Assembly: GCF_001999325.1 (NCBI RefSeq)
Contig: NZ_MVAR01000004.1
Coordinates: forward strand, 11,330-75,329
Reading direction: 5' to 3'
DNA from: Thioalkalivibrio versutus
Lineage (GTDB): Bacteria > Pseudomonadota > Gammaproteobacteria > Ectothiorhodospirales > Ectothiorhodospiraceae
DNA length: 64,000 bases
Below are positions 1-64,000 of this stretch, one piece after another (within the stretch, counting starts at the first letter, position 1; each line of letters opens with the position of its first letter). The notes under the pieces are model-generated. The model did no database searches. It was not told where the DNA came from and was given only the letters and a program-made list of their open reading frames with translations. The position numbers and the translations under genes are program-made.

Positions 1-1005
1 CTGCGCGCGGCTTTGGCGGCGGTCGGCTCGCGTACCGAGGTGCGGGCGGGTGCGGAGGCCCTGGCGGAGGTCGCCCGGGAGCCCCGGGTCGACGCGGTGA
101 TGGCGGCGATCGTGGGCGCAGCCGGGCTGTTGCCGACGCTGGCCGCGGCCGAGGCGGGCAAACGGGTGCTGCTCGCCAACAAGGAGGCGCTGGTCATGTC
201 CGGGGCCTTGCTGATGGATGCCGTGCGCCGCTCCGGTGCCTGTCTGTTGCCGATCGATTCCGAGCACAACGCGATCTTTCAGTGCCTTCCCACTGGCTAC
301 GTCTGTGCCGAGTCGGTGACACCGCACGGGGCACGCCGGATCTGGCTCACCGCATCGGGGGGGCCGTTTCGCGACCGTCCGCTGGACAGCTTTGCCGGGA
401 TTACGCCGGACGAAGCCTGCGCCCACCCCAACTGGGATATGGGGCGCAAGATCTCGGTGGACTCGGCGACGATGATGAACAAGGGGCTCGAGGTGATCGA
501 GGCCTGCTGGCTGTTTGCCGTGGCGCCCGCGACGATTCAGGTGGTACTTCACCCGCAGAGCATCGTGCATTCGATGGTGGCCTACGATGACGGGTCGGTG
601 CTCGCGCAACTCGGCAACCCCGACATGCGCACACCGATCGCCCATGCGCTGGCCTGGCCCGAGCGTATGGAGTCGGGCGTTGAACCGCTGGATCTGCTCA
701 CTATGGGCAAGCTGGAGTTCTCCGAGCCGGAAGCCGCGCGTTTCCCGGCGCTCGGTCTCGCCTATGCCGCACTGGAGCGTGGAGGGACGGCCACCGCGGT
801 TCTCAACGCGGCCAATGAAGTGGCGGTGGATGCCTTCCTGGGAGAGCGTCTGGCCTTCAGCGAGATCCCGGCGGTGATCGCCACGACCCTGGAGGCGATC
901 GAGGCGGAGGCGGCCGATTCGCTTGAGCGCGTCCTGGGTGCGGACCGGCGAGCTCGCGAGGTCGCGAGCGAGTATGTCGCGAACGCACGACCCGTCCTGT
1001 CATGA
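1..1005 (+). CDS. dxr: 1-deoxy-D-xylulose 5-phosphate reductoisomerase, 5' end outside window
   Basis: This is the C-terminal 334 residues of IspC/Dxr, the NADPH- and divalent-metal-dependent enzyme that converts DXP to 2-C-methyl-D-erythritol 4-phosphate, the committed step of the MEP isoprenoid pathway. Signatures seen are [12 protein letters not shown], the metal/substrate region [20 protein letters not shown], the Ser/Asn-rich [13 protein letters not shown] and [10 protein letters not shown]. The reading frame is open from base 1, so roughly the first 60-70 residues (NADPH-binding Rossmann part) lie outside the window. The TGA stop overlaps the rseP start as ATGA, which suggests translational coupling. 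ispD and ispF of the same pathway lie about 25 kb downstream. Confidence 0.97.
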
Positions 1006-2363
1006 CGTTCCTGACGAGCCTGCTGGCGTTTGCGGTAGCCATTGGCGTACTGGTGACCGTGCACGAATATGGGCACTACCTCGCCGCCCGTCTGGTGGGG
1101 GTGAAGGTGCTGCGCTTCTCGGTGGGTTTCGGCCGGCCGATTTTCAAGCGCTACTTCGGGCGGGACCGGACGGAATTCGTGATTGCCGCATTGCCGCTGG
1201 GTGGCTACGTGAAGATGCTCGACGAGCGCGAGGGTCCGGTGGCGGAGGAGGAGGTCACGCGGGCTTTCAACCAGAAAGGTCTTGGGGCCCGTACGTTCGT
1301 GGTGTCGGCCGGTCCGGCGGCGAATTTCCTGCTGGCGATCCTGGTATACGCCGTGATGTTCATGGTGGGCGTGGGCGGGATCAAGCCCATTCTGGGCGAG
1401 GTGGCGCCGGATACGCCGGCCGCCGAGGCGGGCCTCGAGCGGGGGCAGGAGATCCTGCGGGTGGGCGATCGTGAAGTGGCGGACTGGGAGCAGGCCAACC
1501 TGCGACTGCTGGACCATGCGGTTCGCGGCGAGGTGGTCACCCTGCTGCTGCGGGGCACGGACGGTCGAGAGATCGAGCGGGAGGTGGACCTGCGGGATCG
1601 TCAGGCGTTGCTGGCAGAGGGGCAGTTCCTCGACAAGCTGGGATTGCAGCCCTATCGGCCGATGCTGGAACCGCGGATCGGTACCGTCGAGGGTGGGAGC
1701 CCGGCGGCGGCGGCCGGACTGGAGGTCGGGGATCGCGTGCTGGCGGTGGACGGCGAGCCGGTCGCGGACTGGAATCGCTGGGTCGAGGTGGTGCGTGCGC
1801 ATCCAGAAGCCGATCTGCGGGTCACCGTGGAGCGCGACGGGCGCACCCTCGAACTACGGATGACGCCGGAGGCGACGGATCACGAGGGGGTGGCCATTGG
1901 CCGTATCGGCGCGGGCGTGGATACGGATCAACCGGCGGCACGGGACATGGCCGTACTGGTGCGCCAGGGTCCGGGATCGGCATTTGTCTCGGGGGCGGAG
2001 CGGACGTGGGATGTGACCGTCCTGACACTGGGCATCCTCTGGCGAATGATCACCGGGGATGCGTCGGTTAAAAATATCAGCGGACCGGTTACCATAGCCG
2101 AGTTTGCGGGGGTCTCGGCATTGATCGGGATTTCGGCGTTCCTGGGATTTCTCGGGCTGGTGAGCGTGTCGCTCGGGATCATCAATCTGCTGCCGATCCC
2201 GATGCTGGATGGCGGCCATTTGCTGTATTACGCCGCCGAGGCGGTGAAGGGCAGCCCGGTGTCGGAGCGCACCCAGATAATCGGTCAGCAGGTGGGTCTG
2301 CTGGCGATCGCGGGGCTGATGGTACTGGCCCTGTACAATGATTTGACACGACTGTTCGGTTAG
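1002..2363 (+). CDS. rseP: Site-2 intramembrane zinc metalloprotease RseP
   Basis: A 453-residue inner-membrane protease that makes the second cut in the anti-sigma factor RseA and releases sigma-E during envelope stress. The zinc motif HEYGH lies in the first membrane helix (near residues 22-26) and the second metal-ligand motif MLDGGH is near the C-terminus. Between them are two PDZ-like domains, recognisable from repeats such as [12 protein letters not shown] and [17 protein letters not shown]. Length matches E. coli RseP (450). It begins at an ATG inside the dxr stop, and bamA follows, the order common in gammaproteobacteria. Confidence 0.97.
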
Positions 2364-2436
2364 GCGAGGGCACTCTGGAGCGGCATCCCGGGTGCCTCGA
2401 TCAGCCCACCGAACGGCCTATTTTTTGGCGGAGAGC

Positions 2437-4770
2437 ATGGCGCGAAACAGCTTGAGAGGAATGGCCCTGGTCGGTTTGCTGGGCCTGGCGGGGACGGCCT
2501 GGGGCCAGGCCTACGAGATCGAGGATATCGAGATCGAGGGGCTGGAACGGATCACCGCCGGTACCGCGCTCAGTTATCTGCCCGTGCAGGTTGGGGATAC
2601 CTTCGACGACAATCGCAGTCCGGAGGTGATCCGCGAGCTGTTCCAGACCGGCTTCTTCGACGATGTGGAGATTGCCCGGCGCGGGGATGTCCTGGTTGTG
2701 ATCGTCTCTGAACGCCCTGCGATCAACGAGATCAATTTTTCCGGTAACCGGGATATCCCCGACGAGGGCTTGCGCGAGGCGCTGGATTCGGCCGGCCTGC
2801 GTTCCGGGCGGGTATTCAACCGCACGATGCTGGACCGCATCGAGAGCGAGCTGCGCCAGCAGTATTTCGCGCGCGGACGCTACAACGTGCAGGTCGATGT
2901 GGAGATCGTGGAACTGCCGCGTAACCGCGTGGACATCGAGATCGACATTACCGAAGGGCCGGTGGCCAAAATCCGCCAGGTCAATGTGGTGGGTAACGAG
3001 AGCTACTCGGGTCGTGAACTGACCCGGCGTTTCGAGTCCGGCGTGCCACGCTGGTGGGCCTTTTTCAGCCGGCGGGACAATTACTCGCGCGAGAAGCTGT
3101 CCGGGGATCTGGAACAGCTCCGTTCGCATTATCTGGATCAGGGTTTCCTGGAGTTCGATATCGACTCCACTCAGGTGACGCTGACGCCGGATCGGCGGGA
3201 TCTGTTCATCACGATTAACGTCGACGAGGGCGATCGCTATACGGTGACCGGTGTGGATCTCGCCGGGGAGTTCGTGATCCCGCGGGAGGAGCTGGAGAGC
3301 CTGATTGACGTGGACATCGATGCGCCGTTTTCGCGCAGCCAGGTGACCGAATCCGCCGAACGGATCAGCGAGCGCCTGACTCGGGAGGGTTTCGCATTCG
3401 CCAACGTGAACCCGGTGCCCGACGTGGACGAGGACAACCGCGAAGTGGCGATCACGTTCTTCGTCGACCCGGGCCCGCGCGTCTATGTTCGGAACATCCG
3501 GATCACCGGCAATCAGAACACCGAGGAACGGGTGTATCGCCGCGAGATGCGGCAGATGGAGAGTGCCTGGTACAACGGGGCATTGGTCGAACGTTCCCGG
3601 GTGCGTGTCCAGCGGCTGCCGTTCGTCCAGAGCGTGAACGTGGAGACCGAGCGGGTCGCCGGCACCGATGACGAAGTGGACCTGAATATCACCGTGACCG
3701 AGCAGCAGTCCGGGGCCTTGTCGCTGGGCGCCGGGTTCTCGCAGAACCAGGGGCTGCTGCTGACCGCGAGCCTGACACAGGACAACTTCCTTGGGACCGG
3801 CAATCGCTTCTCCACCGAGGTGAGTACCAGCAAGGTCAACCAGCTGTTCCGCATGAGCGTCACCAATCCGCACTTCACCCCCTCCGGTGCGAGTCGCGGG
3901 TTCTCCGTGTTTTATCGCAAGATCGACGCCGAGGAGGCCAACATCTCGCGGTATTCATCCAACCGCTTTGGCTTCGACGTGACCTACGGAATTCCGCTGT
4001 CGGAGTTCGACCGGATTCAGGTGCGACCGGGTTTCGAGAACATCGAAATCGAGACGGTCGAACGGTCCGACACTCGTATCGGAACCCCGGACGAGATCAT
4101 CGACGAGCTGGACGAATTTGGCGATTCCGCGAACCTCTACAAGCTCGAGACCAGCTATGTCCACGATACGCGGGACAGCACGACCTTCGCCTCGGAAGGC
4201 CGTCGCCATCGGGTCGGCCTGGAAGTCACGGTGCCGGGCAGTGACCGCGAGTTCTACAAGCTCACCTATTCGGGCCAGGAGATCTTCCGGCTGTCCGAAC
4301 GGTACTCCTTCAGCCTCTCCGCCGGACTCGCGTATGCGGATGGCTACGGAGGGGATGACGTTCCGTTCTACGAACGGCTGTTTGCCGGGGGCATTCGCTC
4401 GGTCCGCGGCTACGAGGACAACCAGCTGGGCGATCTGCGACCGATCCGCGATGGTCAGGTGGCGACGCGCGATTCCAATGATGATCCCTACGGTGGGCGG
4501 TTCCGGACTACGCTGTCCGCGGAATTGTTCTTCCCGATGCCGTTTGCGGCCGACAACGATGCAGTCCGCATGAGTACCTTTGTGGACGCGGGGAATGTGT
4601 TCCATGATGTGTCGGACTTTGATACCAGCGAGTTGCGGGCATCGGCGGGTGTGGCGGTGACCTGGTTCTCGCCGGTGGGGCCGTTGAGCTTCAGCGTGGC
4701 CGAGCCGTTCAACGATCAGCCGGGTGACGAGCTGCAGCGCTTCCAGTTCCTGCTGGGGGCCAGTTTCTGA
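2437..4770 (+). CDS. bamA: Outer membrane protein assembly factor BamA
   Basis: A 777-residue Omp85 protein, the core of the BAM complex that inserts beta-barrel proteins in the outer membrane. The ATG at 2437 is chosen over an in-frame GTG at 2392 because GGCGGAGAG precedes it and because it gives a proper signal peptide ending GTAWGQ-A. Five POTRA domains occupy roughly residues 20-415, followed by the C-terminal barrel. The barrel holds the loop-6 motif VRGY (in GGIRSVRGYEDN) and the chain ends in an aromatic residue (GASF). It lies between rseP and skp, as is usual. Confidence 0.97.
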   Translation: MARNSLRGMALVGLLGLAGTAWGQAYEIEDIEIEGLERITAGTALSYLPVQVGDTFDDNRSPEVIRELFQTGFFDDVEIARRGDVLVVIVSERPAINEINFSGNRDIPDEGLREALDSAGLRSGRVFNRTMLDRIESELRQQYFARGRYNVQVDVEIVELPRNRVDIEIDITEGPVAKIRQVNVVGNESYSGRELTRRFESGVPRWWAFFSRRDNYSREKLSGDLEQLRSHYLDQGFLEFDIDSTQVTLTPDRRDLFITINVDEGDRYTVTGVDLAGEFVIPREELESLIDVDIDAPFSRSQVTESAERISERLTREGFAFANVNPVPDVDEDNREVAITFFVDPGPRVYVRNIRITGNQNTEERVYRREMRQMESAWYNGALVERSRVRVQRLPFVQSVNVETERVAGTDDEVDLNITVTEQQSGALSLGAGFSQNQGLLLTASLTQDNFLGTGNRFSTEVSTSKVNQLFRMSVTNPHFTPSGASRGFSVFYRKIDAEEANISRYSSNRFGFDVTYGIPLSEFDRIQVRPGFENIEIETVERSDTRIGTPDEIIDELDEFGDSANLYKLETSYVHDTRDSTTFASEGRRHRVGLEVTVPGSDREFYKLTYSGQEIFRLSERYSFSLSAGLAYADGYGGDDVPFYERLFAGGIRSVRGYEDNQLGDLRPIRDGQVATRDSNDDPYGGRFRTTLSAELFFPMPFAADNDAVRMSTFVDAGNVFHDVSDFDTSELRASAGVAVTWFSPVGPLSFSVAEPFNDQPGDELQRFQFLLGASF

Positions 4771-4802
4771 GGATGATCGATGCAAGCGCATCGGGAGGCG
4801 TC

Positions 4803-5318
4803 ATGAGATCCGGGATGGCCTGGTTCGCGGCGGTGATTCTCGTCGTCAGCGGATGGCTGGTGGTACCCGCTGTCGCCGGGGCGCAGAACGTCGCATTCGT
4901 GACGATGAACCGGATTCTCGAGGATTCGCCGCAGGCCGAAGAGGCCATGCGCGAACTGGAGCGCGAGTTCTCGCCGCGCGATTCGGAGCTGGTGGCGGAG
5001 CGTGAGGAGCTGCAGCGGCTGCGTGACCGGCTGGAACGTGACGGGGACCTGATGAACCCATCGGAACGGGCGGACCTGGAGCGGGAGTTCTCGCAACGTT
5101 CGCGCGAATTCCGGCGGGCGCAGGAGAGCTTCAGCGAAGACCTGAACGTACGCCGCAACGAGGAGCTGGCCAAACTGCAGCGACGGATCAACGATGCCAT
5201 CGTCGATCTCGCCCGGGAACGCGACATCGATCTGATCCTGACCGAGCGCAACGTGCTGTATGCCAGCGACCGGATCGACATCACGGACGACATCCTTGCC
5301 ACAATGCAGCGAGACTGA
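4803..5318 (+). CDS. skp: Periplasmic chaperone Skp/OmpH
   Basis: A 171-residue OmpH family chaperone that holds unfolded outer membrane proteins in the periplasm. The ATG at 4803 follows GGGAGGCG and begins a signal peptide of about 30 residues ending VAGAQ; an upstream in-frame ATG at 4773 would place extra residues before it. After [15 protein letters not shown] the chain is a long charged coiled coil (Glu/Arg-rich, residues about 50-130), the expected Skp tentacle. It is 32 bp after bamA and overlaps the probable lpxD start. Confidence 0.93.
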
Positions 5319-6309
5319 CGGCGGGTATTCGGCCCGCGAGCTGGCCGAGGCGCTGGGCGGGCAGCTCACGGGAGATGGCCAACGCCGCTTCAGCGGGTTG
5401 AGCCCGCTGGCCACCGCGGGCCCCTGCGATCTGAGTTTTGTGACGGACGCCGGGCGTCATGCCGAGGCCCTGGCGGCGAGTGCCGCGGGTGTGGTCCTGG
5501 TGCCGGAGGCCGCGGGCCTGCAAGCGACGTCTTCCCGAACCCTGATCCACCTGGATGATGTCTATCTGGGCTATGCGCGAGCGAGTCAGTGCCTGGGCAG
5601 GCCGCGTCGGGCACGGCCTGCGGGTGTCCATCCGGGTGCGTTTGTCGATCCCGAGTCGTCGGTTTCTCCCGACGCATTCGTGGGACCTGGGGCGGTGATC
5701 GGGGCAGGGGCTTCGGTGGGGCGCCAGAGCGTCGTGGAGGCGCACTGCGTGGTGGGCGAGGGGGTGATGGTGGGGGCCGATACCTTCCTGCACCCCCGGG
5801 TGACCCTGCTTGAAGGGGTCGAGGTGGGGGATCGCTGCATCCTGCACAGTGGTTGCGTGATCGGGGCCGATGGCTTCGGATTCGCCCCCGCGGGCGACCA
5901 GGGTTGGGAGAAGATCGAACAGCTGGGCCATGTCGTGATCGGTTCCGATGTGGAAATCGGAGCGAACACGACCATCGATCGCGGGGCGTTGCGCGCAACG
6001 CGGATCGGGAGGGGTGTAAAGATCGACAACCTAGTTCATGTTGCCCATAACGTCGAGATTGGCGACCATACAGCCATTGCCGGCTGTGTGGGGATCGCGG
6101 GCAGTGCCCGGATCGGCGCGCATTGTGCAATCGGGGGCGGCGCCGGGATCCTGGGTCACCTGTCCATTGTGGATCACGTCACCATTCACGCGATGACCCT
6201 GGTCACGCGCTCCATTACGCGGCCGGGTCACTACGCCTCTGGAGTCCCGCATCAAGAGGCCCGGTTGTGGAATCGCATGCTGGCCCGACTGCGCCGTCTG
6301 GCGCGTTAG
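5296..6309 (+). CDS. lpxD: UDP-3-O-acyl-glucosamine N-acyltransferase LpxD
   Basis: LpxD adds the 3-hydroxyacyl chain to the 2-amino group of UDP-3-acylglucosamine in lipid A synthesis. The protein has an N-terminal uridine-binding domain ([12 protein letters not shown]) and then hexapeptide repeats forming a left-handed beta-helix. The catalytic His is expected in HVAHNV (about His251), followed by the GAGILGH and ASGVPHQE regions. The frame is open from an ATG at 5260, but a TTG at 5296 gives an N-terminus and length (337 aa) like E. coli LpxD (341) and is preferred; it overlaps skp by 23 bp. The start is less certain than the identity. Confidence 0.93.
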
Positions 6310-6446
6310 GCGATCGAGGGGCGATCGATCGGCCCTGGTAGTAACTGGCCTTGCCGCGTGTGGGGAGGCCGAGTCGAACGTCGTATTGCACGTCCCGCGC
6401 AGCGGTCCGGATGCGGCACAACAAGATCAAGAGAAAGGACACCGGC

Positions 6447-6905
6447 GTGGATGACTTTAATGTCCAGGAGATCATGCGCTACCTGCCGCATCGTTACCCG
6501 TTCCTGATGGTGGATCGGGTGCTGGAGTGGGAGGCGGGCAGCTATCTGACGGGGATCAAGAACGTCAGCATCAACGAACCGTATTTCCAGGGGCACTTCC
6601 CGATCAAGCCGGTGATGCCCGGGGTTCTGATCCTCGAGGCCCTGGCACAGGCCACCGGCCTGCTTGCGTTCAAGACCGAAGAGGCGCGTAACGAGAACCA
6701 GGACAAGCAGCAGTTGTACCTGTTTGTCGGGATCGACGAGGCGCGCTTCCGGCGCCAGGTGGTACCCGGGGATCAACTCCACCTGCGGGTGGATCTGAAG
6801 CGTACGGTGCGGGGCATCTGGCGCTTCGACGCGGTCGCGAAGGTGGGCGACGACGTGTGCGCGACGGCGCAGCTCATGTGTTCCGGTCAGGAAATCCCGG
6901 CGTGA
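6447..6905 (+). CDS. fabZ: (3R)-hydroxyacyl-ACP dehydratase FabZ
   Basis: A 152-residue hotdog-fold dehydratase of type II fatty acid synthesis. Motifs seen are YLPHRYPFLMVDRV, the catalytic His in FQGHFPIKPVMPGVL and the Glu in ILEALAQ. The GTG start at 6447 is chosen because GAAAGGAC lies 7-12 bases upstream and because it gives the normal family length; an ATG at 6411 would add 12 residues of low similarity. fabZ sits between lpxD and lpxA, where it competes for the same 3-hydroxyacyl-ACP pool as the lipid A acyltransferases. Confidence 0.95.
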   Translation: MDDFNVQEIMRYLPHRYPFLMVDRVLEWEAGSYLTGIKNVSINEPYFQGHFPIKPVMPGVLILEALAQATGLLAFKTEEARNENQDKQQLYLFVGIDEARFRRQVVPGDQLHLRVDLKRTVRGIWRFDAVAKVGDDVCATAQLMCSGQEIPA

Positions 6906-7684
6906 TCGATCCGCGCGCGGACGTCCACCCCAGCGCCGAGATCGACAGCTCGGTGACGATCGGGCCGTTCTCGGTCATCGGTGCCAATGTGAAGATCGGC
7001 GCGGATACCTGGGTGGGCCCGCATGTGGTGATCAACGGACCGACCGAGATCGGGCGGGAAAACCGAATCTTTCAGTTCTCCTCGATCGGGGAGGAGCCTC
7101 AGGACACCAGCTATCGGGGTGAACCCACGCGGCTGATCATCGGCGATCGCAACGTGATTCGGGAGTCGGTAACGCTGCACCGCGGAACCGAGAAGGGGCT
7201 GGGTGAGACGGTCATCGGGCACGATAACCTGATCATGGCGTATGTCCACATCGCGCACGACTGCACCATCGGGAACGGCATCATCTTCTCCAATGCCACT
7301 TCGCTTGCCGGGCACGTGGAGATCCAGGATCACGCAACGCTGGGTGGTTTCACCCTGGTGCATCAGTTCTGTCGCGTGGGTACCTACGCCTTCACCAGCA
7401 TGGGTGCGGCGCTGAACCGTGACCTCCCGCCGTATTGCCTGGCGAGCGGCAACTATGCGCGGCTGATCGGGATCAACAAGGTTGGCCTCAAGCGCAACGG
7501 TTTCTCCAATGACGCCATCCAGGCGCTCCACCGGGTATTCATCCAGGGAATGCGTGGACGCGCCGGACGCGAGAGTCATCTGGACGCCATGTTCGAGGAG
7601 ACCGAGGTGCCCGAGGTGCGCAACCTGATCGCATTCGTGCGCGGCAGTCGCCGCGGTATCCTGCGCGGCGGTCGTCCGCACTGA
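6902..7684 (+). CDS. lpxA: UDP-GlcNAc (or 3-amino analogue) acyltransferase LpxA
   Basis: LpxA makes the first acyl transfer of lipid A synthesis from a 3-hydroxyacyl-ACP. The 260-residue chain starts at a GTG overlapping the fabZ stop (GTGA). It consists of hexapeptide repeats; His119 in AYVHIAHDC matches the catalytic His125 of E. coli and His116 matches His122. The residue aligned with the E. coli hydrocarbon-ruler Gly173 is Met167 (in YAFTSMGAAL), the substitution associated with C10 selectivity in Pseudomonas aeruginosa. The adjacent gnnA/gnnB-like genes raise the possibility that its true substrate is UDP-GlcNAc3N, giving an amide rather than ester link. Confidence 0.96.
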   Translation: MIDPRADVHPSAEIDSSVTIGPFSVIGANVKIGADTWVGPHVVINGPTEIGRENRIFQFSSIGEEPQDTSYRGEPTRLIIGDRNVIRESVTLHRGTEKGLGETVIGHDNLIMAYVHIAHDCTIGNGIIFSNATSLAGHVEIQDHATLGGFTLVHQFCRVGTYAFTSMGAALNRDLPPYCLASGNYARLIGINKVGLKRNGFSNDAIQALHRVFIQGMRGRAGRESHLDAMFEETEVPEVRNLIAFVRGSRRGILRGGRPH

Positions 7685-7751
7685 CGCAGTCGCCGCTGGG
7701 CAGGACCCTGCGTGCTGCCCAAGCGTTTGCTGCCCAAACGAACCGTCGCCC

Positions 7752-8918
7752 TTAAATCGACTTCTCGTTGTCGCTTAGTTGGCCGTGGTGCAGGAGCTCT
7801 TGCGCCATTTCGGCCACGCGGCGGTCGGCTCCACCATTGCCCAGGCGAACGCGCACCTGCGCCAGGCGATCACGCATCGCTTCCAGGGCCTCGGGCCGGT
7901 CGATGAGATCCGCGGCATCGCGCGCCAGACGTTCGGCGGTGGCATCGTGTTGCAGGTACTCGGGCACCAGGCGCTCGCCGCCCACGATATTGACCAGGGC
8001 GATATTCTCGACCCGTACGAGCCGCGAGAAGACCGCGTGGCTCAGGGCCCCCATGCGGTAGAAGACCAGCATGGGGGCCCTGAGCAGACCGGCCTCCAGG
8101 GTTGCGGTGCCGGACGCAATCAGCAGCAGGTCGGCCCCGGCCATCAGGGAATGGGTTCCTGCGTCCCCGCCCACGAAATGCAGGGGCAGGCCGTCAGACG
8201 CGGCTAGGGCCCCCAAGTGTTCGGTGGTGACTCCCGGCGCCATGGAGGCCACGAACTGGATGTCCGGGTGCGATACGTGGAGGCGGCGGGCGGTGTCCAC
8301 GAGCATGGGCCAGTGGCGCTTCAGTTCGCCGTTGCGGCTGCCGGGGAGAAGACCGACCAGGCGCGTATTGGCCGCGAGGCCAAGCTGTTCGCGAATCGGC
8401 TGTTTGGGCGGCTGCACCCGGTCCACAAGCGGGTTTCCGACATAGCGTACTGGCACCCCGGCCTTCTCGTAGACGTCGGTCTCGAAGGGAAAAAGTACCG
8501 CCATCGCGTCCACGCTGCGCTGGATGCGCTTGATCCGGCCCGAACGCCACGCCCACAGTTGCGGGCTGACATAGAACAGCACGCGGATACCGAGGCGGCG
8601 GGCGTGGGCAGCCAGGCGCAGGTTGAACTCCACGTAGTCCACCAGGACCAGCAGGTCCGGGCGGTGGGTCTCCAAATGCTGGCACATGCGCCGGAACAGG
8701 CGGCGCAGGCGCGGGTAGTTGACCAGCACATCGACCAGGCCCACCACGGCCAGTTCGGAGACGTCGATCAGGGTGTCGACCCCGGTGGCGCGCATCTGCG
8801 TCCCGCCCATGCCCGTGTAGCGGAGACCGGGCTCCAGTGCCGAGAGTTCGTGGACCAGCCCCGCCCCGAGTGCGTCACCGGAGCTCTCGCCGGCGCAGAT
8901 CACGACATGCTGCGTCAT
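7752..8918 (-). CDS. lpxB: Lipid-A-disaccharide synthase LpxB
   Basis: A 388-residue GT19 glycosyltransferase that condenses UDP-2,3-diacylglucosamine with lipid X to form the lipid A disaccharide at the inner membrane. The N-terminal CAGESSGDALGAGLV motif and the LLPGSRNGELKRHWP region are typical. In most gammaproteobacteria lpxB follows lpxA on the same strand; here it is on the opposite strand, convergent with lpxA across a 67-bp gap, and is the last gene of a minus-strand group with two amino-sugar genes. Confidence 0.96.
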   Translation of the reverse strand: MTQHVVICAGESSGDALGAGLVHELSALEPGLRYTGMGGTQMRATGVDTLIDVSELAVVGLVDVLVNYPRLRRLFRRMCQHLETHRPDLLVLVDYVEFNLRLAAHARRLGIRVLFYVSPQLWAWRSGRIKRIQRSVDAMAVLFPFETDVYEKAGVPVRYVGNPLVDRVQPPKQPIREQLGLAANTRLVGLLPGSRNGELKRHWPMLVDTARRLHVSHPDIQFVASMAPGVTTEHLGALAASDGLPLHFVGGDAGTHSLMAGADLLLIASGTATLEAGLLRAPMLVFYRMGALSHAVFSRLVRVENIALVNIVGGERLVPEYLQHDATAERLARDAADLIDRPEALEAMRDRLAQVRVRLGNGGADRRVAEMAQELLHHGQLSDNEKSI

Positions 8919-8958
8919 GACCGGTTGAGGCCCCCTGTGTAAGCGATGTGGCGTGGCG

Positions 8959-10056
8959 TCACGCGAGGGCGGCGCGGATCTTCCCGCAGATCATGTCGAT
9001 GGTCGCATCCTCGAGTTCCGGGAACACCGGCAGGGACAGACAGCGCGCGGCGACGTCTTCGGTGACGGGCAGCGATTCCGGCCGGTTCGGGAGATCGGCG
9101 AAGGCCTTTTGCTGATGCAGGGGTACCGGGTAGTAGATCGCGCAGGCCACGTCCGCAGCCTTGAGGGCCTCCATGATCGCGTCGCGATGATCGGTCAGCA
9201 GCGTGTACTGGTGGTAGACGTGGACCCCGATGCCGTCCTCGAACGGCACTTCGACCGGCAGCCCGGCCAGGCCATCGCGATAACGTGCCGCCACCCGGCG
9301 GCGTTCGGCGTTGTAGGTGTCGATATGCGGCAGCTTCACCCGCAGGATCGCCGCCTGCATCTCGTCCAGGCGGCTGTTGTAGCCGATCTCGTCGTGGTAG
9401 TAGCGCACGCTGGAACCGTGGTTGCGCAATCGGCGCAAGGTATCGGCGGCAGACGGGCAGTTGGTGGTCACCAGACCCCCGTCGCCGAAGGCCCCGAGGT
9501 TCTTGCTGGGGAAGAACGAAAAACAGCCGAAGGCGGTGGCCGCGCCGGTCTGTACGCCATCGACCGTCGCGCCGAAGGACTGTGCGCAATCCTCGACGAT
9601 CAACACCTTGTGTTTCTCGGCGATGGCCTGCAGGCGCGGCATGTCGGCCGGCTGGCCGAACAGGTGGACCGGCAGGATCGCGCGGGTGCGCTCGGTGATG
9701 GCCGCCTTGACCTGGTCCGGGTCGATGTTGAAGGTCCGTGGGTCGATGTCTACGAATACCGGGTCGGCCCCGACATAACGGATGGCTTCGGCGGTGGCAA
9801 TGAAGGTAAACGGGGTGGTGATGACCTCGTCGCCCGGGCCGATGCCGGCTGCGGCCAGCGCCAGATGCAGGGCATCCGTGCCGGAGGCACAGGTGATCGC
9901 GTGTTCCACGCCCAGGTACTCGGCGAGCTCCTGCTCCAGGGTCTGCACGTTGGGGCCGAGGATAAAGCGCGCACCGGCCAGCACCTCCTGTAGCGCGGCA
10001 TCGATTTCGGGGCGCAGGGTCTGGTACTGGCGCTGCAGGTCGACCATCGGGATCAC
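8959..10056 (-). CDS. gnnB: DegT/DnrJ/EryC1/StrS aminotransferase, probable GnnB
   Basis: A 365-residue PLP-dependent sugar aminotransferase. The PLP lysine is in FFPSKNLGAFGDGG, with the upstream SGTDALHLAL and VEDCAQSFGA motifs of the family. The start is a GTG overlapping the stop of the upstream oxidoreductase (GTGA); an ATG three codons later is possible. Its place between a Gfo/Idh dehydrogenase and lpxB, next to lpxA, matches the gnnA-gnnB pair of Acidithiobacillus ferrooxidans, which converts UDP-GlcNAc to UDP-GlcNAc3N for amide-linked lipid A. The family and fold are clear; the exact substrate is inferred from context, and a WbpE/WlbC-like O-antigen role is the alternative. Confidence 0.8.
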   Translation of the reverse strand: MIPMVDLQRQYQTLRPEIDAALQEVLAGARFILGPNVQTLEQELAEYLGVEHAITCASGTDALHLALAAAGIGPGDEVITTPFTFIATAEAIRYVGADPVFVDIDPRTFNIDPDQVKAAITERTRAILPVHLFGQPADMPRLQAIAEKHKVLIVEDCAQSFGATVDGVQTGAATAFGCFSFFPSKNLGAFGDGGLVTTNCPSAADTLRRLRNHGSSVRYYHDEIGYNSRLDEMQAAILRVKLPHIDTYNAERRRVAARYRDGLAGLPVEVPFEDGIGVHVYHQYTLLTDHRDAIMEALKAADVACAIYYPVPLHQQKAFADLPNRPESLPVTEDVAARCLSLPVFPELEDATIDMICGKIRAALA

Positions 10057-11066
10057 GGCTTGACTCCTGTGGGGTTCGCGTCGAGGTGGCTGTGCGGGCC
10101 GTCGGCCCGGCTCATGATGTTCAGGTTCTCGTAGACCAGGTCGGTGATGCGGCTGGCCGTCTCCAGGGCGCGCTGGCCGTCGCGGCCACTGACCACGACC
10201 GGTCCCTGACCGCGCACGGCGGCCACGAAGGCCTGGATCTCGGCCAGCAGGGCGTCGGCCTCGTCGAAGACACTCTCCGTGCGGTGAATCGCAGGGGCTC
10301 CCGTCTCCGGATCGGGTTCGCCAATGTGGTTCAGTGACAGGATGCGGTTCTGGAAGTCCACCGAGGCGTAGGCATGTGACTGGAAGATGCGCATGCGGCG
10401 CTCGGACTTGGTGCTGATGCGACTGGATGTCACGTTGGCTACGCAGCCGTCCGCGAATTCCAGTCGGGCATTGGCGATGTCGATGTCGCCGGTCAGCACG
10501 CGGGCGCCGGAGGCGCGAATGTCGGTCAGCGGGGCATCCACCAGCGACAGGATGATGTCGATGTCGTGGATCATCAGATCGAGCACGACCGACACGTCGG
10601 TGGCGCGCGGCTTGTAGGGCGCCAGGCGGTGCGACTCGATAAACCGCGGGTGCAACGGGGTCTCGGTCAGTCGGCGTAGCGCGGCATTGAAGCGTTCCAG
10701 GTGCCCGACCTGGAGGACGACGCCCTGTTGCTCGGCGATCTGGTTCAGCGTCTCGGCCTGCTCCAGGGTGGCCGTAATCGGCTTCTCGACCAGGACATGA
10801 CAACCGGCCTCGAGGAAGTCCCGGGCGATGTCGAAGTGCAGGGTGGTCGGCGCGGCGATGGAGACCGCATCGACCTGACCGATCAGGGCGCGATGGTCGG
10901 TCTCCGCGCGGCAGCCGTGCTCCGCCGCGACGCGGCTGGCGGTTTCGGAATCGGCATCGACCACGGCAACCAGTTCGGTGTCCGGCAGCGCGGCGTATTT
11001 GGCGGCATGCCATTTGCCAAGATGGCCCACGCCGATAGCGGCGCAGCGTAACGGAGATTGGGACAT
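10053..11066 (-). CDS. gnnA: Gfo/Idh/MocA oxidoreductase, probable GnnA (UDP-GlcNAc 3-dehydrogenase)
   Basis: A 337-residue NAD(P)-dependent sugar dehydrogenase. The N-terminal Rossmann motif is IGVGHLGKWHAAKY and the conserved VEKPIT and QVGHLERFN segments of the Gfo/Idh/MocA family follow. Paired with the downstream aminotransferase (4-bp overlap), it would oxidise the 3-hydroxyl of UDP-GlcNAc so that the partner can install an amino group. It is the first gene of the minus-strand gnnA-gnnB-lpxB group and diverges from rnhB across a 119-bp gap that must hold both promoters. The substrate is inferred from context. Confidence 0.78.
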   Translation of the reverse strand: MSQSPLRCAAIGVGHLGKWHAAKYAALPDTELVAVVDADSETASRVAAEHGCRAETDHRALIGQVDAVSIAAPTTLHFDIARDFLEAGCHVLVEKPITATLEQAETLNQIAEQQGVVLQVGHLERFNAALRRLTETPLHPRFIESHRLAPYKPRATDVSVVLDLMIHDIDIILSLVDAPLTDIRASGARVLTGDIDIANARLEFADGCVANVTSSRISTKSERRMRIFQSHAYASVDFQNRILSLNHIGEPDPETGAPAIHRTESVFDEADALLAEIQAFVAAVRGQGPVVVSGRDGQRALETASRITDLVYENLNIMSRADGPHSHLDANPTGVKP

Positions 11067-11185
11067 GAGTAGGCTCGGATCCGGAGGGGGTGTGCTAGGA
11101 TTTTCGGCGCTATTGTAACGGATCCCCGGCGCGGCGCATGTTCGCGTTTGGGCGATTGCCCGCAGTTCACCGTGGTGGAGACTCC

Positions 11186-11794
11186 ATGTCCGATTTAGAG
11201 GCAGCGCAGCGCTACGTCGCCGGCGTGGACGAAGTGGGGCGCGGGCCGCTGGCCGGGCCGGTCGTGGCGGCCGCCGTCATCCTGCCGGAAGGCTACACCT
11301 GCCCCGGCTTGACCGACTCCAAGAAGCTCAGCGCGAAACGCCGCGAGACGCTGGACGTGCAGATCCGTGCCGACGCGCTGGCATGGTCGCTGGGCCGGGC
11401 CGAGGCGGCGGAGATCGATGAACTGAACATCCATCATGCGACGCTGCTCGCCATGCAGCGGGCGGCGGCCGGGCTCGCCATCGCGCCGGCACATCTGCTG
11501 GTGGACGGGCGCTTCACACCGCAGGGTCCCTGGACTGCCGAGGCGATCGCCGGCGGGGATGGCTCGGTGGCTGCGATCAGCGCCGCCTCCATCGTCGCGA
11601 AGGTGGCGCGCGACGGCTGGTTGCGCGATCTGCATCACGACTACCCCGATTACGGCTTCGATCGCCATTCCGGCTACCCCACGGTGGCGCATCGCGAGGC
11701 CCTGGAACGGTTGGGGCCGTGCCCGCAACACCGCCGTAGTTTCGGCCCGGTAGCGCGTGCGCTGGCGGCCCGTGAACAGGAGATGGGGGCATGA
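11186..11794 (+). CDS. rnhB: Ribonuclease HII
   Basis: A 202-residue RNase HII that cleaves RNA of RNA-DNA hybrids and single ribonucleotides in DNA. The N-terminal [13 protein letters not shown] motif and the later LVDGRF and SIVAKVARD segments hold the acidic metal-binding residues. The ATG at 11186 is chosen over a frame open from 11138 because GGTGGAG lies just upstream and because the shorter form fits the family. The stop overlaps the dnaE start (ATGA). Confidence 0.96.
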
Positions 11795-14700
11795 GCGAAG
11801 GCCATCCCGGTTTCGTACACCTGCGGGTGCATTCGGAGTATTCCCTGATCGACGGGCTGGTCCGCCTCAAGCCACTGGTGAACGCGGTGGTCGAGGGCGG
11901 GATGCCGGCCGTCGCGGTAACCGATCACTGCAACCTGTTCGGGCTGGTAAAGTTCTACCGTGCCGCGATCGCAAAGGGTGTGCAGCCCATCATCGGTGCG
12001 GACGTTCTGGTGCGCGATGCCCGCGCCGACGGCAGCCTGGCGCGCATGACCCTGCTGGCGCAGAACGATCCGGGTTACCGCAATCTGACCCGGCTGATCT
12101 CGCGCGCCTGGCAGGAAGGCCAGGAAAAGGGCATTCCGCGGGTGGACTGCGCCTGGCTGGATGCGGCCGCCGAGGGCCTGATCGCATTGTCTGGCGGGAT
12201 CGACGGGTTATTCGTGAACGGTTCGGGGGCTGCGCGCGCGCTGTTGGCCGAGGATCTCGAGCCGTGGATGCAGCGCTTCCCGGGTCGCTTCTATCTGGAA
12301 CTGGTGCGTAGCGACCGCCCGGGCGAAGAGGCCTGGATCGAACAGGCGCTGGCCGCGGCCGAGGCCTTCGATCTGCCGGTGGTGGCCACCAATGATGTTC
12401 GCTTCCTGCGGCCCGAGGACTTCGAGGCCCACGAGGCGCGCGTCTGCATCCATGACGGCGTGACCCTGGACGACCCGCGACGCCCGCGCCGTTACTCGGA
12501 GGCGCAGTATCTGCGTACACCCGAGGAGATGGCGGAGCGGTTCGCGGATATCCCCGAGGCCCTGGCCAACAGTGTGGCGATCGCGCGGCGCTGTTCGGTG
12601 AGCCTGACCCTGGGCGAGTCGGTCCTGCCGGACTTCCCGGTTCCCGAGGGCTATACGGTCGAAGACCACCTGCGCGAGACCTCGGCGCAGGGGTTGGCGG
12701 GGCGCCTGGAGCGCTTCTGCTTCGCGCCGGCGGCGGATTACGAGGCGCGCTTGCAGCGCGAGCTGGACGTGATCTGCCAGATGGGTTTCCCCGGGTACTT
12801 CCTGATCGTGGCGGACTTCATCCAGTGGGCCAAGGACAATGGCATCCCCGTGGGCCCGGGTCGTGGCTCCGGTGCGGGTTCTCTGGTGGCCTATGCGCTG
12901 GGCATTACCGACCTGGATCCATTGCGTTACGATCTTCTGTTCGAGCGTTTTCTCAACCCTGAACGTGTCTCCATGCCCGACTTCGATGTCGACTTCTGCA
13001 TGGAGCGACGCGACGACGTGATCGACTACGTCGCCGAGCGCTACGGGCGCGACAAGGTCTCGCAGATCATCACCCACGGCACCATGGCCGCCAAGGCGGT
13101 GGTGCGCGACGTCGGGCGTGTGCTGGGCCATGGCTACGGTTTCGTCGACCGCATTGCCAAGCTGATCCCGTTTGAGCTGGGCATGACCCTGCAAAAGGCC
13201 CTGACCGAGAGCGCGGACCTCAAGACGCAGTACGACGAAGACGAGGAGGTGCGCGCGATCATCGATCTCGCGCAGAAACTCGAGGGCCTCACCCGGAACG
13301 CGGGCAAGCATGCCGGCGGGGTGGTGATTGCGCCGTCCGCACTGACGGATTTCTCCCCGCTGTACTGCGAGGACGACGGCGGCTCGCTGGTGACCCACTT
13401 CGACAAGGATGACGTCGAGGCGGTCGGCCTGGTGAAGTTCGACTTCCTCGGTCTGCGCACGCTCACCATCATCGACTGGGCGGTGGACAACATCCGCAAG
13501 ATGGATGCCGCGGTACAGGTCGATCTCGACGCCATCCCGCTGGATGATCCCGAGACCTTCCGGCTGCTGAAGGACTATCAGACCACCGCCGTGTTCCAGC
13601 TGGAATCCGGTGGCATGAAGGACCTGATCCGCCGCCTGCAGCCGGACAGCTTCGAGGAGATCATCGCGCTGGTGGCGCTCTACCGCCCGGGCCCGCTGCA
13701 GTCGGGCATGGTGGACGACTTCATCGACCGCAAGCATGGTCGTGCCCAGGTGGAATATCCGCATCCGGATCTGGAACCCATTCTCCAGCCCACCTACGGC
13801 GTGATCCTGTATCAGGAGCAGGTGATGCAGATCGCCCAGGTGCTGGGCAATTACACCCTGGGTGGTGCGGATCTGTTGCGCCGCGCGATGGGCAAGAAGA
13901 AGCCCGAGGAGATGGCCAAGCAACGCGAGATCTTCCTCGAGGGTGCACTGGGGCGCGGTGTGGATGAAGGGGTTGCGACCTACATCTTCGACCTGATGGA
14001 GAAATTCGCGGGCTACGGCTTCAACAAGTCGCACTCCGCGGCCTATGCCCTGGTTGCCTACCAGACCGCCTGGCTCAAGGCGCATTATCCGGCGCCGTTC
14101 ATGGCGGCGGTGCTGTCCGCGGACATGGACAACACCGACAAGGTGGTGGGGCTGATCGAGGAATGCCGCAATATGGGCCTGGAGGTCCTGCCGCCGGACG
14201 TCAATCAGTCGGACTACCGCTTTACCTGCCACGACGCGCAGACCGTGGTCTACGGCCTGGGCGCGATCAAGGGCGTTGGGGAGTCGGCCATCGACACCCT
14301 GCTCAAGGCGCGCGGCGAGGGCGGTGAATTCCACGGGCTGGTGGACCTGTGCCAGCGGGTGGATCTCGGCAAGCTGAACAAGCGTGTGCTGGAGACGCTG
14401 GTGCGCGCCGGCGCGATGGATCGGATCGGCGCCAACCGTGCGACGCTGCTGAACGACATCCCGATGGCGGTCGCGGCAGCCGAACAGAGCGAGCGCAATG
14501 CCAATCTGGGTGTGGTGGACCTGTTCGGGGATCCGGCTGCGGCCGTGATCCCGGATAGTGCGACCCTGGCCGAGATGGAGGACGACGATCGTCTGCGCGG
14601 CGAGAAGGACACCCTGGGGCTTTATCTGACCGGCCACCCGGTGGAGCGCTACCGCGCCGAGATGCTGCGCCTGACCGGCACCACGCTGCAGGCGCTGGAG

Positions 14701-15264
14701 GCCAAGCTGGAGGATCGCCCGGACGAGCCCCAGGGCCAGAAATGGCGGGGCAAGCAGGAAACCGTGCGCATCGCCGGTCTGATCGTCGGGGTGCGAGTGC
14801 GCAACACGCAGAGCGGGCGCATGGGCATCGTCACCCTGGACGACCGCAGCGGGCGGGCCGAGGTAGTGTTGTTCAACGACGACTTCACTACCTACAAGGA
14901 CCGCCTGGAGCCGGATGCCCTGCTGGTCGCGGAGGGTACGGTCACGCTTGACGACTATGCCGGCGGGATCCGTATGCGGGCCCGTACCGTGTACAGCCTG
15001 GACGAAGCGCGGGTCCAGTGGGCCCGCGCGCTGCACCTGTGCCTGGAAGGGGTGGTTCCCGAGCAGGTGGCCCATTTGCGCGGGCTGATGGAGCCGCATC
15101 GTGAGGGGCCTTGCCGCGTGCACCTGTGCTATCGCCGTGACGGGCTGGAGGCGGATATCAGCCTGCCGGAGGGATGGACCATCCGCCCGGACGAGCGGCT
15201 GTTGCGCGGCATTCAGCAGTCGTTGGGTCCGGGTTGCGAGGCCGAGGTGCTCTACGGCCGGTAG
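11791..15264 (+). CDS. dnaE: DNA polymerase III alpha subunit
   Basis: The replicative polymerase, 1157 residues compared with 1160 in E. coli. An N-terminal PHP domain ([23 protein letters not shown]) is followed by the palm with the catalytic Asp pair in PDFDVDF and the third Asp in [25 protein letters not shown] lies in the fingers/thumb region; tandem HhH and OB-fold segments ([13 protein letters not shown] ... [15 protein letters not shown]) come near the C-terminus. It overlaps rnhB by 4 bp and precedes accA, the order also found in E. coli. Confidence 0.98.
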
Positions 15265-15363
15265 GTGGAGCAAGGCATCACCGGTCCGGGAGCGGGGATC
15301 GCCGCAATTGGTTACAATTCGCGTCCTTCGTCGGTATCCACAACCAAGTCTTCGGGACCCTGC

Positions 15364-16329
15364 ATGAATCCGGACTTTCTCGACTTCGAACAGCCCATTG
15401 CCGAACTGGAAGCGAAGATCCGCGATCTGCGCTATGTCGGCGACGATGCCGAGGTCAACATCCAGGAAGAGATCCAGCGCCTGGAAGGCAAGTGCCGGTC
15501 GTTGACCGAGAGCATCTTCGCCAAGCTGACCCCGTGGCAGGTCTCGCAGATGTCGCGGCATCCGCGGCGACCCTACACCCTTGATTACATTCCCGACTTG
15601 TTCGACGAGTTCGAGGAACTGCATGGCGACCGGGCGTTTGGCGACGACCCGGCGATCGTGGGCGGCGTGGCGCGCCTGGACGGACGGCCGGTGATGCTGA
15701 TCGGGCACCAGAAGGGACGCCAGACCCGCGACAAGGTCTACCGCAACTTTGGCATGCCGCGTCCGGAGGGCTACCGCAAGGCCCTGCGCTTGATGGAGAT
15801 GGCCGAGCGCTTTCGCATGCCCGTGCTCACCTTCATCGACACGCCGGGTGCCTACCCGGGGGTCGGGGCGGAAGAACGTGGCCAGAGCGAGGCCATCGCG
15901 CGCAACCTGCGAGTGATGGCGCGCCTCGACACGCCGATCATCGCCACGGTGATCGGCGAAGGCGGCTCCGGTGGGGCCCTCGCGATCGGGGTGGGCGACG
16001 CCACCCTGATGTTGCAGTACTCGACCTACTCGGTGATTTCGCCGGAGGGCTGTGCCTCCATCCTCTGGAAGAGCGCCGAAAAGGCCTCGGAGGCCGCGGA
16101 GGCCCTGGGCATCACATCGGAACGGCTGCGCGAGCTGGGGCTGGTGGACCGCATCGTGCCGGAACCCCTGGGCGGTGCCCACCGCGACCCCGACACCATG
16201 TCCTCCAGTCTGCGCGCCGCGCTTCTGGAAACCCTGGACGGCCTGGAAGGGCTGGACCCGGGCAAGCGCCTGGAGCGGCGCTATCGCCGGCTGATGGATT
16301 ACGGTGCCTTCCAGGAAGCCGCTTCCTGA
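15364..16329 (+). CDS. accA: Acetyl-CoA carboxylase carboxyltransferase subunit alpha
   Basis: A 321-residue alpha subunit of the carboxyltransferase that moves carboxyl from biotin to acetyl-CoA, making malonyl-CoA. The N-terminal helical region ([18 protein letters not shown]) and the crotonase-like core with [27 protein letters not shown] and [13 protein letters not shown] are typical. The ATG at 15364 is preferred to a GTG-open frame from 15265, since the extra N-terminal residues resemble nothing in the family. tilS begins inside its 3' end. Confidence 0.97.
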
Positions 16330-17602
16330 TCCCGGTGCCGGGGCGCTCGATCCTGTAGCCGCGGCGCTGCGGGACTTCCTCCAGGCGCATCCCGGCTATC
16401 GCCAGGTGCGCATCGCCTTCAGCGGCGGTCTCGACTCGACCGTGCTGCTCCACGCCGCGGTGCGCCTGGGTATCCCCAACCTCGAGGCCATGCACGTGGA
16501 TCATCGCCTGCGTCCGGACTCCGGCGAGCAGGTCGAGCACTGCCGCGCCTTTGCACAGGCACTGAACTGCCCGTTCCGGCTCCGTACCCTCGGCTCACTC
16601 GACACCCGTGGCTCCGGCGTGGAGGCCGCGGCGCGCGAGGCACGCTATGCGATGCTGCGCGAAGGGCTGGACGCTACGGGCATCATCCTGGCCGCGCAGC
16701 ATGCGGACGATCAGGCAGAAACGTTCCTGCTGGCCGCCCTGCGCGGCAGCGGGCCCGAAGGGCTGCAGGCGATGCGGCCGCTGCGCCGCGAGGGCGAGAC
16801 CTGGCTGGGGCGACCCTTGCTGGGCCTGCCCCGCGAGGCACTGGCCGCGTTGGCGGAGCAGGAGGGCCTCGACTGGTATGACGATCCCAGCAATCAAGAT
16901 CCCCGATTCGACCGCAATTTCCTGCGCCAGTCGGTGCTGCCCTTGTTGCGGGAGCGATTTGATGGCGCGGCCGGGCTGGCGCGCGCTGCTGCCTGGCAGC
17001 AGGAGGCGGTCGGCCAGCTCCGTCAGCATTTCGGCGAGCTTCTGGAAGAAGTGCGGGATCGGCTGACCGGCAGCCTGGACCTTCAGGGTTTGCGCGGGCT
17101 CGACGCGGATAACCAGCGTGGCCTGCTACGGTACTGGCTGCGCGAGCAGGGCCTTCGGCCGCCCGGCCACGACCGCCTGGGTGAATTCCTGCGCCAGGTC
17201 CTCGTGGACAACCCCGAGGCCTCCCCCGCCGTGGAATGGGATGGCGGATGGATGCGGCGTTATCGCGATCAGCTGCACGCCGGGCCGAAGGAGGAGGCTG
17301 CGGGTCCGCCGCCCGAACAGCCCTGGCCGGCCGGTCAGCCGGAACTGATTCTGGCAGACGGGCGCCGCCTGACCCGGGAGATGCTGCCGCGGCTCGGCGT
17401 TGACCGCGAGGCCGCCCTCACCGTTAGCTATCGAAGCGGGGGCGAGGTGGTCGCCACCCCCGCCGGGCGCCGATCCCTGAAAAAGCTGATGCAGGAGCGC
17501 GGGATCGCCCCCTGGGAACGCAACCGGGTTCCGCTTTTGTGTCAGCTGGATGGAGCGATTGTGGCGGTGCTCTGGCCCGGGTTGGTTCACGCTGGGAGTT
17601 GA
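16304..17602 (+). CDS. tilS: tRNA(Ile)-lysidine synthetase
   Basis: TilS adds lysine to C34 of the tRNA-Ile CAU anticodon, changing both its charging and its codon reading to AUA. The PP-loop ATP pyrophosphatase motif SGGLDST is near residues 39-45, followed by [10 protein letters not shown] and [11 protein letters not shown]. The C-terminal half has the TilS substrate-binding domains ([24 protein letters not shown]). The start is a GTG overlapping accA by 26 bp in another frame; no ATG fits better. 432 residues equals the E. coli length. Confidence 0.95.
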
Positions 17603-17661
17603 CGCGCCTGTCCAAATCGGACAATTCTTGGGTCGTATTCAGGGGTGCGGGTGAGCGGTAC

Positions 17662-18426
17662 GTGACAGGTTTCGCGGCACAATGCGGACGACGTACGGGC
17701 ATGGGGGTGCTGGCGGCCGGGATGTTGCTGGCCGCGCCTCTGGCCGCGGACTCGCTGATGCTCACGACCGAGAGCTACCCCCCGTTCAATTTCGAGACGG
17801 AAACCGGCGAGCTGGACGGGATCTCCATCCGGGTGATGGATGCCCTGCTGGATGTCGCCCAGGTGGACGCCGAGATCCGCCTGCTGCCGTGGAGTCGGGC
17901 CTACGCCGAGGCTCAGTCGGACCCTGGTACCTGCGTCTTTTCCACCACGCGCACCTCCGAACGTGAAGACCTGTTCACCTGGGTCGGTCCTCTCGTGGAA
18001 AACCAGTGGCATGCGTTCGTGCTGGAGGGGTCCGATGTGGACGCGCAGTCTCTGGAGGATCTGGAACGCTACCGCGTCGGGGGCTATCGAGACGATGCCG
18101 TGGCGCTCTTCGTTGAGGGCCGGGGCATCCCCGTGGATACCGCACCGAATGACCGGCTGAATGCGCGCAAGCTTGCGGCCAACCGGATCGATGTATGGGT
18201 CAGCGGTGAACATCTGGCCCCGTGGTATGCCCGTCAGGAGGGGATCGGTGAACTCCGGTCCCTGTTCGCCTTCAACGATACCGTGATGTCCCTGGCCTGC
18301 CACCCGGAAACCGCGCGAGCCCCGCTGGATCGCATGCAGGAGGAACTGGATGCGATGCGTGCGGACGGGCGCTATGCGGCCATCGTGGAGGATGTCCTGG
18401 ACAGCAATGGAGAGCGCAATGACTGA
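17662..18426 (+). CDS. Periplasmic solute-binding protein, family 3 (SBP_bac_3), first gene of Sia-type operon
   Basis: About 254 residues with an N-terminal signal peptide (hydrophobic GVLAAGMLLAAPLA, cleavage near ADS) followed by a type II periplasmic binding fold: TTESYPPFNFE, then GELDGISIRVMDALL and LPWSRAYAEAQ. Such proteins bind amino acids or related small ligands. No ABC permease or ATPase is nearby; instead its 3' end overlaps the SiaB homologue by 8 bp, so it may be a ligand sensor for the signalling operon rather than a transporter part. The GTG at 17662 is preferred; the ATG at 17701 would leave a very short signal sequence. The ligand cannot be read from the sequence. Confidence 0.8.
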   Translation: MTGFAAQCGRRTGMGVLAAGMLLAAPLAADSLMLTTESYPPFNFETETGELDGISIRVMDALLDVAQVDAEIRLLPWSRAYAEAQSDPGTCVFSTTRTSEREDLFTWVGPLVENQWHAFVLEGSDVDAQSLEDLERYRVGGYRDDAVALFVEGRGIPVDTAPNDRLNARKLAANRIDVWVSGEHLAPWYARQEGIGELRSLFAFNDTVMSLACHPETARAPLDRMQEELDAMRADGRYAAIVEDVLDSNGERND

Positions 18427-19009
18427 CGCAGCCGAGGCCCGGACGGAATCGTCGGCCCTGATCGCCGAGGAGGTGCTGGGCTTTCAGCGCAACATGACGC
18501 GGCGCGGGATCATCTTTTCGTTCACTGGCTACATTTCCGAGGGCATCCTGAAGGCCCTGGGGGATGCACTGCGGCAGAAAATCCGACTGGAGTCCACCGA
18601 TACGAAGACCGTGAACCGCGTCTTTTCGGTATTCGTGGAACAGGTGCAGAACGTGATTCGCTATTCGGCGGAGCGTATCGAGCACGACGCGGAGCCCCCC
18701 GTCGAGCTGAGCTCCGGGATGATTACCGTCGGGTCGGAAAACGGCCGCTTCTTCGTCATTTGCGGCAACGTGATCGGGCGCAAGGATGCCGACACCCTGG
18801 CCGTGCGCCTGCGTGAGCTCGCGGGCATGGACAGCGATGAGTTGCGCCGCTTTTACAAGGAAAAGCTGCGGGAACCACCGGACGAAGGCAGCAAGGGCGG
18901 CAGCATCGGCCTGATCGAGATCGCACGCCGGGCAAGCGAGCCAATCCAGTTCGACTTTCAGCATCTCTCCGATGCGCAATCCTATTTTGTCCTGAAGGCC
19001 TATATCTGA
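18419..19009 (+). CDS. siaB: SiaB family protein kinase (DUF6272)
   Basis: A 196-residue protein resembling Pseudomonas aeruginosa SiaB, the kinase that phosphorylates SiaC. Recognisable parts are RRGIIFSFTGYISEGIL, the N-box-like EQVQNVIRYSAER and the C-terminal GSIGLIEIARRASEPIQF with its glycine-rich stretch, consistent with a GHKL-like ATP-binding fold. It overlaps the binding-protein gene by 8 bp and the siaC stop/start follows as TGATG. The assignment rests on these motifs together with the three partner genes. Confidence 0.82.
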   Translation: MTDAAEARTESSALIAEEVLGFQRNMTRRGIIFSFTGYISEGILKALGDALRQKIRLESTDTKTVNRVFSVFVEQVQNVIRYSAERIEHDAEPPVELSSGMITVGSENGRFFVICGNVIGRKDADTLAVRLRELAGMDSDELRRFYKEKLREPPDEGSKGGSIGLIEIARRASEPIQFDFQHLSDAQSYFVLKAYI

Positions 19010-19401
19010 TGGCAGTCGTCGAGACCATTGAACACAAGGCAACCGACCGCACCCCGGCCGTCGTTTTCGATTTCGCGGCGGGGCAGTACCGGCTGTCCGG
19101 CGAGTCGTATCCGGAAGATGCCGCGAACTTCTACGGCCCGCTGACTCAGGGGTTGCGGCAGGCGATCGAGGACCGGGCCAGCGACGAGGTGGAGTTCACC
19201 GTGGAAATGATCTACTTCAACAGTTCGACTGCGAAGGCATTGATGAACATGTTCCAGATCCTGGAAGAGGGCGCCGAGTCGGGTCTGAAGGTGCGGATCA
19301 ACTGGTGTTACCACGATGACGACGAGACCATGGAGGAGTTCGGCGAGGACTTCTCCGAGGATTTCGAACACGCTGACTATCGAATGTGTCCGCTGACATG
19401 A
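19009..19401 (+). CDS. siaC: SiaC family regulatory phosphoprotein (DUF1987)
   Basis: A 130-residue protein of the DUF1987/SiaC family. In P. aeruginosa, unphosphorylated SiaC binds and activates the diguanylate cyclase SiaD, while SiaB-phosphorylated SiaC does not. The family hallmark YFNSSTAKALMNMF (residues 69-82) is present; Thr74 or a neighbouring Ser is the likely phosphosite by analogy. The C-terminus is strongly acidic (DDDETMEEFGEDFSEDFE). It sits between siaB (1-bp overlap) and siaD (ATGA overlap), as expected for subunits made in fixed ratio. Confidence 0.88.
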   Translation: MAVVETIEHKATDRTPAVVFDFAAGQYRLSGESYPEDAANFYGPLTQGLRQAIEDRASDEVEFTVEMIYFNSSTAKALMNMFQILEEGAESGLKVRINWCYHDDDETMEEFGEDFSEDFEHADYRMCPLT

Positions 19402-20267
19402 AGGCCCCCTCCCGAGAGGACCCGATGAATCCTGCTACCCGGCCACGGGAGGGCCAGGAAATGGAGAGGCTCGCGGACTTCTCCCTGTTCGAGCAGGAAA
19501 AGTCCGTCATGCAGCGCTCCGAGCAGATGCTCGAGGCGCTGGATGCGGTAGGCGATGGCGTGAAGGTGCTCGCCAAGGCCTATTCCGAGAGCTATCGGGC
19601 GCAGCGTCGCATGATGCGCATGAGCGACCGCATGCAGGCGGATCTGCAGGAGGCCAACCGCCAGTTGCGCGAGCAGGCGGAGCACCTGGCACAGCTCAAC
19701 AATGCATTGTCCGACGAGGTGCGCGAGCGCGAGCGCCTGACGGCCGAGCTGGAGCGCCTGGCGCTGGAGGATGCCCTGACCGGCCTGTTCTCGCGTCGCC
19801 GGGTGATTGACTGCGTGGAGGGCATGGCGGATAGCGTCGGTGAGGAATCGCGTTCGCTCACCGTGATGATGCTGGATCTCGACGACTTCAAGGCGTTGAA
19901 CGACACCCACGGCCATGCCGCCGGCGATTTCGCCCTCGAGAGCTTTGCCGACATCCTGCGGGGCGAGCTGGGGGCGGAACAGTACGCTGGGCGCATGGGT
20001 GGGGAAGAATTCCTGGTAGTGGCGGCGGATCTGGATTCCGAAGCGGCAGTCGCGCTGGCCGAGCGCATTCGCTCGTCGGTGGAGAATGCATCGCTGCACT
20101 GGAAGGACGAACCGCTCGCGCTGGCGGTTTCCATTGGTCTGGTTATCACCACGAACCCGTGGCCGGACGCGGGCGAGCTGGTGGCTCTGGCCGATGACCT
20201 GCTCTATCGGGCCAAGAACGAGGGACGCAACCGTGTCATCGTGCAAATGCACGGCGAACGCGGGTGA
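19398..20267 (+). CDS. siaD: SiaD-like diguanylate cyclase (GGEEF)
   Basis: A 289-residue soluble protein with a long coiled coil (about residues 60-130, Gln/Glu/Arg-rich) followed by a GGDEF domain. The catalytic loop reads RMGGEEF and DLDDFKALNDTHGHAAGD supplies the metal and substrate residues, so it should make c-di-GMP from two GTP. The RxxD product-inhibition site normally placed five residues before the loop is absent (GAEQ instead), suggesting no classical feedback. The N-terminal segment EQEKSVMQRSEQM probably binds the SiaC homologue. The ATG overlaps the siaC stop; an in-frame GTG at 19386 is an alternative. Confidence 0.9.
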   Translation: MKAPSREDPMNPATRPREGQEMERLADFSLFEQEKSVMQRSEQMLEALDAVGDGVKVLAKAYSESYRAQRRMMRMSDRMQADLQEANRQLREQAEHLAQLNNALSDEVRERERLTAELERLALEDALTGLFSRRRVIDCVEGMADSVGEESRSLTVMMLDLDDFKALNDTHGHAAGDFALESFADILRGELGAEQYAGRMGGEEFLVVAADLDSEAAVALAERIRSSVENASLHWKDEPLALAVSIGLVITTNPWPDAGELVALADDLLYRAKNEGRNRVIVQMHGERG

Positions 20268-21943
20268 TGGCGGGCGGCACCCGCCGGAATCGTAGCCTTG
20301 TCGCCAAGCTGGCCGTCGCCACGCTGCTGGCGGCGCTGGCGCTGAGCCTTCTCAGCAGCGCCTATGTCATTGCCTCAGACTGGCATGCCTTCCGGGCCGA
20401 GACCGGGGAACAGATCGACCGTCTGCAACGCCTGGTAGAACCACCCGCCGCCGAGGCGGCCTTCCAGTTGAGCGCCGCCCAGGCCGATTCCCTGGTCCAG
20501 GGCCTGCTGGTATTCGATAAGATCCGGCGGGTCGAGATCCTCGACGACTTTGGCAACACCCTTGCGGAGGATGCCCAGGAACGCACCCAGACCGGTGGCG
20601 AATGGGCGCACTGGCTCTTCGGTGATCTGCAAACCCATGAGCGTGAGCTGCGCCACCCTGGTACCCGCGGAAATATCCAGGGCGTGGGCGTCCTGCGCGT
20701 GGAACTGGACCCCGGCGTGCTGGGGCGGGCCTTCGTCAACCGGCTGCAGACCGGGGTCGTTACCAGTGTGACCCAGGCGGTGATCGTCTCTCTGGTGGTG
20801 GTTGTACTGTTCTATCTGCTGATGCTCCGTCCGATGTTGAAGATTTCGCGTGCGGTGGCGGACACCGATCCGGAGCAGCCCGCGCACTGGCCGATGCCGC
20901 GCCTGGGCCATCACGAAAACGACGAGCTGGGGGCGCTGGGGCGTTCGCTGGATCGTTTGCTGCGGGCCTTTCAGGCGGGGCTGGACGCGCGCGACGGGGC
21001 CCGGGGCGAGCTCAAGGCCCTGAATGCGGACCTCGAGCGGCGCGTCGAGGACCGCACCCGGCAGTTGGAGGCCGAGAAATCCGAGACGGAACGGGCACTG
21101 GCTAAGGTGGACGAGGCCAACCGTGAGCTTGAACGCAGTAATCGCCTGGTGGTGGAGAGCATCCGCTATGCTCGCCGCATCCAGACCGCCATGCTGCCGG
21201 ACAAGCATTCCCTCGATGGTCACATGGACGAGGTGCAGATCTACTGGGAGCCTCTGCACCTGGTGGGTGGCGACTACTTCTGGGTCGAGGCCATCGACGG
21301 ACACAGCATCCTGGTGGTGGCGGACTGCACCGGCCACGGTGTACCGGGTGCATTCATTACCCTGGTGGTGGCCTCGGCGCTGGATCGCATCCTGCACGAA
21401 CACCGCTTGCTGGAGCCCTCGGCCATCCTGCGCGAGATGGACCGACTGGTACGCTCGCGGTTGCGTCAGGATGGCTATGACTCCGACTCGGACGACGGGC
21501 TGGAGGCCGCGGTCTGCGTGTATCGTCCGGAGGACCGCAAGCTGGCCTTTGCCGGGGTCGGGCTGCCGTTGCTGATCGACCGCGGCGGCGAGGTCGAGGA
21601 GATCCGGGGCGTACGCGGCGGCCTTGGCTACCGCAGCCTGGAACCGGCCCAGCCCGTTGACCACGAGGTCGACGTGGAGCCGGGCACCGAATTCTTCCTG
21701 ATCACCGATGGCGTGCACGATCATGTCGGCGGAGAGCCGCCGCGATTGTTTGGTCGGCGGCGGTTGCGCCAGGTGCTGACGGACAAGAGTGGCCGCGATC
21801 TGTCGGCCAAGATCGATGCCGTGGTCCGGGTGCTGGAAGATTATCGCGACGGCGAGCCGCGGCGTGACGATATGACCCTGGTGGCCTTCCGGCCGTTGTC
21901 ATCCCGGGCTGGAAACGAGGCACTGCCCCCACCTTCCGATTGA
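20267..21943 (+). CDS. siaA: SiaA-like membrane PP2C/SpoIIE serine phosphatase
   Basis: About 558 residues: a membrane helix near residues 12-35, a periplasmic domain of about 130 residues, a second helix (AVIVSLVVVVLFYLLML), a HAMP-like linker, a coiled coil and a C-terminal SpoIIE/PP2C domain. Metal-binding motifs are GGDYFW, VVADCTGHGVPGAF, LITDGVHDH and RRDDMTLV. In the Pseudomonas Sia system SiaA dephosphorylates SiaC and so turns on c-di-GMP synthesis. Here it is last in the operon, not first. The ATG overlaps the siaD stop by one base (TGATG); a GTG one codon upstream is possible. Confidence 0.88.
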   Translation: MAGGTRRNRSLVAKLAVATLLAALALSLLSSAYVIASDWHAFRAETGEQIDRLQRLVEPPAAEAAFQLSAAQADSLVQGLLVFDKIRRVEILDDFGNTLAEDAQERTQTGGEWAHWLFGDLQTHERELRHPGTRGNIQGVGVLRVELDPGVLGRAFVNRLQTGVVTSVTQAVIVSLVVVVLFYLLMLRPMLKISRAVADTDPEQPAHWPMPRLGHHENDELGALGRSLDRLLRAFQAGLDARDGARGELKALNADLERRVEDRTRQLEAEKSETERALAKVDEANRELERSNRLVVESIRYARRIQTAMLPDKHSLDGHMDEVQIYWEPLHLVGGDYFWVEAIDGHSILVVADCTGHGVPGAFITLVVASALDRILHEHRLLEPSAILREMDRLVRSRLRQDGYDSDSDDGLEAAVCVYRPEDRKLAFAGVGLPLLIDRGGEVEEIRGVRGGLGYRSLEPAQPVDHEVDVEPGTEFFLITDGVHDHVGGEPPRLFGRRRLRQVLTDKSGRDLSAKIDAVVRVLEDYRDGEPRRDDMTLVAFRPLSSRAGNEALPPPSD

Positions 21944-23716
<1,773 letters not shown>

Positions 23717-23777
23717 GCGCCCGTTCGCTTTTTTGTGGCCGCACCCGGAGGGTGGCGGCCACCAGACAGGACAGAGC

Positions 23778-24620
23778 ATGCAGCTTTGCGGTTTTGAAGT
23801 CGGCCTTGATCGGCCCTTTTTTCTGATTGCCGGCCCCTGCGTCATCGAATCCGAGGCCATGGCCCTGGAGACGGCTGGCGCGCTGAAGACGATGGCGGAC
23901 GATCTCGGCATTCCGTTCATCTACAAGTCCTCGTTCGACAAGGCCAACCGGTCGTCGACGAAGAGCTTCCGCGGGCTGGGCATGGAAGAGGGCCTGCGCA
24001 TCCTGGACAAAGTGAAGTCGGAGATCGGCGTGCCGATCCTGACGGATGTCCACGAGGACACTGCGCTGGACGAAGTCGCCAGTGTTGTTGATGTGCTGCA
24101 GACCCCGGCCTTCCTTTGTCGGCAGACCAACTTCATCCAGAACGTTGCGCGTCAGGGCCGGCCGGTGAATATCAAGAAGGGCCAGTTCCTCGCACCCTGG
24201 GACATGGGCAATGTCGTGGACAAGGCCCGCGAGGTCGGTAACGATCAGATCATGGTTTGCGAGCGCGGGGTCTCGTTTGGCTACAACACGCTGATCTCCG
24301 ATATGCGTGGCCTGGCCCAGATGCGTCAGACCGGCTGCCCCGTGGTCTTCGACGCGACCCACTCGGTGCAGCAACCGGGCGGGCAGGGCGCCTGCTCCGG
24401 CGGGCAGCGCGAATTCGTGCCGGTGCTGGCACGGGCGGCGGTGGCCGCTGGCGTATCCGGCCTGTTCATGGAAACCCATCCGGATCCCGAGAAGGCCCTG
24501 TCCGACGGCCCCAACGCCTGGCCGCTGCCGAAGATGGCCGAGCTGTTGCAGACGCTCAAGGCGCTGGACGCCGCCGCCAAGGCGCAGCCGTTTGCGGAAG
24601 CGGAGTACGGTCTCGGGTAA
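23778..24620 (+). CDS. kdsA: 3-deoxy-8-phosphooctulonate (KDO-8-P) synthase, Cys-type
   Basis: A 280-residue aldolase condensing PEP with arabinose 5-phosphate to make KDO-8-phosphate for the lipopolysaccharide inner core. Motifs are [34 protein letters not shown] and [14 protein letters not shown]. Cys21 in AGPC occupies the position that is Asn in the E. coli metal-independent enzyme and Cys in the metal-dependent class (Aquifex type), so this copy is predicted to need a divalent metal. The ATG at 23778 is chosen for family length. Confidence 0.96.
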
Positions 24621-25964
<1,344 letters not shown>

Positions 25965-26072
25965 TCGAGACCCGGGACGGCCTTGGTCACCACGCAGTCC
26001 TCAGCCTGCGGCGCGGTTCCTGTCCCCGGTCGTCAGGGGCTCGTAGAATGCCGGGCATGCCGGCCACTTGCG

Positions 26073-26126
26073 AAAGCCCTCGTCTCCACGTTGTCGCGTC
26101 TGTCGCGCTGCGCGGGCGAGGGCTTT
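26073..26126 (+). terminator. Long-loop inverted repeat after eno
   Basis: AAAGCCCTCG pairs exactly with CGAGGGCTTT across 34 bases, in the 190-bp gap between eno and ftsB; the 3' arm runs into CTTTCTCT. It is a plausible terminator of the pyrG-kdsA-eno unit, with a fresh promoter then needed for ftsB. Confidence 0.45.
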
Positions 26127-26154
26127 CTCTGTTCAACCATACGGAGTGCGGGTG

Positions 26155-26562
26155 ATGCGCGGCCTGTTGATCGGTCTGGCCCTCGTGCTGCTGGCCCTGC
26201 AATGGCCCCTGTGGCTGGGCGAGGGGAGTTGGCGCGATGTTCGCGATCTGCGCGATCAGGTTGCGCAACAGCAAGCCGCAAATGCCGAGCTGGAACAACG
26301 CAACCAGGCTCTGGAGGCCGAGGTGCGCGATTTGCGCGGCGGTACCGCGGCGGTCGAGGAGCGAGCGCGTCGCGATCTGGGGATGATCCGCGAGGACGAG
26401 ATCTTCTTCTTCGTGGTGGGCGAGGACGAGCCAGCGAGACTGAAGGTCGAGCCGCTACCGGGCCCGGCCGGAGAGACCGATCCGGGCCCGGATTCGCAAG
26501 TCCCGGAGGATGCCGAGCCGGCCACCGACACCCTGCCACCCGAGGACCCCTTTGATGGCTGA
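26155..26562 (+). CDS. ftsB: Cell division protein FtsB
   Basis: A 135-residue bitopic divisome protein that forms a complex with FtsL and FtsQ. One N-terminal membrane helix (GLLIGLALVLLALQWPLWLG) is followed by a coiled coil (RDQVAQQQAANAELEQRNQ) and the family RRDLGMIREDEIFFFV segment. Compared with E. coli FtsB (103 aa) it has an extra acidic, proline-rich tail of about 35 residues. The start at 26155 follows GGAGTGCGGGTG. ispD begins 8 bp before its stop, and the eno-ftsB-ispD-ispF order is typical of gammaproteobacteria. Confidence 0.93.
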   Translation: MRGLLIGLALVLLALQWPLWLGEGSWRDVRDLRDQVAQQQAANAELEQRNQALEAEVRDLRGGTAAVEERARRDLGMIREDEIFFFVVGEDEPARLKVEPLPGPAGETDPGPDSQVPEDAEPATDTLPPEDPFDG

Positions 26563-27301
26563 CGCGGAACACGTGCCGACTCGGGAGCCAGCGTACTGGG
26601 CGTTGATCCCGGCGGCTGGCATCGGTCGACGCATGGGATCCAACCGTCCGAAGCAGTACCTGACACTCGGATCGCACACGATCCTGTCCCACACCCTGTC
26701 GATCTTTCTCGAACACCCGCGGATTCGCGGGGTGGTTCTGGTACTCGGTCCGGACGTCGACCCGGATGCCCTGGACCTGCCGCTGGCCGGCGGGCGGCTG
26801 TTCCGTGCGGCCGGAGGGGCGGAGCGCGCGGATTCGGTCCAGAACGGGCTCGACTTCCTTGCCGAACGGGCGCACGAGGACGACTGGGTACTGGTGCATG
26901 ACGCGGCACGACCCTGTCTGCCGCTAGCGGATGTGGACCGGCTGCTGCACGAGTTGCGTGACGATCCGGTGGGTGGGCTGCTCGCCAGTCCCAGCACCGA
27001 TACCATCAAGTGGAGCGATGGTGCCGGGAAGGTCGAACGGACGCTGGATCGCGAACGGGTCTGGCGGGCCCTGACCCCGCAGATGTTCCGGCTGGGCATG
27101 CTCCGCACGGCCAACGCGCAGGCGCGTGCCGAGGGGCATCCGGTGACGGACGAGGCCAGCGCCATCGAGTTCCTGGGCCAGGCACCCCGGCTGATCGAGG
27201 GCTCCCCGATGAACATCAAGATCACCCGCAGCGAAGACCTTGAGCTTGCTCGCCTGTATCTGATGCAGCAGGGACGCCTGGAAGGCGGGTTTCGCGCATG
27301 A
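26555..27301 (+). CDS. ispD: 2-C-methyl-D-erythritol 4-phosphate cytidylyltransferase
   Basis: A 248-residue MEP-pathway enzyme making CDP-ME from MEP and CTP. The N-terminal nucleotide-binding motif [19 protein letters not shown], the [10 protein letters not shown] segment and the [11 protein letters not shown] motif are diagnostic. It has about 15 extra N-terminal residues before the first strand. It overlaps ftsB by 8 bp and ispF by 4 bp (ATGA). Confidence 0.96.
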
Positions 27302-27798
27302 GCGGCTTGCGGATTGGCCAGGGCTTCGACGTACACGCCTTCGGCGAAGGCGACCACTTGGTACTCGGTGGCGTGCGCATCCCGTTCGAGCGTGGATTCG
27401 TGGCCCATTCGGATGGGGACGTGCTGATCCACGCGGTGTGTGACGCCCTGCTGGGCGCCGCGGCGCTGGGGGATATTGGCCTGCACTTTCCGGATACCGA
27501 TCCGGCGTTTCGAGGGGCGGACAGCCGCGTCCTGCTAAGGGAGACGCTCGAACGAGTGGCCGGGGCCGGCTGGCGCCCGGTTAACATCGACACCACGGTG
27601 ATCGCGCAGGCGCCCAAGCTTGCACCGCATGTCCGCGCGATGCGCGAAAACCTGGCAGCCGATACCGCACTGAATATCGCCGATGTCAGCGTGAAGGCGA
27701 CCACCACCGAGCACCTCGGCTTCACCGGGCGCAAGGAAGGGGTGGCGGCCCAGGCTATTGTGTTGCTCGAACCGGCCTCGGGGGTGATGCGGGTATGA
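27298..27798 (+). CDS. ispF: 2-C-methyl-D-erythritol 2,4-cyclodiphosphate synthase
   Basis: A 166-residue zinc-dependent trimeric enzyme that cyclises CDP-ME 2-phosphate to MEcPP. The zinc ligands are in GQGFDVHAF and [16 protein letters not shown] and [13 protein letters not shown] are also conserved. It is coupled to ispD upstream and to a VOC-family gene downstream, each by an ATGA overlap, so the three are very likely co-translated. Confidence 0.97.
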
Positions 27799-28190
27799 CT
27801 TCGGCGAAGCGGGTAGAACCCGGCATCCTGCGTTTGCATCATGCAAGCCTGGTGATTGCGGACACGCGGGTGGCGGCGGCCTTTTACGGGGAGCAGCTCG
27901 GCCTGGTGCCACTGGAACGCCCGGATCTCGACTTTCCCGGTCTGTGGTATGACCTGGGGAGCGGACAGGCTCTGCATCTGTTGCAGGTGCCGAACCCCGA
28001 TCCGACCGAGCGCGGCGTGCGCTGCGGTCAGGACCGTCATCTGGCGTTGCGCGTCCGTGGCCTGGAGGCGCTGGCAGCGCGTCTGGAAGGGGCGGGGATT
28101 GCCGTGGAGCGCAGTCGTTCCGGGCGCCCGGCCGCATTCGTGCGCGATCCCGACGGCAACGCCATCGAGCTGATCGAGGAAGGCGGCTGA
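27795..28190 (+). CDS. VOC (glyoxalase/dioxygenase fold) family protein
   Basis: A 131-residue protein with two beta-alpha-beta-beta-beta modules. Candidate metal ligands are the His in LHHASLVI, the His in ALHLLQV, the His in DRHLALRV and the Glu in NAIELIE, placed as in vicinal-oxygen-chelate enzymes. The C-terminal [10 protein letters not shown] motif is common in glyoxalase-like proteins. It overlaps ispF by 4 bp; the substrate is unknown, and genomic position next to ispF does not reveal one. Confidence 0.85.
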
Positions 28191-28517
28191 GGCCGGACCC
28201 GGGGGCCGGTCACGACCCAGCGCCCCTGCACCCGTTGCGGGGCCATCCTTCGCCACGGAACGAATCGTGGGATCACCGGATCCACTCCCAAGCCTAGCTG
28301 GGTGGCCCGCGACGCCATCCATAGCGACCTTGGCTCCCAAAGCCCCTTCACCGCAGCCGTAGCGAACCGAAGAGCCGGGGTCTTCTGCGTGGGTGCGAGA
28401 CAGCGGGTCGGGGCTCGTTCCACGCAGTGAGATCCCGGATAACCGCTGCGCGGTTTCCGGGATGACGGAGAGGGGGATTCGCGCGAGGAACTTACGGGAT
28501 GATGGGCTGGCTCGAGC
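28191..28517. other. 327-bp gap between VOC gene and pirin gene
   Basis: No convincing gene. The gap separates a + strand gene from a - strand gene end to end, so it should hold two terminators. It contains a REP-like palindrome (28432-28464) and a looser GAAGAGCCGGGGTCT segment related to other repeat copies. Confidence 0.6.
28432..28464. repeat. REP-like palindrome, copy 1
   Basis: ATCCCGGATAACCGC pairs with GCGGTTTCCGGGAT around a TGC loop, followed by GACGG. The same architecture, with loop-proximal base changes on both arms, recurs at 38058-38089. Confidence 0.65.
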
Positions 28518-29366
28518 TCAGTCCATGCTGGCCGGTTCGGCGGCGAGCTGGCCGGACTGGTAGTCGCTGATGGCCTGTTCGATCTCGTCGGAGGTGTTCA
28601 TCACGAACGGGCCATAGTGGGCGATCGGTTCGCCCAGCGGCCGCCCCTTGAACAGCAGTACCCGGGCATCCTGCTTCGCGATCAGGTGGACCTGGGTGTG
28701 GCCGTGCCAGACGCCCAGTTGGCCCGTGCCGAGGCCGGTCAGCTCGCCGTCGAACACGTAGGCCAGCACGCGATCTTCCAGTTGCACCGCAAGCGACAGG
28801 CGATAGCCGGCCGGTAGCGTGAGATCGGCCATGGCGGCGCCTTCGCCGATCTGCGGAAGCGCGCCTTCGGTGTCCCCGGCGCTGGTCTGCCAGGAGCCGG
28901 CAATGGCCTTGAAGCGCAGCGAATCGTCGTCTTCCGGCAGGTGGCGCATCGCGTCGGCGCGCACGTCGCGGTAACGCGGCGGGTCCATCTTGCGCGCGGC
29001 GGGCAGATTTACCCAAAGCTGGAAGCCGTGCAGGCCGTCGGCATCCAGCAGCGGCATCTCGGAGTGGATCACACCGCGGCCGGCGCTCATCCACTGGGCC
29101 TCGCCGGCCTCGACGCGGCCCTGATTGCCCATGGAGTCCTCGTGAGTCAGGCCGCCGTGGACCAGGTAGGTCAGCGTCTCGAAACCGCGGTGCGGGTGCG
29201 AGGGGAAGCCGCCGATGTAGTCCTCGCGCGCGCTGGCCTTCAGTTCGTCCAGCATCAGGAAGGGATCCAGCCCGCCACTAAAATCATGGATGCGCCGAAT
29301 CTTCACCCCGGCCCCGTCCTGGGTGGGATGAGAGGTCTTCACGCTGTCCGGCGGTGTCGGGTTCAT
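28518..29366 (-). CDS. Pirin family protein
   Basis: A 282-residue bicupin protein. The N-terminal cupin contains the iron-ligand motifs HPHRGFET and RGVIHSE, and the C-terminal pirin domain (LPAGYRLSLAVQ ... LLFKGRPLGEPIAHYGPFVMN) is complete. Pirins bind Fe and some are quercetin 2,3-dioxygenases; the physiological role here is not evident. The ATG at 29366 is preceded by GGAGAA on the minus strand; an upstream in-frame extension to 29483 lacks similarity to the family. Confidence 0.93.
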   Translation of the reverse strand: MNPTPPDSVKTSHPTQDGAGVKIRRIHDFSGGLDPFLMLDELKASAREDYIGGFPSHPHRGFETLTYLVHGGLTHEDSMGNQGRVEAGEAQWMSAGRGVIHSEMPLLDADGLHGFQLWVNLPAARKMDPPRYRDVRADAMRHLPEDDDSLRFKAIAGSWQTSAGDTEGALPQIGEGAAMADLTLPAGYRLSLAVQLEDRVLAYVFDGELTGLGTGQLGVWHGHTQVHLIAKQDARVLLFKGRPLGEPIAHYGPFVMNTSDEIEQAISDYQSGQLAAEPASMD

Positions 29367-29451
29367 GGCGTTCTCCTTCGCAACAGATCTGCACCATACC
29401 GACCATGAAACGAAAAGAAAATTGCATCGTTTCCCTTCATGGAGCCTTCTG

Positions 29452-29817
29452 TCAGGGCACGGGGAGCTCCCAGGAATCGACAAACGCCTCGAGGCTCTCG
29501 ACGAAGTCCGGGTCGTGCTCCTGGCGATTGATGGTCAGGTGCAGGATGACGGCGTGCGCGGCGGGCGGATGACCCGTGGTCAACGTCCAGGCGAGGCCAT
29601 TCGGGCATTCCGGCAGGGAAAAGCGAACGCCACCGTTGATGACTTCCCGATGGACGCGAAACTCGCCCCACAGGCAGTACACGACGCCGGCATCAGGGCC
29701 CTCGTCGGCGATCAGCGTATCGATCGCGGCACTGGTGTCGGGTAATGCGGACACGGTGAGGCTTCGCTGCAGGTTTTCGGCATCCAGGTCGGAATGCAGG
29801 GTGCGGAAGAATTCCAT
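29452..29817 (-). CDS. Small conserved-looking protein downstream of btuD
   Basis: 121 residues, no signal peptide or membrane helix, acidic. I do not recognise a family. It contains VVYCLWGEFRVHREVINGG and a C-terminal HLTINRQEHDP, suggesting a beta-rich alpha/beta fold. Its ATG lies 5 bp after the btuD stop on the same strand, so it is probably transcribed with btuCD; the pirin gene follows 85 bp later. A link with cobalamin or corrinoid metabolism is only suggested by this position. Confidence 0.7.
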   Translation of the reverse strand: MEFFRTLHSDLDAENLQRSLTVSALPDTSAAIDTLIADEGPDAGVVYCLWGEFRVHREVINGGVRFSLPECPNGLAWTLTTGHPPAAHAVILHLTINRQEHDPDFVESLEAFVDSWELPVP

Positions 29818-29822
29818 GGGGA

Positions 29823-30689
29823 CTACTCGTTGCGGGGCAGGAAGACGGGCAGGCCGTCCACCTCACCCACGCTCAGGCGTTGGTTGTACAGGCGTTCCAG
29901 TGCGCTGGGCACCAGCATGGTGGCCGTGGGCCCCCAGCATGCCTGTCCGTCAGGAAACAGCAGTAGCAAGTGATCGCAGTAGCGCGCCGCGAGGTTGACG
30001 TCGTGCAGGACCAACACCGCGCCTCGGTTTTCCTGCCCGACGATGGCCTGCACGCGGTTGAGCACGGCCACCTGATGATGCAGGTCCAGCTGGCTGGTGG
30101 GCTCGTCCAGCAGGAGCAGGCTGGGGTCCTGCGTCAGCACGGTTGCGATCGCCAGGCGCTGGCGTTCCCCGCCGGACAAGGTGTCCACCATGCGGTCCTC
30201 GAGGTCGGCGAGATCCATCGCCGCGAGCGCCGCCCGGGCGCGGGCGTAGTCCTCGGAAGACTCGATATCCCAGGGCCGCAGATACGGGTGGCGTCCGATC
30301 AGGGCCGTCTCCAGCACCGTGGCGGGAAAGCCGTCGTGGTGGGTCTGGAAGACCAGGCCCAGGCGACGGGCCAGTTCTGCGCGGGCGAGGGTCGCAATGG
30401 ATTGTCCCTTGACCTTGATGGTTCCGGCACGCGCGGCCCGCAGGCCGGCGAGGGTCTGCAGGAGGGTGCTCTTGCCGGCCCCATTCGGGCCCAGGATGCC
30501 CCAGCACTGGCCCGGATCCACCGTCAGGTCCAGCGGCGAACCGGGCGGCCGCTCGGGCACGTCGATGACGAGGTCATGCGTCGCGAGCAGGGTCTTGGGC
30601 CCCGGTTCCTGGTGGACGCTGCGTGCGCCCAGGCCCGGCGTGTCGTGTGGCTGGGTCGCCGCGGGGGCTGGGGGAGGCGTACGCGGCAT
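29823..30689 (-). CDS. btuD: Cobalamin/Fe-siderophore-type ABC transporter ATPase
   Basis: A 288-residue ABC ATPase: Walker A GPNGAGKST, Q-loop FQTHHDG, signature LSGGERQR, Walker B LLLLDEP and the switch His in LVLHDVN. An N-terminal extension of about 35 residues, Pro- and Thr-rich, precedes the domain. Its start overlaps the permease stop (TGATG). FecCD-type transporters carry cobalamin, heme or siderophores; cobalamin is favoured because the binding protein, the permease and a cobalamin riboswitch-led biosynthesis operon are immediate neighbours. Confidence 0.88.
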   Translation of the reverse strand: MPRTPPPAPAATQPHDTPGLGARSVHQEPGPKTLLATHDLVIDVPERPPGSPLDLTVDPGQCWGILGPNGAGKSTLLQTLAGLRAARAGTIKVKGQSIATLARAELARRLGLVFQTHHDGFPATVLETALIGRHPYLRPWDIESSEDYARARAALAAMDLADLEDRMVDTLSGGERQRLAIATVLTQDPSLLLLDEPTSQLDLHHQVAVLNRVQAIVGQENRGAVLVLHDVNLAARYCDHLLLLFPDGQACWGPTATMLVPSALERLYNQRLSVGEVDGLPVFLPRNE

Positions 30690-31660
30690 CAGCGGCTCCG
30701 GTAGAGCAGGAACAGGAACACCGGGACACCCAGCATCGCGGTGATGACGCCCACCGGCAATTGTTCCGGGGCAATGATCGTCCGGGCCAGGGTGTCGGCC
30801 AGGGTGAGGAGGATGCCCCCGCCCAGGGCCGAGGCCGGCAGGATCACGCGCTGGTCGTTGCCAAAGATCAGACGCAGCATGTGCGGCACGATCAGCCCGA
30901 CAAAGCCGACGGCGCCGACCTGGGTGACCGCAGTCGCGGTGATCAGGGCCGCCACGACGTAGATCGTCCATTCCACCGGGCGCACGGCCACTCCGAGGGC
31001 CGCGGCCTGCATCGGCCCGCGCGCCAGGACGTTCAGGGTGCGCCCAAATGGCAGGGCGAGCAGGGCGACGACCACGAGTACGCCCCAGGCCGGGTAGGGG
31101 TTGCGGGCATGGGAGACGTCGCCCATCAGCCAGTACAGCATGCCCGGGAGCTCCGCGGTGGGGCTGACCGCGAGGATGAAGCTGATCATCGCGCCCCAGC
31201 CGGCGGCCACCACGACACCGGTCAGCAGCAGGCGGGTCGGGGTCCAGCTGCCCGTGCCGTGGGCCAGGCCGAACACCAGAATGGTGGACAGCAGGGCGCC
31301 CACGAAGGCCGCGGCCGAGACCGAGAACATGGACAGCCCCGCGAGCATCGCCAGCAAGGCGCCCACCGAGGCGCCGCCGGAGAGCCCCAGCACGTAGGGA
31401 TCGGCCAGTGGATTGCGTAGCAGGACCTGCATCAGCGCTCCGGCCAGGCCTAGCAACCCGCCGGCGGCGAACGCGGCCAGCGCGCGCGGCAGGCGCAGAT
31501 CCAGTACCAAGGTGCTGTGCAGTCGCGAGGCCTCGCCGAAGAAGACACTCAGCAGGTCAGGGAACGGAATCTGCACGCTGCCGTAGGCCAGTGCCACCAG
31601 AACGGAGAGCACAGACGCGGGCAACAGCACGCCCAGGGCCAGGAGGAACGAACGGGTCAA
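30689..31660 (-). CDS. btuC: FecCD/BtuC-type ABC transporter permease
   Basis: A 323-residue polytopic membrane protein of the FecCD family with about ten predicted helices. Diagnostic segments are LPRALAAFAAGGLLGLAGALMQ, RNPLADPYVLGLSGGAS and VGFVGLIVPHMLR. It starts at a TTG preceded by GGAGCGGAGGG on the minus strand; no in-frame ATG gives a comparable N-terminus. It follows the binding-protein gene by 139 bp and is coupled to the ATPase gene. Confidence 0.9.
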   Translation of the reverse strand: MTRSFLLALGVLLPASVLSVLVALAYGSVQIPFPDLLSVFFGEASRLHSTLVLDLRLPRALAAFAAGGLLGLAGALMQVLLRNPLADPYVLGLSGGASVGALLAMLAGLSMFSVSAAAFVGALLSTILVFGLAHGTGSWTPTRLLLTGVVVAAGWGAMISFILAVSPTAELPGMLYWLMGDVSHARNPYPAWGVLVVVALLALPFGRTLNVLARGPMQAAALGVAVRPVEWTIYVVAALITATAVTQVGAVGFVGLIVPHMLRLIFGNDQRVILPASALGGGILLTLADTLARTIIAPEQLPVGVITAMLGVPVFLFLLYRSR

Positions 31661-31799
31661 GCGGTAGCCCTCCGCTCCAGGCGGGCGAAGCGGTAGGTTG
31701 CCGGAACGGCGGGAGCGCTGCCTTCAGCGTACGTACAACGCTCCTTCATTGGTGTCCCGCGATATCCTTTCCGAGAGACTGACAGGCGGACCGTCATGG

Positions 31800-32708
31800 T
31801 CATGGGGCGGGACGGCGTGCGCGGGCGCGTTCGAGCTCTTCGCACATCAGGGCAGTGCCTTCGGCGATGCGTCCGGTATGGCGTTGCAGCAGCGAGGGCG
31901 GGATAAAGAACAGATTGTCGCGCTGGACCGCGGTCATATCTTCCCATTGGCCCCAGGCGACCACCCAGTCGGGGCGGTCCTCGCCCATGCCGCCGCCGAT
32001 GATGACCTCGGGGTCGGCATCCAGTACGGCTTCGCGGCCAATGCGTGGCACCAGGCGGTCGAGATTGCCGAACACGTTCACGCCGCCACAGACGGCGATG
32101 GCCGCCGCGATCAGGTGGTCGTCATTGACCGTCATCAACGGTTGCTCCCACACCTGATAGAACACGCGAATCGGGTCCCGGTCGCCGTACGTGGCGCGCA
32201 GCGCGTCCATTCGGCCCAGGAAGTCCTCTGCCGCAGCCTCGCCCTGGTCATGCGTGCCGGCCAGCGTGGCCATGCGCCGCATGCTCGAGGCCACACCCTC
32301 GAAGCTGCGTGGTTCCGATACGTACACCGGCAGTCCCAGTTCGCGCAGGCGTTCGACCTGGGAGGCGGAGTTGCCGCTCTTCCACGCGATCACCAGATCG
32401 GGGTCCCTTTCCAGTACCCGTTCCAGGTCAATCCGGCTGTAACCGCCAATCCGCGGGATGGCCTCCGCCTCGGGCGGATAATCGCTGTACTGCGTTGCGC
32501 CCACGATGCGGTCCCCCGCACCCACGGCAAACAGCACCTCGGTGATGTGCGGCGCCAGGCTGACGATGCGCTCGGCAGGCTGCTCCAGATGGACCTCGCG
32601 GTCATCGTCGTCGGTGACCGTGATTGAGTCCGCCATTGCGATCAGCGGGGTTGAGAGCACGCCCAGGAGGCAAGCGAGCAGTGGAGTTCGGGAAGTCCAA
32701 AATTGCAT
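31800..32708 (-). CDS. btuF: Cobalamin-type periplasmic binding protein
   Basis: A 302-residue class III binding protein with a signal peptide (LLACLLGVLSTPLIAMA-D) and the BtuF/FepB fold: AERIVSLAPHITEVLFAVGAGDRIVGATQYSDYPPEA is highly typical of BtuF-like proteins (quoted here in parts: RIVSLAPHITEVLFAVG and VGATQYSDYP). A long helix joins the two lobes. It is the first gene of the minus-strand uptake group and diverges from the riboswitch-led operon. Ligand assignment comes from similarity plus context. Confidence 0.88.
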   Translation of the reverse strand: MQFWTSRTPLLACLLGVLSTPLIAMADSITVTDDDDREVHLEQPAERIVSLAPHITEVLFAVGAGDRIVGATQYSDYPPEAEAIPRIGGYSRIDLERVLERDPDLVIAWKSGNSASQVERLRELGLPVYVSEPRSFEGVASSMRRMATLAGTHDQGEAAAEDFLGRMDALRATYGDRDPIRVFYQVWEQPLMTVNDDHLIAAAIAVCGGVNVFGNLDRLVPRIGREAVLDADPEVIIGGGMGEDRPDWVVAWGQWEDMTAVQRDNLFFIPPSLLQRHTGRIAEGTALMCEELERARARRPAP

Positions 32709-32827
32709 TGTTTACAGTCGCATTGGATTGGTTGTTCAAGCGCCTTCGAGCCGGCTGGGGAGCCGCCACCTGGCGCTGGACTAGCGGGGCATCATAGCAG
32801 CAAGCCTGGGGCGCCTCGGAGCGTCAA

Positions 32828-32857
32828 TTGGTCGGCAGTGGGCTTGCCGCGTATGAT
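32828..32857 (+). promoter_or_regulatory. Candidate sigma-70 promoter for the cobalamin operon
   Basis: TTGGTC (32828-32833) and TATGAT (32852-32857) are 18 bp apart. The expected start near 32864 is a few bases before the riboswitch P1 stem. Confidence 0.45.
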
Positions 32858-32870
32858 TGGCGGCTTGCTA

Positions 32871-33105
32871 CCAGGTGCCCGGGCGACTGATCGCGCGGGT
32901 TAAACGGGAAGTCGGTGCAGGCGCGGGATCCTCCGCAGCCCCATTCCGACGCTGCCCCCGCAACGGTAAGCGAGTGGGTTCGAGGGGTGCTTCCGCAGGC
33001 CGCTCGGACCTCGACAAGTCGAAAGCCACTGGGCCGAACGCGGCCCGGGAAGGCGACTTGCCGCCCCGGGTTGCCGGGGCCTCGCGAGCCCGGAGACCGG
33101 CCTGG
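32871..33105 (+). ncRNA. Cobalamin (adenosylcobalamin) riboswitch
   Basis: The leader of bluB holds the conserved parts of the cobalamin aptamer in order: GGTGCCCGGGCGACTGATC opening segment, AAACGGGAAGTCGGTG, the core GCTGCCCCCGCAACGGTAA (32951-32969), the B12 box GCCACTGG (33025-33032), and CCCGGAGACCGGCCTGG at the 3' end. CCAGG (32871-32875) pairs with CCTGG (33101-33105) as P1. It lies on the same strand as, and 107 bp before, the bluB start, so the operon is expected to be repressed when cobalamin is plentiful. Confidence 0.95.
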
Positions 33106-33133
33106 ACGATGTTTCTGCGACCGCGCGGTGGGC

Positions 33134-33178
33134 GAGGGTCGGTAGGTGCGGGCCCCTGTGGCCACACCCCGATCCCTC
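33134..33178 (+). promoter_or_regulatory. Hairpin after the riboswitch, possible expression platform
   Basis: GAGGGTCGG pairs with CCGATCCCTC (one bulge). No T-run follows, so translation control of bluB, 35 bp downstream, is more likely than intrinsic termination. Confidence 0.45.
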
Positions 33179-33212
33179 TGCATCCGCGTCGTGTCCCCCT
33201 GACGGTAAGCCG

Positions 33213-33986
33213 ATGCAGTCCGAGTTGCCCGCCAATGAGAACCCTTCCTGCCCGGGCGCTGATGCCGGGGGTTCGGGATTTGCCCAAGATGAGCTTGCGG
33301 CCGTCTATCGCGTGATCGCGGAACGCCGGGATATGCGCCATTTTCGGCCGGACCCGGTCGATCCAGCGGTGTTGCGGCGGCTGCTCGAGGCGGCGCATCG
33401 CGCGCCGAGCGTGGGCTATATGCAGCCCTGGCGCTTCCTGCGCATTACCGACCCGGCGGTGCGCGAGGCGCTCCACGCCCACGCGGCGGATGAACAGGCG
33501 CGCACCGCCGAGGCCTGTGGCGAGCGCGCGGCCGACGTGCATCGCTTGAAGCTGGAGGGCATCCGCGAGGCGGGCGAGTTGCTGGTCGTGGCCCTGACCG
33601 ATGGCCGCGAGCGCTACGTGCTGGGCCGGCGGACGCTCCCCGAGATGGACCTCTGTTCGGCCGCGTGTGCGATCCAGAACCTGTGGCTGGCCGCCCGCGC
33701 CGAGGGCCTGGGCATGGGCTGGGTTTCCCTGTTCGATCCGGACTGGCTGGCCAATCGGCTGGACATGCCCGAAGGCGGGTACCCGATCGCCGTGCTGTGC
33801 CTGGGGCATGTGGAGCGCTTCTATGACCGGCCGATGCTGGAGACCGCGGGCTGGGACAGCCGGCGCCCACTGGAAGACTTGGTGTACCAGGATCGCTGGG
33901 GTGCGCCGTGCGAGCTGGCCTTGCCCACGGTTGTGCGGGAATCCGCTGCGCGTCCGGATGGGCCATCCGGGGGTGGCGACACATGA
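33213..33986 (+). CDS. bluB: 5,6-dimethylbenzimidazole synthase BluB
   Basis: A 257-residue nitroreductase-fold enzyme that breaks down reduced FMN with oxygen to make DMB, the lower ligand of cobalamin. Diagnostic stretches are RRDMRHFRPDPVDPAVL, AAHRAPSVGYMQPWRF, LPEMDLCSAACAIQNLWLAARAEGLGMGWVS and CLGHVERF. About 25 residues at the N-terminus are poorly conserved, so a later start is possible. It is the first gene after the cobalamin riboswitch and overlaps cbiB by 4 bp. It implies aerobic synthesis of the lower ligand. Confidence 0.95.
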   Translation: MQSELPANENPSCPGADAGGSGFAQDELAAVYRVIAERRDMRHFRPDPVDPAVLRRLLEAAHRAPSVGYMQPWRFLRITDPAVREALHAHAADEQARTAEACGERAADVHRLKLEGIREAGELLVVALTDGRERYVLGRRTLPEMDLCSAACAIQNLWLAARAEGLGMGWVSLFDPDWLANRLDMPEGGYPIAVLCLGHVERFYDRPMLETAGWDSRRPLEDLVYQDRWGAPCELALPTVVRESAARPDGPSGGGDT

Positions 33987-34885
33987 GTACCTTTCTGATC
34001 TTGATCGGCGCCCTGATCCTGGACCGACTGTTTGGTGACCCACGGCGGTTCCATCCGCTCGCCGGATTCGGCCAGCTCGCGGCCTGGGCCGAATCCCGCT
34101 GGCATGCGCCCAGTCGTGTACGCGGAGCGCTCCTTCTCGCGGCGCTGGTCCTGCCCTGGGTGGTGCTGGCCGCACTGGGCACCTCGTTGGCCTGGGGCTG
34201 GCTTCTGACGCTGGCGATCCTGACGCTGGCGATTGGCTGGCGCAGCCTGGACGAGCATGCGGAGGTGGTGGCCGAGGCCCTGGAAAAGGATGACCTGTCT
34301 GGGGCGCGCACCGGTGTCGGCATGCTGGTCAGTCGCGACACGGCGGCCCTGGACGCGCGCGGGGTGAGTGGCGCGACCATCGAGTCGGTGCTGGAGAACG
34401 GCAACGACGCGCTGTTCGCCACGATCTTCTGGTTCCTGGTGGCGGGCGCGCCGGGCGTGGTGGCTTATCGCCTGGTGAACACGCTGGACGCGATGTGGGG
34501 CTATCGCAATGACCGGTTTCGCTCGTTTGGCTGGGCCGCCGCGCGCCTGGACGATGCCATGAACCTGATCCCGGCCCGCCTGACGGCGCTGGGCTATGCC
34601 CTGGCCGGGCGCGGCCGGGACGCGCTGCAGTGCTGGCGCGAGCAGGCCGCGGGCTGGAAGAGCCCGAATGCGGGGCCGGTGATGGCCGCAGGGGCGGGTG
34701 CGCTGGGCGTGGTCCTGGGCGGAGCGGCGCCCTATGGCGGGCAGCGCGAGTGGCGACCCCGTCTGGGGATGGGCCGCATGCCGGACGCGGCGGGCATTCG
34801 CCAGGCGGTTGAGCTGCTGGATCGTGCGCTGGCCATCTGGATGGCCTTCATTGTGGCTGGAGTGATTGTCGTTGTCCTGTTCTGA
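33983..34885 (+). CDS. cbiB: Adenosylcobinamide-phosphate synthase CbiB
   Basis: A 300-residue membrane protein (also called CobD in the Pseudomonas naming) that joins adenosylcobyric acid to aminopropanol phosphate. The N-terminal ALILDRLFGDPRRFHPL motif, SRDTAALDARGVSGATIESVLENGNDA and the LVNTLDAMWGYRN segment are family hallmarks; several hydrophobic helices are visible. It begins at an ATG inside the bluB stop and precedes the threonine-phosphate decarboxylase that makes its amine substrate. Confidence 0.94.
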   Translation: MSTFLILIGALILDRLFGDPRRFHPLAGFGQLAAWAESRWHAPSRVRGALLLAALVLPWVVLAALGTSLAWGWLLTLAILTLAIGWRSLDEHAEVVAEALEKDDLSGARTGVGMLVSRDTAALDARGVSGATIESVLENGNDALFATIFWFLVAGAPGVVAYRLVNTLDAMWGYRNDRFRSFGWAAARLDDAMNLIPARLTALGYALAGRGRDALQCWREQAAGWKSPNAGPVMAAGAGALGVVLGGAAPYGGQREWRPRLGMGRMPDAAGIRQAVELLDRALAIWMAFIVAGVIVVVLF

Positions 34886-34895
34886 GGCCCAATCG

Positions 34896-35903
34896 ATGCA
34901 GACGCCGGAGCCGCAGGCGCTGATCCAGGTGCACGGGGGTGGGATCCGTCAGGCGGCCGCGCGCTACCGGATCCCCGAGGCCGACTGGCTGGATCTTTCC
35001 ACGGGCATCAACCCGCATGGCTACCCCGCGGGCGAGCTGCCGCCAGGGGCCTGGGCGCGCCTGCCGGAACCGGACGACGGACTGGAGGCCGCGGCCGCCA
35101 CCTATTACGGGACCGGGGCGCTGTTGCCGGTGCCCGGTTCCCAGGCCGCGATACAGCTGCTGCCCGCGCTACGGGAAGGTCCTTCGCGCGTGGGCATCCT
35201 CGAGCCCAGCTACAACGAGCACGCCCGGGCCTGGCACGGGGCCGGGCACGACGTCGTCCCGCTGGATGGGGATTCGATCGAGGCCGCATTGCCCGGCCTG
35301 GACGTGCTGCTGCTGGTCAACCCCAATAACCCGACCGGACAGCGGTTCCACCGGGCGGACCTGCTGGCGTGGCACGCGGCCCTGGCCGCCCGCGGCGGCT
35401 GGCTGATCGTGGACGAGGCGTTCATGGACGTGACACCGGAGGCGAGCCTGGCGACGGACGCGCCGCGCGACGGGCTGGTGGTGCTGCGCTCGCTGGGCAA
35501 GTTCTTTGGCCTGGCCGGGGCGCGTGTGGGATTTGTCATCGCGGAGGGTTCGCTGCGCACGCGGCTGGCCGCCCGGATGGGGCCGTGGGGTCTTGCCGGA
35601 CCGTCCCGCTGGATCGCCACCCAGGCGCTGTCGGACCGGGCCTGGCAGGCCGGGACGCGCGGCATGCTCCAGGCACGTGGCCAGCGCCTGGCGGACTTGC
35701 TGCGCGACCAGGGGCTGGAACCCGCCGGCGGCACCGCGTTGTTTCAGTGGTGCCGCGTGGACGATCCCGCGGGCTGGCAAGATCACCTGGGCCGGCAGGG
35801 CATCCTCGTGCGGCGGTTTGATGAGCCGGGCAGCCTTCGTTTTGGCCTGCCGGGGCCGGAACACGAATGGAAGCGCCTGGAACAGGCACTGGGGGCGTCC
35901 TGA
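34896..35903 (+). CDS. cobD: L-threonine-O-3-phosphate decarboxylase CobD
   Basis: A 335-residue PLP aminotransferase-fold enzyme producing (R)-1-amino-2-propanol O-2-phosphate. [12 protein letters not shown] and [14 protein letters not shown] at the N-terminus, [18 protein letters not shown] and the PLP-lysine segment [12 protein letters not shown] identify it. The frame is open from 34866, but the ATG at 34896, 10 bp after the cbiB stop, gives the proper N-terminus. It is coupled to cobQ (TGATG). Confidence 0.92.
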
Positions 35904-37426
35904 TGGGTACGACGCTGATGGTGCAGGGCACAACCTCGGATGCCGGCAAGAGCGTGCTGGTCGCGGGGCTGGCGCGCGTGCTGCACCGGCGCGGGCTGTC
36001 GGTGGTGCCGTTCAAGCCGCAGAACATGGCGCTGAACAGCGCGGTCACGGCCGACGGTGGCGAGATCGGGCGCGCCCAGGCCCTGCAGGCTGCGGCCTGC
36101 GGCCTGGAGCCGCACACGGACATGAACCCGGTACTGCTCAAGCCCAGCTCGGATCAGGGGGCGCAGGTCATCATCCACGGCCGGCCGGCGGCGGAACTGG
36201 ATGCCCGCGCCTATCACGACTACAAGCCAGTGGCGCGCGAGGCGGTGCTGGCATCGCATGGCCGCCTGACCGCACAGTACGACCACGTCCTCGTCGAGGG
36301 CGCGGGATCGCCAGCCGAGATCAACCTGCGTGCCGGCGACATTGCCAACATGGGCTTTGCCGAGGCGGTGGACTGTCCGGTGATCCTGGTCGCGGATATA
36401 GACCGGGGCGGGGTGTTCGCGCATCTGGTGGGCACGCTGGCGCTTCTGAGCGAGACGGAGCGCGCCCGGGTGCAGGGCTTCGTGATCAACCGCTTTCGCG
36501 GCGATATCGGCCTGCTGCAACCCGGGCTGGACTGGCTGGAACAGGAAACCGGAAAGCCGGTGCTCGGCGTGATCCCGTACCTGCACGGGCTTTATCTGGA
36601 TGCCGAGGACGCCCTTCCGCGCGAGGCGATGCCGGAAAAGTCCGCGGACGCCCTTCCGCGCGAGGCGATGCCGGAAAAGTCCGCGGACGCGCTGAAGGTG
36701 GCCGTGCCGGCATTGCCGCGCATCTCCAACCACACCGATTTCGACCCCCTACGCCTGCATCCGGCAGTGGACCTGCGCTTTGTCGGTCCAGGCGAAGCCC
36801 TGCAACCGGCGGATCTGGTCATCCTGCCGGGCTCGAAGTCCGTGCGCGCCGATCTCGCCTGGTTGCGCGAACAGGGCTGGGAGGCCGCGCTTCAGCGGCA
36901 TGTGCGCTATGGCGGCAAGGTGCTGGGGATTTGCGGCGGATTCCAGATGCTGGGCCACGCCGTGCACGATCCCGATGGCGTCGAAGGCCAGTCGGGTTCC
37001 ACGCCGGGGCTGGGCTGGCTGGATATCGAGACCCGGCTCGCACCCGAGAAGCACCTGGAGCGGGTTCGCGGAGATCGCGTACTGGACCGAGAAGCCGGCG
37101 TAGAAGGTTACGAGATCCATGCGGGCGTGACAACCGGGCCGGGCCTGGAGCGGCCGCTGCTGCAGCTGGAACACGGCCCGGATGGCGCGCGCAGCGAGGA
37201 TGACACGGTGGCCGGAACTTATGTCCACGGCGTGTTCGATACATCGGACGCCGGCGAGGCCTTGCTGCAATGGGCGGGAATGCGTAGCGGGATGGAGAAA
37301 GGGGAAGACCTGGCAACGGCGCGGGAGCGCGGCCTGGAGCGCCTGGCCGATTCTCTGGAAGAACACCTGGATATGAATTGCATACTGACCCTTCTGCAAG
37401 CCGAACCGAAGGAGCCAGTCGCATGA
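35903..37426 (+). CDS. cobQ: Cobyric acid synthase CobQ/CbiP
   Basis: A 507-residue glutamine-dependent amidase acting on four corrin side chains. The N-terminal dethiobiotin-synthetase-like domain has the P-loop GTTSDAGKS and [13 protein letters not shown]; the C-terminal triad glutaminase domain contains GSKSVRADL, the nucleophile Cys in [17 protein letters not shown] and YVHGVFD. Between the two domains is a perfect 13-residue tandem duplication (residues 236-261) encoded by a 39-bp repeat. It overlaps cobD and cobU. Confidence 0.96.
36608..36685 (+). repeat. Perfect 39-bp tandem duplication inside cobQ
   Basis: Two identical 39-bp units (36608-36646 and 36647-36685) encode [13 protein letters not shown] twice, in frame; the next codons (GACGC) begin a third copy. 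The repeat lies in the linker before the glutaminase domain, where extra residues are likely tolerated. Confidence 0.95.
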
Positions 37427-37944
37427 AGACCCTGGTACTGGGTGGCGTGCGCTCGGGCAAGAGCCGGCTGGCAGAACAACTGGCGGCGGCCAGCGGCCTG
37501 CCCGTGACCTACGTGGCGACGGCGCGCGCGGACGATGCCGAAATGGCACGCCGGATCGAACGCCACCGCGCCGACCGGCCCGGAGACTGGGGCCTCGTCG
37601 AGGCGGGCACGGGCCTGGCCCGGGCGCTGGAGCAGACCGCGGGACCCGAGCAGTGCCTGCTGGTGGACTGCCTGACCCTGTGGCTGACCCAGCTCCTGTG
37701 CACCGATGACGAGGGCCGGATCGAGCGCGAGCGCGAGGCCCTGATTGAGACGGTTCCCCGCCTGCCAGGCACTCTCGTGTTCGTTTCCAACGAAACCGGC
37801 ATGGGGATCACGCCCATGGACGCACTGTCCCGTCGCTTCGCCGACGAGGCCGGCTGGCTCCACCAGCGCTTGGCCCCGGCAATGGACCGCGTCGTCCTCA
37901 CCGTCGCCGGCCTCCCGCACGTCCTGAAGGGACACCCGCTGTGA
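37423..37944 (+). CDS. cobU: Adenosylcobinamide kinase / GDP transferase CobU
   Basis: A 173-residue bifunctional enzyme that phosphorylates adenosylcobinamide and transfers GMP to form AdoCbi-GDP. The P-loop [12 protein letters not shown] lies at the N-terminus; [24 protein letters not shown], the Walker B-like LLVDCLTLW and [12 protein letters not shown] are conserved. It overlaps cobQ (ATGA). A 276-bp repeat-containing gap separates it from cobT. Confidence 0.95.
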
Positions 37945-38057
37945 CAAACCGGCCAACATGCATTTCGCCCTCCAGGCCCATAGACAAGCACGCCGGCAGG
38001 CCGGCACCACCGCAGCATCCCGCCCCCAACCGTCACCCCTGCCACCTAACCCTCGTC

Positions 38058-38089
38058 ATCCCGGAAACTGCGCAGCAGTTATCCGGGAT
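38058..38089. repeat. REP-like palindrome, copy 2
   Basis: ATCCCGGAAACTGC and GCAGTTATCCGGGAT form a hairpin around GCA in the cobU-cobT gap. Compared with the copy at 28432-28464 it is essentially the reverse complement with a paired C-G to T-A change in the stem. Confidence 0.7.
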
Positions 38090-38134
38090 CTCCATCGTTG
38101 GCGGATGTCGGGGGGGTATCCCTGGCGCGTGGAG

Positions 38135-38166
38135 ATCCCGGCTCTCCGCTTCGCTGCGGCCGGGAT
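38135..38166. repeat. REP-like palindrome, copy 3 (variant)
   Basis: ATCCCGGCTCTCCGC TTCGCT GCGGCCGGGAT followed by GACGG. The outer ATCCCGG/CCGGGAT arms match copies 1 and 2 while the inner stem differs. It lies 45 bp from copy 2, so the two may act as a pair. Confidence 0.65.
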
Positions 38167-38220
38167 GACGGGAAGTAGCCGGCCGGGATGGCGACGAGCC
38201 ATGGGTCGGGATGAAGGAAA

Positions 38221-39321
38221 GTGGCAAAGCACGCACGAGAGACCAATGAGGATCAACAAGTGACCGAAGACTGTGACTGGCTGCAGGTGCCGCCGGCGAC
38301 CCTGGACGCCGCCGCGCGCCAGGCCGCCGCCGAACGGCAGGCCCAGCTGACCAAGCCGCCCGGGTCGCTCGGGCAACTGGAGGCGATCGCCGAACGCCTG
38401 GCCGGGATGCAGGGCCAGGAAAAGCCCAGCCTGGAGAACGTCCACATCGCGGTGTTTGCCGGCGATCATGGCGTGGTGGCCGAGGGGATCTCGCGCTTTC
38501 CGCAAGCGGTTACCGCACAGATGGTTGCGAACTTCGCGACGGGCGGGGCGGCAATCTCGGTGCTGGCGCGGTACCTGGGCGCCTCTATCGAGGTGATCAA
38601 CCTGGGCACGGTCGCGGAGCCGCCCGCCGTCAGCGGTGTGCAGCAACTGAACCTCGGCCCCGGCACCGCGAACCTCGCACGCGAGCCGGCCATGACGCCA
38701 GCGCAGCTGGAACGCGCCCTGAACGTCGGCCGCCAGTGCGCGGAGCGGGCGCGTCGGGGTGGGGCGCAGCTATTCGTTGGCGGCGAGATGGGGATTGGCA
38801 ACACGACCGCCGCTGCTGCGCTGGCGTGTTCCTTACTGGATCTTCCGCCCGTCGAGCTGGCCGGCCCCGGCACAGGGCTGGACGCGAATGGGGTGCGGCA
38901 CAAGGCCGAGGTAATCGAACAGGCCCTGCAAACCCACGGCGAGGTGCGGGGCGACGCGCTGGGCAGCTTGCGCTGCTTGGGCGGCTTCGAGATCGCGGGG
39001 CTGGCCGGGGCGTATATCGCGGCCGCGCAGATCGGCCTGCCGGTGCTGGTGGACGGCTTCATCAGCACCTCGGCGGCGCTGGTGGCCGAGCGCCTGTGCC
39101 CGGGTACGGCGGACTGGTTCTTCTACGCACATACCTCGGCGGAGCCGGGTCACCAGCGCCTGTTGGCGGCGCTGGAGGCCGAGCCGCTGCTCGATCTCGG
39201 CATGCGCCTGGGCGAGGGGAGCGGGGCGGCCACGGCGGTGCCCCTGTTGCGCCTGGCCTGCGAGCTGCACTCCGGCATGGCCACCTTCGCCGAGGCCGGC
39301 GTCAGCGGAGAGGAGGCGTGA
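38221..39321 (+). CDS. cobT: Nicotinate-nucleotide:dimethylbenzimidazole phosphoribosyltransferase
   Basis: A 366-residue enzyme activating DMB to alpha-ribazole phosphate. Segments [63 protein letters not shown] and the catalytic Glu in RLGEGSGAA are all present. The GTG at 38221 follows GAAGGAAA; a second GTG at 38260 after GAGGATC would also serve and gives a length nearer the family norm. It is coupled to cobC by GTGA. Confidence 0.94.
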
Positions 39322-39884
39322 GCGTCGGCTCGGCCCGAATCGGCCTGCTGCGCCACGGCGAGACCACCGGCCAGGGGTTCTGCGGCCGGGGCAGCGATGT
39401 CCCGCTGACCGAGGCCGGCTGGGGCGCAATGCGCGACGCTTTGGCGCGAGATACCGCCTGGGATCGCATCGTCTGCTCGCCGCTGACGCGTTGCCGCGCT
39501 CCAGCACAGGTGTTTGCCGAGGAGGCGGGGGTACCGCTCGCCGTCGACGACCGCCTGGCCGAACTCGACTTCGGCGACTGGGAAGGCCGCACGGCGGCGG
39601 CGCTGATGGAGACGGACGCCGATGCACTAGGCCGTTTCTGGCAGGATCCGCTGAATCATCAGCCGCCCAACGGCGAGTCGCTCCAGGCTTTTCGCGAGCG
39701 CGTTGTCGCCGGCTGGAACGACCTGGCGCCCAACGAAGGCGACCGGGTGCTCGTGATCGCCCACGGCGGCGTCATCCGCCTGATCCGTGCCCTGCACGAG
39801 GGCTGGCCGCTGGAGAAGCTGCTCGGAATCGACGTCCCGCTCGCCTCCCTGCATATTGTCGAGCCATGGCAGCCCTATCGATGA
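39318..39884 (+). CDS. cobC: Alpha-ribazole phosphatase-like histidine phosphatase CobC
   Basis: A 188-residue phosphoglycerate-mutase-type phosphatase. The catalytic [20 protein letters not shown], the acid ELDFGDWEG and the second His in IAHGGVIR are in the right order. Between cobT and cobS it should remove phosphate from alpha-ribazole phosphate or cobalamin 5'-phosphate. It starts at a GTG inside the cobT stop; the AGGAGG is unusually close to this start, with GGAG farther upstream as an alternative. Confidence 0.9.
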
Positions 39885-39896
39885 ATCTCCTGCCCT

Positions 39897-39980
39897 TGGT
39901 GGGCCAAGGCCGCTCCCACAACTATGTCGAGGACCTTCGGTGGCCTAGCCCCCTGCGGGAGCGGCCCTGGCCGCGAATAC
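39897..39980. repeat. Inverted GGCCGCTCCC / GGGAGCGGCC repeat between cobC and cobS
   Basis: CCAAGGCCGCTCCCAC (from about 39905) faces GCGGGAGCGGCCCTGGCC (from about 39955), separated by about 33 bases. It resembles the GGGAGCGGCC-type intergenic repeats common in pseudomonads. It fills most of the 125-bp gap and breaks the otherwise overlapping gene chain. Confidence 0.55.
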
Positions 39981-40009
39981 CTCCCGCCAAAGTCCGACCG
40001 GGCACCCAA

Positions 40010-40783
40010 ATGAGCGTCGCGCTAAAACCCTTCTGGCTGGCCCTCCAGTTCCTCACCCGCCTGCCAACCCCCGCGCTCGACCCGCAACCGGCCGACCTGG
40101 GGCGTTCGGTGCTGGCTTATCCGCTGGTCGGCCTGATCCTGGGCCTGGTCGTGGTACTGGTCGGTATCGCGCTGGCGGCCATACCCGGCGCGCCGCCGCT
40201 ACTGGTCGCGGCGCTGGTGCTCGCGTTATGGGTCGCCCTGACCGGCGCGCTGCACCTGGACGGGCTGGCGGACACGATGGATGCCTGGGTCGGTAGCCAT
40301 CAGGACCCGGAGCGCGCCCAGGCCATCATGAAGGACCCGACCAGCGGCCCGATGGCGGTGGCAGCGCTGATCCTGGTGCTGCTGATCAAGTTCGCAGCCC
40401 TGGTAACCGTGGTGGAGACGGGTGCCTGGATCGCGTTGCTGGTCGCCATCGTGCTGGGGCGCGCGGCGCTCACCGGGCTGTTTCTGCTGGTGCCCTACGT
40501 GCGGGAGCAGGGCCTGGGCGCCGAGATGGCCGCACACCTGCCGCGCAGCCCCGCCCAGATGGTGCTGGTGGCCACCGGCGTGTTGATCCTGCTAGTGGCG
40601 CTGGTCACCGGCGTTTGGGGCCTGATCCTGGGCCTGGCCGTTGCGCTGGCGTTGGTATTCGCCATCGCCGCCTTCCTGCGCCGCTGGCTCGGCGGCTTCA
40701 CCGGCGATACCGCCGGCGCCGCCCTGGAACTGGTGGAAATGATGGCGATTACCGTCATGGCGCTAGTGCTCGCCCTGCATTAG
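40010..40783 (+). CDS. cobS: Adenosylcobinamide-GDP ribazoletransferase CobS
   Basis: A 257-residue membrane enzyme that joins AdoCbi-GDP with alpha-ribazole, finishing the nucleotide loop. The N-terminal ALQFLTRLPTPA, the acidic motif GALHLDGLADTMDAWVG and the MKDPTSGPMAV segment are the family signatures; six or more helices are visible. The ATG at 40010 lies after the repeat-filled gap; longer upstream frames come from the cobC region and are not coding. Confidence 0.94.
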   Translation: MSVALKPFWLALQFLTRLPTPALDPQPADLGRSVLAYPLVGLILGLVVVLVGIALAAIPGAPPLLVAALVLALWVALTGALHLDGLADTMDAWVGSHQDPERAQAIMKDPTSGPMAVAALILVLLIKFAALVTVVETGAWIALLVAIVLGRAALTGLFLLVPYVREQGLGAEMAAHLPRSPAQMVLVATGVLILLVALVTGVWGLILGLAVALALVFAIAAFLRRWLGGFTGDTAGAALELVEMMAITVMALVLALH

Positions 40784-40793
40784 GAGCTGCCGC

Positions 40794-41024
40794 TCAATGA
40801 GGCGAGGTGTTCCCCATCGCCTTGTCCAGCAGCGCCAGACCTTCTTGCTCCCGACCCTGACCACGCTGGGCGCGCACCCGGAAACGGGTCTCGGCATCGT
40901 GCTCCGCAATCATCAGCGTGGCCATCTCGTCCACAAGGCGGTTCACGCTGGTCCCACGCTCGCGGGCCAACGCCTTCAGCCGTTCGTACTTGTCGTCCGG
41001 AAAACGAATCGTCAATCGAGCCAA
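40794..41024 (-). CDS. Ribbon-helix-helix protein (Arc/HicB-antitoxin-like)
   Basis: About 76 residues from a TTG preceded by GCGGAGACG. ARLTIRFPDDKYERLKALARERGTSVNRLVDE (seen as RLTIRFPDD then a helix-turn-helix) is the RHH DNA-binding fold found in CopG/Arc repressors and many antitoxins. The C-terminal half is charged. The frame stays open to 41108, so a longer form is possible. No toxin gene is adjacent; it is convergent with cobS and divergent from the Yip1-like gene. Confidence 0.6.
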   Translation of the reverse strand: MARLTIRFPDDKYERLKALARERGTSVNRLVDEMATLMIAEHDAETRFRVRAQRGQGREQEGLALLDKAMGNTSPH

Positions 41025-41117
41025 TGCAGCGTCTCCGCGCTCAGGACCAGATGATGCATGCCTGAAGCTAGCAAAAGCTGTCATCGAATGGTCACGTAAT
41101 TGCCACATACTTCGGCG

Positions 41118-41744
41118 ATGAACGTTCCCGCGAAACTCAATCCGGCCCGCATGACCCTGCGCGCGCTCGTAAACCCGCTTGGGGCGGTGCGCGATGCGCG
41201 ATCAATCAAACCGGCCCCGCCGTGGTGGCAGACGTTCCTGGGGCTGGCGTTGCCGGTGCTGCTGGTGAGCGTGGTCGCGAGCCAATGGCTTTACCAGGTG
41301 ATCCCGACCGGCCTGCCGCCCGAGGCCATGCCGGGCGCTTGGGGCTTTGGCGTCTACAGCGTGATGGCGATGAGCATCGGGGTGCTGGGGATGGCCTGGT
41401 CCGCGCACTACCTAACCGAGCTGTTCCAGGGCTACTCGCACCCGGACCGTGCGATGCTCGCCGTCACGATCGGGCTGTTGCCCGCCTGGGTCGGCAAGGT
41501 GGTCGCCGCGTTCCCCTGGCCCTGGGGCAACGGCACGGCGTTGTTGCTGATCCTGTATTCCCTCTGGCTGCTCTACTGGGCCCTGCGCGAGATCATCGGC
41601 CTGCGCCGCGGCAACCGCATCGGCCTGTTCGTGGCCACCATCTTCTGCGGCGCCTTCATTACCCTGATCTTCGGCTGGCTCCTGATGGACCTGATCCCCG
41701 GCGCCACGCCCGAGCACCGTATAGGGACCACCTGGCTGATCTGA
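41118..41744 (+). CDS. Yip1-family membrane protein
   Basis: 208 residues with five hydrophobic segments (FLGLALPVLLVSVVASQWL, VYSVMAMSIGVLGMAWSA, MLAVTIGLLPAWVGKVVAAF, LLLILYSLWLLYWAL, LFVATIFCGAFITLIFGWLL). The N-terminal LRALVNPLGAVRDA and the LLYWALREIIGLRRGNRIGLF region match bacterial Yip1-domain proteins, whose function is unknown. An alternative start is the ATG at 41151. It appears to stand alone between the cobalamin and flagellar regions. Confidence 0.7.
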   Translation: MNVPAKLNPARMTLRALVNPLGAVRDARSIKPAPPWWQTFLGLALPVLLVSVVASQWLYQVIPTGLPPEAMPGAWGFGVYSVMAMSIGVLGMAWSAHYLTELFQGYSHPDRAMLAVTIGLLPAWVGKVVAAFPWPWGNGTALLLILYSLWLLYWALREIIGLRRGNRIGLFVATIFCGAFITLIFGWLLMDLIPGATPEHRIGTTWLI

Positions 41745-41805
41745 AACGGCTCCGTCCGCGTTTGGTGACGTACAATCGGGGGCCACGAAAAACGGGACGT
41801 GTTTT

Positions 41806-43800
41806 ATGGCAGTGGAGCCCAAGATCGTTAGGGAGTTACGGGCGGCCAAGCCGCACAAGCGCGCGCAAATCCTCAAGCGGCAGCATCGGCGGAACGTGGC
41901 GTTTCTGGAAAAGAAGTTTCCCGAACTGGCCCAATACGTTTCCCGCGTTGGGATCGGCCGCTTTCAGGTGGAGCCGGACGCGGCGCTAGTGGCGGTGACT
42001 GACAAGACGGCGGGTACGTTGCTGCATCCGCCGGGAAAGCTGGCGGAGTTTGCGAGCCAGTTGGGTGAGGTCAACCATGGCGGCTGGTGGGAATACCAAC
42101 TTACCAGCACCCGGATATCGGCAACAATCGAGACGCAACATCAGCGGATCGTGCAGGACTGGGTGGACCAGCTGGAGGGGCTGGTTCCGGAAATTTCGGA
42201 GACGGGCGCGCAGACACGCTTTGCACTACCAGCGTCGGACAAGGCTCGGGTGTTCTCCCCGCTCGTGTTCTTTCTTGGCCTAAACACCGGCCTGCACATT
42301 GAGTATTACCTGACGCGGGCTCGGGTACAGGATCTGGTGCTGCTGGAACCCGATCCGGAACGGTTCGCGCTGTCCTGCCTGTTCCTCGACTACGCCGCGC
42401 TGCACGAACGCCTGGGCCACCTGTACCTGTTCGTGGGCGAGGCCGATAAGGACCGGGTGCTGGGGACTGTTTCGGGGGCCTTCCCGGTGTCTAGCCAGGG
42501 ATGGGTGCGAATGCTTCGGGGCTACGACGCTCCGGAATTCACCTTGTTTGCCGATCGCGCACGTCTGCACTTCCGCAAAAACACCTATCTCCCGATGGAC
42601 CGTCAGTTACGCGGCATGGATTCCGCCGTCCGGAATCTGCAGGATGGACGGGCGATCTGGAGCGATGACCGCCAGGGCCTTGGCGAGGTGCCGGTGGCGG
42701 TGATCGGGGCAGGGCCATCGCTGGACGATGCAATCGAATGGCTCAAGCGGTATCGCGACCGGATGGTGATCATTTGCGCGGTATCCGCGGTTTCGGCATT
42801 GCGTGCTGCGGGTATTCGTCCGGACTTTCAGTGTGGCCTGGACTATGAATATTCGGATGCCTCGCTTGAACGAATGGCTCTGGATCCTGATGTCCCATTA
42901 ATTGCGTCGATCAACGCAGCGCCGGATCTACTCATTCGCTTCAACAAGCCGCTGCTTTTCGCCGATTCGGCGACACCGAATGTCGCATCGTTTCCTTGTT
43001 CGTGGCAGCACACTGGCCCGACCTCCGGGAACCTGGCGCTTGCAGCGGCACTGCGTTTCCGTGCGGCGGAAGTTTATCTCGTGGGGCTGGACCTGGCCTT
43101 TCCGCAGGAGGACCGCAGCCATGCTTCGGGAACTCACCACCACTTCCGAGCTTCTGGTGAAGATACTGGGGCACCTTTGGTGAAGACCAACCATCCGGCA
43201 TCCGAGCGCACTTGGGTGAGCACGCCGTATCTGAACAACGCGCGACAATCGGCAGAACGGGCAATTGTCGGCTGCGACATCCCGGTACGGAATCTCTCGC
43301 ACGGGGCCCTGATCGAGGGGGCAATACCGGACTATCCGGAAAAAATCGAGCCGCCACCCGTGACCGGGGTGGCCGAACGCTTGGCTGAGATCCATGCAGC
43401 GTTCGGTAGCGATGTGCCCCCTCGGCCGTTCGCCACCTGCCCGCGCGAATTGCTCGTTCGGTTGTGCGAGCCGTTGCAGGAATTTCCGGACACGCTCGAC
43501 TGGACCCGCTTCGTGGGGGCCCTGGACCGGTACTGGTGGGAGGTCTCGGGTCCGATTGTGCGGAGGGATCCGGAAGACCGTCGCCTCGAGGTGTTTGCCA
43601 GTCTCATGGGGCACGTCCTGTTGCGCTGGTATCAACTGATGCTGCGCGCGCCGGGTGCAGCGCAGGCCGACCTGTACCGGGAGGGACGGGCGCGTCTGCT
43701 TGAACTGGCGGCTTCGCTCGAATGGCCGGAGATTGCGGAACAGTACATGCGCGAGCATTGCGACCCAGGGTCGGCAGAAGCGAAACCGGACAATCGGTGA
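41806..43800 (+). CDS. Maf/DUF115 motility-associated glycosyltransferase
   Basis: A 664-residue cytosolic protein of the MAF_flag10 (DUF115) family. The central nucleotide-sugar region is recognisable from VAVIGAGPSLDDAIEWLKRY (about residues 297-316), followed by GIRPDFQCGLDY and VYLVGLDLAFP. In Aeromonas, Campylobacter and Magnetospirillum, Maf proteins attach nonulosonic acids (pseudaminic or legionaminic acid) to flagellin. It lies 121 bp before fliC, and a nonulosonate-like gene cassette is about 7-11 kb downstream. Specificity is inferred. Confidence 0.85.
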   Translation: MAVEPKIVRELRAAKPHKRAQILKRQHRRNVAFLEKKFPELAQYVSRVGIGRFQVEPDAALVAVTDKTAGTLLHPPGKLAEFASQLGEVNHGGWWEYQLTSTRISATIETQHQRIVQDWVDQLEGLVPEISETGAQTRFALPASDKARVFSPLVFFLGLNTGLHIEYYLTRARVQDLVLLEPDPERFALSCLFLDYAALHERLGHLYLFVGEADKDRVLGTVSGAFPVSSQGWVRMLRGYDAPEFTLFADRARLHFRKNTYLPMDRQLRGMDSAVRNLQDGRAIWSDDRQGLGEVPVAVIGAGPSLDDAIEWLKRYRDRMVIICAVSAVSALRAAGIRPDFQCGLDYEYSDASLERMALDPDVPLIASINAAPDLLIRFNKPLLFADSATPNVASFPCSWQHTGPTSGNLALAAALRFRAAEVYLVGLDLAFPQEDRSHASGTHHHFRASGEDTGAPLVKTNHPASERTWVSTPYLNNARQSAERAIVGCDIPVRNLSHGALIEGAIPDYPEKIEPPPVTGVAERLAEIHAAFGSDVPPRPFATCPRELLVRLCEPLQEFPDTLDWTRFVGALDRYWWEVSGPIVRRDPEDRRLEVFASLMGHVLLRWYQLMLRAPGAAQADLYREGRARLLELAASLEWPEIAEQYMREHCDPGSAEAKPDNR

Positions 43801-43820
43801 AAAAATTCTAGTGCAGGACT

Positions 43821-43847
43821 AAAGGAAGCGTGCGGACGGTCGTTAAA
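43821..43847 (+). promoter_or_regulatory. Sigma-28 (FliA) type promoter of fliC
   Basis: TAAAGGAA (-35) and GTCGTTAA (-10) are 11 bp apart, close to the TAAAGTTT-N11-GCCGATAA consensus, about 75 bp before the fliC ATG. Confidence 0.65.
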
Positions 43848-43921
43848 GGCCCTGAGAGCGGACGAGTACCGCCGAAAGAGCCGCCCGAAGGGTGGCGTCA
43901 GCATAGCTCAGGAGAATGACC

Positions 43922-45136
43922 ATGTCCCAGGTAATTAACACCAACATCTTGTCGCTGAATGCCCAGCGCAATCTGAATAACTCCCAGGGTGCCCTGCAGA
44001 CGTCGCTGGAGCGGCTGTCGACGGGTTTGCGGATCAACAGTGCGAAGGATGACGCGGCGGGGCTGGCGATCTCCGAGCGCTTTACCACCCAGATTCGCGG
44101 TCTGAATCAGGCGGTTCGCAATGCGAACGACGGGATCTCTTTCTCCCAGACGGCCGAGGGTGCCCTGGGGACGATCGGCGATGCGTTGCAGCGCGCGCGC
44201 GAGCTGTCGGTGCAGGCAGCGAACGATTCGAACTCCCCGTCCGACCGTCAGGCGCTGAACGACGAGGTGCAGCAGTTGATTGCGGAAGTCGGTCGTGTGG
44301 CCAACGAGACCGAATTCAATGGTCAGCGGGTGCTGGACGGCAGTTTGGATGACCTGTTTTTCCAGGTGGGTGCGAACCAGGGCCAGATGATCGCAGTGAG
44401 TGGCGTGAACGCCCTCTCGTCCGAACTGGGGGCTGCCGAGCAGATGTCCTCGGGCTCGCTTACTCAAACGCAGATTAACGACGGCATTCAATTTGCTGCT
44501 ACTGGGGGCGATATCACCATCAACGTAGCCAGTGCCGGGTCGGCGCAAATCACGGTCAATCTCGAGGGAGTGACTTCCCTTGAGGATGCGGTGCGCGAGA
44601 TCAACAGCGCAATCCAGACCGCAGGTTCCGATGACCAGGAGGTCTCCGGCGCGCGCTTGACCGCGGCCCTCCGGGTGGATAATGACGGCAACACCGGGAT
44701 CGTGATCAACGGGGCGTTCGACGCCGAGTTCAATGTATCCGGTGGTGCCATCGAGGATTCAGACGGTGCCGCGTTAAGTCCCGCGGTGGATTTGTTTGGC
44801 ACGGCTGCTGAGAGTACGCAGGTGAACCTGACGGAGGTGGGTGTTAGCACCCGCGAAGAGGCCTTCCAGACGATCTCCACGATGGACGGGGCGCTGACCC
44901 AGATCAGCAGCCTGCGGGCCGAGCTGGGTGCGGTGCAGGTGCGGTTCGAGAACACCATCGCCAACCTGGAGATTTCGTCGGAGAACCTGTCGGCGGCGCG
45001 TTCGCGGATTCAGGACGCGGATTTTGCGGCCGAGACGGCGGAACTGACGCGGGCGCAGATCCTGCAGCAGGCGGGTACCTCGGTGCTTTCTCAGGCCAAC
45101 GCCGTTCCGCAGAACGTGCTGGCCCTGCTGCAGTAA
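43922..45136 (+). CDS. fliC: Flagellin
   Basis: A 404-residue filament protein. The conserved D0/D1 ends are present: SQVINTNILSLNAQRNL and LERLSTGLRINSAKDDAAG at the N-terminus, SRIQDADFAAETAEL and QANAVPQNVLALLQ at the C-terminus. The middle (about 180-320) is variable, Ser/Thr/Asp-rich and may carry the glycosylation sites. The second ATG (43922) is chosen because AGGAGA ends directly at the first one (43916) and is 6 bases from the second. A sigma-28-type promoter precedes it. Confidence 0.97.
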   Translation: MSQVINTNILSLNAQRNLNNSQGALQTSLERLSTGLRINSAKDDAAGLAISERFTTQIRGLNQAVRNANDGISFSQTAEGALGTIGDALQRARELSVQAANDSNSPSDRQALNDEVQQLIAEVGRVANETEFNGQRVLDGSLDDLFFQVGANQGQMIAVSGVNALSSELGAAEQMSSGSLTQTQINDGIQFAATGGDITINVASAGSAQITVNLEGVTSLEDAVREINSAIQTAGSDDQEVSGARLTAALRVDNDGNTGIVINGAFDAEFNVSGGAIEDSDGAALSPAVDLFGTAAESTQVNLTEVGVSTREEAFQTISTMDGALTQISSLRAELGAVQVRFENTIANLEISSENLSAARSRIQDADFAAETAELTRAQILQQAGTSVLSQANAVPQNVLALLQ

Positions 45137-45212
45137 GCTCGATCACTCGGGCTTCTGTGGTTGAAGGTGGATGGCGAGGTTGCCATCCACCTCTTCTGAA
45201 GAGGACAGCGAT

Positions 45213-45638
45213 ATGAGTGATGGAATCGGCAGTATCACATCACCGCTGGTTGCAGTGAGCCCGCGCGGGGGCGAGGGGGCGAAGGCGCCCGGTCCCGGCG
45301 CGGGTCTTGTTCGTGGCGAGGGACGGCCCGAGGCCGTAGTTCGTTCGGACAGTAGTTCGGAATCAACGGCTCCTGGTGCCACCGGACCGGCGATCGAGGC
45401 CATGGACATGGCCGAGGTGAATCAGGTGGTCGAGTCGATCAATTCCTACCTGCAATCCACCAAGCGGGCGCTGGAGTTTAGCGTGGACGACAGCAGCGGC
45501 CGCACGGTGATTACGGTGATGGACGGAGAACGCGAACAGGTGATCCGCCAGATTCCTCCGGAGGCCGTACTGGCCCTGGTGGAACAGTTCCAGACCGAGC
45601 AGGAGCTCGGCGGTACGGGGCTGGCGGACAAGGCCTGA
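45213..45638 (+). CDS. flaG: FlaG family flagellar protein
   Basis: A 141-residue protein. The N-terminal half is disordered (Gly/Ser/Pro-rich); the C-terminal half is the FlaG domain: AEVNQVVESINSYLQSTKRALEF, SGRTVITVMDG and EVIRQIPPEAVLALVEQ-type ending. FlaG proteins affect filament length in polarly flagellated bacteria. GAGGACAG precedes the ATG. It lies between fliC and fliD, the usual order, and a terminator follows. Confidence 0.9.
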   Translation: MSDGIGSITSPLVAVSPRGGEGAKAPGPGAGLVRGEGRPEAVVRSDSSSESTAPGATGPAIEAMDMAEVNQVVESINSYLQSTKRALEFSVDDSSGRTVITVMDGEREQVIRQIPPEAVLALVEQFQTEQELGGTGLADKA

Positions 45639-45680
45639 GGGCTCTATCGAGACTGCACCTCAACGCGGTATGTTTCATTG

Positions 45681-45711
45681 AGCCGGATCCGGTAGCGGGT
45701 TCGGCTTTTTT
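45681..45711 (+). terminator. Intrinsic terminator after flaG
   Basis: AGCCGGATCC pairs with GGGTTCGGCT (two G-U pairs) and is followed by six T. It lies 43 bp after the flaG stop. Confidence 0.75.
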
Positions 45712-46057
45712 CGTTGTGCCAACGCGAGCTAACCCCAGCGCCACTTCCGCCACGCTGGAGCCTCATTTTTTCGCGTAGCCGCGCTGCGGTTGTCCCATCC
45801 GCAGCGAAGCGGAGAGCCGGGATCTCCCGCTGCTGGAAATGCCCATGCGAAAGGGGCACCTGTTACGTTGGAGATCCGCATTCCTGCAGCGCAGTTTTCG
45901 GGAGGACGGGCTGCGGGATGGCGGTGTTCGGAAGGATTTCCGGATTGGTGCCAGGTGTTGGAGATGGCTTTGCTGCGCGTGCAAGGTCGGGGGGCAGCCT
46001 GGGCCGCGGAGGGCCGGGACTGAAGGGCGGTTTTGAGCGGTATTTTCTGTGGTGGAC
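45712..46057. other. Non-coding gap between flaG terminator and fliD promoter
   Basis: No supported gene; short open frames here have no recognisable features. It includes a degenerate REP-like segment at about 45794-45835 (CCGCAGCGAAGCGGAGAGCC then GGGATCTCC), the reverse complement of the copy at 38135. Confidence 0.55.
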
Positions 46058-46084
46058 TCAAGATTTCGGCTAGTCTGCCGTAAA
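46058..46084 (+). promoter_or_regulatory. Sigma-28 (FliA) type promoter of fliD
   Basis: TCAAGATT (-35) and GCCGTAAA (-10) separated by 11 bp, about 58 bp before the fliD ATG; six of eight bases match the consensus in each box. Confidence 0.6.
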
Positions 46085-46142
46085 GGGATATATCGCACGT
46101 GCAAACGGTTCGAGACGTCGAACGCCGAGGAGCAAAGTCATC

Positions 46143-47504
46143 ATGGCCATTAGTTCACTGGGGATCGGCTCCGGTCTGGATCTGAACCAAATCGTCAACG
46201 ATCTGGTGAATGCGGAACGAGTACCCAAAGAGACTCGTTTTAACCAGCGGGAACAGCGGCTTGAAGCGCAGATCTCTGCCTACGGGAACTTGACGAGTGC
46301 CATTGATCAGGCCAAGGGAGCGCTCTCGCAGCTTTCCGAGTTCGAGTTGTCGCAGAACGCGTCGGTCTCCAATCGCGATGTGGCCCGGGTTACCGCGGAT
46401 GGCACGGCCGCGAACGGGGATTTCTCGCTGGAGGTAACCAAGCTTGCGCAAGCGCAAGCCCTAGCCTCAGCCCCAGGTGAATTCGCGGATGCGGACGCTG
46501 AGGTGGGGGCTGGGCAGCTCGCGATCCAAGTGGGCGATGGCGATGCATTCACGGTCAACGTGCAGGAAGGCGACACGCTGCGCGACGTGCGTAATGCGAT
46601 CAACGACGCGGAGGGTGGCGTCACGGCCTCAATCGTGAATGATGGGGATGGTGCGCGCCTGGTGCTGACGGCGAACACGACCGGTGAGGCCAATACCATT
46701 AACGTCACTGCGACTGAGGATCCCGTGGGTAGCGGGTTGGCTCGTCTGGATGGGGCCAACCTGGTGCAGACCCGGGCTGCACAGGATGCCGAGGCGGTGA
46801 TCAACGGCCTGACGGTAACCAGCACGACGAATACCCTAGAGGACACGGTCGAGGGACTGTCGATCGAGCTTCGGGGCACTTCCGACTCCCCGGTGACGGT
46901 CTCGGTCAGCGAGGATCAGGGTGCGTTGCAGCGTGCGCTCGAGGGCTTTGTCGAGGCCTACAATGGCTTGATCGGGCAGACAAGCAACCTGACGGCCTAC
47001 AACGCCGAGGAGCAGCAGGCCTCGGTGCTAACCGGTGACAGCACGGTGCGCGGCATCCGGAGCCGGTTGGGGAACGCCCTGGTGGAGCCGGCGCAAATCC
47101 CGGATGTGAATGCGCGTACCCTCGCATCGCTGGGGGTGGTGTCGAACCGCGACGGTACGCTCGGTTTCGACAGTGACCGGTTCAACCAGGCACTGGAGAA
47201 CGACGGTTTCGACAACGTCACAGCGGTGGTCCGGGAGATCGGCGAGCGCATGGAGGGGGTGGCCAGCAGCTTCACCGGCCCCGATGGTCTGATTGGCGTG
47301 CGCACCGAAGGCCTGCAGAACGATCTGGAGCGGCTTAGTCAGCAGCGCGTGGATCTGAATGTGCGCCTGGAGCAATTGGAGTCGCGGCTGGTACGCCAGT
47401 TCGGACGCATGGACAGCACTGTTGCACAGTTGCAGGGGACCAGTGATTTTCTCATGGGGCAGCTGGCGAACATGCCGCTGGCCCAGAACAATTCTCGTCG
47501 ATAG
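46143..47504 (+). CDS. fliD: Flagellar filament cap protein FliD
   Basis: A 453-residue hook-associated protein 2 that caps the filament and guides flagellin folding. The N-terminal ISSLGIGSGLDLNQIVNDLV and the C-terminal coiled-coil LEQLESRLVRQFGRMDSTVAQLQ ... FLMGQL are conserved; the middle is Asp/Thr-rich and variable. GAGGAGCAAAG precedes the ATG. fliS follows after 38 bp. Confidence 0.96.
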   Translation: MAISSLGIGSGLDLNQIVNDLVNAERVPKETRFNQREQRLEAQISAYGNLTSAIDQAKGALSQLSEFELSQNASVSNRDVARVTADGTAANGDFSLEVTKLAQAQALASAPGEFADADAEVGAGQLAIQVGDGDAFTVNVQEGDTLRDVRNAINDAEGGVTASIVNDGDGARLVLTANTTGEANTINVTATEDPVGSGLARLDGANLVQTRAAQDAEAVINGLTVTSTTNTLEDTVEGLSIELRGTSDSPVTVSVSEDQGALQRALEGFVEAYNGLIGQTSNLTAYNAEEQQASVLTGDSTVRGIRSRLGNALVEPAQIPDVNARTLASLGVVSNRDGTLGFDSDRFNQALENDGFDNVTAVVREIGERMEGVASSFTGPDGLIGVRTEGLQNDLERLSQQRVDLNVRLEQLESRLVRQFGRMDSTVAQLQGTSDFLMGQLANMPLAQNNSRR

Positions 47505-47542
47505 TCGCCCCGTATTGGGCGAACGGATAACGGAGACCAAGC

Positions 47543-47956
47543 ATGTACGGACCGGGCATGAATCGAGCGGTGAACCAGTACCGGCAGTCGGGCGCACTGG
47601 CCGAGGCCCAGGTGGCGGACCCGTACCGCCTGATCCAGATGCTCTTTGAAGGGGCGCTGGAGCGGATCGCCGTGGCCAAGGGTGCGGTGCAGCAGGGTAA
47701 CGTGGGCCTGAAGGGCGAAAAGATCGGTAAGGCGATCGACATCGTCGAGTCCCTGCGGGCGCTACTGGACCACGACAAGAATCCCGAACTCGCGGGGCGG
47801 CTGGATGCACTGTACGAATACATGTCTCGCCGCCTGCTGGAGGCGAACGCGAAAAACGATCCGGCGGCACTGGACGAGGTTACAGGGCTGCTGCGCCAAA
47901 TCAAGGCTGGGTGGGACGAGATCCCGTCCGAACAGCGCGCCGCCCGTGCAGGCTGA
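47543..47956 (+). CDS. fliS: Flagellin export chaperone FliS
   Basis: A 137-residue helical chaperone that binds the flagellin C-terminus and keeps it from polymerising in the cytoplasm. NQYRQSGALAEAQVADPYRLIQMLFEGALERI and the DALYEYMSRRLLEAN region are typical (conserved cores DPYRLIQMLFEGA and LYEYMSRRLLEAN). CGGAGACC lies before the ATG. Confidence 0.95.
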   Translation: MYGPGMNRAVNQYRQSGALAEAQVADPYRLIQMLFEGALERIAVAKGAVQQGNVGLKGEKIGKAIDIVESLRALLDHDKNPELAGRLDALYEYMSRRLLEANAKNDPAALDEVTGLLRQIKAGWDEIPSEQRAARAG

Positions 47957-47997
47957 AATTCCTTGATCGTCTGTCCCGCCAAGCCCCGAGTCGCCTG

Positions 47998-48384
47998 ATG
48001 GTGATGAACGACATCGATATTCAGGAGACGGCGGCCACCTCATTGGAAGACTCTGTGGAGGCGATTCATGCCTACATGGTGCGCGCTGTTGCCCAGGAAG
48101 ACTGGGAAGGACTGCAGGAGCTGGACCGGCAGGCGAGGGCCGTCGTCGAGCGAGCTTTCGGAGGCGAGCCAGTGCCTCTACGTGATGATTCTGGGGCGGC
48201 TCTGCGCGCGGCCTTCGAAGACCTCGTCCGGTTCTACGAGACATCTATAAGGGACCTGTCGCAGCGCCGCGGCGAGGTCGCGCAGCAGATCCGCGAACTG
48301 AAGTCCGGCCGCAAGGGTACTAGCGCCTACGAGACCACCCGCCGGCATTCCATGCGCACCGGTCCGCTTAATTCGGGCGGCTGA
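47998..48384 (+). CDS. fliT: FliT-like flagellar chaperone
   Basis: A 128-residue helical protein in the fliT position after fliS. Its C-terminus has RRGEVAQQIRELKSGRKGTSAYE, matching the FliT-family ending with GRK-x-x-x-AY. FliT binds FliD and, in enterobacteria, FlhDC. Starts at 47998 and 48004 are both possible; a frame open from 47911 overlaps fliS and is less likely. Confidence 0.75.
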   Translation: MVMNDIDIQETAATSLEDSVEAIHAYMVRAVAQEDWEGLQELDRQARAVVERAFGGEPVPLRDDSGAALRAAFEDLVRFYETSIRDLSQRRGEVAQQIRELKSGRKGTSAYETTRRHSMRTGPLNSGG

Positions 48385-48624
48385 CGATCCCCGTACCCGG
48401 TCGGCGATTTCGCTTCCACCAGAACCCGAATGCTCCGACTTCGCCTTCCGCGAAGCTGCATTGCGGATATCCGGGATTTACACGTTGTGGCTCGCCCAAG
48501 CGTTTAGATCGAGCCAGCGCCGGAGATCTCGGCTCTGCGCTGGGGGCGGGATTGGGGTGGGCCCCGATCGTTGGATCACTGACGGCCTATGAGAAGTAAA
48601 AATCCCGGGCCTGTCGGTCGAGTT
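48385..48624. other. Gap after fliT with degenerate repeats
   Basis: No gene seen. TTGCGGATATCCGGGATT (near 48461) and GCGCCGGAGATCTCGG (near 48518) resemble decayed arms of the REP-like family. The right part probably contains the outer end of the following transposase remnant. Confidence 0.45.
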
Positions 48625-49362
48625 TTATGTTTCCGGCCTGCAGGTCCAGTGGACGTTATCCGAGGTTTGTCGGTCAAGGGCTGTGTGGGGCCGCTGGTGG
48701 TTGTAGAACGGCAGGTACTCCTCCAGGCCCTTGCTCCAGTTCAAAGGGACTCTCATAGCCCCGTAGGTAGATGTCCTCGTACTTCACGGTGCACCACAGG
48801 CGCTCGACAAAGACGTTGTCCAGGGCGCTCCCTTGGCCATCCATGCTAATGAGAACGCCGGCGCGCTTGAGTCGCTCGGTCCACTCGGTGCTGGTGAACT
48901 GGGCCCCCTGGCCGGTATTGAAGATGACCGGCGTGCCGTGGTCCAGAGCCATCTCCACGCCTCCATGCAGAACCGGGTGTCCAGAGTGTTGGAGAGCGAC
49001 CAAGACACCACGTGGCGGTTGAACCAGTCCATTACCGCCATCAGGTACATGAAGCCGCGTGGCATCGGGATGTAGGTGATGTCGGCGCACCAGACCAAGT
49101 GGCTGTGCGTCAGACTTAGCCGCCGGAGCAGGTGCGGGTAGGCCAGGTTCTCCGGCTGCGGCCGACTCGTGTGCGGACCCGGAACCGTCACCTGGGGACC
49201 CATCAGCGCCATGAGACGCTGGATCCGCTTGCGATTGACTCGGTAGCCTTCGCGCTGCAGCCAGTGGGTCGTCTGGCGCGAGCCGAAGAACGGCGTCTGC
49301 AGGTACTGGTCGTCGATCCGGCGCATCTGTGCCAGGTTCTCCGGCGATTCGCCGGCTGGCAT
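48625..49362 (-). pseudogene. IS3-family OrfB transposase, broken by two frameshifts
   Basis: The minus strand encodes an rve/DDE transposase of the IS3 family: MPAGESPENLAQMRRIDDQYLQTPFFGS (seen as MRRIDDQYLQTPFFGS), NRKRIQRLMALMG, WCADITYIPMPRGF with the first Asp, then in another frame FNTGQGAQFTS and NVFVERLWCTVKYEDIYLR with Glu. A one-base loss near 48957 and a one-base gain near 48727 break the frame; the last segment YLPFYNHQRPHTALD is readable only in a third frame and ends with TAA at 48625. It cannot make a working transposase. Confidence 0.85.
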
Positions 49363-49435
49363 GTAGTAGTATCGGGAACGCCCTATCAGTCAACGTAGTT
49401 GTCACCTGATCCAAGCTCAGAGGTGATGACGTATA

Positions 49436-49663
49436 AAGCAGTATTCCGAGGAGCGCAAGGAGGCAGTGCTGCGCAAGCTCGCGCCTCCGATGAACCTGAC
49501 GGTGCCCGAGGTGGCGGAGGCCGAAGGGATCTCCACGGCGAGTTTGTACGATTGGCGTAAACAGGCTCGCGAGCGAGGTGAGGTTTTGCCATCACGAGGA
49601 TCGGCTCCGGAGCAGTGGCGCAGCAAGGACAAGTTCCGGGTGGTCCTGGAGACCGCGCCGATG
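49436..49663 (+). pseudogene. Truncated IS3-type OrfA (HTH) fragment
   Basis: The + strand reads KQYSEERKEAVLRKLAPP, then a helix-turn-helix VAEAEGISTASLYDWRKQ and QWRSKDKFRVVLETAPM, an OrfA-type transposase N-terminus without a start codon. It stops being similar at 49663, where the sequence joins the reversed end of another IS. It is opposite in direction to the OrfB fragment at 48625-49362, so the two do not form one intact element. Confidence 0.75.
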
Positions 49664-49840
49664 ATCTGCAACTTGTACTCGGTGATAAAACGGCGGGGTG
49701 TCCGCCGCTCTTGTTTCGGGTCCGGGCTCACCTGAGACGCGGGTAGCTCACTCGGTGCCTTCGGCATCAGTCGGCTCCTGCTGTCGCGACCCTGAAATCT
49801 ACATTAACCCATACAGGGCCTGTATGGATTCAGGTTGACA
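49664..49840 (-). mobile_element. End fragment of the IS3-type element found at 55023-57693
   Basis: The minus strand holds the IS end TGTCAACCTGAATCCATAC (outer edge at 49840) and the first codons of its OrfA (MPKAPSELPASQVSPDPKQ..., to TEYKLQII), nearly identical to the copy at 56.4-57.7 kb. It ends abruptly at about 49664 where it joins the + strand OrfA fragment. Confidence 0.85.
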
Positions 49841-49982
49841 CACAGGGCAGGCCGGCCGTAATGGCCCCAGTGCCCTTCCAAAAAAGCTTCGGCGGGGCAC
49901 GGAGCCGGATGCCGGCCAATTGATCAGTGTCTCCCTAAGTCTCGAGGCCCGACGGTTATAGCTCAGCGACACTCTCGCTTGC

Positions 49983-50996
49983 CTAGTCTTGTTCTAGGTA
50001 TGTCTGCCAGCGCCATACGTCTTCGCACATTCGTTCCAGCCCATGTTCCGCACGCCAGTCTAGAAGGCGCTCGGCCAGACCGGAGTCGGCATAGCAGGTG
50101 GCGACGTCGCCGGGACGACGGTCGCTGATGGTGTAGGGAATAGGCCGCCCGCTGGCCGCCTCGAAAGCGCGGATGACCTCCAGGACTGAGTAGCCCCGGC
50201 CCGTTCCCAGGTTCGCCGTCAGCTCCTCACCGTGGGGCTTCTTGCGTAGATAATCCAAGGCGGCGACGTGGGCGCGGGCGAGGTCAACCACATGGATATA
50301 GTCGCGGACCCCGGTTCCGTCGGTGGTCGGGTAATCCTCGCCAAAGACGCACACCGACTCTCGCCGGCCTGCGGCGGTTGCCGCAACGATGGGCATGAGG
50401 TTATTGGGCACCCCCAAAGGGTCCTCGCCGATAAGACCGCTGGGGTGGGCGCCTACCGGGTTGAAGTAACGAAGCAGTCCCACCTTCCAGCCCGGATCGG
50501 CCACGCGTAGGTCGCGCAGGATCTCCTCGATGAAGAACTTGGAGCGACCATAGGGGCTAGTGGGGCGCTTGAGTGGTGCTGTCTCTGGGATGGGGAGCTC
50601 ATCCGGTTCGCCGTAGACAGTCGCAGAGGAGGAGAAGATCAAGGTCTCCACAGCAAATTCCGCCATGATCTCAGCGAGCACCAAAATGGAGCAGATGTTG
50701 GCGTCGAAGTAGGTTAGCGGCTGGGCTACCGATTCCCCCATCGCCTTGAGGCCGGCGAAGTGGATTACCGCCTCAATGCCGTGGGCGGCAAAGACGGCGC
50801 GCAGCCCATCGCGGCTACGCAGGTCCAGTTCGATGATCGGCAGTGGGCGGCCGGTGACCCGCTCCACTCGTTCGGCTACCTCATGATGCGAATTGCTGAA
50901 GTTATCCACTGCCACCACATCGTGGCCACCCTCGAGGAGTTCCACACAGGTGTGGGAGCCAATATAGCCGGTACCACCGGTGACGAGAATAGTCAT
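49983..50996 (-). CDS. galE: UDP-glucose 4-epimerase
   Basis: A 337-residue extended SDR enzyme interconverting UDP-glucose and UDP-galactose (or the N-acetyl forms). The NAD-binding GGTGYIGSHTCVEL, HFAGLKAMGESV, the catalytic SSSATVYG and YGRSK motifs are intact and the length equals E. coli GalE (338). Its GC content looks like the chromosome average, unlike the AT-rich genes just upstream of it on the same strand; a 122-bp gap separates them. Confidence 0.95.
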   Translation of the reverse strand: MTILVTGGTGYIGSHTCVELLEGGHDVVAVDNFSNSHHEVAERVERVTGRPLPIIELDLRSRDGLRAVFAAHGIEAVIHFAGLKAMGESVAQPLTYFDANICSILVLAEIMAEFAVETLIFSSSATVYGEPDELPIPETAPLKRPTSPYGRSKFFIEEILRDLRVADPGWKVGLLRYFNPVGAHPSGLIGEDPLGVPNNLMPIVAATAAGRRESVCVFGEDYPTTDGTGVRDYIHVVDLARAHVAALDYLRKKPHGEELTANLGTGRGYSVLEVIRAFEAASGRPIPYTISDRRPGDVATCYADSGLAERLLDWRAEHGLERMCEDVWRWQTYLEQD

Positions 50997-51118
50997 GCAA
51001 ACCCCAGCACGCTGAAAGCGCTACATCCCTTGTTCCACCTTCCAGCAATTGGTGTACGCGTGCAGGCTAACAATTCCACCTTTCGAGCCTCCGGCAATTC
51101 GAACAGTTACCTAACACA

Positions 51119-51802
51119 CTAAACCGAAAAACCGACACTCAATTCCGGATGATCTAAATCAAATGCATCCCAGTATGGAACACCTGACACGACAGACTCT
51201 CCTATTTCCCCTGAGAGGAACGCATAATCTTCGGGAGTATCAAGAGCCAACCGTAACCAGCTATCATCTCTACTTTGTGTCAGTGAAAGGACGCGCATAG
51301 GGTCAACATGGCGATACAAATGGCTGGTCACGTGCTCATTCTCTTCTTCTGTCGAAAAGCTCGCCTGCGTTTTGTAGAATTCTGCTTCGATCCACTCCAC
51401 TGACACACCATACGGGAAACAGCGAGTAATGATGTTGCTTATCATTTGGACGTTCTCTGTGTGGGCCATCGCCTGCCTTGCTAATTCAGGTTCAAAAAAA
51501 GGTGAGTCACCGTTAACTCGCAAAAAAAATCTCGCGCCCGTTTCCTCTATTGCCTGAAGACTACGTGAGACCAAGTTAGTCGGATGCCCCCTTACTACTG
51601 GAACTCCCTGCCGAGTACAATGCGCAGCCAAAACATCATCAACTTCTCTTTGACTAGTCAGAAGCACAAATTCATCGGCCCCCACTCGGGAGGCGCGTTC
51701 CAATACGATATCGATTACCTTTCTGCCGCTAAGCGTCATCATAGGTTTTCCAGGCAGCCTCGATGAATCACTCCGTGCATAGACAAAAACAAACCGACTC
51801 AT
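51119..51802 (-). CDS. Acylneuraminate cytidylyltransferase-like / SpsF-type nucleotidyltransferase
   Basis: 227 residues of the CMP-sugar synthetase superfamily (PF02348-like). FVFVYARSDSSRLPGKPMM carries the nucleotide-binding SSRLPGK motif, followed by LRVNGDSPFFEPEL with the metal Asp. SpsF-type proteins and CMP-nonulosonate synthetases share these. As the last gene of the low-GC cassette after a NeuB-like synthase, it probably activates the nine-carbon sugar with CMP. An in-frame GTG at 51814 is an alternative start. Confidence 0.78.
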   Translation of the reverse strand: MSRFVFVYARSDSSRLPGKPMMTLSGRKVIDIVLERASRVGADEFVLLTSQREVDDVLAAHCTRQGVPVVRGHPTNLVSRSLQAIEETGARFFLRVNGDSPFFEPELARQAMAHTENVQMISNIITRCFPYGVSVEWIEAEFYKTQASFSTEEENEHVTSHLYRHVDPMRVLSLTQSRDDSWLRLALDTPEDYAFLSGEIGESVVSGVPYWDAFDLDHPELSVGFSV

Positions 51803-51837
51803 GGCCCAAACCACCTCAACTCTTCATCAACCCGCAT

Positions 51838-52911
51838 TTACATGTTTTTCGCGTCCATCTCATTTTTCCAATAGGCAGAAGCATCCCGCCAATTTGATTC
51901 CACAACCATGGCTTGACCCCCCTCGCCTAGTGCAGCATATTGTGGCACATCCTGCGCCAGAGCTTTGCCGACCAATAAAGATACATCTTTTCCAGAGAAC
52001 GAAGAACTCGGCCTCACAAAGAGCAAATCTTCCTTGGTCAAGATGTGCCCGGCTGGTAGATCCTTCGCAGCATAAATCCCACGGCGAGCGCGTATCTTAG
52101 ATACCAGCTCCTCGGACGATGATTGATTGGCTGGTTTTTCCAAACTGATCATTGAATCCGCGAGTGTGCGAACGTAGTTCATAAGCTCGGCACTTTCCAT
52201 AGCGTGGGCATGATCAAAGCCAGGTTGATTACGGTCCACTGTAAAATGCTTCTCGAAGAAAGTCGCACCTTGAACCAAGGCCATAACGGCCGATTCTGTA
52301 CCCTCAGTATGATCCGAATACCCAACACAGAGGTCAAAAGAATGGCGCAAAAGCGACACTCTTTGAGTATTCGCCTCATTCAAAGGACATGGATAACTCG
52401 AGACGCAATGCATTAGTTGCAAGTCCGTCTCTGGATACGATTCCCTAACGAAAGCTACCATTCCATCAATTTCCGATAGACTCGCCATGCCCGTGGAAAC
52501 GATCACTCGCTGAAAACATTGGCATGCTTTTCCGATTAGATTGTGATTGGTAAGATCAGTAGATGCAATTTTTACGTAAGGGGATCCCAGCCGGTATAAA
52601 AGCTGGACCCCACGCTCACAAAATACCGAAGCGGAAACAGGTATACCTTTCCCATGCGCATACTCCCATATACTAGACCATTCAGTTTCTGTTAACTCTT
52701 CTTTTTTACGCTGATCAAATACAGGGTTACGCACCTTCCGCTCACCATCGAAAAATTCTGGCAGGTACAATCCATCCGCGAAAATAAACTGAAATTTTAC
52801 TGACGAAGCCCCGGATTCGACCGCTACATCAACAAGTTGTCTGGCTCTCTCCGGATCGCCATTATGATTGCTTCCAGCCTCCGCAATAACCTCGGGTCTC
52901 TGCGCCACCAC
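51838..52911 (-). CDS. NeuB-family nonulosonic acid synthase
   Basis: A 357-residue PEP-condensing synthase (sialic/pseudaminic/legionaminic acid type). The N-terminal TIM barrel contains VIAEAGSNHNGD, SVKFQF, KIASTDLTN, VSTGMAS, HCVSSYPCP, GYSDHTEG and FFEKHFT; a C-terminal SAF (antifreeze-like) domain begins near RRGIYAAKDLPAGHIL. It starts at a GTG overlapping the upstream stop by one base. Which sugar it makes cannot be decided from motifs alone. Confidence 0.9.
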   Translation of the reverse strand: MVAQRPEVIAEAGSNHNGDPERARQLVDVAVESGASSVKFQFIFADGLYLPEFFDGERKVRNPVFDQRKKEELTETEWSSIWEYAHGKGIPVSASVFCERGVQLLYRLGSPYVKIASTDLTNHNLIGKACQCFQRVIVSTGMASLSEIDGMVAFVRESYPETDLQLMHCVSSYPCPLNEANTQRVSLLRHSFDLCVGYSDHTEGTESAVMALVQGATFFEKHFTVDRNQPGFDHAHAMESAELMNYVRTLADSMISLEKPANQSSSEELVSKIRARRGIYAAKDLPAGHILTKEDLLFVRPSSSFSGKDVSLLVGKALAQDVPQYAALGEGGQAMVVESNWRDASAYWKNEMDAKNM

Positions 52912-53858
52912 TACATGCCTCTTACGATTTGTATAATATGTTTAGCCAACTTATCAGAACGCTCCACCCCATGTAGAGATAACGCTGACTCATGCATCCT
53001 CTGAGCGACATACCTATCCGACAATATCCGGATTAACTTACGTGATTCAAAGGGAGAACGCGAGATGTTCCGGAGCGCGCCTCCGTCCATCAACGCATGA
53101 TTCTTGTAGCTTAGCGCCGGCGTTGTGAGTGAAAGAGCGGGTATTCCCTGCGCTACGGCTTCGGATAACATGACACCGTCCCCACCGACAAATATATTGA
53201 TATGCTGAAAATATCTCCAGGGTTCTCGGTCCGGAGTTTGATGAGATACAGTCACCCCATGGTAACTGCTCTTCGCCGGTGTGCGCCGATCGATCAGCCT
53301 GATCTCAGAAACAAGAGGCGCACGCGCTATGGCGTCGATTATTTGTTCAAGATCTAGGTCATCATCGCCCCCGGATAGGCAAACACCGACCCGTAAAGTT
53401 TTATAGTCTTGGCCAGAAATCTGCAAGCCATACGCCGTAGCGAATGAATAATCGGGGTCAACAACAACCTTTGTTTCCGGCAGGTTATTTGCATCAAGCC
53501 ATTCAGGGTTATTCCTAACTAGTATGTGACTAGCCAATTCTGGGTGGTTAAAAACCGGAGATATCAAGACGCGCATCTCATACTGTTGGATCTGCTTCGC
53601 CAGGTCCGAATCTACTTCCACAGCATCAATTACTAACACCGAAGGTAATTCAGGAAGTGTTTCAACCGGCGAGAGCCCTCGGAATCGGGCTTCTTGATAC
53701 CCTAACCGATCAGCGTCGAGGTGAAGAACTGTTTCAACTCCGAGTAAACTAAGGGTTTTTATCACCGAGCTCGTGCGCGCTAAATGGCCCATCCCAACCC
53801 TAGAGCCTGCTTGCACGTGGAATGCAACGACGGGCGGTTGTTCGGCACAGCCCATCAA
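52911..53858 (-). CDS. PseG/SpsG-like nucleotide-sugar hydrolase or glycosyltransferase
   Basis: A 315-residue GT-B fold protein. GSRVGMGHLARTSSV matches the G-x-GHxxR motif of PseG, the UDP-sugar hydrolase of pseudaminic acid synthesis, and FVGGDGVMLSEAVAQGIPALSL fits the C-terminal donor-binding loop. PseG would release the sugar used by the NeuB-like enzyme encoded next. It overlaps the pyruvyl-transferase-like gene by 4 bp. Confidence 0.75.
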   Translation of the reverse strand: MMGCAEQPPVVAFHVQAGSRVGMGHLARTSSVIKTLSLLGVETVLHLDADRLGYQEARFRGLSPVETLPELPSVLVIDAVEVDSDLAKQIQQYEMRVLISPVFNHPELASHILVRNNPEWLDANNLPETKVVVDPDYSFATAYGLQISGQDYKTLRVGVCLSGGDDDLDLEQIIDAIARAPLVSEIRLIDRRTPAKSSYHGVTVSHQTPDREPWRYFQHINIFVGGDGVMLSEAVAQGIPALSLTTPALSYKNHALMDGGALRNISRSPFESRKLIRILSDRYVAQRMHESALSLHGVERSDKLAKHIIQIVRGM

Positions 53859-54958
53859 TCGAGGTGAACTCCATTTTTCATAAAGGTATCCATTAGGGAC
53901 TTGAATTCCTGAAGCTTCGCAAACTGAATATCGCTTTTGGACTTCCAGTCGTCTTGTAGTGGTGCGTGATCCAATGAAGAGTAACCCCCTCTATCGATCC
54001 ATGTCTTCATTTCTGGAATGAACTCGTTATCGAGTTCCACAACGTTGAGACTTGCCGTTGTCATGCCGAGATCGTCAATCAATGACTGGGAACGTTCGTC
54101 GTATATGATATTAATGGTAGGCGTTCCAAAGGAAACGGCGGGGAGCGTAGCATGAAGACGATAACTTACAACCAAGTCTGCAGATTGGAGCAATGAAAGG
54201 TACTGATAGACATCGTTGGTATATATCGAATCCACATTCATTGAATAACGAAAGGAAGTTGCAAAGTCCAGATCTCGGCTGTCGTTACACAGGAGTCTTA
54301 TCCGGCTGTGACCACTCGCCCTTAGGTGGTCTATAGCTGATTCGAGATGGCTTTGTATGCGGCTTTGAAACCGGTAAGGAAGATTCATTAGCTCAGGGGT
54401 CCGAACAGATATCAGAACCCCAACATTCTCGTTTTCAGGGAGCGCCGGTAACAGGTGGGTATAGCGCGCCATGTTGATTGTTGGACACCAGGCGATCTTA
54501 TCGCGGTCATCGAAATGTCTCAGGTAGCGATGTGTCGCACTATCGCGCGACAGGGACATGTTAGCTCGCGTCAATAGCGTTTTTATCTTTTGGTCAGGAA
54601 TTACGTCCGAACGGTCCGATAGAACTCCATTCCGGTCGTAGATCCGTCCACGCGAATTAGAAAATAGCAACAACGGTGGCTGTAAGGCCGCTAATGCACG
54701 AGAATCTACAGCGATCTCGTCGTTTTCGTACAGGTTTCCACCGCCTACTATGACCCCATCCGCGTAGCGATTGAGTTCGTGTACCGTTTCTGGAGTAAGG
54801 CCTGCTTTTGCTGTGCTTTCATGTTTGCTCGTCGCAGGATAATCTATCACTGACACCAAACGCCCGAAAGTGTCATGCAGCATTTGCCGCAATGCGAAAT
54901 GGATAGCGTGATTTCCAACATTGTGACCCAAAGGGCGGATATTTGCGATTGTATACAT
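53855..54958 (-). CDS. Polysaccharide pyruvyl transferase family protein
   Basis: A 367-residue protein with the PS_pyruv_trans fold (PF04230-like): an N-terminal GHNVGNHAIHFALRQML, then DGVIVGGGNLYEND, and LLQSADLVVSYRLHATLPAVSFGTPTI near the C-terminus, with the conserved R-x-H. Such proteins add pyruvyl or related groups to cell-surface glycans, though some act as glycosyltransferases. It is the first gene of the low-GC cassette; an IS end lies 65 bp upstream, where a promoter would be expected. Confidence 0.8.
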   Translation of the reverse strand: MYTIANIRPLGHNVGNHAIHFALRQMLHDTFGRLVSVIDYPATSKHESTAKAGLTPETVHELNRYADGVIVGGGNLYENDEIAVDSRALAALQPPLLLFSNSRGRIYDRNGVLSDRSDVIPDQKIKTLLTRANMSLSRDSATHRYLRHFDDRDKIAWCPTINMARYTHLLPALPENENVGVLISVRTPELMNLPYRFQSRIQSHLESAIDHLRASGHSRIRLLCNDSRDLDFATSFRYSMNVDSIYTNDVYQYLSLLQSADLVVSYRLHATLPAVSFGTPTINIIYDERSQSLIDDLGMTTASLNVVELDNEFIPEMKTWIDRGGYSSLDHAPLQDDWKSKSDIQFAKLQEFKSLMDTFMKNGVHLD

Positions 54959-55043
54959 TAATGTTTAGCCTTTTCCGTAGAACAAAGGGAGCGACGGCAT
55001 TACCGCTTCTAAATCCGGAACCGGTCAACCCGTTTTGAACACC

Positions 55044-56189
55044 TCACGTGGAGGATGACGTGTTGTCGACCGGTGCCCTGGCGGCGCTCAGGGTTGGGAA
55101 GTTCACGCCCAACGACTCACCGGTGTCAGCGGCTTCGGGCGTTACCGGGGAGATGGTCACCCACTCGGGTGGTCGTGGGGCGACAGGGGCACCCTGGACG
55201 AAGCGCTCGGGGTGACGGCGGTATTGGGTGTCTAGCACCTGCTGGCGCTGTTCATGGACGAGCTCGAGGCGTCCGGTGAAAACCTGCTCCGGGGGGTAGC
55301 CGCCGATACCGCTGTGGTGATGTTGGAAGTTGTACCAGTCGAAGTACGCCTCGTACCACTGACGGGCGTGGGACGCGTTTTCGAACTGGCCCGGATAGTC
55401 CGGCGGGTACTTCAACGTCTTGAACTGGCCCTCGTTGAAGGCATTTTCGTTGCTGGTGCGCGGGCGGCTGTGGTTGCAGACGATGCCCAGCTCATGTAAT
55501 AGATCGAGATAGCCATGGGCGGTCATGGGGGCTCCCCGGTCCTGGTGCAGGGTGAGCGAACCGTGGACGATGGCGTAGCGGGCGGCACCCTCGGTCATCA
55601 GTTGCTGAGCCAGGGTGCTGTTCTCCTTGCGTGAGACCATCCAGGCGAGCACGTAGGGGCTGTACAGGTCCAAGACCACGCAGAGAGACAGGTAGGGTCC
55701 CTGGCCCGCGGTCGGGAGCTTCGAGATGTCCCAGGTCCAGACTTGATTGGGGGCCGTGGCCAGCAGGCGGGGGATGGCGTGGTGCTGAGCCGTCCGCTGG
55801 TGGCGATGCTCCCGGGCGGCCCTGTCCTCGGCCAAAATGCGGTGGAGCGTGCGGACGGAGCCGATGTACTCACCCTGCTCCAGCAGGTCACAGTAGATCT
55901 CATCCGGCGGCTGGTCCTGGTACGCCTCGCTGTACAGCACGTCCCGGGCACGTTGGCGCTTCTTGGCGTTCAGGGCGCGCGGTTGGACGGACTCCGTGCG
56001 GGAGCGGTTGGCGATCCGTTGCTCTTCACTTAGGCCCTCTCGCTGTCGCGCGTAGACCGTGCAGCGATTGAGTCCGAGGGCCCGGCAGGCAGCCGTCACG
56101 GACAGGCCCTCGGGCCGTTCGGTGACGACCTGGTTCACACAGAGCTCCCATTGTTCACGTGATCGAGCGGTGACAACGTTTTTTTTTGC
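55044..56189 (-). CDS. IS3-type transposase OrfB (made as OrfAB by frameshift)
   Basis: About 381 residues in the -1 frame relative to OrfA. An HTH_21-like segment is followed by the rve integrase core: first Asp in TWDISKLPTAG, second in LHQDRGAPM, Glu in TSNENAFNEGQFKTLKY. The DDE triad is intact, so this transposase could be functional even though the element's end has been displaced by IS481 insertion. No separate strong start was identified; synthesis as an OrfAB fusion is likely. Confidence 0.82.
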   Translation of the reverse strand, partial: AKKNVVTARSREQWELCVNQVVTERPEGLSVTAACRALGLNRCTVYARQREGLSEEQRIANRSRTESVQPRALNAKKRQRARDVLYSEAYQDQPPDEIYCDLLEQGEYIGSVRTLHRILAEDRAAREHRHQRTAQHHAIPRLLATAPNQVWTWDISKLPTAGQGPYLSLCVVLDLYSPYVLAWMVSRKENSTLAQQLMTEGAARYAIVHGSLTLHQDRGAPMTAHGYLDLLHELGIVCNHSRPRTSNENAFNEGQFKTLKYPPDYPGQFENASHARQWYEAYFDWYNFQHHHSGIGGYPPEQVFTGRLELVHEQRQQVLDTQYRRHPERFVQGAPVAPRPPEWVTISPVTPEAADTGESLGVNFPTLSAARAPVDNTSSST

Positions 56190-56524
56190 AGATCGATGCA
56201 TGCCTTGGCGGTCTGCAGACGCTTGCTCAGCTTGGCATTCTCCTTTTCCAGCTGCTCCGAGGTCGTGCTCGTGGTCGGGTCGGGAGCGGACTTGGCGAGC
56301 CCCTCCGGGCCACCGGCGGCCCGTTCGCGGGGCCAACGGTTGAGCTGGCTGCTGTACAGGCTCTCGCGTCGCAGTAGCTGGCCCACATCGCCACGCTGGC
56401 ACTGGTCGCCCTCGGCGATTATCTGCAACTTGTACTCGGTGGTAAAATGGCGGCGTGTCCGCTGCTCTTGTTTCGGGTCCGGGCTCACCTGAGACTCGGG
56501 TAACTCACTCGGTGCCTTCGGCAT
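56135..56524 (-). CDS. IS3-type transposase OrfA
   Basis: A 129-residue DNA-binding OrfA beginning MPKAPSELPESQVSPDPKQ, with an HTH region (RHFTTEYKLQIIAEGDQCQ, QLLRRESLYSSQLNRW) and a leucine-zipper-like segment EQLEKENAKLSKRLQTAK. Its last codons run over nine A residues, where ribosomes can slip into the orfB frame. Confidence 0.85.
   Translation of the reverse strand: MPKAPSELPESQVSPDPKQEQRTRRHFTTEYKLQIIAEGDQCQRGDVGQLLRRESLYSSQLNRWPRERAAGGPEGLAKSAPDPTTSTTSEQLEKENAKLSKRLQTAKACIDLQKKTLSPLDHVNNGSSV
56179..56187 (-). other. A9 slippery site for programmed -1 frameshift
   Basis: On the minus strand nine A follow GC. OrfA reads CAA AAA AAA ACG and OrfB reads GCA AAA AAA AAC, a shift of -1, matching the A6-A7 slip sites used by IS3 elements to make OrfAB. 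Confidence 0.75.
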
Positions 56525-56560
56525 CAGTCGGCTCCTGCTGTCGCGACCCCGTAATCTACA

Positions 56561-57552
56561 TTAACTGTCAGGTCTCGGCTGGTTATAAACGCGTTTTCGA
56601 AAGCAGTCGGGGTGGGTTTGCTGCCACGCCTTGAGGGCTGCTACGGGCGTTCGGTGACCCAGGGCCTTTTGCTGGATGGCGTGGTTGTACAAGTACAAGT
56701 ACAGGTAATGGTACAGGGCGTCCTGCATCTGCTCGCTGGAGTCCATGTGGTACGTGCGCAGGAGATCGGCAATGCGCCCGTTGAAGCGCTCGACCATCCC
56801 GTTCGTCTGGGGCTTTTGGGCGGGGTCAGGCGGTGCTGGATGCCGTGTTCGGCGCGCAGCCGGTCGAATGGGTGACGGCCGGTCGGCTGGCGCTCACCGG
56901 TGACCACAAAACGGTCGGTAAACTCCTTGCCGTTGTCGGTCAGCACATGCGTGATGTAGAACGGTGCCCGATCCAGCAGCCGCTTCAGAAAGCCTCGCGC
57001 GGCCGCCCCGGACTTGGATGAACGAACCTCGAGGTAGACCCAGCGGGTCGCCCGATCGATGGCCACGAACAGATAGCGACGCGAGGACTCTTCAGCCAGC
57101 TTCGGCAGGTACTTCACGTCCACATGCACAAAGCCCGGGACGTACGCCTTGAAGGCCTTGCGGGGTGGCGCCGGCTCCCCCTCGGCCTGCTGCCGCAGCG
57201 CCTTCAGGCTGGCTACGCCGTGGCGGCGCAGGCAGCGGTCCAGGGCGGCGCGGCTCAGGTCCGGCTGCACGAACTCGCGGGCCACGACCAGCAAATCATC
57301 CAGCGACAGCCACAGCCACTCGCGTACCGCGATGAGGATGGCTTCCTCTCCGGGCGTCAGGGCCGTCTTCATCCGGCGCGGGCGGTGAGAACGGTCCTCG
57401 GTGTCTTCCCGGTGGCGCCACTTCATCACCGTATGGCGACTGATGCCCAGGCGGCGTGCCAGGTCCCGGTGACGGACCGACGGCGGTGCTTGCTGGATCT
57501 CGCGCCGGGTCCGCGGGGTGGTACGGGCGTTCACGTGAATCGCACTGGACAT
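56561..57552 (-). pseudogene. IS481-family transposase with C-terminal frameshift
   Basis: The minus strand encodes an HTH region (RRLGISRHTVMKWRHRED) and an rve core with Asp in HVDVKYLPKL and Asp in LTDNGKEFTDRF. The frame is then broken near 56830: the catalytic Glu segment NGMVERFNGRIADLLRTYH and the rest are readable only in the -1 frame. Its TAA stop is formed at the junction with the target duplication. A simple one-base loss is the likely cause. Confidence 0.85.
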
Positions 57553-57655
57553 CGAATCACCTCCGGTGGGGCTCTGCTAACAGGGTAGTCAGCCACTCCC
57601 GAGCTCGAAACAGCGGCTCCTTCTCCGACGGTAGGTAATCACCTGAGACCTGATA
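56566..57655 (-). mobile_element. IS481-family insertion sequence with 6-bp target duplication
   Basis: A 1090-bp element with ends TGTCAGGTCTC at 56566 and, read inward from the other side, TATCAGGTCTC at 57655. Both are flanked by ATTAAC (56560-56565 and 57656-57661), a target duplication. Removing the element restores the IS3-type end sequence seen intact at 49.8 kb, which proves the insertion order. Confidence 0.9.
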
Positions 57656-57726
57656 ATTAACCCATACAGGGGCTGTATGCCTTCAGGTTGACAGACAGGG
57701 AGGGCGGCGCGGTGGGCGGGCTGGTA

Positions 57727-59919
57727 TCAGGGGATTGGGGGCAGGCGGCGGACGGTTTGGACGCTGCTGAGGGATTGGAGGCGGTCGAAGAGGTGGCTGA
57801 GTTCGCCGAGGTCGCTGAATTCGGCTTCCAGTTCCATGCGGACGCTGCGGTCTTCGCGGTTAGTTTCGGTATTCACGCGCAGCAGGTTGATGCCGCATTC
57901 GGAGAAGGCGTTGCCGACTTCGCCCAGCAGGCCGGGGCGGTCGTGGGCATCCACCTCCAGGGTGATCGCCTCGCGTTCGGGCTCTTCACCCCAGGAGACA
58001 GGGATCAGGCGGCCGCGCTTGTCTTCCGGCATGTGCAGGATGTTCACGCAGTCGCTGCGGTGCACGGAGACGCCGGCGCCGCGGGTAATGAAGCCGATGA
58101 TCGGGTCACCGATCTGCGGATTGCAGCACTGGGCGCGCGTGGTTAGCAGCCCGCCGACGCCGCGGATTCGGATGTCGTCCGGTTTGGCTTCGCCCTCGTG
58201 GCGGCGCGACCGCTGGGGCGCAGGGGTGGTGGCCGCCTGTTCCCCAGTTCCGGCGTCGCGCAGCTGGTGGGAGATGCGTCCGGCGATCTGGGCGGTGGTG
58301 ACATCCCCCGCGCCCAGGGCAATCAGGAGTTCGTCGAAGGTCTGATACTTCATTGCCTCGGCCAGCGCGCGGCGGTCGAGGTTGTGGCCGCAGCCAAGGC
58401 GCTGGCATTCGCGATCGAACAGGTGCTTGCCGGTCGCCAGGTGTTCGTCCTGGTGTTGCTGACGGAACCAGGTGCGGACCTTGGAGCGCGCGCGGGCGGT
58501 ATTGAGATATCCCAGCGCGGGGCTCAGCCAGTCGCGGCTGGGCCCGCCTTCGCGGGTGGTCAGGATCTCCACACGCTCGCCGGACTTCAGCTTGTAGGTG
58601 AGCGGGACGATATGGCCGTCGACCTTGGCGCCGCGGCAGCGGTGGCCGACCTCGGTGTGGACCGCGTAGGCGAAGTCCAGCGGGGTCGCGCCCTGGGACA
58701 GGTCCAGCACTTCGCCCTGGGGCGTGAGCACGAACACGCGCTGGTGCAGCGGTTCGCTCTGGATCTCGTCGAGCAGGTTCTGGTCGTTGTTGTCGGTGGC
58801 CTCCAGCAGCTGCCGCAGGCTGTTGATGGCGCGGTTGAGCGCCTGATCCTCGCGTCCGCCTTCCTTGTAGCGCCAGTGCGCGGCGACCCCGAGCTCGGCG
58901 AAGTCGTCCATCTCGCGGGTGCGGATCTGCACCTCCACGACCTTGCCTTCCGGTCCGACCACGGCGGTGTGCAGGGACTGGTAGCCGTTGTCCTTGGGGT
59001 TGGCGATGTAGTCGTCGAACTCGCTGGGCAGGTGGCGCCAGTCGTTGTGGACGATGCCGAGCACGGTGTAGCAGGTGGCCAGCTGGTCGACGATCACGCG
59101 GGTGGCGCGCAGATCGTACAGTTCGGACAGCGAGGTGCGCTTGCGCTGCATCTTCTTCCAGATGCTGTAGATGTGCTTCGGCCGGCCGAAGACCCGGGCC
59201 TCGATGCCGTCCGCCTGAAGGCGCGTCTTCAGTGTGCGGGCGAACTCTTCGACGTAGGATTCTCTTTCAGTGCGGTTTTCCTCGAGGCCGACGGCGATGT
59301 CGCGGTAGGTTTCGGGTTCCAGGATGCGCAGGGCGAGGTCTTCCATCTCCCACTTGAGCTGGCCCACCCCGAGGCGGTTGGCCAGCGGTGCGATGACGTC
59401 GAGGGTCTCCTGGGCGAGGATGCGGGCGCCCTCGTCGGGCTCACGGACCAGCTGGCGCAGGTGCTGCACCCGAAACGCCAGCTTGATCAGCACGGCGCGC
59501 ACGTCGTCCACCATGGCCATCAGCATGCGGCGCAGGCGTTCGGCCTGTTCCGGACGCCCGGCCGGGGCCTCGAAGCGGCGGCGCACCAGCGCGGCGACGT
59601 TGGTGGTCAGCCGGGCCACCGCGGCACCGAAGCGCTGCTCGAGCTCGGCCGGCTTGATCAGGTCCGCCAGATACACGGGTACCAGCAAGGTCGCAATCAG
59701 CGTCTGCCGATCGACGTTGAGATGGCGCAGGATCTCGGCCACGTCCAGTGGATGCGATTCGAGCCCGGCGGTATCGACGGCCTCCAGTGCTTGATCCAGT
59801 GCCTCGGCCAGCTGCAGGCCGGTGGCGTCGTCCAGGGGCTGGCTGCCCGCGAAATGGCGCAGCAACGCGTCGCGGTCGAGCCCCTGCAGATCGGTATTGG
59901 TCAGCAGCGAATGGCGCAT
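57727..59919 (-). CDS. relA: RelA-type (p)ppGpp synthetase
   Basis: A 730-residue RSH protein. The synthetase domain has RPKHIYSIWKKM, YDLRATRVIV and DYIANPKDNGYQSLHTAV, and EMDD (in RTREMDDFAELG) is the acidic motif of monofunctional RelA. The hydrolase domain lacks the HD...ED residues, so it should only make (p)ppGpp. TGS (VFVLTPQGEVLDL), helical, zinc-finger/CC (TRAQCCNPQIGD) and C-terminal ACT domains are complete. The start at 59919 gives the family N-terminus. Convergent or divergent relations show it is a single-gene unit. Confidence 0.95.
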   Translation of the reverse strand: MRHSLLTNTDLQGLDRDALLRHFAGSQPLDDATGLQLAEALDQALEAVDTAGLESHPLDVAEILRHLNVDRQTLIATLLVPVYLADLIKPAELEQRFGAAVARLTTNVAALVRRRFEAPAGRPEQAERLRRMLMAMVDDVRAVLIKLAFRVQHLRQLVREPDEGARILAQETLDVIAPLANRLGVGQLKWEMEDLALRILEPETYRDIAVGLEENRTERESYVEEFARTLKTRLQADGIEARVFGRPKHIYSIWKKMQRKRTSLSELYDLRATRVIVDQLATCYTVLGIVHNDWRHLPSEFDDYIANPKDNGYQSLHTAVVGPEGKVVEVQIRTREMDDFAELGVAAHWRYKEGGREDQALNRAINSLRQLLEATDNNDQNLLDEIQSEPLHQRVFVLTPQGEVLDLSQGATPLDFAYAVHTEVGHRCRGAKVDGHIVPLTYKLKSGERVEILTTREGGPSRDWLSPALGYLNTARARSKVRTWFRQQHQDEHLATGKHLFDRECQRLGCGHNLDRRALAEAMKYQTFDELLIALGAGDVTTAQIAGRISHQLRDAGTGEQAATTPAPQRSRRHEGEAKPDDIRIRGVGGLLTTRAQCCNPQIGDPIIGFITRGAGVSVHRSDCVNILHMPEDKRGRLIPVSWGEEPEREAITLEVDAHDRPGLLGEVGNAFSECGINLLRVNTETNREDRSVRMELEAEFSDLGELSHLFDRLQSLSSVQTVRRLPPIP

Positions 59920-60018
59920 GGAGGCAATCGTCGAAACAGAGCGAGAGCCCTATTGTACGGGAGCGCAGAAGGTGGCGAGAGGCTTGCGAACGGGGGTGAC
60001 CGGGATCAGGATCGGGAT

Positions 60019-60852
60019 ATGGCCAACTTGTTCAAGATCCTGCTGCTCGTGGGGCTGGGCTATGTCCTGGTAACCGCGCTGATCTTCGTGACTCAGGATC
60101 GTCTGATCTATCTGCCGTCGAGCACGGTGACCAGCACGCCGGAGCGCATTGGGCTGGACTACGAGGATGTCGAGCTGGTCACCGAAGATGGGGTTCGGAT
60201 TCATGGCTGGTTCCTGCCGGGGCCCGGGGGCGACACGCCCGTGTTGCTCTTCCTGCATGGCAATGCCGGAAACATCGGCCACCGGTTGCATTCCCTACGC
60301 CAGTTCCACGAGCTGGGACTGGCCGTGCTGATCATCGATTACCGCGGCTACGGGCGGAGTGCGGGGCGCCCGGACGAGGCCGGCACCTATGCGGATGCGC
60401 GCGCCGCCTGGCAGTACCTGATCGACGACCGTTCGATTCCGCCGCAGGAGATCGTGCTGTTTGGCCGTTCGCTGGGGGCGGCGGTCGCGGCGGAACTGGC
60501 AACGGGCGTGGAGCCGGGGGCGGTGATCCTGGAGTCCGCCTTTACCTCGGCTGCCGATCTGGGGGCGCGCCATTACCCCTGGCTCCCGGTGCGGGCGCTG
60601 CTGCGGCACCAATACGACACCCTGGGCCGGGTGGGCGCGATCTCCGCGCCGATCCTGCTGGCTCATAGTGCCGAAGACGAGATCGTGCCATTCGAGCATG
60701 CCAAACGCCTGCGGGCCGCCGCTACGAATGCGCGAGTGCTGGAGATGGAGGGTGGCCACAACGACGCCTTCCTGACCACGGGGCACGACTACACGGAGGG
60801 CCTGCGGGCATTCCTCCGCGATGCGGGCGTGGCGGTCGACGGCCCTCAATGA
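60019..60852 (+). CDS. Membrane-anchored alpha/beta hydrolase (ABHD13/17-like, BEM46 type)
   Basis: A 277-residue protein with an N-terminal membrane anchor (FKILLLVGLGYVLVTALIFV), then LLFLHGNAGNIGHR, IIDYRGYGRSAG, the nucleophile elbow FGRSLGAAVA, the acid in HSAEDEIVPFEHA and the His in GGHNDAF. Ser-Asp-His are all present, so it should be an active serine hydrolase; the substrate is unknown. It diverges from relA. Confidence 0.88.
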   Translation: MANLFKILLLVGLGYVLVTALIFVTQDRLIYLPSSTVTSTPERIGLDYEDVELVTEDGVRIHGWFLPGPGGDTPVLLFLHGNAGNIGHRLHSLRQFHELGLAVLIIDYRGYGRSAGRPDEAGTYADARAAWQYLIDDRSIPPQEIVLFGRSLGAAVAAELATGVEPGAVILESAFTSAADLGARHYPWLPVRALLRHQYDTLGRVGAISAPILLAHSAEDEIVPFEHAKRLRAAATNARVLEMEGGHNDAFLTTGHDYTEGLRAFLRDAGVAVDGPQ

Positions 60853-60968
60853 CGAACGGACAAAGAGACTGGATGGGGCAGGTCGAGGGGAGAACCCGTG
60901 TTTCGATCGTGGGAGATTGGTAGACTCCGCGGCTGTTTTGGCTGGAATGGATCTCCCTGGCGTCCGGA

Positions 60969-61997
60969 ATGAGCGAATCTGCCGCAAAAGCCCCCCTGAC
61001 GGTTACCTACTGTCGTGATGAGCAGCCGGAATGCGCGTCGGCGCCGGTGGTGATCCGCTTTGGCGGGGCGAGCGGTGTGGAATGCAAGCCCGGGCGTCTG
61101 GAGATCCGCGTGGGGCTGGAGCCCGTGGGCGTCGAGTCGGACTGGGCGGAATGCTGGTCGCTGCCGGACGGCGCCGAGGGCGAGACCGGGGTGGAAGGCT
61201 CGCTGAGCTACCTTCGCCACAAGGATTGCCTGATCGGTTGCTGGATTCAGCCGCTGGATGCCGCAGGCGACCCGGATCCGCTGACCGAGCGCGCGTACCG
61301 CGAGATCCTGGCTGGCTGCCGTTCGCTGGGTTTCGAGCACCTGGTGCGGGTGTGGAACTATCTTCCCGCGATCAATGACCCGGTCGCCGGCCAGGAGCGC
61401 TACCGTGGCTTCTGTAGCGGGCGGGCGCGGGTGTTCGAGGCATTGCCGGAGTACGAACAGTTCCTGCCGGCGGCGACGGCGATTGGCACCCATTCCGACG
61501 GCTTGCTGATCTATTTCATTGCCACCCGCGAGGCGGCCGCGCGTATCGAGAATCCGCGCCAGGTCAGCGCCTATCGCTACCCGCCTCAGTACGGGCCGCG
61601 CAGCCCTTCGTTTGCCCGCGCCAGTCTGTGGCAGTCGGGGCCGGAATCGGCCGAGCTGTTCATCTCGGGCACCGCCAGTATTGTCGGTCATGAAAGCCGG
61701 CATGTTGGCGATCTCGAGGCGCAGATCGACGAAAGCCTGCGCAATATCGGTGTCCTGCTGGAACAGGCCGCCACGGATCACCCGGTTCGGGTGGAGAGGC
61801 CGCGCGACTTGTCGCTGCTCAAGGTGTACCTGCGCCATGCCGCCGATGCATCGGCCGTAGAACGTCATTTGCGCGCGCGCCTCGGTCACGATGTGCCGTA
61901 CCTGTTGCTGCACGGGGATATCTGCCGCGAGGAATTGCTGGTGGAGATCGAGGGACTTTATTCGGAGCGTCTGACCGCGACGTTCGCGACACCATGA
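60969..61997 (+). CDS. FkbO/Hyg5/XanB2-type chorismatase
   Basis: A 342-residue protein with the chorismatase signature ENPRQVSAYRYPPQYGPRSP, FARASLWQ and ISGTASIVGHESRHVGD, a YjgF-like fold. These enzymes split chorismate to pyruvate plus 3- or 4-hydroxybenzoate or a dihydrodiol. XanB2 in xanthomonads makes 3-HBA and 4-HBA for pigment and ubiquinone. With a UbiE-like methyltransferase 71 bp downstream it may provide the quinone ring precursor; product type cannot be fixed by eye. Confidence 0.85.
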   Translation: MSESAAKAPLTVTYCRDEQPECASAPVVIRFGGASGVECKPGRLEIRVGLEPVGVESDWAECWSLPDGAEGETGVEGSLSYLRHKDCLIGCWIQPLDAAGDPDPLTERAYREILAGCRSLGFEHLVRVWNYLPAINDPVAGQERYRGFCSGRARVFEALPEYEQFLPAATAIGTHSDGLLIYFIATREAAARIENPRQVSAYRYPPQYGPRSPSFARASLWQSGPESAELFISGTASIVGHESRHVGDLEAQIDESLRNIGVLLEQAATDHPVRVERPRDLSLLKVYLRHAADASAVERHLRARLGHDVPYLLLHGDICREELLVEIEGLYSERLTATFATP

Positions 61998-62068
61998 AGG
62001 ATTGATGCCGGGCCGGTCAGGCCGCCGACTTGCGGTGGCGCCGGTCCCTTGCCTGGGGAGTACACGCA

Positions 62069-62815
62069 ATGCAGCCAACCACCAAGAAGCCACACCCGGT
62101 CCTGAAGGACTACTACGGGGATGAAGCCAGTCGGCGCGCCTACGTCGACGACCTGTTCGATCGGACTGCCCCGTATTACGACCGAATCCTGCGGGTCGGC
62201 TTCTTCGGCACCGGGCAGTCGTATCGCCGGTTTGTCCTGAAACAATCCGGTCTCGAGGCCGGCATGGAGGTGCTGGACGTGGCCACCGGCACCGGCCCGG
62301 TTGCAGAGGAGATCCGCAAGGTGGTGGGCGATGACCATCTGACCTGCGTGGACCCGAGCCGCGGCATGATGGATGTGGCCCGAACCAAGATGGATGCCAC
62401 GTTCGTCCAGAGCCTGGGCGAACAGATGCCCTTGCGCAACCAGCAGTACGACCGTCTGTACATGGGGTATGGGCTTCGCCATGTGCGCGACCTGCACGAG
62501 TTGTTCAGCGAGTACTTCCGCGTGCTGAAGCCGGGCGGGCGCTGCACCATTCTCGAGGTCTCGCGGCCACGTACGAAGTTCCAGTTTGGCCTGGCGCGTT
62601 TCTATTTCCGCGATTTCGTGCCGTTCGTGGGCAAGGTGCTCACCCGCGACCCGGACGGGCAACTGCTGATGCGCTATTTCTGGGACACCATCGATCAGTG
62701 CGTCCCCCCGGAGGACATCCTGGAAACCCTGCGATCGGTCGGTTTCGAGGACGTGCAGCGCAATGTGCAGCTCGGCGTCTTCAGCGCCTACATGGCGACG
62801 CGCCCGGCCGGGTAG
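62069..62815 (+). CDS. UbiE/COQ5-like SAM-dependent methyltransferase
   Basis: A 248-residue class I methyltransferase. AYVDDLFDRTAPYYDRI at the N-terminus, the SAM-binding LDVATGTGPVAEE, and GYGLRHVRDLHELFSEYFRVLKPGGRC resemble UbiE, which methylates the quinone ring in ubiquinone and menaquinone synthesis. It differs enough that a related polyketide or quinone role is possible. The ATG at 62069 follows GGGGAG. It probably shares a transcript with the chorismatase gene. Confidence 0.8.
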   Translation: MQPTTKKPHPVLKDYYGDEASRRAYVDDLFDRTAPYYDRILRVGFFGTGQSYRRFVLKQSGLEAGMEVLDVATGTGPVAEEIRKVVGDDHLTCVDPSRGMMDVARTKMDATFVQSLGEQMPLRNQQYDRLYMGYGLRHVRDLHELFSEYFRVLKPGGRCTILEVSRPRTKFQFGLARFYFRDFVPFVGKVLTRDPDGQLLMRYFWDTIDQCVPPEDILETLRSVGFEDVQRNVQLGVFSAYMATRPAG

Positions 62816-62820
62816 GGTTT

Positions 62821-63081
62821 TTGGGCCGGTTGAAGGTCAAGGTGGCGCCCGGCAGCAAGCGCAACGCCATTGGTGACTGGATGGGTGACACCCTCAAGCT
62901 GCAGGTGCAGGCGCCGCCGGAGAAGGGCCGTGCGAACGAGGCCGTGGTGGCCTTGCTGGCCGCGGAACTGGGGTGTTCGAAGTCGTCCGTGCAGGTGGTG
63001 GCCGGCGCGACCTCGCGCAGCAAGACCGTGGTGGTCGAGGGCTGGTCCGAGGCCGAGTTGCACCGCGCGTTATCCTCATGA
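62821..63081 (+). CDS. DUF167 (YggU family) protein
   Basis: About 86 residues: LKVKVAPGSKRNAIGDW, LKLQVQAPPEKGRANEAVVALLA and GATSRSKTVVVEG are the DUF167 pattern. Function is unknown. It starts at TTG (62821, or 62830), 5 bp after the methyltransferase stop; GTAGGG lies just upstream. Confidence 0.85.
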   Translation: MGRLKVKVAPGSKRNAIGDWMGDTLKLQVQAPPEKGRANEAVVALLAAELGCSKSSVQVVAGATSRSKTVVVEGWSEAELHRALSS

Positions 63082-63138
63082 CTCATACACTGTGACGGGG
63101 CCCAGTACCGGACGGCCCCCCTGCGAAGGGAACTACGG

Positions 63139-64000
63139 ATGAACCGCCTGACCCTGACTCGACCGGATGACTGGCACCTGCACCTGCGCGATGGCGATGT
63201 GCTGGCGACGGTACTGCCGGACACGGCGCGTCGCTTCCGCCGCGCCATCATCATGCCCAACCTGAAACCGCCAGTGACGACGGTGGAGGCCGCCGCCGAG
63301 TACCGCGACCGCATCCTGGCGGCGCTGCCGGAGGAAGCGGACTTCGAGCCCCTGATGACGCTGTACCTGACCGAGGGCACGACACCGGGCATGATCGACG
63401 CGGCGAAGGCCTCCGGGTTCGTGCACGGGGTCAAGCTCTATCCCGCGGGTGCCACCACCAATGCGGCCAGTGGCGTGACCGATATCCGCCGCTGCTATCC
63501 GGTGTTCGAGGCGATGCAGCGGGTGGACCTGCCGTTGCTGATTCACGGCGAGGTGACCGATCCGGACGTGGACATCTTCGATCGCGAGGCGGTGTTTATC
63601 GAGCGCCACCTGGAGCCGCTGATCCGCGATTTTCCGGAGTTGCGGGTGGTGCTGGAACACATCACCACCGAGTCGGCCGTGCAGTTCATCCAGGACGGGC
63701 CGGCCAATGTCGGCTCCACGATCACGCCCCAGCACCTGCTGTACAACCGCAATGCGCTGTTCGCGGGCGGCATGCGGCCGCATCACTTCTGCCTGCCGAT
63801 CCTGAAGCGCGAACGCCATCGCAAGGCGCTGCTGGAGGCGGCCACCAGTGGCCACCCGCGCTTCTTTCTGGGGACCGACAGTGCTCCGCATCCACGCCAC
63901 GCGAAGGAGTCGGCGTGTGGCTGTGCCGGGATCTATTCCGCGCACGCGGCCATCGAGCTGTACGCGGAGGCCTTTGCCGCGGCAGATGCACTGGACCGGC
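63139..64000 (+). CDS. pyrC: Dihydroorotase, 3' end outside window
   Basis: The first 287 codons of a class II (PyrC) dihydroorotase, the zinc enzyme that cyclises carbamoyl-aspartate in pyrimidine synthesis. [13 protein letters not shown] has the first His pair, [12 protein letters not shown] the carboxylated Lys, LLIHGEVTD and VLEHITT further ligands, and [12 protein letters not shown] the catalytic Asp. GAAGGGAA precedes the ATG. The frame is open to the last base; the family is about 345 residues long, so about 60 are missing. Confidence 0.96.

Follow-up and report, generated by a model that had tools for sequence, protein, structure and literature searches.

A 64,000-nucleotide stretch of Thioalkalivibrio versutus DNA (the window) carries, at 17662-21943, five genes that probably form a ligand-gated phosphatase switch: a secreted solute-binding protein (SBP) of family 3 would dock on the membrane phosphatase SiaA and set its PP2C activity, and hence the state of SiaC, the activity of the cyclase SiaD and the level of c-di-GMP. 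We put the probability of this reading at roughly 0.7. Its basis in the sequence comprises the genes and their families, the catalytic and motif residues, the conserved operon and the recurrent association of the SBP with the sensor domain of SiaA. The genes follow the order SBP, siaB, siaC, siaD, siaA (Table 1), and each start overlaps the preceding stop, by 8 bp (SBP/siaB), 1 bp (siaB/siaC), 4 bp (siaC/siaD) and 4 or 1 bp (siaD/siaA). This head-to-tail set, proposed by an earlier sequence-only reading, was confirmed from the open reading frames, the sequence and the family matches.

Table 1. Features of the SBP-sia operon, in window coordinates
Feature	Position	Strand	Basis or remark
SBP_bac_3 solute-binding protein, secreted, 254 aa	17662..18426	+	GTG start; PF00497, SBP-fold model
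SBP, likely signal peptide, residues 1-29	17662..17748	+	inspection of sequence; no lipobox Cys at cleavage region
siaB, SiaB-family protein kinase homologue	18419..19009	+	DUF6272, SiaB_fam_kinase, 6kko_A match
siaC, regulatory phosphoprotein homologue	19009..19401	+	PF09345, 6k4f match
SiaC N71-S72-S73, aligned to P. aeruginosa SiaC N67-T68-S69	19219..19227	+	Ser replaces phosphorylated Thr
siaD, stalk + GGDEF diguanylate cyclase homologue	19398..20267	+	GGDEF, 121.8 bits
SiaD, putative SiaC-binding stalk motif SDRMQ (S76-Q80)	19623..19637	+	resembles P. aeruginosa SiaD S82...Q86
SiaD, primary I-site position: GAEQ vs RxxD in relatives	19971..19982	+	sequence
SiaD, active-site GGEEF, from residue 201	19998..20012	+	sequence
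siaA, membrane PP2C-type (SpoIIE) phosphatase homologue	20264 (GTG) or 20267 (ATG)..21943	+	SpoIIE, 6k4e_A match
SiaA, periplasmic PAS-like sensor domain + edges	20366..20773	+	alignments, model, fold match
SiaA, PP2C (SpoIIE) domain	21296..21892	+	GGDYF, DCTGHG, TDG, RRDD motifs near or within

The sequence features of a Sia-type switch are all present: a SiaB-family kinase, a SiaC with an N-[ST]-S site, a SiaD with stalk and GG[DE]EF, and a membrane PP2C with metal-ligand motifs. The siaB product matched DUF6272 (144.6 bits; cut-off 26.6), the NCBIfam family SiaB_fam_kinase (NF038262; 209.5, cut-off 85) and the solved SiaB chain 6kko_A (7.5e-26), while the siaC product matched the SiaC family PF09345 (134.4 bits; cut-off 24.5) and 6k4f (1.6e-16). 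The scores of the siaD product against GGDEF (cut-off 23.8; Table 1) and of the siaA product against SpoIIE/PP2C (95.6 bits; cut-off 25) were also well above threshold, and the latter matched the solved SiaA PP2C 6k4e_A (8e-46). Against the NCBIfam equivalogs for the Pseudomonas aeruginosa Sia proteins all four fell below the cut-off (123.2 against 225 for SiaB, 84.1 against 150 for SiaC, 144.8 against 290 for SiaD and 197.9 against 700 for SiaA), and they are thus homologues lying outside the P. aeruginosa Sia orthologue group. What the two systems share is the same four families, the PP2C and GGDEF active-site motifs, the SiaC phosphosite region (N67/T68/S69 in P. aeruginosa) and the stalk motif by which P. 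aeruginosa SiaD binds SiaC (PMC7647112, PMC8457831). They differ in that here siaA comes last and the SBP gene first, Ser takes the place of Thr at the SiaC site, and in SiaD the stalk motif lies 28 residues further from GGEEF and the RxxD I-site has been lost; moreover, Pseudomonas-type SiaA has a long dCache-like input domain, whereas that of the present SiaA is short and PAS-like. A phmmer search with the SiaD stalk gave no useful match, and a scan of viral contigs returned no SiaC relative.

Across the family, the same five genes occur in the same order at all 13 orthologous loci, with the SBP gene beside siaB, and 12 of these loci extend far enough to include tilS as well as pyrG; the supposition that the SBP is conserved next to the sia genes in relatives therefore held. 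The 8-bp SBP/siaB overlap is identical at the 10 loci where it can be read; at the remaining three the siaB alignment begins within the gene, which makes the overlap unreadable. Since the order is the same at 13/13 loci and the overlap identical wherever readable, the five-gene set is not a product of chance. That the SBP is an accidental neighbour of the sia genes is ruled out by its 70-91% identity across the orthologous loci and by its retention through rearrangement. Within the genus Thioalkalivibrio, an SBP match was found in 15 of 30 genomes, 14 times at the sia locus and once (genome G014) beside another PP2C, which has the same sensor domain as SiaA of the window. The SBP had originally been regarded as an added feature of this operon; its position beside the sia genes stands, but the arrangement is recurrent and one of several, with no special addition here. 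A promoter scan of 17300-22100 found no sigma-70-like site, so co-transcription of the operon with tilS is possible; the same region contains four terminator-like sites, where shuffled sequence gives 2.1 (sd 1.3).

The association of SBP and sensor is also seen in other bacteria. The analysis covered 25 distinct SiaA proteins carrying this sensor domain; 23 of them have an SBP gene at the same locus, in three gene orders, and the two others (L117 and L145) have none within the stretch covered. In Halomonadaceae, and without sia genes, the same sensor domain is carried by a GGDEF cyclase; an SBP sequence lies immediately upstream in 30 of the 30 loci examined, the two genes overlapping by 4 bp in G408. 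The G014 locus reads GGDEF, slr1658-type regulator, sensor/PP2C, SBP, and G263 encodes a protein of 1142 aa in which NMT1 and SBP_bac_3 domains are joined to a SiaA-type PP2C. Judged from these sequences, the SBP and the sensor domain look like an inherited unit with exchangeable outputs. The idea that the SBP signals to the SiaA sensor is strengthened, as an inference, because the pairing persists where the remaining genes differ. We lean towards the view that a free SBP and a LapD-like periplasmic domain make up a portable input cassette for varied c-di-GMP outputs. The cassette would feed the SiaA PP2C/SiaC switch in Thioalkalivibrio, Nitrincola, Chromatiaceae, some Rhodospirillales and betaproteobacterial MAGs, the slr1658-type PP2C switch in G014 and, directly, a GGDEF cyclase in Halomonadaceae; the sia form would then be an SBP-gated protein phosphatase and would disclose the input of this SiaA-type branch.

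Gating of SiaA by an SBP is not universal in sia systems at large, many sia loci having no SBP. SBPs at these loci were sought with three profiles (T, X and Y), so that other SBP families might be present where these found none: namely at 29 of 43 other short-loop SiaA (22 of the 29 from Methylobacterium and a close relative), 8 of 9 long-loop SiaA and all seven SiaA without a transmembrane segment. In the class sample, SBPs occurred at 2 of 10 SiaC places outside Thioalkalivibrio, both in G263. When the three SBP groups were compared profile against profile, none could be linked with confidence (probabilities 5.6 and 3.9%); their kinship is drawn from their PF00497 matches, above the cut-off in L125 (X), L176 (Y), L107 (both) and L120 (T), and below it in L140 and L151 (X) and L127 (Y).

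The periplasmic domain of SiaA, estimated at about 130 residues by the sequence-only reading, was borne out, and is PAS-like according to the alignments and the model (pLDDT 83.5). The best fold match of this model was the LapD-type periplasmic domain 4u64 (Z 11.8; 128 of 131 residues aligned, 3.7 A, 10% identity), followed by WalK-type domains (Z 11.8 to 10.4), with LuxQ 3c30 also matching (Z 7.8); the LapD Pfam model did not match the sensor. The SBP matched PF00497 over residues 35-243 (49 bits; cut-off 26.4), and its model (pLDDT 91.6) predicts an intact SBP fold, for which the first Foldseek match was 3h7m, the SBP-fold sensor domain of a kinase. Nine sequences share the motif TTRTxxRExLFxWVGP without variation, which, with the intact predicted fold, suggests that the binding site has been kept. 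In SBPs that bind alpha-amino acids, an Arg holds the carboxylate of the ligand and an Asp its amino group. Compared with AncQR (by alignment alone, at <=25% identity), the present SBP keeps the Arg, and the Asp aligns to an invariant Gly; its ligand is perhaps carboxylate-bearing and other than a standard alpha-amino acid.

The Gly aligned to the Asp position would also suit an SBP-fold protein that acts on SiaA as a ligand-independent partner, reporting redox state, envelope stress, its own abundance or proteolysis. YfiR acts in such a way on YfiN, and LapG on LapD, these being periplasmic proteins that regulate small PAS-like periplasmic domains. The LapD-type best fold match of the sensor points in the same direction, as do weak, sub-cut-off NCBIfam matches of the G014 sensor/HAMP region to 'HK_near_YfiR_like' and DgcN/YfiN. 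The partners in those systems are not SBPs, and their outputs are GGDEF/EAL rather than PP2C. Given the intact predicted fold and the invariant motif, we consider this explanation unlikely. It is likewise improbable that SiaA itself is the direct sensor, of the membrane state or of a ligand bound in its PAS-like fold, while the SBP does something else, such as serving as an SBP-descended periplasmic enzyme or as the partner of another receptor. Family-3 SBPs can turn into enzymes, and one such enzyme, cyclohexadienyl dehydratase, matches this SBP weakly; many short-loop SiaA have no SBP, and P. aeruginosa SiaA has been linked to membrane perturbation with no known SBP involved (PMC12834913). 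Direct sensing, however, leaves unexplained why the SBP accompanies the sensor whether the output is PP2C or GGDEF. The SBP is most unlikely to serve an importer encoded elsewhere and to be merely co-expressed with the sia genes, since, although SBP_bac_3 proteins usually work for amino-acid importers and this one has weak, sub-cut-off NCBIfam matches to the SBPs of such importers, the polar amino-acid permease family was not matched at all in this genome, whose completeness is scored at 100% (control matches in 11 of 14 genomes). Permeases occur at 11 places, which best match betaine/choline, nitrate-type, oligopeptide, molybdate, phosphate or anion-type permeases, several below the cut-off. 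A cognate importer of the usual kind is thereby ruled out, in agreement with the original proposal of an SBP without a transporter.

Like SBP-gated receptor pairs, the present operon encodes a free secreted SBP together with a periplasmic-domain receptor and without a transporter of its own. LuxP-LuxQ and other SBP-sensor kinase pairs join a free SBP to a receptor whose periplasmic domain is of PAS/PDC type, although their output is a kinase and the SBP family is different. NspS-MbaA of Vibrio cholerae also includes a free binding protein in the periplasm, which takes no part in transport within the pair and whose gene overlaps that of a membrane c-di-GMP enzyme; MbaA, however, is a directly acting GGDEF-EAL enzyme and NspS binds polyamines (PMC8967002), whereas here the receptor is a PP2C working via a SiaB/SiaC relay and the SBP belongs to family 3. 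In P. aeruginosa RmcA, SBP_bac_3 likewise provides a c-di-GMP input, but as a fused domain binding L-arginine (PMC8846402) rather than as a free secreted protein.

A switch in which the SBP gates SiaA is suggested by conservation at 13/13 loci, the lack of a polar amino-acid permease, the 23/25 SiaA and 30/30 sensor-GGDEF loci, the G014 arrangement and the G263 fusion, and further by the 3h7m match of the SBP, the LapD-type match of the sensor and the NspS-MbaA precedent. Against it, association differs from binding, and in P. aeruginosa adjoining SBP and kinase genes were not always functionally linked (PMC11113362). The sia loci without an SBP match, the X-type SBPs away from sia genes and the P. 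aeruginosa SiaA that works with no known SBP also speak against it. In the proposed switch, the secreted SBP would capture a small molecule while in the periplasm, and one of its conformations would dock on the PAS-like domain of SiaA; the signal would pass via the second transmembrane helix and a HAMP-like linker to the PP2C domain. By analogy with Pseudomonas biochemistry, this domain would remove the phosphate of SiaC (probably on Ser72), opposing the kinase SiaB, and unphosphorylated SiaC would bind the SDRMQ stalk of SiaD and turn c-di-GMP synthesis on. The ligand might either raise or lower SiaA phosphatase activity.

Literature searches among open-licence papers, judged by titles and abstract openings, showed no SBP described together with SiaABCD and no example of an SBP-gated protein phosphatase. 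The inputs proposed for SiaA are surfactant stress and carbon supply (PMC7647112) and membrane perturbation on cooling (PMC12834913); a secreted, soluble SBP tied to SiaA would make the question of its input, at least in this branch, one of ligand screening. If the gating is real, SBP control, known for kinases, chemoreceptors and cyclases/phosphodiesterases, also covers a PP2C phosphatase and a partner-switch relay. The Halomonadaceae sensor-GGDEF version would offer a simpler read-out of the same input, its cyclase being driven directly.

The notion that X-type SBPs are dedicated to SiaA found no support: the 24 X matches, in 16 of 398 genomes, had neither siaA nor siaC nor the sensor within ~1.5 kb, and one lay near a GGDEF gene (some stretches end at contig edges); Y-type SBPs were sought in sia loci only. 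In the SBP tree, which has several long branches, the Thioalkalivibrio SBPs form one group (97/94), and the Nitrincola SBP groups with the first Halomonadaceae SBP (98/86). For the idea that the pair is plasmid cargo the results were mixed: a plasmid search with the sensor domain of the window alone gave no match, and SBP matches on plasmids were below 45% identity among the 20 of 38 records listed; the sensor profile matched a 1.8-Mb Halomonas plasmid record, where the sensor lies behind an SBP sequence.

On the + strand, in the tilS/pyrG interval, ORFs and family profiles placed the gene for a secreted family-3 solute-binding protein (SBP; SBP_bac_3) ahead of homologues of SiaB (kinase), SiaC (phosphoprotein), SiaD (GGDEF c-di-GMP cyclase) and SiaA (PP2C phosphatase), the start codon of every one of the five genes overlapping the stop of the preceding gene. 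Solved Pseudomonas proteins were matched by SiaB (7.5e-26), SiaC (1.6e-16) and the SiaA PP2C domain (8e-46). SiaA carries the PP2C motifs GGDYF, DCTGHG, TDG and RRDD, SiaC has N-S-S at the position of Pseudomonas N67-T68-S69, and SiaD has GGEEF plus the stalk motif SDRMQ, the counterpart of the S82...Q86 motif on which SiaC is described as docking in Pseudomonas (PMC8457831). Among named relatives, Thioalkalivibrio strains come nearest (SiaC identity up to 96%). SiaC was found in 22 of the 47 genomes of the family, at 29 places, and the 28 other than the window were fetched. All 13 orthologues of the window locus had the SBP gene (70-91% identical) directly 5′ of siaB, while the remaining 15 loci, ordered A-B-C-D (A to D being siaA to siaD; siaB was not detected in one, L034), gave no SBP match. 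Within the genus, 15 of 30 genomes had an SBP match, at the sia locus in 14 (window counted); in the fifteenth, G014, the SBP (34% identity) lies behind a sensor-domain PP2C protein and not at a sia locus. The order SBP-B-C-D-A, proposed from the sequence-only reading, is thus real and conserved. One Thioalkalivibrio genome has both kinds of locus, Pseudomonas-type A-B-C-D and SBP-B-C-D-A (L048 and L053).

Wider searches were made for SBPs beside sia genes, with presence judged by profiles of three SBP groups (T, X and Y) found at the mapped loci; the main set, the best 80 GTDB SiaC loci among the matches listed, is biased because it was picked by similarity to the window. Group T, the window type, occurs in Thioalkalivibrio, where siaBCD lie between the SBP gene and siaA, in Nitrincola (A-SBP-B-C-D) and, from another sample, in genome G263, with two SBPs ahead of A-B-C and a SiaD-like match farther along. 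Among the best 80 listed, group X accounts for nine loci (Chromatiaceae, Rhodospirillales and two betaproteobacterial MAGs), eight of them ordered B-C-D-X-A (L122 with an additional stalk gene), the other, L125, having several siaA and no siaB match. Group Y accounts for 15, with Y directly 5′ of a profile-detected siaA in 12 (nine Azospirillum, one Roseomonas-labelled genome and two MAGs). The association recurs in several gene orders, but many sia loci lack an SBP by these profiles. Two Ruegeria loci (L162 and L186) have, at the SBP position of other loci, a secreted 148-aa protein directly 5′ of siaA, for which Pfam and NCBIfam gave no match (L162 scanned).

The SiaA loop between transmembrane segments is 133-138 residues long in Thioalkalivibrio relatives, against about 276-295 in Pseudomonas-type SiaA of the same family, where a dCache_1 match stayed below cut-off (38 of 45 bits) in L030, the only one scanned. 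A conserved domain was evident in an alignment of 17 sequences. The top VIA match of its model (pLDDT 83.5; helix-helix-strand-strand-helix-strand-strand) was 4u64, a periplasmic domain of the LapD type (Z 11.8 over 128 residues, 3.7 A). WalK-type domains, with Z 11.8 to 10.4, and numerous PAS/Cache domains came next; the domain is thus predicted to be PAS-type and LapD-like, no more than that. The 109 loci, window excluded, yielded 84 distinct SiaA proteins. Of 25 with the window-type sensor (a class partly defined by construction, since the profile was partly built from them, which leaves the SBP count unaffected), 14 accompany T, nine X and two (L117, L145) no SBP in the stretch analysed. 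The 43 other short-loop proteins comprise 12 with Y, one with T, one L125 paralogue non-adjacent to the X gene and 29 without SBP, these including 22 from Methylobacterium and one close relative, and four from Ruegeria. Eight of nine long-loop proteins lack an SBP; the ninth is a paralogue from L125, encoded 1.7 kb away from X. None of the seven without transmembrane segments has one.

The same sensor was also found on other outputs. In a 369-genome class sample it was detected at E below 1e-40 in three genomes (the window genome, G020 and G408), all with SBPs; five weaker matches (1e-7 to 1e-13) had no directly coupled SBP, with an SBP-like ORF within 1 kb in two. G408, which gave the best extra-genus SBP match in this sample (44%), has two SBPs ahead of a single protein joining the sensor (39% over 236 residues) to a GGDEF domain, the second SBP overlapping its start by 4 bp; sia genes were absent from the ORFs listed for this 17-kb stretch. 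G408 is placed in the Halomonadaceae by its kinship with a named Halomonas plasmid record that shares this arrangement. In that family 57 of 201 genomes had the sensor at E 1e-15 or better; in all of the 30 best-scoring loci from these, SBP sequence directly precedes the sensor gene and the output domain has GGEEF. With 12-18 SBP_bac_3 matches per genome in four such genomes, a chance neighbour would be expected in an estimated ~1% of cases (about 4500 genes assumed). Because of shared ancestry the 30 loci represent few independent events. The evidential weight lies in the differing arrangements: SBP-B-C-D-A, A-SBP-B-C-D, B-C-D-X-A, SBP-SBP-sensor/GGDEF and GGDEF-slr1658-sensor/PP2C-SBP, the last being a related switch of another make-up in G014. 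In G263, SBP_bac_3 and SiaA-type SpoIIE domains are fused in one protein. The SBP and SiaA-type sensor probably belong to a portable cassette.

Coordinates of the window features and of related or side loci
Feature	Locus	Source	Remark
SBP-siaB-siaC-siaD-siaA	17662-21943	window	
Altered SiaD I-site	19971-19982	window	
GGDEF, slr1658-family regulator, sensor/PP2C, SBP	L253:1178-5427	G014, same genus	without SiaC
1625-aa protein (three SBP_bac_3 stretches, NMT1, PAS); 1142-aa protein (NMT1-type, SBP_bac_3, PAS, SpoIIE)	L205:3-4877 and 7520-10945	G263:C1	flanking siaB-siaC
Two SBPs ahead of sensor-GGDEF	L251:5089-7902	Halomonas sp. PA16-9 plasmid	second SBP split over two reading frames in record
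HAMP-PAS-GGDEF-EAL protein, T-like SBP 24 bp later	L252:2574-5663	Rhizobium leguminosarum plasmid pSK03	SBP 31% to window SBP; periplasmic part of the protein fails to match SiaA sensor profile
GluR0-type channel-like protein	L058:1366-2481	G000:C24, window genome	
Stalk-histidine-kinase fusions	L121:7399-8448, L152:7380-8393; also L126, L134, L164	Azospirillum, Magnetospirillum, relatives	

These arrangements bear on the proposal that the SBP is a signal input to SiaA. The SBP would act on the SiaA periplasmic domain, which would work through the PP2C domain on SiaC-P and so on SiaD. The steps from SiaA to SiaD are established in Pseudomonas (PMC7647112, PMC8457831), and the SBP-SiaA step, suggested by gene association, has a close precedent in NspS-MbaA, whose genes overlap too (PMC8967002). 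Caution comes from P. aeruginosa, where adjacent SBP and kinase genes are described as not always functionally linked (PMC11113362) and SiaA has been tied to perturbation of the membrane, with no SBP involved (PMC12834913). Also counted against the proposal were the Methylobacterium loci, with short-loop SiaA and no SBP by the T, X and Y profiles; X-type SBPs elsewhere with no sia genes nearby; and the less selected class sample (SiaC in 10 of 369 genomes), in which SBPs or an SBP fusion stood at only two of ten non-Thioalkalivibrio SiaC places, both in G263. On balance, SBP gating of the PP2C partner switch was kept as the best explanation, with a probability of roughly 0.7.

A cognate permease elsewhere in the genome (2.83 Mb, completeness 100% according to the tool) was looked for and none was found: the polar amino-acid permease family gave no match, with the control positive in 11 of 14 genomes, and the 11 permease places (10 proteins) fitted betaine/choline, nitrate-type, oligopeptide, molybdate, phosphate or anion-type permeases best, several below cut-offs. 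SBP_bac_3 was found at four places in this genome; by inspection, one protein with this domain resembles a GluR0-type potassium channel. Of five SBP models, the best (pLDDT 91.6, against 63-82 for the rest) shows an SBP fold; its first Foldseek match, 3h7m, is a kinase sensor domain that likewise has this fold. TTRTxxRExLFxWVGP is invariant in nine sequences (window, seven Thioalkalivibrio, Nitrincola). In an alignment with AncQR, the Asp that amino-acid binders use corresponds to an invariant Gly; the residues weakly suggest a carboxylate ligand other than a standard amino acid.

SiaD differs from the Pseudomonas type. Its one SiaC-motif match stands 125 residues ahead of GGEEF, compared with 97 in Pseudomonas-type loci, a spacing longer by 28 residues or four heptads. 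All 13 Thioalkalivibrio SiaD have lost the RxxD motif for product inhibition, with GAEQ, GADQ, SAEQ or GTDQ in its place, whereas the 42 other homologues listed that bear the SiaC motif all retain RxxD (duplicates L109-L115 and L101, not a SiaD, excluded), so SiaD output here may be uncapped by c-di-GMP at the primary I-site. Elsewhere, a SiaD-like stalk with a SiaC-binding motif (VSDRLQ) is fused behind siaB-siaC to a histidine-kinase ATPase domain in place of GGDEF; a SiaC switch of this kind may control a two-component system, and in some loci a response regulator adjoins the fusion gene.
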